Shown here: piece after piece, positions 1 to 64,000 of the stretch
How positions within the stretch are numbered: the stretch's first letter is position 1
Layout of the letters: every line of letters starts with the position of its first letter
NCBI RefSeq assembly: GCF_019097595.1
Contig: NC_080734.1
Location: forward strand, 7,247,392-7,311,391
DNA from: Hemibagrus wyckioides
Lineage: Eukaryota; Chordata; Actinopteri; Siluriformes; Bagridae
Direction of reading: 5' to 3'
DNA: 64,000 bases
Notes under the pieces: model-generated
Seen by the model: the letters and a program-made list of their open reading frames with translations, nothing else
What the model was told of the DNA's origin: nothing
Database searches by the model: none
Program-made: the position numbers and the translations under genes

Positions 1-410
1 CTTGGAATAAAACAACTAGAGAAATTTCCACACAGATTGAATTTGGGTTTAAAACAAAATGTACATATTTCCCATTAACGTAGAAAGTGAGCTGAAGATG
101 TTTCATTGTGCTACTTGCTTGCCACTGGAGGATGGCTCAAGTAGCTGGACAGTGTGCATGTTTAAATAATTGCATGCACACTTAATTATACGCATGTTTT
201 TATAGAGATTTACGAAACCATACAGATCGAGTCAAACCTCTTTCTAGAAATGTGTTAATGTCTTTTTGACCAATTGTTCCATTAAAATGCATGTTTGCAA
301 AAAGCTTCATTCGAACTGAATTAAACTGTTAATAAACAGAACAGCAGCGAGTCATTTCTCAGTCTAAAATATATATGAGACAGTGAGAACTGTAAACTAG
401 TTTATAAAAA

Positions 411-5972
<5,562 letters not shown>

Positions 5973-6260
5973 CTTGCCTGAAGTAGAAGAAAGGGAATAA
6001 AACAAAAAAAAACATTGACTTCAACGAGCACAAAGAGCACTGGGGTAGAACAATATGAGCCATGACATGAATAAGCTATAAGCTGTCTAATTTACTACTT
6101 TACCTTAAGTGTATTTATTTCTTAAGATTAACAGCAAGAGAAACTATTCCACTAGTGATGACCTTTTTTTATCATCTGTTTTTCCAAATATCAACAATAT
6201 GCAATGTTGACAAGGAGATTTAAGAAGAAACCCACAGATGATCCCACATGATGATGCATT

Positions 6261-6952
6261 GGCAAAAGTTTTGGGACACCCCTCCAAATCATTGGATTCA
6301 GGTGTTGTTTTTCATGGGTTGGGCTTGACCCATTCATTCCATGGAAAAGAACTCTTTGAGCGAGTTTGGTGTGGAGAAACTTGACTGGCCTGCACAGAGT
6401 CCTGACCTCAACCCCACTGAACACCTTTGGGATGAATTGGAGTAGAGATTCTGAGCCAGGCCAAAACTGGGACGTCTGCCTTTACATGCACATGAATGTA
6501 ATACAGAGTTGGCCCACCCTTTGCAGCTATAACAGCTTCAACTCTTCTGAGAAGGCTTTCCACAAGGTTTAGGAGTGTGTTTATGGGAATTTTTGACCTT
6601 TCCTCTAGAACTGTGAGGTCAGGCACTGATGTTTGACGCCAGGCTCAGAGTCTCCACTCTAATTCATCCCAAAGGTGTTCTATGGGGTTGAGGTCAGGAC
6701 TCTGTGCAGTTCCTCCACACCAAACTCACTCATCCATGTCTTTATGGACCTTGCTTTGTGCACTGGTGTGCAGTCATGTTGGAACAGGAAGGGGTCATCC
6801 CCAAACTGTCCCCACAAAGTTGGGAGCATGAAATTGTCCAAAATGGCTTAGTATGCTGAAGCATTAAGAAACCCCTTAGTTTCACTGGAACTAAGGGGTC
6901 AAGCTCAACCCCTGAATTCAATGATTTGGAGGGGTGTCCCAAAACTTTTGCC
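6261..6952. mobile_element. Rearranged (foldback) Tc1-like element in 5' intron of esco2
   Basis: Both ends carry the inverted terminus ggcaaaagttttgggacacc. Inside, a transposase segment for the GVEKLDWPAQSPDLNP-type block appears twice in opposite orientation: sense near 6364-6460 and antisense near 6636-6722. The copy can therefore fold into a long hairpin. The surviving coding pieces belong to the same family as the elements at 18447-19212 and 55555-56740. It has stops and cannot make a full transposase. Confidence 0.75.
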
Positions 6953-7619
6953 AATATAGTGCATGTCCTTAGTCTCAATGCATTTCTCAACCCACTACAC
7001 TACAGATCCGCTGTGAAATCTAGATATTACTGGTCTAGTGTGGAAATGATAAGACTTACAAAAATCTAGCTTCTTAGCAATATCATACATTTCATTCAGG
7101 ACAGAAGGTGCTGTGTGTTTGGGGATTTGACAACTTTTCTAAGAATAAAAGAAGAAAAGTTTATGGTATGACAATACTGCTGGACAATGTGCTTTAAAAC
7201 CTATCCTTGTTTTTGTCATGTTCAAATCTTTAGAATCTGCTCGTATTAAATCTGTGCATTACAAGAGTACTGCACTATATTTTCTGTCAGAGGTTAAGTC
7301 TACACATGAGCACTTTAGGGTTAGGAGTGTTGACTGGAATTTGAGCTCTGGTTGGTCATTAAGGTAAATTTAAGAGTCTTAATTCAGGCTCTGACGAATA
7401 AATAAAAATAAATATGAACCTAAGAAGCGGCTTGTTAGCTTCCACTGTGAAGATGGAAACTGACTCATGATGTCTTCTATAGATAGTTAGGTTATGTAAA
7501 GAAGCGTGAACTAAAGCAGAAATGATGAGATGTTTTATTTCAAATAAAAACAAGTCTTCGAAATGATATTTATCGCTCCTGGTGTCGGTTATAGGCGTTG
7601 TTTTACCGTGAGGTAAAAT

Positions 7620-8530
7620 GTTCTAGCTAAGCTAGGTGGCAAACATTACGCGCGCGCGAACAACAGCAGCAGTGAGCTCGCGCTGCAAAGGGGGCGTAAA
7701 TAACCTGACAAACACACCGAGATGAAGCAGATTAAAAGTGCATGAGAGGGTGATTATGAATAATAATAACTAGAAAACACTTACTGGGATGATTCGCTGG
7801 ATAAACTCTGTACTCTAGGGGGGAAAAAAACCCGCCTGTGTGACAGTGCCGCTTCTCTCTCTCGCGCGCGCGCGCTGACTCTTCTGGCTTTTGAACCGCG
7901 CGCCAAACTCGGCTTTTGCGCCAGCGCGTGTGCGCTTACAAGGACTTCCGGTTGTGAAGATGATTTCAGAATAAAAGCCCTCCATTAACCGTGGTCCCGA
8001 GTACAATGTAAATACGAATATATAAAGTAAACGATGACACTTCAGAACTACAAAAAAAAAGAAAAAGAAAATTTTGAAAATGATTAAAGAAAATGTTAGC
8101 CACAAGGAAGCTAGGGAATAGATTGCAAGAAACAAAAACTTCCAGATATATTGAATGTCTTTTAAATCCGCAATATAAATAAACGCCTTAACGCAATTTT
8201 ACGCGATCAAAGTGAAAAATAAAACCTAATTAAAATGTACGTGTATGGAATCCATTGCAAGTTCTTTGAATGCAAGAGAATTTTAATTTAAAAGATAAAA
8301 TAAGAGAAAATAAAATATATGTGGCCGTGTGGTGGCGGAAATGACCTTTTCTTAGCGCAGCTGTTGTTTAATTCACGTCCGGTGTCAGTTTTGTCAGTGC
8401 TCCTAGCACGCTGGCTGCTGGGTAATGTTGAAAGCCTGTGTTTACTATTTATTGTCAAACCTGTCTCTTTTTTAATCCCAGCTGTGTTTTCTTCAAGCGC
8501 GGAAACATGGTTTTCTACTTCACCAGCGCC
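7620..8530. promoter_or_regulatory. Shared CpG-rich divergent promoter of esco2 and ccdc25
   Basis: CpG-dense DNA lies between the two divergent genes. Visible motifs: an E2F-like GCGCGCCAAA at 7898-7907, a GC-alternating NRF1-like stretch near 7923-7934, an ETS core CTTCCGG at 7945-7951, and GGCGGAAATG near 8335. A second E2F-like TTTGGCGCGC lies in ccdc25 intron 1 at 8688-8697. There is no TATA box. E2F control would suit the S-phase role of ESCO2; this is inferred from motifs only. Confidence 0.6.
7785..7920 (-). other. esco2: Probable esco2 5' untranslated exon
   Basis: A good minus-strand splice donor (CCCA|GTAAGTG) lies at 7781-7788, just inside the CpG-rich region. The first coding exon begins with an acceptor at 5977-5978 only 5 bases before the ATG, so a separate upstream noncoding exon is required. 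The right-hand limit (start site) is a guess. Another donor-like site near 7060 could mark an alternative exon. Confidence 0.5.
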
Positions 8531-11500
8531 GGTAAGTCGCTGTTTTCTATCTGGACAGAAGCACTGGCGCGATCTGATACACATACACACTATTTACGCA
8601 CTCGTATTACGCCAAGTCCCGCCTCCTTTGCTGCGATTGGCTAATTGTAGCCGGGTCTGTGCTGCCGTTGGCTAACGAAACTTTCACTTTGGCGCGCAGC
8701 GCGGAGATATGAATTAATAACCAATCAGATTGGAGGAGGCGGGTTTTGTCGGAATATGTATAGTAAATGTATTTACATTATAGTTTAATGACAGAGACAC
8801 ACACTGTTGTTTTAGTCCAGACAAATAAATCTTATTATATATTAAGTGACAAATCAAACATTCGCGGGCGTGCTGGTATAGGAAAATAATCAAAAGCGAG
8901 GTGGTGTGAAGCACACTGAGAAGATGCACTGAAATTCTTTCTACCTCAAATCTGATTATTTTCCTATAACTGCATGTCCCTAAGTGTTTTATTCCTCTTA
9001 TACTACATCCAGATTTCAGTATAGCTGTGGTATGTTATAGTGAACATCCAACTCTCTTGTTTGCAGTTGTCACACCACCCTATACCATCTACATGGGGAA
9101 AGACAAATATGAAAGTAAGTGTTTGTTCTCTTACACAAGCTTTTATGCTCTTCTTCTTGTGCTTTAGTGACAATGATTTACTTTTTCTCAACAGATGAGG
9201 ATCTTATAAAATACGGGTGGCCTGAGGACATTTGGTAAGGAAACCACAGTCTCCAGACTTTACAGTGAGATAAGAGAGAGAATGCACTTATGTAACTCAC
9301 AGATGTATAAAATACACTCAGCTCTATAAGTACTGGCACCCCTGATTCATTTTCTCCACTCAAACAATTCAAGCAAGACCCTACATGAATTAAGAATAGT
9401 GAAATACTATTACACACAATCAGAGTCATAATCGAAATGTTTTCAGAATTCTGTTGCCGTTGAAATACACATAGCTCCAGGAAGCTAAAATCTTCATCAA
9501 GTGAATGAGCCCCAAAATACGACCAAATCAACAAAGCAGTAGATACTGATCCACAGAATTAATATTTCTTGCAATGACTGTCTCAATCTCTGGATTTAAA
9601 TCAGATGAAAAGTTAAAGAGGAAGATTCTTCCTGTCTCCAAATTCATTAGACATATAGGGGAAAATGCTGAAGCCAGTATTTTCACAGGGGGAATCTGTT
9701 TAAAGGAAAAAAGATTGTGCTTTTACCGTGTCTTCAATTCAACCTAAATGAGCAGATAAGATTAAGTCACAATTGATGGCTATAAAATGTAAACAACGAT
9801 CATTGTGTTTTTGTAAACATATTTTTGTGTGTGTCAGGTTTCACGTGGATAAACTCTCCTCTGCACACGTATACCTGAGATTGCCCAAGGTAAAGTTTTT
9901 ATTTATTTAGCTATACATGAAACTCTATACATCTTGTTCTTATAGTAGGAGTATAGTAAGTTTTTTTTTTTGTTCTTGTTTGCACGAAAGGGCAAAACGA
10001 TAGATGACATACCCAAAGAAGTCCTGATCGACTGTGCACAACTCGTAAAGAACAACAGCATTCAAGGTAAATTTTATTATAATGTTTATTTAACAGAATA
10101 AACACCGAGTTATGTTTATGTCTAGAAAAGTAGTAGAAAAGTGTTAAATTGCATAAAAATCACATTATGCCATTCCACTCTTATGGATTGGTTCAAATAC
10201 TATCATTGCATTATTATCTTCAGATGTTTTAATTTTTTTTTGATAGTGCAACTTTAAACTTTTTTTAAAATAACAAACATATATTTTTATATTCATAAGA
10301 AAATGGAATTCATTCAGCACTACTTTGAGGAAGGACGTTCATCATGGCATAAAGATTAGTTTGCAATGTCTTAAAACACGCCTAAAGAATGCAGGCATGT
10401 TTTGACCAAAGTATTCCAGATTGGATGTAAGGAGAGTCATAAGAGCAGTGCAGTGTTCATATACACGCGAATAAACCTTCTACTACTGGACTTCCTCTAT
10501 ATCTTTAGTGACAGTTGTCTCGTCCAATCAGCAGTAAGAATTCCATTCGCAAACTATACCTACCTTTTCCAGTTTGTCTAAATTGTCCTTGTGTTTTTGG
10601 ATTTCTCATCCACTGTATTGATCCACTATTAAGAACTCTTGTAGGATTTAAACATAAATTTCTAAAGTAACTGGATTGTCATTAATACCACACTTCCTTT
10701 AGAATGGTTTATGAATTATGAATAAATTCTTTTGTGTCCAGCTTGAAGGTTTTTTTTTTTTTTATTATTATGTTATATGTAAGTGAGAAATATATAAGGT
10801 GAGCATTATAAGAGTTTTGCTCAAGGGCCCAACAGTGCCTTTGTGATATTCCTGGTATTTAAATTCACAATATTTTTGTCACTAGATCAGATTTTCCTGT
10901 TGTCTTGTCTCTGACAGGCTGCAAAATGAACAACATCAACGTGGTTTACACACCATGGGGCAACCTGAAGAAAACTGGAGACATGGACGTGGGTCAGATC
11001 GGCTTTCATCGCCAGAAAGAGGTATGTAGAACATGATGGAAAAGCGATCATTTACCTCAAAGGAACCTAATAGATCAGGGCATGTCACTCTGAAATTCTG
11101 TAGTTATTAGAGAAAACAAATAGAAGTACAATCTTTCTGTAAGTATCTGCCTCAGTCCATATCCAGTTCTTCAGTAAGGTCTCTCTTCTAAAGTTTAGGA
11201 CACAGTGTGACTTCCTCTTATGTACAGGAAATTATTTATGTTGAACCTCGTATCATTAACAGGTGAGAACTGTGGCGGTAGAAAAGAAAATAAACGAAAT
11301 CATCAATCGGTTGGAGAAGACGAAGGAGGAGAAGTACCCCGATCTCGCAGCAGAGAAAGAGTCCCGAGACAGAGAGGACCGGAATGAGAAAAAAGCACAG
11401 ATACAAGAGATGAAGAGAAAGGAAAAAGAAGAAACGAAGAGGAAAAAAGAGCAGGAGGAGTTGAGGTATCGTGAGGACTCGCTTATTTCAGGGTCAGACT

Positions 11501-12713
11501 GTTCAAGCAGTCAGTATATACTGAATCTAAATGTTAATATAAGTCAGAGGATTTAGAATCTATTTAGAGTTTTAATGAGGTGTAGTTAAATTTGAATGAG
11601 GTATAATTAAGTGTACAGCCTAATTTGATTTTTCTTTTACAGGAATTATTCATCACTTATGAGGAGTGAAAACATGACCACAAACGAGGTAGATCCTTCA
11701 TTTTTAGCTCCTGTTTTTTTTTTTTTTGCTAATCTTTGTCATCCTGATCCATTAATATTAATACATATCTAAAATTGATAAATATCTAAAATTACTCTAA
11801 GTAAGGATTAAGCCACAAAATAATCGATGATCACAGTGCAGACTGCATCCAAAATGTCACAGTTACACACTTATTAAAAAAATGTATTTATGTGAAACTT
11901 TCACTATACAAGTCACTGTGCTGGTCAACATAATTAAGGTATAATAAACTTTTAAGTAAGTCATTAAATATATTTCCACGTTTACATTTCTGCTATTTGG
12001 CAGACACCCTTATCCAGAGCGACTTAAATTTAATCTCATTTATACAACTGAGCAACTGAGGGTTAAGGGTCTTGCTCAGGGGTCCAGCAGTGGCAGCTTA
12101 GTGGACCTGGGATTCAAACTCGCAACCTTTGAATCAGTAGTCCAACACTAAACTACCACCTCTGTTATAAATCTGTCATTTAAATACCTTTTCTAGACAT
12201 TTAACTAGATCCATATATATAACTTCTCTGATCCATATATAAGAATTATCACTAGTAGGATTTGTTGATTTCACCCCATACAAAAGCATATGGCTTTTAA
12301 ATCACTTTTTTTTTGTATATATGCAGCCCTGTTCAAAAGTATTGGGGCAAGACTTTTGTTTTTGACATTAATTGAAGCCACGTGCCAAGCTTAACACATC
12401 TAGATGTAAATATCAAGAAATAAAATTCTGATCTATCGTCTCATATTCAACTTAAACCTTAATATCTTCACCATATAGCAACAACAAAAGCAGTGCCCTT
12501 GCTGTTCCAATATTTTCGGAGTTGTCTATCATTTGTTAGTAGCCTATTGAATGCAGGTCCTACATAGTTTTATTAATTATCATTTTAAGACTCCTGACAG
12601 TGTGGTGTGAGTTAAACCGGTGTACATAATACCCAAACTTTATATTTAATATCTAACCTTTTACTCTCTGCTTTTTTTTACAGGATGGTAATGATTCTGA
12701 TGATTTTATGTAA
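8507..12713 (+). CDS. ccdc25: CCDC25 (NFACT-R domain, coiled-coil protein), complete, 9 exons
   Basis: Exons 8507-8531, 9067-9114, 9195-9234, 9838-9889, 9991-10066, 10918-11021, 11263-11465, 11643-11688 and 12684-12713 join in phase to 207 codons plus stop (human 208). The start MVFYFTS, then [52 protein letters not shown] and [14 protein letters not shown] are near-identical to vertebrate CCDC25 and form the NFACT-R (DUF814) domain, about residues 1-125. A charged Lys/Glu coiled coil follows (about 120-185), then an acidic tail ending GNDSDDFM. The family is related to the NFACT-R part of Rqc2/NEMF, and CCDC25 has been reported as a sensor of extracellular DNA. The start lies in the CpG promoter in good context. 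Confidence 0.96.
9305..9545. repeat. Possible DNA-transposon fragment in ccdc25 intron 3
   Basis: The stretch ataagtactggcacccctg resembles the terminus of a Tc1-like family common in fish, followed by noncoding AT-rich sequence. No transposase segment and no second terminus were seen. Confidence 0.35.
11980..12165 (+). repeat. Interspersed repeat (SINE-like), ccdc25 intron 8
   Basis: Consists of a block reading tatttggcagacacccttat, a gcgacttaaatttaatctc block, gggtcttgctcaggggtcca and a degenerate B-box-like gattcaaactcgcaacc. A second copy lies at 14085-14232 and a short fragment at about 32383-32440. Confidence 0.6.
12320..12620. repeat. Probable DNA-transposon relic, ccdc25 intron 8
   Basis: The stretch tgttcaaaagtattggggca at one side and tgttccaatattttcgg further on look like opposite parts of a Tc1-like element with no transposase left. 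Confidence 0.35.
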
Positions 12714-12843
12714 CTGGAAAAAAAAAAAAACATTTGCAAAGCAGACCTGACATCTTAAATCATGCGCATGCTCAGAGGAATGCCACAGGGTGCACCGTAA
12801 TGGTGGAACTTGCTTGCTGTGCATCTTAAACACTACCTGTGCC

Positions 12844-12849
12844 AATAAA
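12844..12849 (+). terminator. ccdc25: Poly(A) signal of ccdc25
   Basis: AATAAA lies 131 bases after the stop codon. A second AATAAA near 13276 could give a longer 3' end. Confidence 0.6.
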
Positions 12850-13327
12850 ACATTTCGCCCGGATCATCTTGGAGCAAATTTACCAACGGCTTCTTAAAAA
12901 CACTGAACAAGAAAAAGCGACATCTGGTGTTGCAGGGCTGTTCATGAATCAAGGAACTTATTTTTTTCTGAGTATCTTTGTTGATTTTTCTACAGTGCAA
13001 ATTGTCATTTTCATTTTGTGCTTTAAAGGGATGGAATTGCATGGTTTTATTATACCTTAACCGATCCTGCAGCCATGGTAAAGTTCTTTTCAGATTTTTC
13101 TATATCAGGGCTTGGATGTTGGTCTGCCATGGATTGTATAGTTTTATGTGCTTTAAATTTTGACTCAATACTTTTCTTGAGGCGTGATCAGTGCCAGATG
13201 CTAATTGAAGCCCACTGACTGTGATGTATAAATATTCCAGCCCTGAATCATTTCCTGTTTGTTTTTTTGATTGCAATAAATCTTGAACATCATACCTTTT
13301 CTTGTTCATGCTTGATTAGAAGGATTA

Positions 13328-13347
13328 TACACCGATCAGCCATAATG
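13328..13347 (+). mobile_element. Isolated Tc1-like terminus left of a SINE
   Basis: The 20-base end tacaccgatcagccataatg is repeated, slightly diverged, at 13572 on the other side of the SINE. The simplest reading is that the SINE landed near the end of the element now at 13572-13974, with duplication of the end, or between two adjacent copies. Confidence 0.5.
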
Positions 13348-13349
13348 CC

Positions 13350-13566
13350 TCCTGGTGGTTCAGCAGCCCGGGTTTGATTCCCAGGCAGGGCGCTAACCCA
13401 GCTACTGAAGAGTTAACTCTCAGTGCCGGTCCCAAGCTCAGGTTAAATGGGAGGGTTGTGTCAGGAAGGGCATCAGGTGTTAAAAAAAACCTGTGCCAAA
13501 TCGAAACATGCGGACCAAATGATCCCAAATGTGGCGACCCCAAATAGGGAGTAGCCAAAAGAACAA
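13350..13566 (+). repeat. tRNA-derived SINE
   Basis: An internal pol III promoter is visible: an A-box-like TGGTGGTTCAGC near 13353 and a B-box GGTTTGATTCCC at 13371-13382. The body (tcaggaagggcatcaggtgt; gtggcgaccccaaataggga) ends in an AACAAC-type tail at 13561-13570. It lies 3' of ccdc25. Confidence 0.65.
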
Positions 13567-13571
13567 CAACA

Positions 13572-13974
13572 TACACTGATCAGCCATAACATTATGAGCA
13601 CTGACAGGTGAAGTGAATAACAAGGGCCAAATTGTGATGGCTAGATGACTGGATCAGAGCATCTCCAAAACTGCAGCTCTTGCGGGGTGTTCCTGGTGTG
13701 CAGTGGTCAGTATTTACCAAGGCAGGAACGGCGGTGAAACGGCGACAGGGTCATGGGCGGCCAAGGCTAATTGATGCATGTGGGGAGCAAAGACTGGCCC
13801 GTGTGGTCCAATCCAACAGACAAGCTACTGTTGCTCAAATTGCTAAAGAAGTTAATGCTGGTTCTGATAAAAAAGTGTCAGAATACACAGTGCATGACGG
13901 GTCAGGGCTGTTTTGGCAGCAAAAGAGGGACCAAAACGGCAGGTGATCATAATGGTATGCCTGATCGGGGTATG
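13572..13974 (+). mobile_element. Internally deleted Tc1-like element
   Basis: Left end tacactgatcagccataac; right end aatggtatgcctgatc. The open frame at 13680-13946 shows the transposase N-terminus (RRQGHGRPRLID, SNRQATVAQIAKEVNAG) and then passes abruptly into the 3' terminus (GSGLFWQQKR). There are no DDE residues. It is the sense-strand sister of the copy at 635-1045. Confidence 0.75.
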
Positions 13975-14084
13975 TAAAAGATTCTATTTTACATCCAAAT
14001 TCAATTATTTCACAGTTGTATGAAGGTTGTCTGTGAAGCTAACAGAGGCTAATTTGTTTCATAGCTACTGCACTTAATGATTTT

Positions 14085-14232
14085 TACATTTCTGGTATTT
14101 GGCAGACACCCTCACATTTAATCCCATTTATACAACCGAGCAATTTGCAGTTAACAGCTTGGTGGACTTGGGATTTCAAACTCACAATTTTCTGCTCAGT
14201 AGTTCAACGCCTTAACCACTAAGCTACCACAT
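14085..14232 (+). repeat. Interspersed repeat, second copy
   Basis: Matches the repeat at 11980-12165 (tttggcagacaccctcac; caaccgagcaatttg; ggatttcaaactcacaa; ccactaagctaccac) with an internal gap. Confidence 0.55.
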
Positions 14233-14555
14233 CCACATGAGTGAAAAGACACCAGAGACATCAAAGTCTGTCTGCTTTTGAAAAAAATCTGTTGCCAGAG
14301 ATCATGTACCTGCAGTTTTGTTTGTAACAACCAGTTGTTCCATAGCCCTTTGTTAATAATACTGTATATCTATCACACCAGTAACATGTACATGTTTATA
14401 GATCCACTTACAGTCACAGGAACACGGTGGTTGGATTTTTGGCTGGATTTAGAATCCAAATTAGAAAGTAATACGCCATTGTACAAGGAATTTGTGTTCT
14501 CAGACAACTTCAGGGGAATATTTTTGTCCTTTAAAGTCTACCTTTACCCGGGAAG

Positions 14556-14557
<2 letters not shown>

Positions 14558-14647
<90 letters not shown>
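14558..14647 (+). repeat. Compound microsatellite (AC)n(AT)n(AG)n
   Basis: About 41 bases of AC, then about 13 of AT, then about 36 of AG, all perfect or nearly so. It gives meaningless open frames on both strands. Confidence 0.95.
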
Positions 14648-14650
<3 letters not shown>

Positions 14651-14766
14651 TGTATTGGTAAGATGAACAGTTTTGTTTCATTTTTTGTGAACTGCTGACA
14701 ATATTTCTCCTAAATTCCAAATATAACTATTGTTATTTCGAATGTATATTTAAAGGAAATGACAAC

Positions 14767-15060
14767 ACATCAAAATAACCCAAGATCATCCAGTATTTTC
14801 AGAGCTTTAATAACTCAAATAAAGCAAAATGCACTAAACAAATTGTGTTAATGCTTTGGATTAAGAAATCAGTATTTGGTGGAATACCCCCGACTTGCAT
14901 GCGTTTTGGCTCCATGATCTCCACCAGTTTCTCACATTGCTGTTGGATAACTTTGTACCACTCTTTTTGCACTCTTTTTCCACTTCCTCTTGATGACATT
15001 CCAGAGGTTTTCAATAGGGTTCAAACCTGGAGATTGGGCAGTGGTCTCTTATTTTTTTTT
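14767..15060 (-). mobile_element. Tc1-like transposon 3' relic (antisense)
   Basis: The stretches catccagtattttcagagct, atcagtatttggtggaatac, ctcacattgctgttggataa and attccagaggttttcaatag are the antisense of a widespread teleost Tc1-like element. On the minus strand the open frame at 14799-15014 is its degraded coding sequence. It ends 90-100 bases before the interferon-response motif of the next gene. Confidence 0.6.
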
Positions 15061-15155
15061 TCCAGAGCTATATAAATATATATATATATATAGTGTAGGT
15101 ACAAAAGTTCACTTCAGCCAGCCAATCAGAAAGGAGTATTTTCCACGATATCAGA

Positions 15156-15171
15156 TTTCACTTTCACTTTC
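15156..15171. promoter_or_regulatory. Interferon-stimulated response element (ISRE/IRF site)
   Basis: TTTCACTTTCACTTTC is the reverse complement of GAAAGTGAAAGTGAAA, three tandem GAAANN units as in IRF-binding enhancers. A CCAAT box (gccaatcag) lies at 15121-15129 and a TATA-like ttaaaagg at 15181-15188. The site lies about 115 bases before the ATG at 15285, a normal core-promoter position. Confidence 0.7.
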
Positions 15172-15284
15172 AGCTCCAGGTTAAAAGGAATGAAAAGTGA
15201 ATGTGAAGATCGGTTGTAGTGGCTGTAATAATAGTGGCTGTCCTCGTTTACGTGTTTAATAGAGTAACTTTATTCCCCGCTACA

Positions 15285-17923
15285 ATGGCGATTGTTTTTC
15301 AACTGCGTGTTGTAGATTTTTTTTACAAGAAAAAATTAACGGTCAGTGTTTATTTTGGAAGTGAAGATCATGAAGAATGTTCTAAGATCAAGGACGTTCG
15401 CGGTGAAATCACTGGACGTCTGTCTAAAATCGTGAACATTATCAGTCAGAGTAAGGAGGAGGACAGCGATGCCAAGGTGGTCTTCTGTCCGATCGTGTCT
15501 CGCGCAGGAACCGACATTGAAGCGACTCTCTCTCACCTCCGAGGTGAGTCAAAACTGCACACACACTCAGGGTCAAAATGGCCTCTTTCTGCCTCTATTC
15601 ACCACACCCTAACGCAGCTAGGGAACTACAGAGCTTTCTTAAAAATAAATAAATAAAAAAAACGTAGTTTTTTAAAAATGCAGTGACCCCTGTACACCAT
15701 TGAAAGTACCAACAATGGGTACGTGAGCACTGGAACTGGACCACGGAGCAATGGAAGAAGGTGGCCTGGTCTGATGAATCACGTTTTCTTTAACATCACG
15801 TGCATGGCCAGGTGCGTGTGTGTCGCTTACCTGGGGAACACATGACACCAGGATGCACTGTAGGAAGAAGGCAAGCCGGCAGAGGCAGTGTCATGCTTTG
15901 GGCAATGTTCTGTTGGGAAACCTTGGGTCCTGCAATCCATGTGGATGTTACTTTTGACACGTACCACCAACCTAAGCATTGTTGCAGACCATGTTCACCT
16001 TTTCATGGAAACTGTATTCCCTGATGGCTGTGCCCTCTTTTAGCAGGATAATGCATCGTGCGACAAAGCAAAAATGGTTCAGGAATCGTTTGATGAGCAC
16101 AACAATGAGTTTGAGGTGTTGACTCAATCCAATCGAGCATCTGTGGGATGTGCTGGACAAACAAGTCAGATCCATGGAGGCCCCATTTTGCAACTTACAG
16201 GACTTAAAGGATCTGCTGTTAACATCTTGGTGCCAGATACCACAGCACACCTTCAGGGATCTAGTGGAGTCCATGCCTCAATGAATCAGGGCTGTTTTGG
16301 GAGCAAAAGGGGGACTGACACAACATTAGGCAGGCGGTCATAATGTTATGCCTGATATCAGTGTATCGTCTGATTTCAATCCTAAAATTAAATAAAATTT
16401 TATTTTTAAAGGTGCAATTACTGATTTCCTACACGGACAGTTAACTGGAAAAATATGCAGCATAAATAAATAAATTATTCGGATTGGGCCCGTGTCAGTT
16501 GTTTTATAGACTTTCCCTTAATGGCCCTTCGCTCCGCCCTCTCTGCAGTTGCTGGGAGAAAACACATGGCCACATGACATAGCAACAAAAGAAGTAAGCC
16601 TGGGTAAATAAAAATTATGCTGTAATTTGAAAAACAAAAATGACAAATAAATAATTAAAAAATAAATAAATAAACACTGGAAGCACATAGCAAGTTGCTC
16701 CTGTATGGATCTGTAAGCACAGTCTGTAGGCTTTAAACTGTTTCATTAATCATAATAAAGCAAATTGTGTGTGTTTTAATACTTTAACTTTCATTACATC
16801 CGTGACCAAGTGAACAAAAGCTGACTTTTATACACAGCTACACTGTAACATGCAGAGATTCATTAATCTTTCATTCATCAATCATTAATCATTATGAGCC
16901 ATGTGCTTTAAGTGCTAAAACTTTTGAAAGACTTGGGCAAAATCGAGTGGGCAAAAGCGATTTGCTAAAATGCTATATGTTATCACTTATACTTCTTTAT
17001 TTATTTGAATTTCTAGATGATAAGCCCACCATCGTGTTTGTACTTCACCACACCTTCACCACCGACTACAGTGCACCACGTAGCAGCAGGTATGAAAAGA
17101 AGAATTTGATAATGGTGGACATCTTGTTCCATGAGGATTTGGGACTGCTGAACTGTTCAAAGAATGATGCAGCACTCAGCAAAGCAAGTACTTACCTGAA
17201 GCACTATGCCAAACTTCAGTATGAAGTGAGTACCAATAGTAGAGAAGGTTTCATTTTTAGTGTACTATCACTGTTATTATGTGTCGTTTTCCACTAAGAG
17301 CATTTTTCAATGCTGTAAGTGTTGTAATCATTGTAAAAATATTAATTTTTAAATTTTAAATACACATCAGATTTTTAATTCATTTATAGTTCATTTATTA
17401 TCATAATATTGTGAAACATCCATGTTGGTTAGTTCCTGTTATTACATAGTAAGTTCACTGTGTTATCAGATATAAACAGTTATTATGTAGCTTCTATCAT
17501 GGAAGAAAAATGAAAAGAACATTATTCGATTAGGTTTTCCTTCCCAAAATGTAAAATATACTGCACTTCTGCTGACATGAAAACTCACTATAAGAACAAA
17601 TATGTTTTTCTTTGTTAAATAACAAAGTAAAAATAAAGTAATAATAATAAAGTAATAACAATAATAATGAAACCTTCTGAGAAATCATTGTTTTGAGAAA
17701 TCTGAAATAAAATATTTATGAATGGATATTGTACTAATTAATGGCTTATCTGTTGCAGGTAAATACAACGCGTGTCATTTTGTGTGCAGTTGGAATATTG
17801 GTTTCCCACAAAGTAGGGCTCATACTCTTGTTCAGATACTTGACACGGCGGTTTTTTAACTGTCTCAAAGATTGGTTCAGGCCCAAGAGTGAAGTTCATA
17901 TAGAGATTTGGAACATGGATTAG
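15285..17923 (+). CDS. Uncharacterised fish protein with an interferon-type promoter (3 exons, 210 codons)
   Basis: Exons 15285-15543, 17017-17225 and 17759-17923 have canonical GT-AG sites and continuous phase; the stop is TAG at 17921. The start is ATG at 15285 (acaATGg context), reading MAIVFQLRVVDFF; the frame is open back to 15219, but only from a GTG. Exon 1: KVVFCPIVSRAGTDIEATL; exon 2: IVFVLHHTFTTDY, SSR and MVDILFHEDLGLLNC; exon 3: a hydrophobic stretch (VILCAVGILVSHKVGLILLF) followed by basic residues, possibly a membrane anchor, then IEIWNMD. There is no signal peptide or known catalytic motif. I have an impression of related teleost paralogues with the FCPIVSRAGTD and HHTF blocks, but cannot name the family. 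Its promoter suggests an antiviral or inflammatory role; the function is unknown. Intron 1 holds a Tc1-like relic. Confidence 0.8.
15700..16366 (+). mobile_element. 5'-truncated Tc1-like transposase relic in intron 1
   Basis: Coding pieces in order: WTTEQWKKVAWSDESRF near 15735-15790 (first catalytic Asp block), VCRLPGEH, GSVMLWAMFCW, a QDNASCDKAKMVQESFDEHN block with an in-frame stop before it, then a C-terminal part. The right terminus ataatgttatgcctgatatc ends at about 16366 and matches the family at 635-1045. The left terminus is missing. Frameshifts and stops make it dead. Confidence 0.75.
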
Positions 17924-18424
17924 CATGTACTACAGTGTATTTGTTTCAGTGTAATTTATAATTAATAACACATTTTGTTTCTCAAAACAATAGCTTATTC
18001 CAAGTCTGAATTTGCCAAGTGTGAACAATATGCTGTAATATATCCATAAAAATGAACAAAATTTTTTTTTCTGTATTTGTGCTTGGTGTTTGTGTTTACA
18101 GTGTTGATGGAATAGTTTAGATACAAGATCAAGAAGGATAAATGCAGAGGGAGTTTAGTTGCTTTATAGTGCATGAAGATTGATCCTACCACAATAATGC
18201 TTAACAATAATGGGATTCCTGGTTTCCTCCACCCATGCAAAAACAGGCCAGTAGACAGAATGGTTAAGAGAAATTGCCCCTGATTTAAATAACTTAAAAT
18301 GTAATAACTTTAGCAGTCAATCACTAGTTATAAAATTTACCAATTAATCAATGAAATATAAAATTGTCTAAATGAGACACTTTAGTTTAGTTAACTCAAT
18401 ATAGTTTTAGGTTTAGTTAACTCA

Positions 18425-18447
18425 ATATATATATATATATATATATG
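18425..18447. repeat. (AT)n microsatellite at left end of Tc1 copy
   Basis: About 22 bases of perfect AT; a similar run at 19216-19243 borders the right end. TA is the target of Tc1 elements, so insertion into an AT tract is likely. Confidence 0.8.
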
Positions 18448-19212
18448 TTCCAATCACTTCCATGGCCACAGGTGTATAAAATCAAGCACCTAGGCATGCA
18501 GACTGTTTTTACAAACATTTGTGAAAGAATGGGTCGCTCTCAGGAGCTCAGTGAATTCCAGCGTGGAACTGTGATAGGATGCCACCTGTGCAACAAATCC
18601 AGTCGTGAAATTTCCTCGCTCCTAAATATTCCACAGTCAACTGTCAGCTGTATTATAAGAACGTGGAAGTGTTTGGGAACGACAGCAACTCAGCCACGAA
18701 GTGGTAGGCCACGTAAACTGACGGAGCGGGGTCAGCGGATGCTGAGGCGCATAGTGCGAAGAGGTCGCCAACTTTCTGCAGAGTCAATCGCTACAGACCT
18801 CCAAACTTCATGTGGCCTTCAGATTAGCTCAAGAACAGTGCGCAGAGAGCTTCATGGAATGGGTTTCCATGGCCGAGCAGCTGCATCCAAGCCATACATC
18901 ACCAAGTGCAATGCAAAGTGTCGGATGCAGTGGTGTAAAGCACGCAGCCACTGGACTCTAGAGCAGTGGAGACACGTTCTCTGGAGTGACGAATCACGCT
19001 TCTCCATCTGGCAATCTGATGGACGAGTCTGGGTTTGGCGGTTGCCAGGAGAACACACGCCTAAACCTTGTGGACAGCCTTCCCAGAAGAGTTGAAGCTG
19101 TTATAGCTGCAAAGGGTGGACCGACGTCATATTGAACCCTATGGATTAGGAATGGGATGTCACTTAAGTTCATATGCGAGTCAAGGCAGGTGAGCGAATA
19201 CTTTTTCAATAT
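18447..19212 (+). pseudogene. Tc1-like transposase with deleted C-terminal half
   Basis: An open frame from ATG 18529 to 19095 encodes the paired-type helix-turn-helix DNA-binding half (SEFQRGTVIGCHLCNKSSREI; TVSCIIRTWKCLG; the GRPRKL hook) and the first DDE aspartate (LWSDESRFSIW). After RLPGEH the sequence jumps to the last codons (SLPRRVEAVIAAKGGPTSY in another frame), so the second Asp and third acidic residue are lost. The 3' part carries gcgaatactttttcaatata, a Tc1 end. Its left end abuts an (AT)n run. It shares its family with 55555-56740. Confidence 0.85.
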
Positions 19213-19249
19213 AGTGTATATATATATATATATATATATATAAATACAA

Positions 19250-21940
19250 GTGTATTCTTGTATTCTTCTGTACTCTGGAACTCTGTAATCTGTGTCCTGT
19301 ATTACTGCCTTGCTGAGTGAATATTAATAAATTGTTAAAGCATGAGTGTGTGGATTTTCACTTAGTAAAAAATAGTGAAGAAAACGTGACTTCTGTCCAA
19401 GCCACTAGGTGTCAGCATTTTGTTTTACAAACTAGACCTACCCAAAGTCCTGTTATAGAAGACCTTACTGACTAAATTAAATAAATTAAAAAGAGATAAA
19501 TATATTATGTAAAGGGAAAGTAGATGAATAATATTTTTTGTTACACAAATGTATAACTTATAAAGCATATTATTCAATTTATTATGATTATCAGTAGTTA
19601 TTTTAATTACCTCTTGAAACTGAAACTGTAAAATACAGAGGGCTTAGTGACAGGGTTTCTTATAGCCCTAACTGTCTCTCATAGCTGCAGTAGAGAACAA
19701 TCATGTAATTAGTGTACTGCAATTTCCTCAGACAAAATTCTCTTTTTGTTCTCTGAAACTGTTTATATATTCATGAGGAAAATACAAAGCAGCCAGATGC
19801 TTTTTCCGAGGGAATATAAAGCAATACTTTAAATGTCAAGACATGTTTTGTGGGTTTGAAGTTTGCTTCCTTAAGTTTTGATCTCAGGGGAACACACATA
19901 GTTTGTACATCAAACTGCATGGTGATGTTCTACTGTAGAAATAAGCTATATCAGGTAAATCATTTATGTGGGCATTGTGCATATTCTGAACATACCCAAG
20001 ATGTAGTTGACCTTTCTGCAGCAAGAGTATTTTAAACAGCGGGTTGCTATCCCATCATGCAACCCTCCTCCTTTCACATCCTGGGCTTGGGACTAGACAC
20101 TGGCAGAGTTGGACCAATCTATTGCTTTAAGTATAATGAACAGATACAAGAATTATGGGTCAGTGATCTATTATGTATTGATTTGTTTATTTCTGACAGA
20201 AATGCAGCACTAGCATTGTTTAACACATAATATTGCATCAAAGAATAGAAAAGATAAAAAGAAAGTTAAAAAAAAATAATAAAACCAAACAAGTATTATT
20301 TGTTATTTCACATAACACCATTGGTAAAAGAAATTCATGTACATAGACTGTTAATTCATGCATCCAATCCAAGGTGCATTCTTAACTAATGGCCAGTTTT
20401 CCCAACATATTCTCTAGATTCCCCATGAGCGTGATCAGAATAAAACGGTTACTGAAGATTAATGAATAAATAAACAAACATCACAAAATATAGTCATTCA
20501 TCTTCAGTAACCATTTTCAAAGTGTATCTGGATCCTATCCAAGAACCATTCACTCTGGATGAGACATCAGTCTTAGATATGATACAGGTAACAGATGATT
20601 CAAGCATACAATCATTTGTACTAATTTATCCTAGTCACTTTACTTACCTGCATGCTCTTGAGAGGCTGAGGGAAAACCCATGATTGAACTGGGGACGCTG
20701 GAGGTATTTGATTCATTTGATTCATTTTATTTCCTTATTCAAAGATGCTACATACTCAGTGTTGGAGTTTATTTATTTTAGAAAAGCACATCTAAACTAT
20801 AATCTCCCTGAGGTCACTACTGTTAAGAAATTTCCACCAAGCAACTAAGGTCATTTGTTTAGCAGTTACAAAAGAAAGGAGTCATTTTGAGGAGGAGGTG
20901 TTTTTACATTGGCAGAGCTGTGTCAAATAGACTTAGCTGGGTGGATTGCTTCACTTTGTGTTTACAGGAAAGATTTAGTCGTTGCAAAGCACTTTACATG
21001 GCCCAGCTATTGCTTAGAACTAACTAGGTGTTTGTATCTTGAACAGGTCAGCTCAATGAAGAGCTCAAAATTATTAAAAGCAATCTGACTTTAGATAAAA
21101 TTTTCTTTTAAGTGTATAGTTTTATGGTAAACGAATACATTGAGAAGATAAAATGTGCCCAGATCTTCCCACATGCTCTGTCATGTGCTGTCATGGATCT
21201 GAGCTTCATGCAGAGGTCAAGGTTCTCTATGACCTGACTACATCATAATGATTCATTACTTTTTTTGTATAAAAATAGACAAGCAAGATCTCCATAGTTG
21301 TGGCTGGACACATCAACCCTGGTCAACTATGGCTATACCTCAGAATTCACTATGCTTAAGCCAAAACAATTTGTAAGGACCACACACACACACACACACA
21401 CACACAACTAGAACTAAAAAATGAGTAGGAAGACTATAGCTGGTGGGTGGTGTGGACTGTAGACTGCCACACAAATAAAAATGGATGTGCCCTTCAACCA
21501 TGTTCCATCTTGCTGGCATGGCCTCCAACAAAAGCAAATAAGGCCATAAAATGCAAGCGGAGGAGAACGACTTTGGAGATGAGCTGCTGTGATGCAAGGA
21601 AATATGGTGCACACATGGGGCTTATTGAACAGTTCACACATCAGGGGGTGGAGGGTCAGAGAGACAGCATGGAACTGCATGGATAGTGTCATTGAAAACA
21701 ACAACAGTTAAAGGGTTAGAAACCTGAAATAACACAGCCTAGATAGCAATCACACTGATGCACAAACATACAGTTAGTTGAACACAAATAAGATACAAAA
21801 TAAACACTATACAAAATACCATTAAAGTGACAGTTAAATGTTTGTAACTTCCTGACAGAGTTCTACTTGGAGCCTCCCTAAAAAAAGTTGTAGGTGATTG
21901 ATACAGAACCTTCAAGAGTTTCCTAAAGGAATATGTAAAA
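19250..21940. other. Intergenic DNA, no gene seen
   Basis: AT-rich. No exon-like stretch with splice sites and no recognisable protein similarity in any frame. A perfect (AC)n tract of about 28 bases lies at 21379-21406. Confidence 0.6.
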
Positions 21941-21944
21941 AGAG

Positions 21945-22440
21945 TTAAGGGTCTATGTGTAAATATTCACTTCGCTTAAACTAAATGTTTTGTAGTGTTA
22001 CAACCTGGAACTGAATACTGAATCTGTTATAAACTGAATCAGTATAGTTTACAAATAAACTAAAAAGTAAAAAAATGAAAAAAAAATTGTGATTGTGTAC
22101 TGGGTGTGTTTAACCGTGCTGTTGTGAAACTGGTGCTAGTTCTGGTGCAAGTGTCTCCATCATAGATCACATAATTTAATTGAATAGAGTTCACCTGTGT
22201 GCAATCAAAGTGTCATGTGATTTCAATATAAATACACCTGTTCCTTCAATGCCCCTTTGTTACAGTGCATGTTTAAACTAACAGCATGATGAAGACCAAT
22301 GAGCTATCAAAACAAGTCTGGGTCAAAGTTCTGGATGAGTGTCAACAGAGTTCTTTTACTAAAATATTCCAATGCTGTGGCGCACTATTAAATGCATTAT
22401 GAAAAGATGGCATAGTCATGGCTATCTGTAATATCCCAAT
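21945..22440 (+). mobile_element. Tc1-like relic, left part, interrupted by a gypsy element
   Basis: The stretches gtgtgcaatcaaagtgtcat and tcaatataaatacacctgtt followed by agcatgatgaagaccaatga are the 5' end and start region of a common fish Tc1-like element; aaatattcacttcgcttaa resembles its terminus. Sequence at about 24135-24165 (ccaaaggggtgaatactta) looks like the opposite terminus, so the gypsy remnant lies inside it. Confidence 0.55.
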
Positions 22441-22449
22441 CTACTACAT

Positions 22450-24080
22450 CCTCTTATAGTCGTTCCAATTGCGCCCAGCCACAGTTTACCTCATCAACCC
22501 TCAACTCGTCAAGGAACTGTGGCTACCTAGACTGCCCTGCATCACCCAACTTTGAATCACAGCTGTAGTCAACAAACCCATCCATGTCTGCCATTTTAAC
22601 ACAGAACAGCATCCTCTGTATGTTATTTCCTCCCCTGCCTAATCATCTTGGGGTTCCCATGGCTCCAGTTACACAAGAACAAAGAACTTGTTCAGTGGTC
22701 CCCCAATTCCAAAGCTGCTTTTGAAAAACTAAAAACATGCTTTACAACACCTCCTATCCAGAAAGACCCAGATCCAAGCATACCATTTGTAGTGGAAGTA
22801 GACGCCTTCTACTCAAGCAAATTAACACCTGCTGAAGTTAATTGTGACATCGACATTGTCCATTAAGGAGGCCTTAGAGGAATGGCAACACTGGCTCGAA
22901 GGAGCAAAACACCCGTTCCAGGTGATCACCGACCACAAAAATCTTGAATACGTTAAAAATGCCAAGCGACTCAACCCCCACCAGGCCCGATGGGCTCTGT
23001 TCTTCACACACTTCCAATTTACTGTGACATACCACCCAGGGACAAAGAACAGCAAAGCTGACACCCTTCTCCAGAATGGCTTCTGGTGGCCCTTCTTAAC
23101 CCGGGAAATGGACACTTATGTTAAAGCTTGTCAGGCATGTGCCCAATCCAAATCCAGTCACCAACTCCCAGCGGGGCTACAGGAACCACTCCTGGTTCCT
23201 GTCGACTTCATCCCAGAGCTCCCTAGCTCCAACGGCTGTGGATGACTGGATTCACTGTAGCCAGACCATCTGGGAAATCGCCCATGTGCATCTTCAGAGA
23301 GCTATTCAAAGACAATGCCTCCATGCAGATCGGAGAAGACAGCCACACCCTCAGTATCATGTTGGTCAATGAGTCTAGCTCTCCACACACAATGTCAAAC
23401 TGAAGCTCCCCTGCCGCAAGCTAAGTCCCTGCTACATCAGCCCTTTTCTGATTACTAGGCAAATAAACCCTGTCACTTACTGGCTCTCACTCTCCCACCA
23501 CATCTCCCCAACATTTCATGTCTCCCTCGTCAAACCTGAGCACGTCCCACCCAATCAAAAAAGCACACCCCACACTAGACATTGAAGGTGCCCCAGCTTA
23601 CTTAGTGCACTCCTTCCTTGACTCCAGACACCAGAGAGGTATACTTCAATACCTGGTGGACTGGGAGAGGTATGGCCCTGAAGAACGGTACTGGGTCAAT
23701 GCAGCCGATATTCTGGATGCCACATTAAGCAATTAGTTTCATAGCTCACACCCAGAAAGACCTGTGCCCAGAACCTACAGCCGACCTTGCCGAAGAACAC
23801 CTGGAGGTGTGAAGTATTGTTCCTTTGTGCTCATACCAAGCCATTTCTTTGTTCATAGATTGCCTAGTGTATGACCTTTGTTTGTATTCACGCTTGACTT
23901 TGATTTTGCTATGTGTTTTTCAAATTTGTTTGCCTGTTATTTTTGCCACTGCAGTTTTGACCTTTTGCCTGTTTTGTTCTCTGGATTATCGTTTTGTATT
24001 TGTTTGCTTCTTTGTGTGTTTATTAAACTCTCATTTGGATCCAATATCCTCCAGCTTTGGAGCTATTTTAAGTAGATTCA
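22450..24080 (+). mobile_element. Degraded Ty3/gypsy (chromovirus) LTR retrotransposon remnant
   Basis: Pieces of a pol polyprotein are present in order, with deletions and frameshifts: the end of the protease (GFPWLQLH near 22645), the start of the RNase H region ([19 protein letters not shown]), later RNase H ([36 protein letters not shown]), the H2C2 zinc-finger region of integrase ([14 protein letters not shown]), and a C-terminal chromodomain ([27 protein letters not shown]). Reverse transcriptase and the integrase core are gone. Pyrimidine-rich DNA after the stop (about 23800-24060, with attaaactctcatttggatc) resembles the 3' LTR. It cannot be active. Confidence 0.8.
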
Positions 24081-24429
24081 TTACATGTACTCCCTATAAA
24101 ATCCATTTTTGTTCCAAGCCTTAACACCATAACATGTAGGTGGGTCCAAAGGGGTGAATACTTACATAAATACATTATGTCTATGAAGCTATTTAGTTAG
24201 TTATGGCTTGAAAAACATTTAATGATATCAAATTAAGGTGGTGGACTGGACCTGTGGTGTTATCTTGATGTTTTGCCAATTGTAACAATTCTCCAAATGG
24301 AATTCAAAACTTTTAATGAGCATATGAAGACCTGAAGCTTAATGAGAGCTGAGTAAAGCTCTTCAGATACTTTAGATTATTGCATCTACCCCGTGACAAC
24401 TGATTGGGTTGAATATGGTGGCATGAAGA

Positions 24430-27400
24430 TCCATTTTGTAGTGAATTCCACTATTCCCAAGTGCATTTCATAGCATTTCACACTTTATTTAGCATATTTC
24501 CTCCTGCTGATTCACACAAGAGGCCTCTGAGACAGCAGAGACTTAGTAGCCTTCTCCGGTTGACAGCACAAATTCCTTCTGGCACAGACCAGCAGCTTTC
24601 CTCCAGAAGCATGTGATGTTCAGTGGAGGATTATTTATCATTCTGTTTCCTCCCTCCCTCTAATTTGTGCTCAGTTGTCTTCCTCTAACGATGCTTATGT
24701 AATGCCATCGGAAAGTTCAGGATACAGTATCGTTCCCAAGACAAAGTATGCCAACCATATCAAATGAACTGTGATTGAACTAGATCACCTCACACTTCAC
24801 AGCTCATAACATGAAACATCTTTTCCTGCTGAGCGTGTGGCATGCAGGAAGCAGGTCAGCTGTGGGTTGAAATCTGGAAACACAATTTCAGCCATGTGAT
24901 AGCTTCCTGCTGTCCAGAAGCACTTGGCTAAGTCTACATTGCTCGACATTTGCTTGGCAAGATTGCTTCTGGATTTGACTTTGGATCTTGTTTTACATAA
25001 ACAAGAAATATTTCATTGTTAAAAAAAAAAAAAAAACATTTTTGCGACTCTGATAAACATGATTCCTCACATGTTTCTCAGCTGGTGGTATTTTCAGAAT
25101 GAACTCCAGCATTTGGGTCCCACATGGTTCATACCAAGCCTCAATAGTCAGGTTTTATTATGCCACATGCAAGCCAAAGTTTGAAGTGTGGCCTCCCTAT
25201 CTTCCATTGATGTAAATCACAGTGAAAGTAGTCAAGCGAGAAGCTTGAGGTATGAGAGTGGCATTAGAACTTAGAACTTATTGCGGTTTTGGGGATTTTT
25301 AAAAAGAAGCATTTGTGTAGCTTCTGTAGCATGGAAGTCATTCCCTGTTGGCTAAACAAGCTATTTTATTGCTATCCATTTTGAAATAAAGCAGCCATAC
25401 TGTGGCTTTGTGTAGAGCTCATTTAACTCTTTAGGTCTAGACAAATGTATCTGGATTAGGACACAAAACACCCATAAATGTTTTAGAAGATGCTTTATTC
25501 ACTGGTGAAAGGGCTGTTCAAAACAAAGCAGATAGTAAATGAGTGATGTCCCAGTGTTGGAACACAGTGCTGGAGCACTTTCATCTGGCCTACATAAATT
25601 CCATGATAAACTCATCCAAATTTGGCTGCCAGAATTGAGCCACAATTCAGCATTATTGAGACCACATCTCAAGCTTGATGTAAACTTCCAGATGTGCCAC
25701 CATTGGGCCAAAACTGAAAGGTTGCACATGCATTAGCTATTGTTGGGTGCATTTGGGCCACAAAAAAAAAAAAACCAAAAACAGTGTGACTGTACATTTG
25801 AGATATGAGGAGACCTAGTGGCAAAAATAAAATAAATTAGATGAAAACAACATGTAAAAGTGATCTGAAATCTTGGTATAGAGTTGAATCAAATATTTAT
25901 ATTTTTCAAAAATTAAAGAAACACAGTGTTTATTCAAGGTGCTCATAGCAACAATGATGCCCACACCTTTGGTAAGCAGAATGGCAAAAAAAATCAAGCG
26001 AAAATTGTACCAGGTTTTTAAAGCAATATTTAGAAAATAATACATTTATAGCATGCATACTAAGGTTGTAGAGGACAAAGGATGGAAACAACAAATGTGT
26101 TGAAACATAGCCCACTGAAGAGGTCTATGTCATTAACATTAAAATACACAAAAGATCTACATCATTAAAATCTAGTCACAGAGTGTTTCACTTGGCTACA
26201 CTGCATTGAACTGAGACCTTTTCAGTAAAAAGCTATGAACTTGATGTGGAATTATATAGATGGTTACACACACATACAAAAGCAATAGAAATTTGCTCAC
26301 GTTATAAAAACAATTACATCACACTTTTCCATTTATGTTGCAACACCTCTGCTTAAAACCTCTTCATGCTCAATCTGCTGCAGGATAGAATATATTGCTC
26401 AAAACAGTGTAATATTCCTGAGTTTAGACAAATAACGGGCAGCAATGGCAATGTCAAATGCATCATTTGCTAAATGCAAGCAGTAAGTTTACTGGTATTA
26501 GGAGTGTGGTCAGAATTGATCTGAGTGTAACTAACCGTATCTAATGTTTGTGCAGCATTTCAGTTGTAGCTTAAAGGTGCCCCAGATGTAAGTTCTGCTT
26601 CATTTCGGGTCTGAAATATGGTCTTACCAGGCCTGATTTGTTGCTGTTTTCTGGCAGTCAGACACAGATGAGTTAATCACTGTTCCTCCATGGTGGTGTG
26701 TGAGCCAGATGACAGTGGGAGATGCACGCCAGCATTGGGCAATCACTCAGTCGCTATCTGGGTAGGTTTTTTGTTTATGCATGTAGGTGGGACGGAACAT
26801 TTCTAACAATTACTGGCACAAACAAGGCATCCACATATAGGAATGTTTGTTAAACATCCATTGTACAATAATTATAACCAGTGATTATTTTTTTATATGT
26901 ATGGCATTTGCTATTTGTGTGGCAGCTTTAGAAAACCCTTTTTTTCAACTAGCTTTCCTGAACGGAAACATGTATAGTACAGAAAATTTCCTGTTTATAT
27001 CCACAATACACCATAAAAGGCAAAGCTCACAGCATTAAAATGAGGAGTAAATAGAGAAAAAGCTTGCACTTGCTTGCACAATTACAGACCCTAAGATTTT
27101 TTTTTCCAAAGCAAAGTGAATTAGTGTCTCAGACAGGAATTTCTCACACACCCCACGTGTGAATAGAGTACACAGAGCGCACTAGGGCATGTATGGCACA
27201 TTGAGGCAACTTGACACATACCAGATCAGTCACTAAGTGCTTGGCTCTAACAAAGAGTTGCACAGCATTAAAAGAAGATGGCAAGCAAATCTGACTTACA
27301 CAACATTTGAGCAAATGCAGCCTGTTGTGTTTTTATACACTGGAATTTGGAATTGAATTATTGAGGTTAATAAAATTTGTGCATGTAACTGAAATGCAGA

Positions 27401-30400
27401 AATGACTTAAATGTGACAGATTGATCCATATATTACAGTACAGTACCCCATTATAAATTATATGATCATGGTTAGTCTACATATGCATAAAATGTACACA
27501 AATTCAGGGGCATTAGTAATATATAAAAAATATTTTATTTATTTATTTATAGGAAATGCTCATGTAAACAATTAATAAATAAATCTGATACATGTTCTTC
27601 TTAATCAGTTGGGATCAGGGTGGACAATTCTTCCATCTGGCACCGGATGGTTTACATGTTTTGAGGCTGGCGTGATAACCATGGAGTGCTCGTCGAAACA
27701 AATGTGAATTTAAGCGCAGCCCAGAAGGTATCCTGTTTTCCTACACATTCCTGTTCACTTAACTTGTATAAATTTAACTTGAAATTACCGGCGAAAGGCC
27801 TGAACTGCATTCTCTTTACAAATGGTACCTTGTATCCATCAGCACCTTCATGTGTCTTTGCTGCATGTGTTTAATGCTGAACAGATTGAGTTCTTTCAGT
27901 ATTAGGTCATTTGAAACAACATTTTAAGAAGTGAATCCAAATCTCCAGAGGTTCTTTTGTGATACGTTTCTGTTGTATATTAAAACTGGACATTGCACTA
28001 TGCGGTATAATTTTTCATCTGGTATCTTCAAAATCCCGCTGTCTTTGGTGGTGTGTACGCCAAAATAACCAAGGTGTGGTGCAAAGAGAAAACAATGTCA
28101 CTCCTATCCTCCCCAATCTGATCTCTAGACACTTACACCCACTTAGTCCAGCATTTTAGGCTTTGTGACACAAAGATGATCCATCTTGCATGTGTTTATC
28201 CTTTTTCTACATTTCACATGGGAATTTCTCTGCCATACAGGCTTTCATTAAGGCTGTAACAGGAAAAAAAGAAATAATATTAAGTTTCCGCCACATGCAG
28301 CTGTAGTAACAGATCTTGACCTTCCCCATTTCTGCAGCACCATATGGACTCTTTTAGTTTGGGTTGCCAGTCGTGTCCTGCTCTCCCCTCCAGTTCCTCA
28401 CAGGCAACCGCAGATGATGAACTCAGCAGAAAAGCAGAGTGAGCCAGGCCCCTCAGTTTGGACCCACACTTCCATTCTTCTCTAATTGCACTGAAAGAAC
28501 TGTGCCAAGGGGCTCCTTCTATTAAAACGCCTCTGCTGTCTCCCCTCAGTCTGTTGTGCTGCAGAGTTGGTTTATGGGAACTGAGCTCAATGACAGCATT
28601 CTTTTCTGCTGGGTGAGTGTCTCACAGTTTACAGGACATGCTGGTCTACCCAGTGACACTGGGCCTTCTATTCCTCTTACAGCTTACCATTGTTAAAACT
28701 GTGTTATGTAACTATTAGGGTGTTTATATATACAATATACACAGCATTCGGACAAGTCCAGGATTGTAATATGTTTTAAAATATAACAGCAAAGCCAGTT
28801 TTCAGTAATATGCTTTACAAAAACTACCAAGACCACAAATAGGACAATAACTACAAACCACCAAAGATATGTAGATCAAAAGACAACAATTAAACAACAA
28901 ACTTGACTGTTACTGGGTTTATGATTGGAATATTTGAAATTGCAGGCATATTTTGAGACAAGTGCCAGGTCTTAAATATTTCTGTATCTAACTATGACTG
29001 CAAATGAAGCCTATGTCAGGAAGCCAACCCCGTGAGAAAAATCCAGTTAGATTTCATAGTAAATTACTCGCTGCACAGCTGCCAGTGCACTTCTATAAAT
29101 CTACAGAAGTCTATTGCTATATATTTTCAAGGCAGTAAATTACTATATTTAAAAAAACAAAAATCCAGAAAGGTACTAAGAGCACAGCTACATGGATAAA
29201 ACTGTAAATCTACAAAAGTTTTACTGCAAATAAAACAACAGTACCATACAAAATGGTTATAATTTCATGAAGAATACCAGTGATGCCACAGCCATCCATG
29301 GCCAGGAGCCAAAGGAACAAAAACTGGGTAGCAGAGATGCCTTTACTCTTGCATCTATGCCTGACACTAGCCAATCTGGCACCAGATAGCACTTTCCTTT
29401 AAGTATGTTACACTGCCCGGTGACACAACATTAGCAGTAGAGGCTAACTTCACAAGTAATAAAGGAAGCACATATTCATCTTAACTCTTCCCAGTTTTTC
29501 CCCAAGCTGATAGGGAAAAGCTGGCAAGAGTGTGGGATTCGTAGGATTACAAAACTGGGAGGACAATGGGGGGAAAAATTAAAAACAGTAGAATTAAAGG
29601 TAATCAATAAAAAATCACAAAAATGTTTATTTTAAGAGTTTACTTAGTTGTATTTGAAGGACATGTGAAGGTCTCAGATATCTGATGAATCAAATGTAAC
29701 CAAAATGAAGTCAAAATGAATTAATCTTAATACAAGTAAGACTTGTGTAAGTTTTGATTTTGCTGCTTGTAAAACTCAACTGCTCTCTTGAATGGGATGC
29801 CGCCTGCAGTGTTGCTGGATTCATTTCACAAAATCTACAGAAATTAGTGCCCAAGCTGAAAGATTTGACAAAGCCCCTTATAGTATTTGAACTTGCAGTG
29901 ACACATAAAGCGCTTTTGCAGACTCGTCCATCAGGCAGAGACATTTTCCTTAAGATCCTTAAAGTCGTTCACTAATAGAGCCAAGACCAAATACTGACCA
30001 AAGTGTTTCAATCATTTCTCCATACATAGCAGCACTGTTTTCATGTGGTCGATTTCTGAACGATTGTGTAGACGTATGTCCCCAAGAGTGAAATAAACAG
30101 CAAGGGTTGTGTGCTTTTTCTTCCATAAGTGGACTGACATATTCCAATGCATAATGTTACTGAATACAAGTGATTTATTCATAAAGATATAAGTGGAAAA
30201 CTAGCAAGGACTACCAACAGCTAGTTACAGGTTTGGAGGAAGAAGGTAATTCAAGCAAAATTGTCAAATCATGGTCAAGACTTTAGTTAATGGATAACAT
30301 TACACATATAAAATGACTATTTTAATGATTTCCCCAGAGAGACAAACTGAAAAACTGAGGAACATGGGTGAGGCTGTTTTCATTCTACAAAAAGGTATAA

Positions 30401-33400
30401 AGGGAGTAAGCGGTTTGTGCTGTTGATTTTTGTGGTTGAAACAATACTGAGAAACTTTCCACTGGTCATCTTCTCAAGGTTATTGAATTTCAAGAAATTT
30501 GCCAATGTGCTCATGTGAATTGTTGGTATGTTTTACCCATATGAAAAACCTTTTTGGCCATTAAAGTTAGACATGAATTTATTGACAAACAACAATTTGT
30601 CTTTCAACAGTTTATGTAGTGATAGAGTCTAAGACATTATACTGTGCTCAATATTCAATGGATGAACAAATAGGAAAAATATATTAGCAAATATTAACCT
30701 GGTTCCAAAGGAAAGGTCTCAGTGTGTGTGGCCATGACCTCTTCACACTGCAGGCACTTTACACAGATTACAGAGAGACTTGAGGTCATTATACATAAAA
30801 GCTGGAGTTGAAAATTATAGGCTTCTTTCAGACCAGCTGTGCACTTGAGACCATATCATAATGGCTCTTGGCCCAGACCTTGAAAACATGCATGTCCTAA
30901 ACTCTACATCTGACTGAAGCCAAAAAACTATTCAGTTATTCTAAACGTGGAAAAATGAAGTTTGTAGAATTGGATTGACTTTCAGTTTCATAATTTGATT
31001 AATACAGAAGTTAAAAACAGGATAATATGGTAACAAAAAAAAAATCCAAATAGGATAGCTTTGGAACTGACACCATTTCTTGCAGCAGAGATTCCCAGGG
31101 TATCTCCATCAAAAGGGGGAAATTGTAGCAGTTCAACTGGCTGTTAAACATCCTGCCTCAAAACAACACTAGGATATAATCTGAATCTAACAGCTCAATA
31201 ATTCCAGTGACGAGTAACAGTAATCTGGCTACAAAAATCAAGTACTTGCAGTCAAAGTAAAATACACACTAAATCATTTTTGTCAGACTACAGTTCATTT
31301 CTTATCAATGATAAGACTAACAGACTGTTAATTTGGAACTGAATGTGGCCATAAACTGCATAACACCATGACTGGGAGATATTTTGCAGTTCAGTGCAGA
31401 TGGTGATAGGACTGTTAGCTAAACATTCATGTAAAACTAGCATAACTGCCAATCGCTGACCAATAACAATTTAGAACCATTTCACATGGTTTGTGTCAAC
31501 AATTCTCTGAAAAGTAATATGCAATTTCTTTCCTTTTCTAGTAGCCTGAATGAACAGCATGACCTTGTGTTTCCTGAATACTGAAGGGTTTCATTCTGTC
31601 AACGTTATACTTTACATTACTCGTTACATCTTCAGCTATGTAGTTATGTAAAATCAGATCCAGAAATCGCATTTCCTCAGTAATCAACCGCACACTGATT
31701 AAATTCGCTCTGAGGTCACACATCCCTTTGCCACAAGCTATCAGTTAATCATGTTTGGAAGGCATTTTCATGTCCATGTGGCTTTAATAAAACACATCTC
31801 ATACTGGCATTTCGAGGGTATTATTTTCTTCAGTTTTTGCCACAACATGGAAAACCACAATATGCTGTTCTTTACATTTTATAACAGAAGAATGTGTAGG
31901 CACACAATAGCAAACCCTTGATGAAATTCTACATCTTATATGTTCGTTGTGTGTGTCTTATATTCTGCATTTGTTTGGCTGGCATGGTTCTAATCACACT
32001 ATCTTACTGAATTACTTCAAAAATGTTCAAAATACCCAGTGGTTTTGAAATTCAATTTAATCTTCTCAAAACACAGAGATGGAAACATACATACTCTAAC
32101 AAAAAGGCTCATTTATATGATTTTAGTACAGTATACTCTTCAAAAAGGGGTTAGTTAAATTGTCAATTGTTCCAGCTTTCTAAAAGAGTTTTAGTTTTTG
32201 GTGCTAAACAGATCCTCTTACTCTGTAGTGTGGAAGCCAACAATGCTGAGAGAAAAGCTTCAGCACAAAAAAAAAGTGTTCTTTAGTTTATCTCTGACGA
32301 AAACCTCAAAGGTTCTGTGCAGAACCCTTATGCAAAGGCTTCAGAAGAACTTATTTAGATAATTCACAGAACACAATGTTTACATTTACAGCATTTGGTA
32401 TACGCTTTTATCCAGAGCATCTTACTGAATTGCATTGTTGCATTGTAGTCTCTATTTAATAAATACATATCCTCAAGCTGGCACAAGTAGGTCAGGGTCA
32501 AAAAATAGTCTCAAACTTTCATCATGTTAGAGAGGAGTTAGATACAGAGTTAGAAATAAAAAATTCCTGGATATTGCATATAGACATATAGCTGGTACAC
32601 GGCTCAGCTAACCAAATCTTACCTGTCAAGGACATAATGATTGACAAGCATACACAAACATTACATTCAGCAGTGTTTTGGCACCATTAGCTTGTCGTTT
32701 TAATTCTAAGGAGTCCAGTCTTGTGCACATTATTACACATTAACCACTGCACTTGTTTAATCTCACAGCCGCCATCTGTTTATAACTTCTAGACGTGTTG
32801 AACATAGGTGACGAGTAAAATGTAGGGTGCCAAAGGTGTGGTGGCACTGACTCATGAAGGCTGAAGGTGGAGAGAAACTGTTTACACAGCAGAAAGTGCG
32901 AGAGCGATCACACCAGCACCTGAAGCCTCTTTGCCGAGTTGCATATTTAAACAGCTGTGCTGTGACATTAGGCACTGCAAAACCATTTGAACAGTATGGC
33001 AGAAAGACCAAAAACAGCTTGTTGGAGAATTGTTTCTCATGAAGCCTAATAGCTTTGGCTCAGGTCCCAAACAAGTCCTTCTGACAACTAAGAGAGAACG
33101 ATATTGACACAAAATTGTTTCACACAAATACAAACTGCACATTAAAGACTTAATACTGTATTTAGTGGACCATCGTTCTGCTTATAGTAGAGGGAAACTG
33201 ATCCACAGGGAGAAATACACGATCCATTTTCACAGTGGAAATTTCAAATGAAAACACTGGCAAAGTGTCAGTATTGTGAAGATAAGACCAGCTAAAACGT
33301 CCTCAGATTCATGCTGCTGTACAGCCAGAGCTTTCCTCTGGTTGTGATTAACAAAAGTGTTCTGTGGTTTGTTTTGTGTGTGTTTATGAGAATGAGATTT

Positions 33401-33490
33401 TAGAACTCTTAAACTCTTCATGAACTCAAGGTAGGACATGAACTGTGAAATATCTGCCAGACACACAGTGTAAAATATGGGGCCATAGTT
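24430..33490. other. Long gene-free interval
   Basis: About 9 kb without a convincing exon on either strand. Only short chance open frames and homopolymers occur. A few low-AT stretches (for example 28340-28640) stand out from the surrounding AT-rich sequence and could be conserved noncoding DNA, which cannot be judged from one sequence. A fragment of the 11980 repeat lies near 32383-32440. Confidence 0.5.
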
Positions 33491-33496
33491 TAAAGA

Positions 33497-33545
33497 AAGA
33501 TAGATAGATGGATACTTTATTCATCCCAAAGGGAAATTTACATGG
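33497..33545. repeat. LINE/SINE-tail-like fragment
   Basis: gatagatagatggatacttt followed by attcatcccaaagggaaatt resembles the tail of widespread fish retroposons. Confidence 0.45.
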
Positions 33546-34196
33546 AAAAAAAAGAACAAAAACAAAAACATAAAAGCTAATGATATCAATGAATATGTTT
33601 CTTTGCTTTATGCATTTGGGGGCCTTTAAAAGTCCTAAAAACTGTCCGGAAAACTCTTTAGGAAGCTAAGAACCATTAACTATCCAAAAAATTCTCTGTT
33701 TGTTATTTGGGGAACCCTTAACAGTTCTATGTAGAACTTTACAGAAAAGATTTCTAAAGGTGAAACATCTTTAGAAAGCTAAGAACATTTGTTTAACTAT
33801 TTTAATTTTTTTGAGGAGTCCTACAACAGGGTTAATTTTTTCCACTTTACTTTTAAGTAACCAAGTAATATGAAAATAAACCAAGTAAGAACCATTAATA
33901 ATCCGATCAATTATAGTTCAGGATCCATGAGGAACATTTTTTTTTCTAAGATTGTAGAAATGTTTTCATTTGTCACTTAGGAGCACTGTTAAAAAAGTGC
34001 AAGGAAGAAATCTTTTTTCTATGATCGAGGAAGAAAGGTTCTTCATTTTTCCATCAGGGGATGTAATGTATGAATCCTAGAGAACAGAAATTGTCCTTTT
34101 CCCAAAAAAAAAAAAAAAGTTAATTATACAAAGAACCAATTGGGAACATTTTTTTAATATTGTAGTAAAAGATTCCTTAGTATGTACCTCTAGGCA

Positions 34197-34342
34197 GGGG
34201 TGTCCAATCTTACCCGCAAATGGCTGATTTGGGTGTGGGTTTTCATCACAATCAAGTAGGAGCCACACCTGATTCCACCTGTTTAGTCAGCTGATCTTGG
34301 CTTTGAATAGACTCAGGTGTGGCTTCGATTGGAATGACGGTA
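34197..34342. repeat. Foldback (palindromic) interspersed repeat, truncated on the right
   Basis: Begins aggggtgtccaatcttaccc. Its two halves are imperfect inverted copies around a gtttagtcagctgatcttgg centre. A fuller copy lies at 43016-43203. It looks like a non-autonomous DNA element with no coding part. Confidence 0.65.
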
Positions 34343-35459
34343 TATAGGGGGATGCATACAGTGTAGAACCATACAACAGACACCTTAAAGATGCTAACAA
34401 TCTCTAACTATGCAAAGAACCTACAAAGTTTCCCCTCAAAGATTATAAATAAAATTCTTCATTTGACCTTCAGGCGAAATCTTGAAGGTTTCGTGAAGAG
34501 CCCTACAACAGAAAGGCTTCTACTATTCAATATTGCTGAAAAATATAAACTCTTTGGGAAGCTAACAACCATTAAGTATCCAAAGAACAAATGAAAGAAC
34601 CGCTTTTTTTTTTTTTTTTTTTTAAGTGAAGTGAGCTTCCATATTCTACACTGTGCATCTTGGGCAACCTTTGAAGGGTCTATGCAAAAACTCTAAACCA
34701 GAAACTGAACCCATTTATCTATCAAGCTACTATCCATTGAGTGTACACGTTAAAAATGGTTAAAAAATGCAGAACACAGTGATAAGCGAATGTTACCTCT
34801 TTTTTTTTCTCTCCATCTGGACTTGGTTTTCTCGGAAGACGTCAAAGCGCAATGTCAGGTTAACATGGTATTGGCTTTGCTCTTACAGCGTAGCCCAGTT
34901 TCCCACTAGAAACCATCCAAAACACATAGAACAGCATTCCAAAAAGAATCTGGGGCTTCTCTGAGGACAAAACACAATGTTACATTGTATTCACACTCAA
35001 AACCCTGCATATTATCAGTATGCAAATGCAAAGCTTTGTGCCATTTAAACTCACAGCCTTCAGACAGATGCACACACACACACATACACACACACTTACA
35101 CATGCCATAAATATTTGCACAAAATAGGTGACCCACAAATCAGTGTGGTGCAACCACTTGTGTCTGCTCTTGTGTTTTCATTTAGCACCTTTTCAGGCTC
35201 TGCTTGCGATTTGCTCTTAAATGTTACATCACCAAATGCTAATCGATTAGATGGAATTTTCTTTTTTTTTTTGGCAGAAACAACCAGCAGCAAGGTCTTG
35301 TCCTGGATATTTATAATCATCAATCATTCAGGGTTTTTAAATCTTTCTTGCTCCAATACCTAACCTCTTCAACTTTAATTACTGATGATTTCCAGCATTA
35401 AAGTGATTGCTTAAAGTCCTTGCTTACAGGATACAAGGGTATGGAACCTTTCTGGTGTT

Positions 35460-35464
<5 letters not shown>

Positions 35465-35496
<32 letters not shown>
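35465..35496 (+). repeat. (GA)n microsatellite
   Basis: About 16 perfect GA units. Confidence 0.95.
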
Positions 35497-35499
<3 letters not shown>

Positions 35500-37654
35500 T
35501 AGTTGCGAAAAGATCTCAGTAGCCATAACTTGATGCTACAATCAATTTTATTTACAAATTGGATTGATATTAGCTAAAATATTATCCAGCCATTGTTCAC
35601 ACTAAAACACAAAAAGGAGTGCTATTCATTTAAACTAACACTTCCAAACAGTGTACATTTGTGATCCTGTGAGTGGTTAAATGATGCTAAGTGGTAGTCT
35701 AGCCTGCAATGACAAGCATATACGCATATCTCCTAGAAGGTCTGAGCAGTAGAACTAGAGAGAAATGAAAGGCATACAGGTCTATAAATGCTTACAACTT
35801 TGTTGTTCTTGGACACATTCAAGATTTTACAAGCACAACATACAGGATGTATGCCCCGTAGCCTTGAAAGTCAAAGTGCTTTCCAGTCAAGTGCCATAAA
35901 CTAATTAGTACAAAGTTGAACAAAGCTAGATAAACGTATCTGTTACAGTATAGGCAGCACCTCAATAAGAACATGATCTAGATATCTAGCCTTGGCCTTG
36001 ATGTAGATTACTATATAGTATTGCTAACACCACATAAATAGGGCATTTATGCGACCTAAAAAGCTAGACTTGTTCATTTTAAGTTAGCATGCAAGCTTCA
36101 GTGATAATAGTCAGCTACTTGGGTAAGATAAAAATACTGCAAAGCTGGAGATCAATCCTCAGATCAAGTATCCCTCCTAATTTCCTGTAACCACACCTGT
36201 CTCCTGTTTCCAGTCTAAAGAGACCACAAGCCCTTTTGATAGTACTGAATTACCACCAATGGGATTGCCTTTTCACACCATATTAAACCATCATTTCAGT
36301 AAAATCCTTCTTTCTGTGGCCAGTCTGGTGGATGCACCTGAAAACAGGAGAGCAAACATTTTTATTTTCAAAGCATGACAGGGTAAAAATGCATGCCTAA
36401 AATGAATTCCACCTGGAGGGGAAAAGAAGGAAAATAACTGGCTCCAGTGACATGGTTAATGTCTGGCGCCGTTTATTCTGGCAGCCATTGTATTTCCAGG
36501 AGAGGGAAAATGCAGTATAACACCCTCTGCTCTTTTCATTTTTATTTTTTTTTTATTTTTTGCATATGTCTCAAAGGTAAACACTAAAAGTTCACCTGTA
36601 AGACATCAATTCGCATGACTTGACAGTGGAATCAAGATATCTATCATGTTAGGCATATAAGATTTTGCATACAGGACAGAGTAGTGGTGGGTTAGTAATC
36701 CTTAGTGATGTGAAATTCTTTGTTTTGGAAGCTTTTCATAGCCCAGATTTTCTAGAGCCAATAAATCCACTGCAGTTTCGTGCTAAAATTATCCATTAAA
36801 GCAGAAGCATTAACAGAGTACAAGTCCTTATGAACTTGATCTTAGGGATGTGTCCCCATTCTAGTGTTTTTGATAATAATACTGCTCAACAATTCAGAGG
36901 GAACTAAGTAGGAATGAGTAGATCTTCATTAAGAACGATTCCTAAGATCTTCTAGTTAATTACTCAGTAAGTATGAGTAACACGCTAACAAGCTGACTTA
37001 CTGCTTGCAGAACTACTGTACAAGTTAACTTTGGCACTTTATTTATTCCAACATTTTAGTGTCTAAAATATAAATGTTTATATGAATCATTATAGAAGAA
37101 GAAGCCTTTACAGTGGAACCTCGGCATACAAATTTAATTGGTTCTGGAGGCGAGTTCTTAAGGTGAAAATTTGCATTGCGTAACAAATTTTCCCATAAGA
37201 AATAATGTAAATGAAGATAATCCGTTCCAGCCATCAAAAAATATTACCAATATGACCAATATGAAGCATACGGAAACTGTATGGCTGCTTACAAAGAATT
37301 GACCCAAGCCAAGCTTTTCATGCCAAGGCTCCTCAGAGGAAGTCGTGCCACCAAGCTTGGGTTAAAAATAGAACAGACCACCCATGCCATCAATCTGTAA
37401 ACAAAAAAACACCAGAAAAATCACCTAACTTTTGAACGCATGCCGAAGGCAACGTTGGTACTGTGGGTTGACTTGTTCAAAACAGCTTTCTCTGACTGAA
37501 AAAAAAATAAAAACATTTGATAAACTTGCTTCAGTTGGCTTCGTATGACTTTCCACTGGTGCAAACAAGTACTGAATGGCTCCTGGATGTACATGCAACT
37601 TAGCCAGCATTCGGTGCGTATACCAGTGCAAATTTCCACAGGTTCCACTGTATT

Positions 37655-37870
37655 TTTGTCACATATACATTACAGCACAGAGAATGCCTTTCTTCACATA
37701 TCCCAGCTCAGAGCACAGGGTCAGCCATTATACAGTGCCTCTGGAGCAGAGAGGATTGGGGACCTTGCTCAAAGGCCCAACAGAGGCAATTGTGCAGTAC
37801 AGGGGCTTGAACCCTGACCTTCTGATCATCGACCCAGAGCCTCAACCAGTTGAGCTACTGGTTGAGCTGC
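37655..37870 (+). repeat. SINE-like interspersed repeat
   Basis: Contains gaccttgctcaaaggcccaa and a B-box-like gggcttgaaccctgacc, then gagcctcaaccagttgagct. It is related in layout to the repeats at 11980 and 14085, but a different family. Confidence 0.5.
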
Positions 37871-39722
37871 TCAGAGGAGTACATGGTCAGTGCGTTTTGT
37901 TTTATTGAACCAGGCAGGTCTAAAGAGACAAACTGACAACAAAACAAAACTACAATAGATAACCAAGCATCATTATTTGTACCCAGAACCACACAGACTG
38001 ATTACTGGTCAGTGCAATTTTATATATCTGTCTTTTAGTGTGTTGTATTGTCTGATCTCTTGTCTTGCGCTGTTTGCACAAGGTTACGCACATGCAATGT
38101 ATGTGAATAGATTAATCAGCAGATTTTAGTTCTGTGTTGTATTATGTAACACCAGGATCCTGCAGGAATATTGTTTGTTTTCACTATGGACTGCATTGGC
38201 TATACGACAATAAAAAACTTCTTGGCTCTTTACTTGATTTCTGTATTTCTGTTCCATGTCACCATTAACTTTGACTGAAATGTTACTGTGTATTTCTTCA
38301 AGTTAATGATACCGCATAGTACTGTAAAATGAAGAACAGTAATTAATGAAGCGTGGTGTTGATCTTCAGTAGTTAATAAAGATGTGGCATGATATTACAC
38401 ATGATAATTCATTACCAATGATTCTTATATTAAATAGTACATCTATTTACAAAAATTGTGACAGTGGGTTAATAGAGAATAAATATTACACATGGCTACA
38501 TTACAGCTTTTTACTTTTGATTTCTCTCAGAAGACTGGCTAAATAAAAACAACACACTTGACCATGTGCTCTGGCACAGGAGAGTTGTAATTGAGCTTAC
38601 TGAATCATTTACATTTTAATATCAGAATAGTTTGAGATATTTTAAGGTAGAAGATCTCGAGGAAGAAAGTGAGGCTTTGGTATTGGGAAATAATGTCGGG
38701 GTGATCAGCAATTTATCAGTAATTATTATAAAAGTTCCATAGATACTACATAAGTGCAGGAGAAACCTTAGAGTCAGCAATTTTTTTGTTTGTTACAGTA
38801 AATGCTGTGAACTCCTATTTACCTTCTTACATAGTACTTCTCTACAGTAGTATCTTTGATTAAAATGAATATGTTATGTTAAGTGTTAATGTAATGTTTT
38901 TATTAGAAAACAAATACACATATAACTTTGTACTATTCAGTAGCTAGCTATTCATTTGACTTAATTGTAATCAAATAATGAAGAATATATACAATAATAT
39001 ATATTCAGAAATTGTGTTTTTCTACATTTTGTTGACATCGATCAGAGCATGATCTTTAACATTTAGGAAACTACTAATAGCTGAACATCCTGAAATCTGT
39101 AGGAGCTTTACTCAATATTTCCACTTGTTCTTAAATAGTCTCTAGGTATTTAAGGCAATTTTCATTTCACAAATTTAGTGAAGTCCACATGCACATGCCA
39201 TTTAAATGTTACACAACTTTTCTCATGTTTATATGTTTTATAGGCAATTACGTCAACCTGCCCCAGATGTTTGTTTTGCTTGGCTGGACCTGTGTCATGA
39301 AATTGAGGAAGAGAGAAAATACTAGCCATGAGCTCACAACCGGCTGAAACAATCTGCACCTTGTTTTCCCAGCCAACAAATTACTTAATGATTAATTGCT
39401 TAATAACTCAACCAAGTCGTTGTAATTAAGACTGCTAAATACATTTCTATTTATATCACACACTGCTACAAATCTTGTGCTATGAATGGCACAAAATGTT
39501 TTGAAGATCATAAAAGAATTATCAAAAATGTTGTAATAATTTGATAACAGATAAAGCTGCATAAATAAATATGCAAACATTCAAAAAATTATTTTTTGGA
39601 ATTAAATATTTTTAGCCTGGGCTCAATTTTATATCAGTGATTAAGCTCATGTTCAATTTCAATGAAAAATTGAAATGTTTATTACAATGTTTATTAACGT
39701 GATTTTTTTTTTGACCCGTTTT

Positions 39723-39759
<37 letters not shown>

Positions 39760-39766
39760 GTATAGT
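37870..39766. other. Intergenic DNA, no gene seen
   Basis: AT-rich. It ends in an (AT)n run (about 39736-39760) directly before a SINE. No coding similarity in any frame. Confidence 0.55.
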
Positions 39767-40012
39767 GGGCGGTGGTGGCTCAAGTGTTTAAGGCTCTGGG
39801 CCATTGACCAGAGGATTGAGGTTCAAGCCCCAGCACGGCCAAGCTACCACTGTTGGGCCCTTGAGCAAGGCCCTCAACCCACCCTGCTCCAGGGGTGCTG
39901 CATTATGGCTGACCCTGTAGTCTGACCCCAACCCTCAAGGATGGGATATATGACGAAAGAATTTCACTGTGCAGTGATGTATATGTGACAAAATAAAGAA
40001 TACTTAACTTCA
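39767..40012 (+). repeat. tRNA-derived SINE, nearly intact
   Basis: The pol III split promoter is clear: an A-box-like GGTGGCTCAAGTG near 39774 and a B-box GGTTCAAGCC at 39820-39829. Then come tgttgggcccttgagcaagg, an aagaatttcactgtgcagtg block and an aataaag-type 3' end. It lies about 1 kb beyond the 3' end of scara3. Confidence 0.75.
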
Positions 40013-41035
40013 TTAACTAGAAGTAAAATTTCTATTTTTGCTTAGATTTAACATTTGCAAGAGTTCTGTTTTTTTTATCTTTGCAAATGAAAGATTTCTA
40101 TATCATTGTACATTTAAATATGCAAGGATGGTGCTGGTCAAATCTGTTTTATACACTGTACAGTGTTATACCTCCCAAGTTATCCTGGAATTGTGGTTTC
40201 TTTCAAGATATTATTTTATTTCTTTTTTACTTAATACAGTGTAAAAACACAAATGTCAAAATCAAACTCTTACAACACAATATAAAATACTGCACAAAAG
40301 CAAAAAGTATGTGAAAGCACTTAAAGTAATGTTTGCACATGTAAAATTGTCAAAATGTACGTTTAAACATAGTATTAATGTTGTAGTAAGTATTTTCTTA
40401 TTGTGTGCATTGTATTTTGCATTTTTGTTGGGAATAGTATTGTTGCAGGACTAATAATTAAAAATCTCACAATTTCACGTTCTTGTATCTTGTTCAGAGT
40501 ACCTGCTCCGAATACGCCATGGTGTATATACAAAAATAGAACTAATTCTAAAATAATGGCTAGATTAAAAATACTATTAACATTTAAAGTGCCTTAACAT
40601 TTGTTGTCATGATATGTAAGGGATTCTTAATGAAATGAACACATAAAATGCCTTCACAAATATCACAACATACTGTTCTATCATTTAAAGACATTCTTAA
40701 AATATCTTTTTAAGATATATAAGAAAAGCAAAAGTCCAAAAACGTCGCAAAAAAACTGTGCTGTAGTCTACGTAGTCTTCCACCATCAGTACAAGTTAAT
40801 GGTCATGTTGCCAAGTGCACAGTCATGTGATGCGTGTCAGATATTGTATATGTATGTGCGGTTTATAGCCTGAGGAATGTATATTGAAGATAAGGTCTAT
40901 TTAAGGTGAAATTTTCATGCAATGTAAGCAGCTGTAGTTGAGTTCATCTATCCATACTCGGTAACATCACTGTGTTTCCAGCAAGGTGGTTTGTGAAACC
41001 ACAAGTTTCTACAATTTTAGTAACTGAGTAGTTTC

Positions 41036-44000
41036 TCATCCCATCGTGGAGTTCCCGGGTGGTCCAGGAGGTCCACGTGGGCCAACAGGTCCAGGCTTTC
41101 CTCTAGGCCCAGGGATACCATGTAAACCTGGGAGTCCTGCTTTACCCTGGATTCCTGGTGGTCCTTTTGGCCCTTGCAATCCATCTTTGCCTGGAAATCC
41201 CATGTCGCCCTTCTGCCCCTGTTCACCTCGAGGTCCTGGTTGTCCTAAAGACCCTTTGGCTCCTTTAAAACCTTGGCTTCCTTTCATTCCATAAGGTCCA
41301 GGTTCCCCTTGAGCTCCTTTAGGCCCTATAAAACCCTTTGGACCTGGAGGACCAGGAACACCAGGGCGTCCTTTGTCTCCTTTAACCCCTATTGATCCTG
41401 TAGGACCTAATGGCCCTGCTTCGCCCCTGTTCCCCTTTGGACCTGGTGGACCAGGAGCACCTGCAAAACAAAAAGATTAAATTCCTCTACATTTTATAGA
41501 ATGCACCATCTAACAGTATATACTACAATTAAAAAGTATTGCTACCTTTCAAAATGGTGAAGTTTTGGATTAGCTGAGAATGCCTGGTGTCCACCAACTT
41601 CATCTCCTCCATAACCATAGAGATGTTCCTCATATCCATATCAAGACGTACATTAAGGATCATATATTGTGATCTCAAGGAATCAGCAAGGTTAAGCAGA
41701 AGCAAGACAGTATTGTTTAAATTCTGCAAGTCTTCTGTGTGGCCCCCCAGCTTTAACTGGCAAGATGAGCTCTCCATGTTGATATATTTGTACATGCTCT
41801 GAACATGGCTGACTGTTGCATTAATGCTGGAGGCAATGGTCTCAATCTCCAGTTCAATGGAACCCATTCTTGTATCGAGTGTCATAAACCTTTCCCCAGT
41901 CCTATTTTCATAGTATTTTGCGTGATATTGGTGGTCATGCATGTTCTCCTCATGCTCATCAATGTATGAAGACACGTTTTCCAGCTGTGTCTGCAGGTTC
42001 ACGACCTGTAATGTGAGCTCCTGCACCATATCTGAGCTCATGCTGATTCTCTGATATGTGGCAGAGATGCCACTCTGGATGCTTCGCATAGTTTGGACAT
42101 TAGTGCTGGAATTGGACTTGAGTGCACTTAGTATTCTGCTGTAGTTCTGCCAGTCTTTGGTAATTTTCTGTAACACCAATGCCTCTTCTTCGGCTTTCCT
42201 CTGAAGAGCATCTATCCACAAGGCACTAAGTGAGACAGTGCTGTTGACCTGTTGAACAGTAGCCTTCAAATCATATTGTTCTTGGACCAAGGTCTTCATG
42301 CCCTGATCAGTCTCATTGATAACAGCCTGCCATCCATTTACCTGATTCAGGTACTGCTCAAGAGATTGGTTTATTCGTTTAATAGTAATCCCATAAGCCT
42401 GGACATCTCTCATCATCCTGTTATTGGACTGTGTTAGAGTGTTTTGGGATTGAGTGTTCTGGTCCAATAACTGCTCTTGACCCACAACCATCTTTTGGAG
42501 GTCTTCAAACTCCTTTTTGAGCCTAATGATCTCGTCCCGGAAGTTAACTGTGCTGTAGCATTCTGTACAGTTCATGACATCTGCAAAATATATATTATAT
42601 TTACATTTCTGATGGGTTTGGATGGCTGTACGATAGAACAGTATGACTGTTATACTTAGAAAAAGCAGAAAAAAGATAAATCCTCCAAATTATAAGTATC
42701 TGTTCAGTTTACACCTGAGATTCAAGCCAGTAGTAATGTAACAAGGAGGATTTTTTTTTTTTTTTGAGTCAATGAGTGACCGACTTCAAGGGGGCAAAGA
42801 GTACTAAGAAGCCACGTGATTAGAAAAATACTATCATCAGACCAGAGGGCCAATTTCAAACATGGCTTACAGTTTTCTAGATGAATAACTAATTACCATT
42901 TTTTTAAAAAAGCTATTCTGTCATTTGGTGTTTTGATGATGATGGTGGAGAGTGCTATTAAAAACATTGCTTCTCAAATCTATATTTTTTCATTTGGATT
43001 GAGAACTTTGTAAGTCAGGGGTGTCCAATCCTATCTGGAAAGGCCTGAAGGTTTTCATTCCAACCAAGCAGAAGCCACAGCTGAGTCTATTGAAAGCCAA
43101 GATCAACTGATTAAACAGGTGGAATTAGGTGTAGCTTCTGCTAGGTTGGAATGAAAACCAGCACCCACAAAGGCCCTTTTTGGATAAGATTGGACATCCA
43201 GGGTATAAGTGGACTCAAACACCAAACCATGCCAGCAAAATGAATAAATACCCCCATAGCAGAACAATCATTTTCTTTTCATTTGTCAACTGTCACCAAT
43301 TTCCTTCTTTAGGGATATGACAATATTAATATCTCACCTTGAGTACTCCCCTGGCCCGTGGTCATCCTTTTATGATAAAGTGATTCCTCTTCATATAAGC
43401 TGTCAACCTTCCTAAAAACTGATGACAAATTAATTTCAGGTTTAAGTGATTAATGAAACTGTTCAAAGCCCTGGCACAGAAACAGAAATATTTTCAAGGC
43501 CTAAATCCTCAAATTAAAATGCAGTATTGCAGAGTTCTATTAGACTGTATGCATATGTAACATGTTTTATTTCGACAGGGTGATGAAAAGGCCCTGTTGT
43601 TATAAAACAGGGATTAATAATGATAGATTACATTATAACTCCTCTGGCTCTTGCCATGTTTTGCATACGTCAAAGTTTATTAGTTTTTTTTTTTGCTCTT
43701 TGATAGATTTTATGAAATAATATACTTTATTTGAAGACAATTGAAAGCTTGCTGTTTTACACCCATGTTGGGTAACTGAGAAATATGAAACAGATGTGTC
43801 AGTGTTTCTGCCCTCACACTATCTTGTTTTTTACTTAGCAGTAACAGCAGTTTTGGAATCTGTCTTTTCCAGTTCTTTTGTTTTCAGTTCATTAGGCCAT
43901 GTATTTGCAGGTCAAATTTATGTCTTCCCAGTAAAATATCAGCACCACCACAGAGCCTCAAGTGTGTTTTGGAATTGTTTGCTGTCCTTTTGTTATTATC

Positions 44001-47000
44001 TGTAAATCTGCAAGCATGGGTTAGGTCTCTGCAAGCCCATGATTACACTGAAATCTGAGATACATCTGGAGAGAAACATCTGGAGACCCTGCAGTGGCTG
44101 ACAGAGAGGATGACCTGCTCATATGATACCGTAATTATGTGGCAGTTCCTCTGTTCTTCAGTCAGACCCCCATGGTTTCAATTCTCTGTGCTTTACAACT
44201 CCACTGAGTCACAAGCATGCAGTGAAGTCAAGCGTAGTGAATGTGGGACGCTGTTGGTGGACTGATTGGTGATGTGAGACTTGTAACCATGGTGCCTTTT
44301 AAAATGCCAAATGTTGAAATGAACTTTATAAGGATATTTAATGTCATGGCACTCATTCTAGACAGTGAGACCAGCTGATTTTTACTCATCTAATATTCAT
44401 CATCACTAACAATGGACAGATGTCTTTTTTTTATTTGTAAGTGAAACCTAACATCTTTATCGCATCATGGCACGGTATTTATGATATCCATGGTGCAATA
44501 CCTCAAATCCCTAGGAACCCTGGTTTAAACCTGTGTATGGGAACCTGCCTAAGTTTCACATGTTCATCCTTTGTGGGCTTCATCCAGGTTCTCCAGTTTC
44601 CTCCCACTGGTAAGCGTATTTAATGGCTATGCTAAATTCTCTCTATATGTAAATAAGTGTATGATGGACTAAGGTGTATTTCCCCCTTGTGCCCAGGGTT
44701 CCCAGGATATTCTCCATCAGGATGGTGTGGTTACTCAAGACTCAAGAACATCTTTAGCTCACCCAGAGAAGCCAGCACTGCCAAGGCGATGACTATGAAG
44801 GCAAAGAAGCCGTAAAGAACTCTGACAGCCAGCTGGAGAGAACGAGTCTGCTGACATTTCAAACAACCTCCTCGGGTTCTTCCTGTGGACACAAACAAGT
44901 CTTGAGTACATGGTTCCATATGCCAAACCATAAGCTCATTTTAAAGAGATTTGTGGTGCCATTACAAGAGTAACCACTAAAACGAATACGAATTTCAAAC
45001 TACGCCCAAAAGTTCTACTCTCTCTCTGTCTCTAAATTCTCTAAAGTGACGACATAACTTGAAGTTAAGTCTCTGCTTAATAAACCCATACAGCCTGTGC
45101 CAGATATTTACAGTTTACACACCCATTTCCTAGTTTCACAAAGAATTGTATGAAACAGGCATTGGGACATAAACAAGACTGTAAAAGCTGACACAAAGAA
45201 GTGCAAATCTGCTAGAGTTTTCAGTTTAGTATCACATTCATCATCATTGTCATTATTGCTATGTGTCTGTTTTCTTGGCTTTGAATTCATTAGCACTCAG
45301 TAAGATCAAGTTTTGTATGTTCACACAGCATGCACGTAGTTACAGATCTGTCACACTGTTAGCAATGCTGTAATATTCGGGAAGTTTTCTCATTTCTCTC
45401 TAACCTCTGAAGGGAGGAATCTCCTCCTCCTCCCCGGTCAGGTCCTCCTCTGAGAAAAGAGATTGTTCATAAGATAAATGAGTGACAACTGCAAGATCTT
45501 AGCAGCACAAATACATTAACTGCCTATTATCAATGTTGTAAACTCCTTTGAGGCACATTAAAACTCTCTCCGTCTCCCCAACCTGACAGAACACAGATAA
45601 TAATGAGTGGACTGCTTTGTTGGATTATTTCAAATGAATAATATGTAACCTTTTAAATAATAAAACAAAACAGGACAAATTGTTCCATTTTATTCCATTC
45701 GAAATGAATACATTCACATTCCAAATGACTAATAAATAAGCAAATCGTGAAAAAAGTGAAAGAGAAAAAATTCACAGTACCTTTGAATAGCTGATTCTCA
45801 TAGCCACAATAGCTTTCTGCAAGAAAAGTAATTAGAGGGTTTTGTATTAGATAGTTAATGAAAGCACATGTTGAAATGGTACTTTAAGATTTTCACAAAA
45901 AAAATCAAATAAAAACAAGCTGCCAGTTCTGCTGTCCATGACACAAACCATGTGACTTGGGCTTGCTTCCAAGCATGAGGTAATATCTAGAACCTAATGC
46001 ACTACACGGTAATACAAAAACATGAAGTCAGGGAAAGGAGTGTGGTTTAATCAGTACTTCAGGAAAAAATATATCTTCTTTTAGGAGAAGAGGAAGCAAA
46101 AACAACAGTAAGAATAGCATAACTGAGTTTAAACAGCACGAAGAAGAAGACTCTAACAAGAATGGCTCCACTTGGTGTATAACACAAACACATTATAAAT
46201 TCTACCAGCATCAGTCAGAGAGAGTTGGGCCAAAGTTCGATTAACAGATGCTGAAGCAGTGACTTGTTTGAGTCAAGCTGATTAGACAGTTACTGGATAG
46301 CAACAACTCCAAATCAAGATCTAACCATAAAATATCATCTAGTACATTTCTCAAAGTCAGGCTTAACATACATTAAATTGTTGGGGGGGTTTTTTTGTTT
46401 GTTTGTTATAAGCTGGTGTGCAGGGCAGCTACAGGGCATCATCTACCCCGAGTGTACAGGTCAAGTGAGTGAAGTACTGCACCAACAGACCAAGAAATGT
46501 GCAGGAATGCCGTCTGTCTGCACTTTTTCCAATCCAGGAGTGGTTACGCAGGTGTCTCTGGATCAACAGCCTCAACCTTAGCCACTGGCATTAGCGCTGC
46601 CAACAACACAGAGGAAAAATTTAGGAGATCCTCTGGTCTGGATGGCGGCCATCCTTCTCCAAAAACAAGTTCAGAAGCTTACTTTTAAAAAACTGCTGAG
46701 GCTCATCTAACAGAAGCAGCCTTCAAAAGTACAACTTCTGCATGTCTGAAAGGGGCAGGATGTTTGGAACAGGCGCCCAAGAAACTACAGGAAATGGAGG
46801 GTTTGTTTAAGTCGGAGAACACAAGGAGAATTTGGTTTTGATGAGAGTGATGAGTCAGCGGGAAACCCAGTTTGTCTTCTGATGTAAGACTTAAACAGAT
46901 TTACACTGCAGAAACGTATGTTAAAGGATTGCGTAATTTTATAGCACACACAATGACGATGGAAAATCGAACACAATTGCCTGTATGTTTAGGTTTCCCC

Positions 47001-50000
47001 CTTCAATTGGGAAAGATTAAATCTAGACAATGCTGCAGCCATCCAGAAGATCTGTGTGGAAGGAATTACTTTGGCAGTAGCCAGTCAGGAGTCTTAGTGA
47101 GCTCATGAATGACCCTAAATGCCCTTTAACCTGACTGATTATGTAACAGTACCCTGGAGTCTCATTCAGGGTGTACTTCTACCTCATTTCCAGAAATCCA
47201 AGGAAAATTGAAAAATGGTGGCCAGTATCCAGCTAATAAAATGACATAAATGTCTTTAATAGTTCAGTATCAACTGAATGGTGCAAAGCAAGTCTAGATA
47301 TTAACAAAACAGTTACAGCATGTAAGATCAATACAGGCTTAAATATGCACAATGTTAAATGTTTTCTCAAAGTCTTTAATCTTCATGGAGATACCAAAAT
47401 GTCCTTCAGACATGTTCCATATAACATTTTCCAGCAGAAAACCGCTAGCATTATGGAGAGCTTGTTAACTGGATCTGTAAAAAAAAAAAAAAGAAAGAAA
47501 ATAAACAGCCCCAGGACAAAATAATGAGCTCCACCTATAACTTTCGGTTGAAATGTAATAGTTGGCCTACAAGTGTGGGTATGCAGTATATCAAAATCTT
47601 TGACACTCAGCATTTTTCTTCTCAGATGTAGGTGGAGGGAAGGATTAAAGGTGATTGGTCTGCTTGGACAAGATGTTTTATAGCATTCTGCCCACTTCCT
47701 GTAAAAACAAGGGGATTAGATGTGGTGGTGATGTTACACACGTGCCCTTTAGCTCAACTCAGAACTGTGCCGAGTGAGTAACTACATCCATATGAATCAT
47801 GGCATGCTGTATAGTCATTAAATATAATCTCTGAATCTGTTCTGTAGAGTAAATCTGTAGATGGCTGATTTGTATTGAAGTCCAGACTGTGATGATGAAA
47901 GAGGCTTTTTTTTGGCAACTGTGAATCAGTGCACATTCTCTGCCAATCAGAAGCCGAGTAGCTTTCAACTAGTTTCTGACAAAAGGAATAATAAACAATT
48001 TCCTTTTATTTATTTTATTTCTGGATTGCTAAGTGGTTAACAATCCTAACCACTGCCATCTAACACATCTAACAAGTTCTCACACTCCAATCCCGAGCTC
48101 TTCATCAGTGGTTTGTGTTCCTGAACTATGTCCCAAATCGCAGCTTTTGTATGCTCGTCTTTCAATAAATAAAATTGTGTGTTTGTATGCTGTTTGGATA
48201 GAAAGTTAATATTTGAGTGCAGTGCAGTCACATGCTGTTATTATGAAGGCTGTGTAACACTGCCCAGGAATATAAAACCAGTCAGGATCCCGGATACACA
48301 AAGCATGTGGTGTGACAGACGTTTCTTGTGGTCTATTTCGCATGCAACAAATCAGGATGAAGTGTTCCAGAGATGTGCAAAGTATTAATACTAACTTAAT
48401 CTTTAATTTTTTTTTTAAATTTTAATATCTAAAAAAAAAATCCAAAATAATTATGCATTCATTTATATGTGCTAGATGTGTTTACCCAAATTCCAAAGAT
48501 GCACAATGAAGCCCTTTTGCAAACGCACAAGTCTCACTTTATCCGTGTCAACAAACCATCTTTTCCAGATGTACTTTATAAGCAGCATGTGGGCATGTTC
48601 TGAAGCAATGAAATGCAAGGAATGTGTATATGCATTTTCATTAAATACTGAGAAATGAACTAATGTATGCATGTGTTGTGGCCTGGGGTTGAAACTGTTA
48701 AACTAAAACACATGCCTCAAAGATGCATATTAATGAAGAAAGCTATAGCATTATCTCAACACATACTATAGAACCTTCAGACTTGTTATGAGATACATTC
48801 TTGGGAAATCGATTCCTTTAATGGACTGACAGACAAAGACCACACCTCCTTTATTGGACTGAAAGGAAAAGAGACCACACCTCCTTCATTGGACTGACCA
48901 GAACAGAGACCACATTTCGTTTATTAGACTGACAGACCTAAAGGCCACACCTCCTTCATTGGAATAACAGACATAAAGACCACACTTCCTTTATTAGACT
49001 GATAGGAAGAGACCACACCTCCTTCATTGGACTGACAGGCATAAAGACCCCACCTCCTTCATTGGACTGACAGGCATAAAGACCCCACCTCCTTCATTGG
49101 ACTGACAGGCACAGAGACCATGGATCTTTGAATTGACTGAAAAAAAAAAGTCTCTTGTATTGGACTCACAGGCTTGGAGGCCACATCTCTATGATTAAGA
49201 CTGACGGACATAAAGCATTTAGTGGAACTGATGGAGATAGAGGTACAACTTACAAGCACAAAATCTACAGGGCAACTGCAGGACACAGAAACCATGTCTC
49301 TTCAATGGATTGATAAGCACAGAGGCCACACCTCCATAATCTTGACTGACCAGCAAAAAGCATTTACTGGGACTGTCAGGCACAAAGGCCACACATCATT
49401 CACAATGACTAACAGGCATATAACATTTGCTGGGACTAATGAGCACAGATGCCACTCCCCATTTACTGGAACTTACAGGCACAGAGTCTAAGGCTCATTT
49501 ATTGGGCTGGCATGTACAGAGACCATGTTGCCATCATCAGGACTGACAAACAAAAAGTATTTCCAGGGACTAACAGGTAAACAGGCCTCATTGACCTGTG
49601 GCAACGATCACAGCCTATTTACTGCAACTTAGAGGCACAGATGCCATGCCACATTCATCAGGACTGTCAGGCAGAGAGAAGCAAGAAGAAAACTCATTAA
49701 CACCAGTGATAAATTTAGCTGGCCATCAGATTTAAACAGCTTTTAACAATACGGGCAAACCCAGTTTTATTCATTCACCACCTCCAAACAAATTTTACAC
49801 GCTGTTCTTAAACAGTGCAGCTGTATTGCAAATAAGTATATCTTTACACCACTTGTCAATACACATGACTTGGTATTTCTGTAGTCATGCCCAGACTGGA
49901 TCATGTGATGTGGATCTCCGGTCACACACCTGCTGCCGGTCTCTTGATCGCCGAAAATGCACCGTTCCTGCAGCTCTCTGGGATATGAGCTCAAATAAAG

Positions 50001-50373
50001 AGAAACAGACCTCCTACCTGCTCCCTTTCCCCATAAAAACAGCTTACCCGTATGCTACCTCTGCCTTCAAAAGGTATCACTCAGCTTCATTTCCAGTGAA
50101 AAAAAACATTACAGGATAATATCACTTGATGGTATTATTTATGCAGGAGTTTGTTTGAAATGCCAAAGCAAATGTCTTGAGTGCTGAGAATGTGGAAATT
50201 TAATATAAACCCCTCTTTCTGAGTCTGTCTTACATCCAAGATCAACATATGCTGACTTTCCCCGGACACTGAAAGGGGTAAGAGGTGTAGCCTTTACAGA
50301 AAAATGCCTCCAATATATATATATCTATGTTAATGGGGAAAAAATGACCAAAGAATTTTGTCTTACCTTTCAT
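41036..50373 (-). CDS. scara3: SCARA3, scavenger-receptor-A-like collagenous membrane protein (complete, 7 coding exons)
   Basis: Type II membrane protein. Human SCARA3 (CSR1) is induced by oxidative stress, protects cells from it, and sits in ER/Golgi membranes. Coding exons, right to left: 50367-50373, 45781-45816, 45405-45449, 44763-44882, 43338-43418, 41546-42580, 41036-41460; phases join exactly to 582 codons (human about 606). The cytoplasmic N-terminus has an acidic block ([10 protein letters not shown]), then a TM helix at about 51-71 ([21 protein letters not shown]) and RKVDSL. A long coiled-coil stalk follows (about 97-441) with many Asn-glycosylation sites and the family block [11 protein letters not shown]. 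About 46 Gly-X-Y triplets (442-582) end the protein, with no SRCR domain, which separates it from SCARA5. Exon 43338-43418 uses the acceptor catcag|TTTTTAGG, restoring SLVFRKVDS. The start, MK, is encoded by a 7-base coding piece. Confidence 0.95.
43016..43203. repeat. Foldback interspersed repeat (full-length copy) in scara3 intron
   Basis: Its ends, ggggtgtccaatcctatc and gataagattggacatcca, are inverted copies, and almost the whole 188 bases form one imperfect hairpin. It is the same family as 34197-34342. Confidence 0.7.
48819..49685. repeat. 35-bp minisatellite in scara3 intron
   Basis: A tandem repeat of about 35 bases built on ttggactgacaggcataaag followed by accccacctccttca. Copies are near-identical around 49020-49110 and become progressively diverged to the right, where tgactgacaggcacagaggc-type remnants are visible up to about 49680; about 25 units in all. 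The open frames across it are by-products of the repeat. Confidence 0.8.
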
Positions 50374-50457
50374 ATTTGCTGTATAACGATGTTTCCGAAG
50401 GAGAGGTGATGAGCAGGTAGTCTTGAGAATTGTCTCCCTTCACAGGTCCTCCACTGT
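50367..50457 (-). other. scara3: scara3 exon carrying 5' UTR and start codon
   Basis: A minus-strand acceptor (tttttatcag) ends at 50458 and a donor GTAAGAC follows ATGAAAG at 50367. Most of the exon is untranslated. At least one further upstream noncoding exon is needed, probably near 50500-50900, where an (AG)n tract occurs at 50737-50764. Confidence 0.65.
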
Positions 50458-50736
50458 CTGATAAAAAGTAGACAGCTGCATGCGAGTCTTAAATAAGTAT
50501 CCTGTTTATAACCAATCCACTTTATTGTAATCGGAGTTCACTTGCTGTTTTGAGCAGCTAACTTGTGCTACATGTTTAAGCAAGTCTGCATATGTAGCAG
50601 CCACTCCAGAACATGCTTCTCTTTTCCACAGAACTAGAAGAAGCTGAGAAACATGTGCAGTTTGGAGAGAGACAACAGAGATCGCAGTGTGTTCCTTACT
50701 GAGAGAAGGACAGAAGGAAGGGGAGGGAGAGGTGGA

Positions 50737-50764
50737 GTGGAGAGAGAGAGAGAGAGAGAGAGAG
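50737..50764 (+). repeat. (AG)n microsatellite
   Basis: About 14 GA units near the presumed scara3 promoter. Confidence 0.9.
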
Positions 50765-50899
50765 GGAGTGCATATGTTCCTGCAGGCCAGTCCCATCCCG
50801 GCCTAATTACTAACAAATGTCTGGATAGAGAAGGACAGGCACCTTTGTCTTCTGTTTCTCCGTCACTGACACATTTATAGGAATTTAGATCGGTTCACA

Positions 50900-51840
50900 T
50901 ATTCTGCCATCTGGCTGTGTCTCAATGTTCCACATTCCGAATCAGTATCTGTGGAAAGGAATTTGTGCCATGTGGATTAGCGCAGAGGTTCTCAAACTTT
51001 CTTCAGTCAGGTAGCTCTATAAAAATATATCAGGCCTCCTTAAGTATACATAATATTTAACAGCTAGAAAGATTACGCTCACTATTTAAATGCATGGATT
51101 AATATTTAATCCATGCATAAAATAAAATAAAATAAAATAAAATAAAATATCAGTAAGAAATTGACACTACTTATGTGAATTTCAGTTTGTCTGTTTTTTG
51201 CCTCTACTTGTTAATGTAATTGAAATAGAAAAAGTTTAGGACCAACTTTAGGACCAGTTATATACAAGTGTTAGGCTAACATGTGACGTTGCTAGCTCAT
51301 TAATACTCGCTACAACAACAGTATCCTGATCAGCTGATTTTAAAGATGTTCACCAATGAGGCTGTAGAAACATCAGCCACCTACAGATATTTCCTGAGGC
51401 TAAGCCTTTTATCTTGCTAAGTATCCTAATGGTCTAACGGTGATTCTTCGGCTGCTGAGGAAATATATCTGGCTGTCATCAACACTAGAAACAACTAAAA
51501 GTGATACATTTTTTCCTGGTGTTTTTTATGTTATTTTATTGGTTATTAAATCGTTTTTGCGTGGCCCTAAACAGATTTTATGAATTAAGAGTACATGGAT
51601 ATGTGGGGAAAAAATGAAGCACACATTTTGCAGGAAATTGTAAAAGGATAAAATCACAGACTGTTAAATTTACAGCTATATTTTGACTATGTCACAATCA
51701 CATAAAAGACCTGAACCCAGTTCCCCAAAACCACTCTGAAGTTCAGGATAATCTTAAGTGGTAAAGAGTGTGTTCAGTGTAATGGTCCCACTACCATCCC
51801 CATTGGTCTAGGTTTCTTTGGATATGAATTATTGGTCCCC
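50900..51840. other. Intergenic DNA with hAT-like terminus and (AAAAT)n
   Basis: cagaggttctcaaactttct near 50985 resembles the terminus of fish hAT-type elements. An (AAAAT)n microsatellite covers about 51117-51150. No gene seen. Confidence 0.45.
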
Positions 51841-51845
51841 ACAGT

Positions 51846-52445
51846 GGGAAATGTGCCATGTGCCACCACAACTGGACCTGTTCTGATGAATCTCAGTTTC
51901 TGCTGAGGTACACAGATAATAGGGTCAGAATTGGCACCAACAGCATAAATCCATGGACTGAACCTGCCTGGTGGAGGTGGTGTAATGCTGTGAGGAATGT
52001 TTTCTTGTCACACTTTGGGCTTGTTAATACCAATCATCCCTCACTCGAATGCCACAGTCTATTTGAGTATTGTTTCTGATCATGTACATCACTTTATGTT
52101 CACAATTTACCATCTTATAATGCCTAATTCCAGCACGATCAAGCACCATTTCCCAAAACAAAAGTCACCTCAAACTGATTTCATGAACATGACAATGAGT
52201 TCAATGTTTTTTTCCATTCCTCTGATCTGAATCCAGTAGAACACCTTTGGGATGTGTTAGAACGAGAAATTCACTAACAGGAAAAATCTGCACTAATTGC
52301 ATGACACAATCAAGCAGTCAACATGGACCAGAATCTCAAAGAAATGCTTCCAACATCTTGTGGAATCCATGTCATGAAGAACTGAGGCTGTTTTTAGAGC
52401 AAATTGAGTCCCTGATTAGATTGGTCCCTGGTTCAGATTAGTATC
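51846..52445 (+). mobile_element. Heavily degraded Tc1-like transposase relic
   Basis: Recognisable but broken pieces: WTCSDESQF with the first catalytic Asp (51870), GGVMLWGM-like sequence near 51975, a FHEHDNEFN-like block near 52185, a SPDLNPVEHLWDVLER-type block at 52225-52265, and a C-terminal stretch to 52390. Many stops and frameshifts are present. It seems to be a third Tc1-like family, possibly the one supplying the ttattaggaacac termini of the MITE at 61936-62081. Confidence 0.7.
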
Positions 52446-52459
52446 ATGTTCATAATAAT

Positions 52460-54510
52460 GTGCTCAGTTTCACTGGGAAGCAGTTTCACTATATCCATGT
52501 CATTCACACCTAGGAGTTATTTAGCATAGCATGCCAGTCCACCTACCAGCATGGTTTTAGGAGATAAAAGGAAAAAGCCAAGACCAGAAAAGAAGCTCAT
52601 TTGTATATAGAGAGAACATGAGAAACTGACACAATCTTGGTATCAGCTTGAGATGGAACTGAAAACCCTGGCCTTGGTTTAGTATTGTGTAGTAAAGGAA
52701 ATGCTTTAATCACAAAATTTCCCATTAAGACATTCATCAATACTGAACAGAACAGTCACCAAAAAGGTCTTGCTTGATTGACCACATTGTGGATAAGGAG
52801 AACATCCTGTATGTGTTTTTTAAAAGTCAACTAAAGACTTCAGACCAAAAACACAAACGTTTGATGTGTCACAACAGGAATGTAGTGTGCATTTTATAGT
52901 CATACAAATAGCTGGCAGTTCGCAAGCTATCCTCAGAGGCAGCGGTACAATGATGGCAACACATCCAGTTTGATAAATATTGCAAGATGCTCTTCAAATA
53001 GTTTGGATGAGCTTCTGAGAGCACACGGTTCCTTGATTTAGGCCAGAGGAATTCCATTCAGTGAAGAAATGCTCTTTGGGAAGCAAACACACACACATAC
53101 ACACACACACACACACACAACAGGCATGTAGAAGACTTTATAAAAAAATAAAAAATACACACAGTTGGGATACATTTTGTGGTTGGATAAATATAGCACA
53201 CTTATTTGTAGCAGCATTATCCATTGGAAATATGTACTGTGGATCTGGATTGCTAAAAATAAGGTTTCTTTAATGGGTTAATAATTATATTGTTCAAAAG
53301 GCTCCAATCCCGGTCCAGTCTTTTGAGGTTTGCTGGCATTATATAAAAAGGTAAAAACATCCCTGAGACAAAAAGGAAAAGACTAAGAAGTGGTTATTAA
53401 GATTTACCCCAAACAGCAGGATCACAGTCGTAGTCCATTCTTGGGTGAGTATTGAGACCGCACTGATTGCATCTGTGCAGATGTGGAGATTGCACGTGAT
53501 CTCGAGCAAGGCATCTTAGCACAAACAAACATCTGGAGCGAGTGATAGATAACGGGTTTTCTGCCGGAAAAGAAACATGCCGAGTACACACATGGAAGGT
53601 CTTACTTTAGGAAATGAAATGGAAATGGTTAATAAACATCTCAGTGATGTTGTATAAAGCAAATTTCACACCCTGTTATATCAGTTCATGTGCCCTGTAA
53701 TCTGATGCACTCAACATCTGGAAGGCATTATACCTAAACCTTTTACAAACATTTATCTGAAAAATCACAGAGATTACTGAACGATGATAAATATACCACA
53801 GAACATCATGCTGAAATGCGTGCTGGCATGTGATGGGTAACATCTCTGTCCCGTTGGGAGGTGGAGAAACGGGAGCGTTCAATTTGCCTGTTCATTTCAC
53901 TAACGCAGGGTAGTTCACAGGTTTGAACAGGGATCTAATGACTTCACGCCCACCAGCTTACATCTGGCTGCCAAAAGGGCCCATTTGGCTGACATATGCT
54001 GTATGAGTGTGTGAATGAATGTGTGATGTCATTTCCATAAGATGATGCTAATGTTGGGAAGCAAGCGACCCCTTTTAGAATACATAAATATATGGATTAT
54101 CAAAATAATAATATCACAGCTTTAGAGCTTTTAATTTCAAAATAAATCACACACATTATATAAACAAAAAATTTTTTAAACAACTGCTATCATATAAATA
54201 GCACTTGTTCATGGTGGAGTTATTGCAGTTGAATTGAGTCACAGTTCATTATTTATACTTGTCATAAAAGTTTGTGAATTTAAGTGGACAATAAGAAACA
54301 TTAATGTGACTGGAATTTAAAATGCCAGCCAGTATATATCTGTAATAACCATCATACCATTTTCTGCAGCTCTGATTGTAGTGCTGCTCTAATTCAAATC
54401 AAAGATTTATATGAATGCTTATAGGAATAGTTTTAATATGTTTTCATTTCTGTAGTAAAGGTCAACACTATATCATTTAAGCATAATAATGAATACATGG
54501 AAGCATTTAG
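52460..54510. other. Intergenic DNA, no gene seen
   Basis: Only an (AC)n tract at about 53088-53119 and AT-rich unique sequence. No exon-like open frame. Confidence 0.55.
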
Positions 54511-54517
54511 AAAACAA

Positions 54518-54624
<107 letters not shown>

Positions 54625-54654
54625 TTTTTCATCTTAAATGATTCGTCTACCATC

Positions 54655-55150
54655 TACCTGACCCTATGTGAAAAAGTAATTGCCCCCTAATCCTAATAAC
54701 TGGTTGCACCACCCTTGGCAGCAACAACTGCAGTCAAACATTAGCTGCAGTCAAACTGGCCTTCATTTACATCGCTGGAGGAATTTCAGCCCACCCTTCT
54801 TTGCAGAATTGTTTTAATTCAGCCACATTGGAGGGTTTTCGAGCATAAACGTCCTGTTTAAGGTTATGCCACAACATCTCAATCGGATTTAAGCCCAGAC
54901 TTTGACTAGGCCACCTCAAAACCTTACTTTGGGTATTTTTTGAGCCATTCACTTGCTGGTGTGTTTTGGATCATTGTCCTGCAGCTTAACCCAAGTGTGC
55001 TTGAGCTTGAGGTCATGAAATGATGGCCAGACATTCTCCTTCAAGATTTTCTGGTATAGTGCAATTATGGCAAGCCATCCAGGTCCTGAAGCAGCCCCAG
55101 ACCATCAAACTACCACCACCATGTTTGAGTCTTGGTATGATGTTCTTATT
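54655..55150 (-). mobile_element. Tc1-like transposon 3' part (antisense)
   Basis: The terminus reads tgtgaaaaagtaattgcccc. The minus-strand frame at 54767-54952 gives the transposase C-terminus (LRWPSQSLGLNPIEMLWHNLK). Further right are ttggatcattgtcctgcagc and ccccagaccatcaaactacc, the antisense of its catalytic region. It is 5'-truncated at about 55150. Confidence 0.75.
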
Positions 55151-55554
55151 ATGAAATGCTGTGTTAGTTGTTAGATGTTTGATGGAACTTGATGCAGGAT
55201 CATGTGTAAGAAGCAGGCCGCCATGACCCTAGACCACCACCAGAGGGAGACAGGGAGACAGCTCAGACACTCAGGCTTACACTCATATAGATATATATAT
55301 ATATATATATATATCTTATTCTTCAAGAGGAGTTGATTAGTTTTCTATAGCATCAGTGCTGTTTGTCATTCAAATGCTTAAAATGGGGTGGTTTAACCCC
55401 CAAATGTCCAGCATGCTGTGGAGCATCTTATTCCACTTGTTCCAAAATTGAATTAATTCGTAAATGACGAATCATATTTTAATGTTTATAGTAAGATATA
55501 ATGTTGGGGAATAGACAAGAGACAGGTTTATAATATATGTGTATAATAATCAGG

Positions 55555-56740
55555 TGCCAATCACTTCCATGGCCACAGGTGTATAAAATCAAGCACCTAG
55601 GCATGTAGACTGTTTTTACAAACATTTGTGAAAGAATGGGTCACTCTCAGGAGTTCAGTGAATTCCAGCGTGGAACTGTGATAGGATGCCACCTGTGCAA
55701 CAAATCCAGTCGTGAAATTTCCTCGCTCCTAAATATTCCACAGTCAACTGTCAGCTGTATTATAAGAACGTGGAAGTGTTTGGGAACGACAGCAACTCAG
55801 CCACGAAGTGGTAGGCCATGTAAACTGACGGAGCGGGGTCAGCGGATGCTGAGGCGCATAGTGCGAAGAGGTCGCCAACTTTCTGCAGAGTCAATCGCTA
55901 CAGACCTCCAAACTTCATGTGGCCTTCAGATGAGCTCAAGAACAGTGCGCAGAGAGCTTCATGGAATGGGTTTCCATGGCCGAGCAGCTGCATCCAAGCC
56001 ATACATCACCAAGTGCAATGCAAAGCGTCGGATGCAGTGGCAATCTGATGGACGAGTCTGGGTTTGGCGGTTGCCAGGAGAACGGTACTTGTCTGACTGC
56101 ATTGTGCCAAGTGTAAAGTTTGGTGGAGGGGGATTATGGTGCGGGGTTGTTTTTCAGGAGCTGGGCTTGGCTCCTTAGTTCCAGTGAAAGGAACTCTGAA
56201 TGCTTCAGCATACCAAGACATTTTGGACAATTCCATGCTCCCAACTTTGTGGACACAGTTTGGAGCTGGCCCCTTCCTCTTCCAACATGACTGTGCACCA
56301 GTGCACAAAGCAAGGTCCATAAAGACATGGATGACAGAGTCTGGTGTGGATGAACTTGACTGGCCTGCACAGAGTCCTGACCTCAACCCGATAGAACACC
56401 TTTGGGATGAATTAGAGCGGAGACTGAGAGCCAGGCCTTCTCGTCCAACATCAGTGTGTGACCTCACAAATGCGCTTCTGGAAGAATGGTCAAAAATTCC
56501 CATAAACACACTCCTAAACCTTGTAGACAGCCTTCCCAGAAGAGTTGAAGCTGTTATAGCTGCAAAGGGTGGACCGACGTCATATTGAACCCTATGGATT
56601 AGGGTTCAAAGGACATTAGTGTGTATTTCGGCCGCCTTCAGCATTGTTTTACAATGTAGAAAGAAATAAACATCAGGAAAGACCATGGAATTAGAAGGTG
56701 TGTCCAAACTTTTGACTGGTAGTGTATGTATACAAAAAAA
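55555..56740 (+). pseudogene. Tc1-like transposase with internal deletion and frameshift
   Basis: ATG at 55636 opens the same DNA-binding half as in the copy at 18447 (EFQRGTVIGCHL, GRPCKL). Then RMQW jumps to QSDGRVWVWRLPGE, deleting the segment with the first catalytic Asp that the other copy keeps. The frame changes around 56140-56165, and the rest continues in the overlapping frame 56136-56588: LWTQFGAGPFLFQHDCAPVH with the second Asp, SPDLNPIEHLWDELERR with the final acidic residue, and SLPRRVEAVIAAKGGPTSY. The right end is acttttgactggtagtgta near 56725. Confidence 0.85.
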
Positions 56741-56744
56741 GATG

Positions 56745-57080
56745 TCTTCATTTCTTGTGTTCACTATTAATGTTGTGTGTGAATAAAATGTAAATAATGT
56801 GAAACATGATTTCCTCTGTTAAATAAACTTTTATTTTAAACTCACTGCTGTACCTGAAAATGTAAAATAAACTTGTTGCACAGGACATATGTCAGAGACA
56901 CATCCACCAAACCGCAGGGGTTTAGAATAGAAAAAAAATCAAAAAGCTTTTATAAACTCTGTGTGTTAAATCACTATTTAATGATATCAATTGCAGATAG
57001 ACAGCAGCAACATTAATATGTAATTATATGAAAATTTACTTCATTTACTTCAAAAAATAAAAATAATCCACGTAAAAATA
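56745..57080. other. Short intergenic DNA, no gene seen
   Basis: AT-rich, with no coding similarity. It borders the left arm of the inverted repeat. Confidence 0.5.
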
Positions 57081-57315
57081 AATAAAACACGTGAATCACA
57101 AGGATGCTAGGAGTTTGTTCTTTCCAGCATGATAGTGTTTGTTTGTTATTCCAAAAATTATGCGTAGAGTTTTATGCAGATTAGGGGGCGGGATAAAAGT
57201 CCCTATTGGTCCACTGATTCTCAACCTACTGCCCTTCTCTAGCCAATCAGTAAAATGACGTCACTGACGCGCGACTCTGCCGGTTAGTGTTTGAACCTGT
57301 CTTAAGCAAGTGAGA
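57081..57315 (+). repeat. Left arm of a 220-235 bp inverted repeat with promoter-like motifs
   Basis: An almost full-length inverted copy lies at 58817-59037, 1.5 kb away. The arm contains a GC box (gggggcggga), a TATA-like gataaaag, inverted and direct CCAAT boxes (attggtcc, gccaatcag), a perfect CRE TGACGTCA at 57256-57263, and CpGs (tgacgcgcgac). It ends gcaagtgaga, immediately before an ATG at 57318. Confidence 0.75.
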
Positions 57316-57317
57316 AG

Positions 57318-57625
57318 ATGGGCGATTCCACACAGCTACATGTAATCGATATCAATGTATAGGTTAGTTAGATGCCTTAATTGTTCAAGGAATCAGTTGT
57401 AATATGGATCTTAAATGTTCCAGTTGTTTTGTGCAGGTGTGGAGGACATGGTGCTTTCTTTCTAGAGGAGCAGAATACTGGGGTTGTGCTTACAGAGACT
57501 GAGTGGATGCTGTGACCACAGGCACAGTTTAGGACACACACTGACCCAAACTCCCCATCCTGAGACTTTGGAGGATATCTGTATTTATTAGTTTTAAACT
57601 ATGTGCAGCAAACTGTGGAATAAAT
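57318..57625 (+). ncRNA. Possible short spliced transcript driven by the left arm (speculative)
   Basis: Downstream of the CRE/CCAAT arm, the ATG at 57318 opens only 14 codons (MGDSTQLHVIDINV). A donor-like AG|GTTAGT at about 57361, an acceptor ttttgtgcag at 57427-57436, and an AATAAA at about 57620 could define a two-exon polyadenylated RNA with no sizeable open frame. This rests on motifs alone. Confidence 0.25.
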
Positions 57626-58377
57626 GTTTTAATTACATTTATAGCATCACTTTGCAATGCATTTAACCCTAAATCCTTCTGCACCTTTTGTGGTTGCATG
57701 CAACTCCATAATGATGTTGATCTGTCTCTAGCACACAGACAGAAATAAAGAGTCTAGAAAAAAATTCTAATTTAAAAGACTTATTTTGAGTTTGACTCTG
57801 ACAAGAAGCCATTGTTATAATATGAATAAACAGCTCTCTCTCTCTGGCTTTAATATAAAACAGTAACACTCACTGCTTTAATAAAACTTTATTTTATTTA
57901 TTTCTTTTTTCAACACAGGACAGAACTAGCAGTAACAGCATTCGACACAGAATTAAAACAATAAAACTACTGCAATGGGCAGAAACAGAAGTGCAGAGTC
58001 AAATACTTTAAAAATATTATACAAATAAACAACTGTATTTTATATATCAAACAATTACATCTTGTATAAGCAAGAACACTGCTGTAATGACCGGAACATT
58101 TAGACTAAAGCTTTTGTTATCTTTCATGGTTTCTGGAACAGTGTTTATTCTACTTTTTCCACAGGCAGGCTGCCTCCTGAAAATATCGGGGAAAGAGCCA
58201 AAAATGTGATAAAGAGAAATGCAGCAGACTTTCATAAACTCACATAAAACTGAATATCTAGCTTTTATTAACGGTCATCTTGAAAACATTGCATGGGGAA
58301 TCTATGCTTCATTACAGCACCAGCATGGACTTGGCCATTTCCTTATCAGTGCATGTGTCCGTCTCTGATCCTGCAGC

Positions 58378-58505
58378 CCCTGACCCTGTGTCTGACTGAC
58401 CTGAGCCTGTATCTGAGCCTGTATCTGACTGACCTGAGCCTGTATCTGACTGACCTGAGCCTGCATCTGAGCCTGTATCTGAGCCTGTATCTGACTGACC
58501 TGAGC
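58378..58505 (-). repeat. 12/21-bp tandem repeat giving a Gln-rich frame on the minus strand
   Basis: Alternating units ctgagcctgtat (12) and ctgactgacctgagcctgta plus t (21). On the minus strand a frame is open across the array (58302-58571) and would read repeats of QAQVSQIQAQ. No splice sites or homology support it as a real protein. It lies inside the inverted repeat. Confidence 0.7.
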
Positions 58506-58816
58506 CTGTGGACGCAGTGATACAGGACTCTGGTTAAGAGTCTGGGTTAATACAGAGATAAGAGTAAACACAAAGTGAAGGACATTACTTTAAAGCTCTA
58601 CATTTCATCATGATGAAACTGAACACATGAGCTTAGTGCTGCTAGTGCACTACTCTACTGTTTGAGCAACAATAATGTTATGCTATGATGCTAATGATTG
58701 TACAATGATACACTTGTCCAGTTCATTAAAATACTCTTTAGCATAATAACAGGAGGTTTGACTCGATACTACAATAGACACACATTTAAGAAGCTTTAAA
58801 CGTATTAATTAAATCA

Positions 58817-59037
58817 TCTCACTTGCTTAAGACAGGTTCAAACTCTAACCGGCAGAGTCGCGCGTCAGTAACGTCACTCGGCTAGAGAAGGGCAGTAGGT
58901 TGAAAAGCAGTGGACCAATGGGGACTTTTATCCCGCCCCCTAATCTGCATAAAACTCTATGCATAATTTTTGGAATAACAAACACTAGCATGCTGGAAAG
59001 AGCAAACTAACATCCTTGGGATTCACGTGTTTTATTA
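58817..59037 (-). repeat. Right arm of the inverted repeat
   Basis: Reverse-complement match to 57081-57315, from tctcacttgcttaagacagg to gattcacgtgttttatt. It keeps the GC box, TATA-like and inverted CCAAT elements but has a broken CRE (taacgtcac) and lacks the 8 bases carrying the direct CCAAT box. Confidence 0.75.
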
Positions 59038-59039
59038 TT

Positions 59040-60200
59040 TTTTTTACGAGCACGATTTTTATGAGTACCATATTTTTTACGAGTACGATTTATTTCACGA
59101 ATATGAAATAGTTTATGGCTTGACGCCATAAAAATGCGCGGTTTAAAGTGAACTCGTGTTCATGCTGCAAAGAATGATCTGATCTACATTAAATATTTAG
59201 CTAGCAGTCTAGAAGTTGCCTAGCAACAACAGTGGATATTAACGTTAGCTCAGACACCGCTAGGCTAACATTAACAGGTGTAGACAGTAAATATGATCAT
59301 CCTGACCTGAGCTAATTTACTGAATCAACCAACTCACATCTCCTTTCTTTCTTTTCCTGCATGTTGACATTAAAGTCATCTGTTTGCTGCTTCTGGTGTT
59401 TTGCAACGAGCTTTTTCAGTGAGCTAGTTTTACAGTGTGCACGTGGCGCTCCTGGACGCGGACGCGCGCATCGACACAGGCAGACTCTCTGTGTCCTGCT
59501 CGGTCCTGCTCCTCCGTGGCGATGATAAAATACCATAAACCAATCTGAAAACTGGTGGGGACATAGACGGGATTTTGAAAAGTGGGATTTTGAGAAGTCC
59601 CAATGGAGATTACGCCCCTGTATGAATCAGATTCTGCCAGTGTATCTACCGTTAGCACCGGGAGCTGTGTTTCTGATGATTTGAATAGAGAAGCGAGTAA
59701 CTGGATCTAAGGAGAAATGTTTCTCTGCAGCATGCTATAAGTCTAGACCCTGGCTTGACCAATCCATCAAAAATGATGCCTGCTTTGGTTTCCCATGTAG
59801 GGTTTTAATCCTGCATATGCCATGAGAAAGACGGTGCATTTGTCCGAGAGGAGTTACTAACCGGACAGCGACACTAGCACGAGACCGTGAGCTGCAAAAG
59901 CACGTGGGCACGACATCTAGCAAGAGTTTGCCAAAACACGCCGGAGATTTACGATCTGATCAAATATATTAGTTCAGAAAGCTCATGCACTGATTGGGTG
60001 TACTTCTGTCATTGTTGCCGTTTGTAGTTTGTACATTTAGACTTCACAACCTTTAGCTCTGATCAGTTTTTAATAGCAGCGATTATATTAGTGTGTAGTT
60101 AGGAGTTTATTCACTGCTATTGCAGGTATTATTTACCAGGTGTCTTGCAGTCTATAAGAAGTCTACGACTTAACCAGTAAGCTACTACATCCTTAGAAGT
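59040..60200. other. CpG-containing intergenic DNA
   Basis: Holds the hAT remnant and scattered CpGs, and no other recognisable exon. Open frames at 59312-59658 on the minus strand have no family resemblance I can identify. Confidence 0.45.
59716..59905 (+). pseudogene. Remnant of a hAT-type (TTF zinc finger) transposase
   Basis: The frame from 59733 reads CYKSRPWLDQSIKNDACFGF then PCR, matching the TTF-type zinc-finger signature (RPWL, S-KKDA-FC-PCR) of hAT/ZMYM1-like transposase genes. The frame soon closes, and no later catalytic region is present. Confidence 0.45.
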
Positions 60201-60204
60201 GCAG

Positions 60205-60387
60205 ATTTTGGTACGTCACTGCTGAGCTAATAATGGAATTACGTCACTGGGGTCACGAGTCAGAATTCGAATAGTGACGGGACTGCTGAAGATTTGATCA
60301 TTTCTACTTTGGCGACTTGACGGTTCACACTTTCAGCACTTTTAGACTGAAGCAAGAGACGGTTTTTTGGAGTCTTTAAACTGACAG
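60205..60387 (+). promoter_or_regulatory. Promoter and noncoding first exon of the Sec16-PIM gene
   Basis: Two CRE-like half sites (ACGTCACTG at 60213-60221 and 60241-60249) precede a likely untranslated exon ending at 60387 (actgacag|gtgtgt). The next exon starts at 60877 after tttgcag. The start site is a guess. Confidence 0.45.
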
Positions 60388-60889
60388 GTGTGTAAAACTC
60401 TAATTTAATGATCTAAATGAAAACAATATCAGATGGGGTTCAGTGAAGGAAAAGAAATTGTTGTCCTGCCATCATTCAAAAACTCGCACTAACTATCTGT
60501 TTACGTTTCTCCTCCATGATTTACTGTTAGAGTCAAATGTCTGCGGTGTAACTGTACTTTACACCAGTTTGGAAAAGCTGAGACTTTCTCACATTCCTGC
60601 AAATGAAAAGTGAATCTAAGAATAAAAATCACTTTCCGTTTATTAAAAATAACTTCGAATAGCAGTGGTGGCCGGTCAATACGGGGTGCTGGACATGGAA
60701 GCGTTATATAAACTTAAATCTATAAGCAGAAGTAGTTTGGATAAAGGATAAATGTTCCTAATAATATGACAGGAGTAGCTCTACACCACCTTCATTTTGT
60801 CAAAGTAGCTCACAGCAGAAAACAGGTTGGAGAGCCCTGCTCTATAAAGTTCTACTGTTTTTGTGTAGATTTGCAGAAGTACAGTGAAG

Positions 60890-63800
60890 ATGATGGCAAC
60901 AAAGGTGATGAGAAAACGTGTTGGAGTTTTGGTGCCTCATCCTGTAGAAGAGGAAGATGAAAGTTGTTCATGCAGTGAAGGTAAAACACACTGAACATCC
61001 TGAGCTCCACAACCTCACTGTCCTTTTAGCTCCTTCCAGTCATGATCACAACATTTCTTCCTCTTCTTCTCCCTCTCTTTAACTCCAGGGAATGCCAAGG
61101 TCCTGCAGCATGAAGAGAAATATGTGTCTGATGGAGAGATGTTAACATTTCCTGGTCCTCTGATGAGGTGAGACGCTCTTTCTCCTCTCACACACTCAGG
61201 GTTTCAGCAGTAATGTTCTGAAGCAGATCATCAGGAGGTTACAGTGTGTGTGTGTGTGTGTTATAGGGCTAATCTGCAGAAGGACAAGCTGATGAAGTTT
61301 ATCCAGCAGAAATATCAGGAGTGTTTGCTTCACCTGGATGATCCTGAGCAACAGTATTCCTATTTCTTTTGGACCATTATGGAACGTTTTCTTAAGAAAA
61401 ATGGAGTAAGTGCTGGACTTCATTCTGTGAGAGTTCCTCTAAAATCAGATACTTAAGAAATGTTGATGCTGGGAGCAAAGTGTCCCGCTTTGAACAAAAA
61501 CAATTAAAGAATTCAAAAAAAGAATATTTTTGATAAAAATGATAAGTGGCTGAGTGAATAAACCGGTGTTCAGTGAGACGTGAAGTTAAAGAGATGTTTC
61601 TTTTCCAGAGAGTAATGATGGCTGAAATCACCGCACTGCTCTTCAAGGGCTACGGCCTTCTGAGCCAAAAGGTGAGTGTATCAGTGTCACTGCCTTCTGT
61701 CTGTACTGTGTATTGCATTGGTCAGAATCACGTGGACTAACATGAACCTTTCTGGTCCAGGTGCGACGTGTGGAGCACAATGGGACCTGGTGTCTTCATC
61801 TGGCACGGCTTTTATGCTCCACTGCACCAGGAGATCAGCGAAGAGAAGCCATAATAAAAATGGGAGACAAGTACGGTAAGGATACGCTGCACAGGAACAG
61901 TTAACGTGATTAACATGAATGCTGGTCTTGCCGGTCACTTTATTAGGAACACATAACATAAGAATGGAGGAAGATGTCAGTGAGCTCAGTGACTGTAACC
62001 ATGTCGATGGTTGCAGTGTTTCTGAAACATCATTGGCTGATTGGAGGACTGCATGAATGTGCAGGTGTTCCTAATAAAGTGTACGGTGAGTGTTTATTCT
62101 GAACTCTGGGCTGGTTTATGGAAGTCGATACTCATGTGCATGTTTGGTTTCTCATTGTCAGAAAACAGAGGATGGACCTATGCAGCACACATCTGCTATG
62201 TGGTGGCGCAAGTGGACCTGGGATCACGGCCCAGATTTTCACTGATTGGATGCAGCAGGTATTTGGTGTTGGTGTGTGTTTGTGTGTGTGGGTGTGTGTG
62301 TTTCATTATTTGACATGTATTTCTTTTTGCACCAGTTTGCCAGAAAAGAAATCAGCCATGAGAGAGGCGATGGAGAGAACTGAGGTCTACGAATACCTGC
62401 TGTCTCTTACCTCAGGGTTCAGCCAGGAGCACTTCCAGGTCAGAATTTTTCTTCTACTCTTTTTCACAACAAATTGAAGCAGGTACCATCGTATTGACAA
62501 GGAACATTTCTGTATGTTTCTTAGGAACTCAAGTGCATTCACGCCAGCAAGCTAGCTGAGGTTGGACTTGATGCTGTGGCGCTGGACTACTACGAGATCA
62601 TCACTACAACGATCCTCAGTTTCCCTGATCGCATCCAGAGCACTGTGGTGGAATTGCTTATATCGGTAAATGAGATGATCTGTGTTTGTGAAATGGCTCT
62701 TGGGCCTGAAATGTAAAGTCTTCATCACTATTTTCCTTTCCTTGTTAGCTCTCTGAGAAGCTGCTTCAAAGGATGGAAGCAGAAGAACCCAAGTGGCTGA
62801 TGAAACTTCGCCAGCTGCTGCCAGATAATACAGACCATTGTAGCCCTTCTGATAAACAGAATGGGTCCGGCTCTAAATCTGAGAGAAATCTGGTGTTCGA
62901 CTCTTCAGTTCACAGTACGTTACAATCCTCACAGACTATTGTTAACATTTCTAAATCACTTAGCAAGGTGTCTACACTGCCGAGTAGCTAGTGAAGGATT
63001 CGTATCATTTTCTATTCAGACTCTTATACTTACTCCAGATGCTCATATTCAGAGCAACATAGAGACAGGATGCAATACTAATTGAATTACTGTGTGTGTG
63101 TGTGTAACAGGTGAGTTTGATTCACGGTACACCGTTGGAGAGCTGCTAGGGGAAGGAAGCTACGGCTCAGTCTACGCTGGAGTCCGTAAGGCAGATAAAC
63201 TTCCGGTAATTAAGCTGTTATTACTGTAAAAAACCCAAACACCAAATACTAGTATACAGGATTTAAATACTAACTGGTTAGAGGGGGACTTTGTAGCTTA
63301 ACACATACCAGGGATGTAGGATTCACATGTAAATGTGTGTAAATGGACTAATTAACTTCTTTATTATAATGAAGGCTTGTAGAACTGATTCATTCTTTTG
63401 TGTCCATGTGAACAGGTCGCCATCAAAGTGTTGGCCAGAAATCCCGATGATAAACTATTCACCATCGTAAGTAAACTTCCTTCTGAGATTCTGCAGAAAA
63501 GCAATAAGGTGTAAATGACAATCAGTTTATAGAGCAGATCTACAAGAAAGTGATGTGTCTATCAGCTGGTTCCTGCTAACAGCATCACAAAAAAACTCAG
63601 CTCTTAATCACGTCTCAGATTCCGATTTTATTACCTTTCATTCATAATAGATATCTGAAGACTGCTAGAGTCTAGTCAGTGCAACTCCAATCCTTCACTC
63701 TACTATCTCTGCTTACTACACTTCAGACATGTTCCTCTTTCCGTGCTAACTCCTGTGTGTGTGTGATTTTAGCCTGGAGAGACACTCAAGCTCCCTCAAG

Positions 63801-64000
63801 AGGTGGCTTTAATAAAGATGGCATCTGAGGCTCCTCGCTGTGAGAGCGTGGTGGAGCTGCTGGAGTGGTTCAAGACGTCCCATAACTACATCTTAGTGCT
63901 GGAGCGACCCGTCCCCTGCATGGACCTCTGTCATTATATTGAGCATTACAAACGACTGCCTGAACCAGTGGCTCGGAAGGTCATGTGGCAGTTGGTTCAG
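60890..64000 (+). CDS. Sec16-like ACE1 domain fused to a PIM-type serine/threonine kinase (3' truncated by window edge)
   Basis: Twelve coding exons in continuous phase: 60890-60980, 61089-61167, 61267-61405, 61609-61671, 61761-61875, 62162-62258, 62336-62438, 62525-62665, 62749-62914, 63111-63205, 63416-63466, 63773-64000+; 456 codons so far. Residues about 45-315 align end to end with the Sec16 ACE1 region, which binds Sec13 at COPII ER exit sites: FPGPLMRANLQKDKLMKFIQQK, LLFKGYGLL, WCLHLARLL, then GWTYAAHICYVVAQ, FSLIGCSS, REAMERTEVYEY, SKLAEVGLDAVALDYYEII, PKWLMKLRQLL. About 100 residues of the middle helices are missing. After a polar linker (SDKQNGSGSKSERN) the kinase begins at about 332: P-loop GEGSYGSV, VAIK catalytic Lys, LPQEVALIK (helix C Glu), and the PIM-specific LERPVPCMDL hinge. 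The kinase exon has no ATG of its own. Loop residues HRD/DFG lie beyond the edge. Confidence 0.85.
61936..62081. mobile_element. MITE with perfect 17-bp terminal inverted repeats, intron 5 of the Sec16-PIM gene
   Basis: CACTTTATTAGGAACAC at 61936-61952 and its exact reverse complement at 62065-62081 bound a 146-bp noncoding element. The termini are of a Tc1-like type. Perfect ends suggest a fairly recent insertion. Confidence 0.75.

Follow-up and report, generated by a model that had tools for sequence, protein, structure and literature searches.

Does the right end of the window (the window being the whole stretch of 64,000 nucleotides analysed here) encode a single protein in which part of Sec16 is joined to a kinase of the PIM family and, if it does, what is the Sec16 part doing in front of a kinase? 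PIM kinases are little beyond a kinase domain; they are active once made, without activation-loop phosphorylation, and their control lies in expression and placement. The ACE1 fold of Sec16 has, according to a 2016 paper, never been observed outside the nuclear-pore and COPII coats, with a link in sequence to other coat-like complexes (PMC4773986), and it is also reported in Sea4 of the SEA complex (PMC7695694); none of the proteins named there is a kinase.

An earlier note on this DNA knew of no described Sec16-PIM protein, and a non-exhaustive search of the open-licence PMC literature likewise returned no account of a Sec16-kinase fusion. The main texts of several papers on catfish genomes and transcriptomes (PMC9702082, PMC10901758, PMC9270728, PMC4895719, PMC7859520, PMC10071708) contain no passage on PIM kinases or Sec16. 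A table of catfish BAC-end sequences published in 2009 places "similar to serine/threonine-protein kinase pim-3" among repetitive elements and multigene families (PMC2796685). This means that an excess of PIM-like sequence in catfish had already been seen in 2009, without the fusion. Both domains being already known, what is new is their expanded combination.

One open frame across twelve exons

Twelve exons lying between 60890 and 64000 on the plus strand splice into one open frame, which encodes a Sec16-like helical region followed by a PIM kinase. All eleven introns are of the GT-AG type, and when we rebuilt the exons from the DNA the phase was continuous over every one of them, as the earlier note had said. 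The 456 codons of this frame, distributed over 3.1 kb, contain no stop, whereas the remaining two frames of the same splice contain 23 and 31. A chance chain of exons is ruled out by this difference and by the homologues described below, and the in-frame fusion is borne out. A pseudogene is not favoured either, the frame being open and the sites intact.

Exon 1 (60890..60980) supplies the start ATG and an acidic, serine-rich N-terminus in which no blade strands were recognised. Exon 2 (61089..61167) carries the motif FPGPL (residues 51-55) and the C-terminal half of the Sec16 mid-region, for which PF12932 scores 20.4 bits, under its cut-off of 23. Trunk helices 1-2 are encoded by exon 3 (61267..61405) and helix 3 by exon 4 (61609..61671), both placed by means of the paralogue P0003; the return leg begins in exon 5 (61761..61875), ahead of which the crown would lie. 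The ACE1 trunk goes on through exon 6 (62162..62258, with the block AAHICYVVA), exon 7 (62336..62438, with the block RTEVYEY) and exon 8 (62525..62665), and exon 9 (62749..62914) encodes the final trunk helices and a flexible linker. The fusion junction is intron 9 (62915..63110; 196 bp, phase 1), which is without a canonical poly(A) signal: neither AATAAA nor ATTAAA occurs in 62701-63120. The kinase then starts with the P-loop GEGSYGSV in exon 10 (63111..63205), has its VAIK in exon 11 (63416..63466) and its hinge ERPVP in exon 12 (63773..64000), which is cut by the end of the window.

Exon 9 was said to have no stop and to end in a good donor. The first statement holds; the donor at 62914, ACA/GTACGT, is usable and acceptable, not among the strongest. 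The first kinase exon, as claimed, has no ATG: methionine is absent from exons 10 and 11 and first appears at residue 396, in exon 12, and the frame of exon 10, when read upstream, meets a stop about ten codons ahead of the exon. We therefore set aside a kinase-only protein beginning in intron 9 of this locus, a distant first exon being conceivable. The right end of the gene is supplied by P0005, a database protein encoded at the window locus, whose 254 overlapping residues are all identical to the window translation. In P0005 exon 12 runs on past the window through HRD (HRDIKLDN) and DFG (DFGC), the two motifs that were to be sought to the right, and the product reaches at least 595 amino acids.

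Elsewhere in the window there are remnants of Tc1/Sleeping-Beauty-like transposases at 18421-19095 and 55609-56588 (Pfam matches on 18421-19095 and 56097-56588), the second of which lies about 4.3 kb ahead of the fusion gene. We also noted a minisatellite at 48814-49120 (8.9 copies of a unit of about 35 bp) and a microsatellite, perfect (ATAG)26.8, at 54518-54624. Two long open frames on the minus strand, 4735-5691 and 41529-42689, have no Pfam match; they may be ESCO2 and a SCARA-type coiled-coil protein, which are neighbours in the human 8p21 block. Rfam gave no match in the 64-kb window at gathering scores.

A multigene family of catfish

The earlier note handled the gene as a single curiosity and proposed a search for other proteins holding both domains. 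A homologue search changes the picture: the gene is a member of a multigene family. We scored the 7995 candidates sharing most words with the window protein and kept the best 80 matches, the weakest having an E-value of 1.1e-9 (limit 1e-3). Among these 80, Pfam finds TPR_Sec16 in 62 and Pkinase in 78. We called a protein fused when BLAST against the two halves of the window protein covered at least 100 Sec16 and at least 60 kinase residues; 60 of the 80 listed proteins have both parts in this sense, with the Sec16 part first in 58 of the 60. In P0029 and P0044 the kinase comes first, and both have the look of neighbouring genes joined in annotation.

All but one of the 60 listed fused proteins (59) come from 14 named catfish species: Hemibagrus guttatus (13), H. 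wyckioides (9), Tachysurus fulvidraco (5), T. vachellii (3), Ictalurus furcatus (8), I. punctatus (4), Ameiurus melas (2), Clarias gariepinus (5), Silurus meridionalis (4), Silurus asotus (1), Pangasianodon hypophthalmus (2), Pangasius djambal (1), Neoarius graeffei (1) and Bagarius yarrelli (1). By taxonomy look-up Hemibagrus, Neoarius, Bagarius, Clarias, Silurus, Pangasianodon and Ictalurus stand for seven families, all of the suborder Siluroidei. None of the 11 non-catfish proteins among the matches listed (knifefish 3, gar 2, shads and sardine 3, percomorphs 3) has a Sec16 part.

The listed proteins of H. wyckioides lie on contigs of nine sizes, possibly mixing assemblies, and the family is spread over many contigs. 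The models P0021, P0029, P0044, P0008 and P0055 appear to consist of two family copies in head-to-tail order, pointing to tandem arrays alongside dispersal. The N-termini ahead of FPGPL vary widely in length; P0013 of H. wyckioides has some 130 extra N-terminal residues, opening with a hydrophobic stretch that resembles a membrane segment. The database names are scattered and misleading (MARK-A, aurora kinase-like, FGFR-like, pim-1-like, Sec16B-like), hence studies of the catfish kinome or of catfish gene families may split this family or miss it.

The annotated models are predictions, which may borrow from each other. Several of them bear isoform numbers in the public annotation, suggesting RNA support. 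One sequence, P0026, has both domains in a single 611-aa frame on a contig of 2,397 bp; since the 456 codons of the window gene take 3.1 kb and eleven introns, we infer that P0026 most likely represents a spliced transcript, the alternative being a retrocopy. Taking everything together, we consider it nearly certain that the fusion family is real.

Shared history of the two halves

Over the 45 members that are well covered in both domains, the pairwise distances in the trunk follow those in the kinase (r = 0.79); none of 5000 permutations gave a value as high, the permuted maximum being 0.19. The kinase tree and the Sec16 tree show the same main subfamilies. The two halves are co-inherited across the family and have one shared history.

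The window gene belongs, in the Sec16 tree, to a clade of 15 rows that has full support and spans Bagridae, Ictaluridae, Siluridae and Clariidae. The fusion therefore predates the subfamilies and is probably old; the crown age of Siluroidei is given as about 97 Ma (PMC5132296). On the kinase tree, the label "fused" requires 6 changes, at least 5 of them by well-supported branches, and a single change is found in 0% of the bootstrap trees. Unlabelled rows also fall within fused groups, among them P0063, P0064, P0069 and P0075, with 0, 97, 72 and 0 Sec16 residues. The first three may be truncated models or true losses; P0075 looks like a truncated model, its kinase being the same as that of P0003 and its contig equal in length. 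A single fusion event is likely, although the changes counted on the kinase tree speak against it. The linker which straddles the junction is similar across families within the subfamily of the window gene; outside it, both length and sequence vary (compared in 53 of the 60 fused rows).

The kinase half

The kinase half is of the PIM type, as the earlier note had recognised. Pkinase matches the window protein with 48.1 bits (Pfam cut-off 31.7), the closest solved structure in a sequence search is PIM-1 (1.3e-22), and the proline-containing PIM hinge ERPxP is present as ERPVP. PIM-1 also comes first by fold for the kinase of P0003, and a fold search with the full-length P0003 model has only kinases among its matches. 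NCBIfam returned only names of bacterial or archaeal kinases and kinase-bearing proteins.

The lysine, the glutamate, the aspartate of HxD, the asparagine and the aspartate of DFG are all kept in 52 of the 60 fused models, and the window gene has the complete set when extended by P0005. Five of the other eight have a gap in at least one active-site column, P0018 has leucine for the lysine, and P0021 and P0029 have asparagine for the DFG aspartate. The half has a PIM-type fold with most active-site residues retained, and judged from these residues the kinase looks active. In a number of fused proteins (P0010, P0016, P0020, P0032, P0037, P0039, P0052 and others), most of them within one subfamily, the catalytic loop reads HGD or HSD with histidine, glutamine or arginine replacing the usual lysine of that loop; their kinase activity may be altered.

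The Sec16-like half

TPR_Sec16 matches the window protein with 80.1 bits (Pfam cut-off 22) and the closest solved structure to the non-kinase half is yeast Sec16, 3mzk (3.1e-8), the Foldseek score of the Sec16 match being weak (E 4.3e-3, TM 0.33, rmsd 14.3). The trunk helices of ACE1 are present, and the helix count fits a trunk made of a1-3 and a11-18 in the scheme given in PMC7695694. Exons 2-9, as seen through P0003, match yeast Sec16 in two pieces only, and the large segment between the pieces is missing. As to the crown, residues 133-280 of the 3mzk chain face only 31 residues of P0003, and the spacing from FPGPL to the AHICY-type block is 92-132 in the 27 of 60 models where it can be measured, versus about 230 in yeast (P0003 alignment). 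In 12 of 13 proteins the match to PF12931 begins no earlier than profile position 90; in the remaining one, P0041, it begins at 28, but the residues involved are claimed by PF12932 too.

The other end of the half shows a second deficit. Exon 1 and most of exon 2 bear no likeness to any ordered part of ACE1, and the stretch of P0003 equivalent to exon 1 is modelled as disordered and strand-free, with pLDDT below 50. Beta strands like those with which the N-terminus of the Sec16 domain completes the Sec13 propeller do not appear before FPGPL in the models of P0003 and P0014, where the pLDDT is mostly below 50; they could form on binding. In 9 of 9 proteins the PF12932 match begins only at profile position 22-56, and 3 of these proteins score above the cut-off. 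The C-terminal Sec23-binding region of Sec16 is also absent: in the full-length proteins P0003 and P0001 little sequence follows the kinase, and Pfam gives no further Sec16 match.

In sum, the half is a helical trunk of the Sec16 type that lacks the crown and shows no sign of the strands by which Sec16 binds Sec13. The nine exons had been presented as the Sec13-binding ACE1 region; the likeness to ACE1 does not extend to exon 1 and most of exon 2, and the epithet "Sec13-binding" is not supported. With no blade in sight and no crown, canonical Sec13 binding is not predicted; a weaker contact through the trunk is conceivable. The catfish family contains a Sec16-type trunk and should not be filed as a Sec16.

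Possible roles of the trunk

The reading that in our opinion explains the whole best, and which we hold to be rather probable, is that of a multigene family of chimeric kinases in siluroid catfish, placed by their trunk. Before the divergence of the siluroid families sampled, a truncated copy of a Sec16-type gene would have landed upstream of exons for a PIM kinase, and splicing across a phase-1 intron would have joined the two; duplication at the DNA level would then have multiplied the chimera. By analogy with other PIM kinases, the kinase would be active once made and controlled by expression and placement. The trunk, on its flexible linker (pLDDT under 50 at residues 312-323 of P0003), would serve as a docking or positioning module setting where or on what the kinase works, either through a residual COPII/Sec16 contact that does not need the blade or through a new partner. 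We lean towards a functional docking or regulatory role of the trunk, and find it rather doubtful that it still has a COPII component for a partner.

The trunk might instead be a passive remnant which supplies a promoter and an N-terminus, the kinase alone being of importance. The loss of the crown, the unseen blade, the widely varying N-termini before FPGPL and the listed catfish kinases without a Sec16 part (P0063, P0075) would all agree with this. However, the mean pairwise identity over the 45 rows is 0.497 in the trunk, nearly that of the kinase (0.533), which speaks for a function of the trunk; seven trunk residues (C173, G191, E210, Y212, E213, Q228 and K231 in P0014 numbering) are invariant over 50 rows; and, among the 26 ten-residue blocks of residues 51-310, the mean pLDDT exceeds 90 in 15 for P0003 and in 18 for P0014. 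A passive remnant is on these grounds quite unlikely.

We find it improbable as well that Sec13 holds the kinase at ER exit sites by binding a Sec16 ACE1 domain. ER exit sites are organised by Sec16A, whose domain forms homodimers in which each monomer binds Sec13 (PMC7619307); the trunk of the catfish protein is of the Sec16 type, and in an AlphaFold3 model the helical solenoid of SEC16B also stacks on the SEC13 propeller, so that a weaker contact by the trunk alone can be conceived (PMC13226660). Yet in the same prediction it is the N-terminal triple strand of the SEC16B central domain, filling the vacant seventh blade of SEC13, which "dominantly bridges" the pair (PMC13226660), and it is this part which lacks a counterpart in the two catfish models and in the nine PF12932 matches, with the crown missing besides.

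A further possibility is an immune-type family, in which the trunk would be an integrated decoy or sensor for pathogen factors hitting the secretory pathway and the kinase the output. The family is large, apparently limited to one lineage and spread over many contigs, with changing N-termini and at least one subfamily with an altered catalytic loop, and in this it resembles a family engaged in an arms race; drift also enlarges families, and we regard this explanation as a long shot. A combined form, in which a Sec16 trunk devoid of crown and blade has set the substrate or location of the kinase in siluroids since their crown some 97 Ma ago (PMC5132296), perhaps as an immune decoy, seems to us unlikely. 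Finally, that gene prediction wrongly merged a Sec16 remnant with a neighbouring PIM kinase gene is extremely improbable, and we reject it as the main reading: annotation does seem to merge genes in this family (the kinase-Sec16 models P0029 and P0044, the Sec16-kinase-Sec16 model P0021), but against it stand the co-inheritance over 45 rows, the linker common to the subfamily of the window gene, the single-contig frame of P0026, the lack of methionine in exons 10-11 and of a poly(A) signal between the halves, and names given by several annotation projects, whose independence we assume.

Comparison with known systems

If chimeric kinases placed by their trunk are indeed what the catfish have, dozens of vertebrate proteins, in farmed fishes, carry an ACE1 trunk before an active-looking kinase; this would show a coat fold reduced to a docking module, and a novel way of targeting or controlling kinases would become testable.

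Compared with Sec16 (SEC16A and SEC16B, yeast 3mzk), whose central domain has the Sec13-binding strands and the crown, the catfish fusion shows neither of them; the rest of Sec16 is not found in it by Pfam, and its C-terminal end is a kinase. Compared with PIM-1 and PIM-2, which are little beyond kinase domains, it has about 330 residues (N-terminus, Sec16-like trunk and linker) ahead of the kinase. The nearest parallel among the matches listed comes from a related order of fish: in the knifefish Brachyhypopomus gauderio, P0068 (LOC143519267 isoform X1, a single model) has a TOG-like CLASP_N/HEAT domain in front of a PIM-type kinase, that is, a TOG/HEAT helical repeat instead of the Sec16 trunk. 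The parallel hints at repeated capture of helical-solenoid domains by the PIM kinases of otophysans, in each case at the same position.
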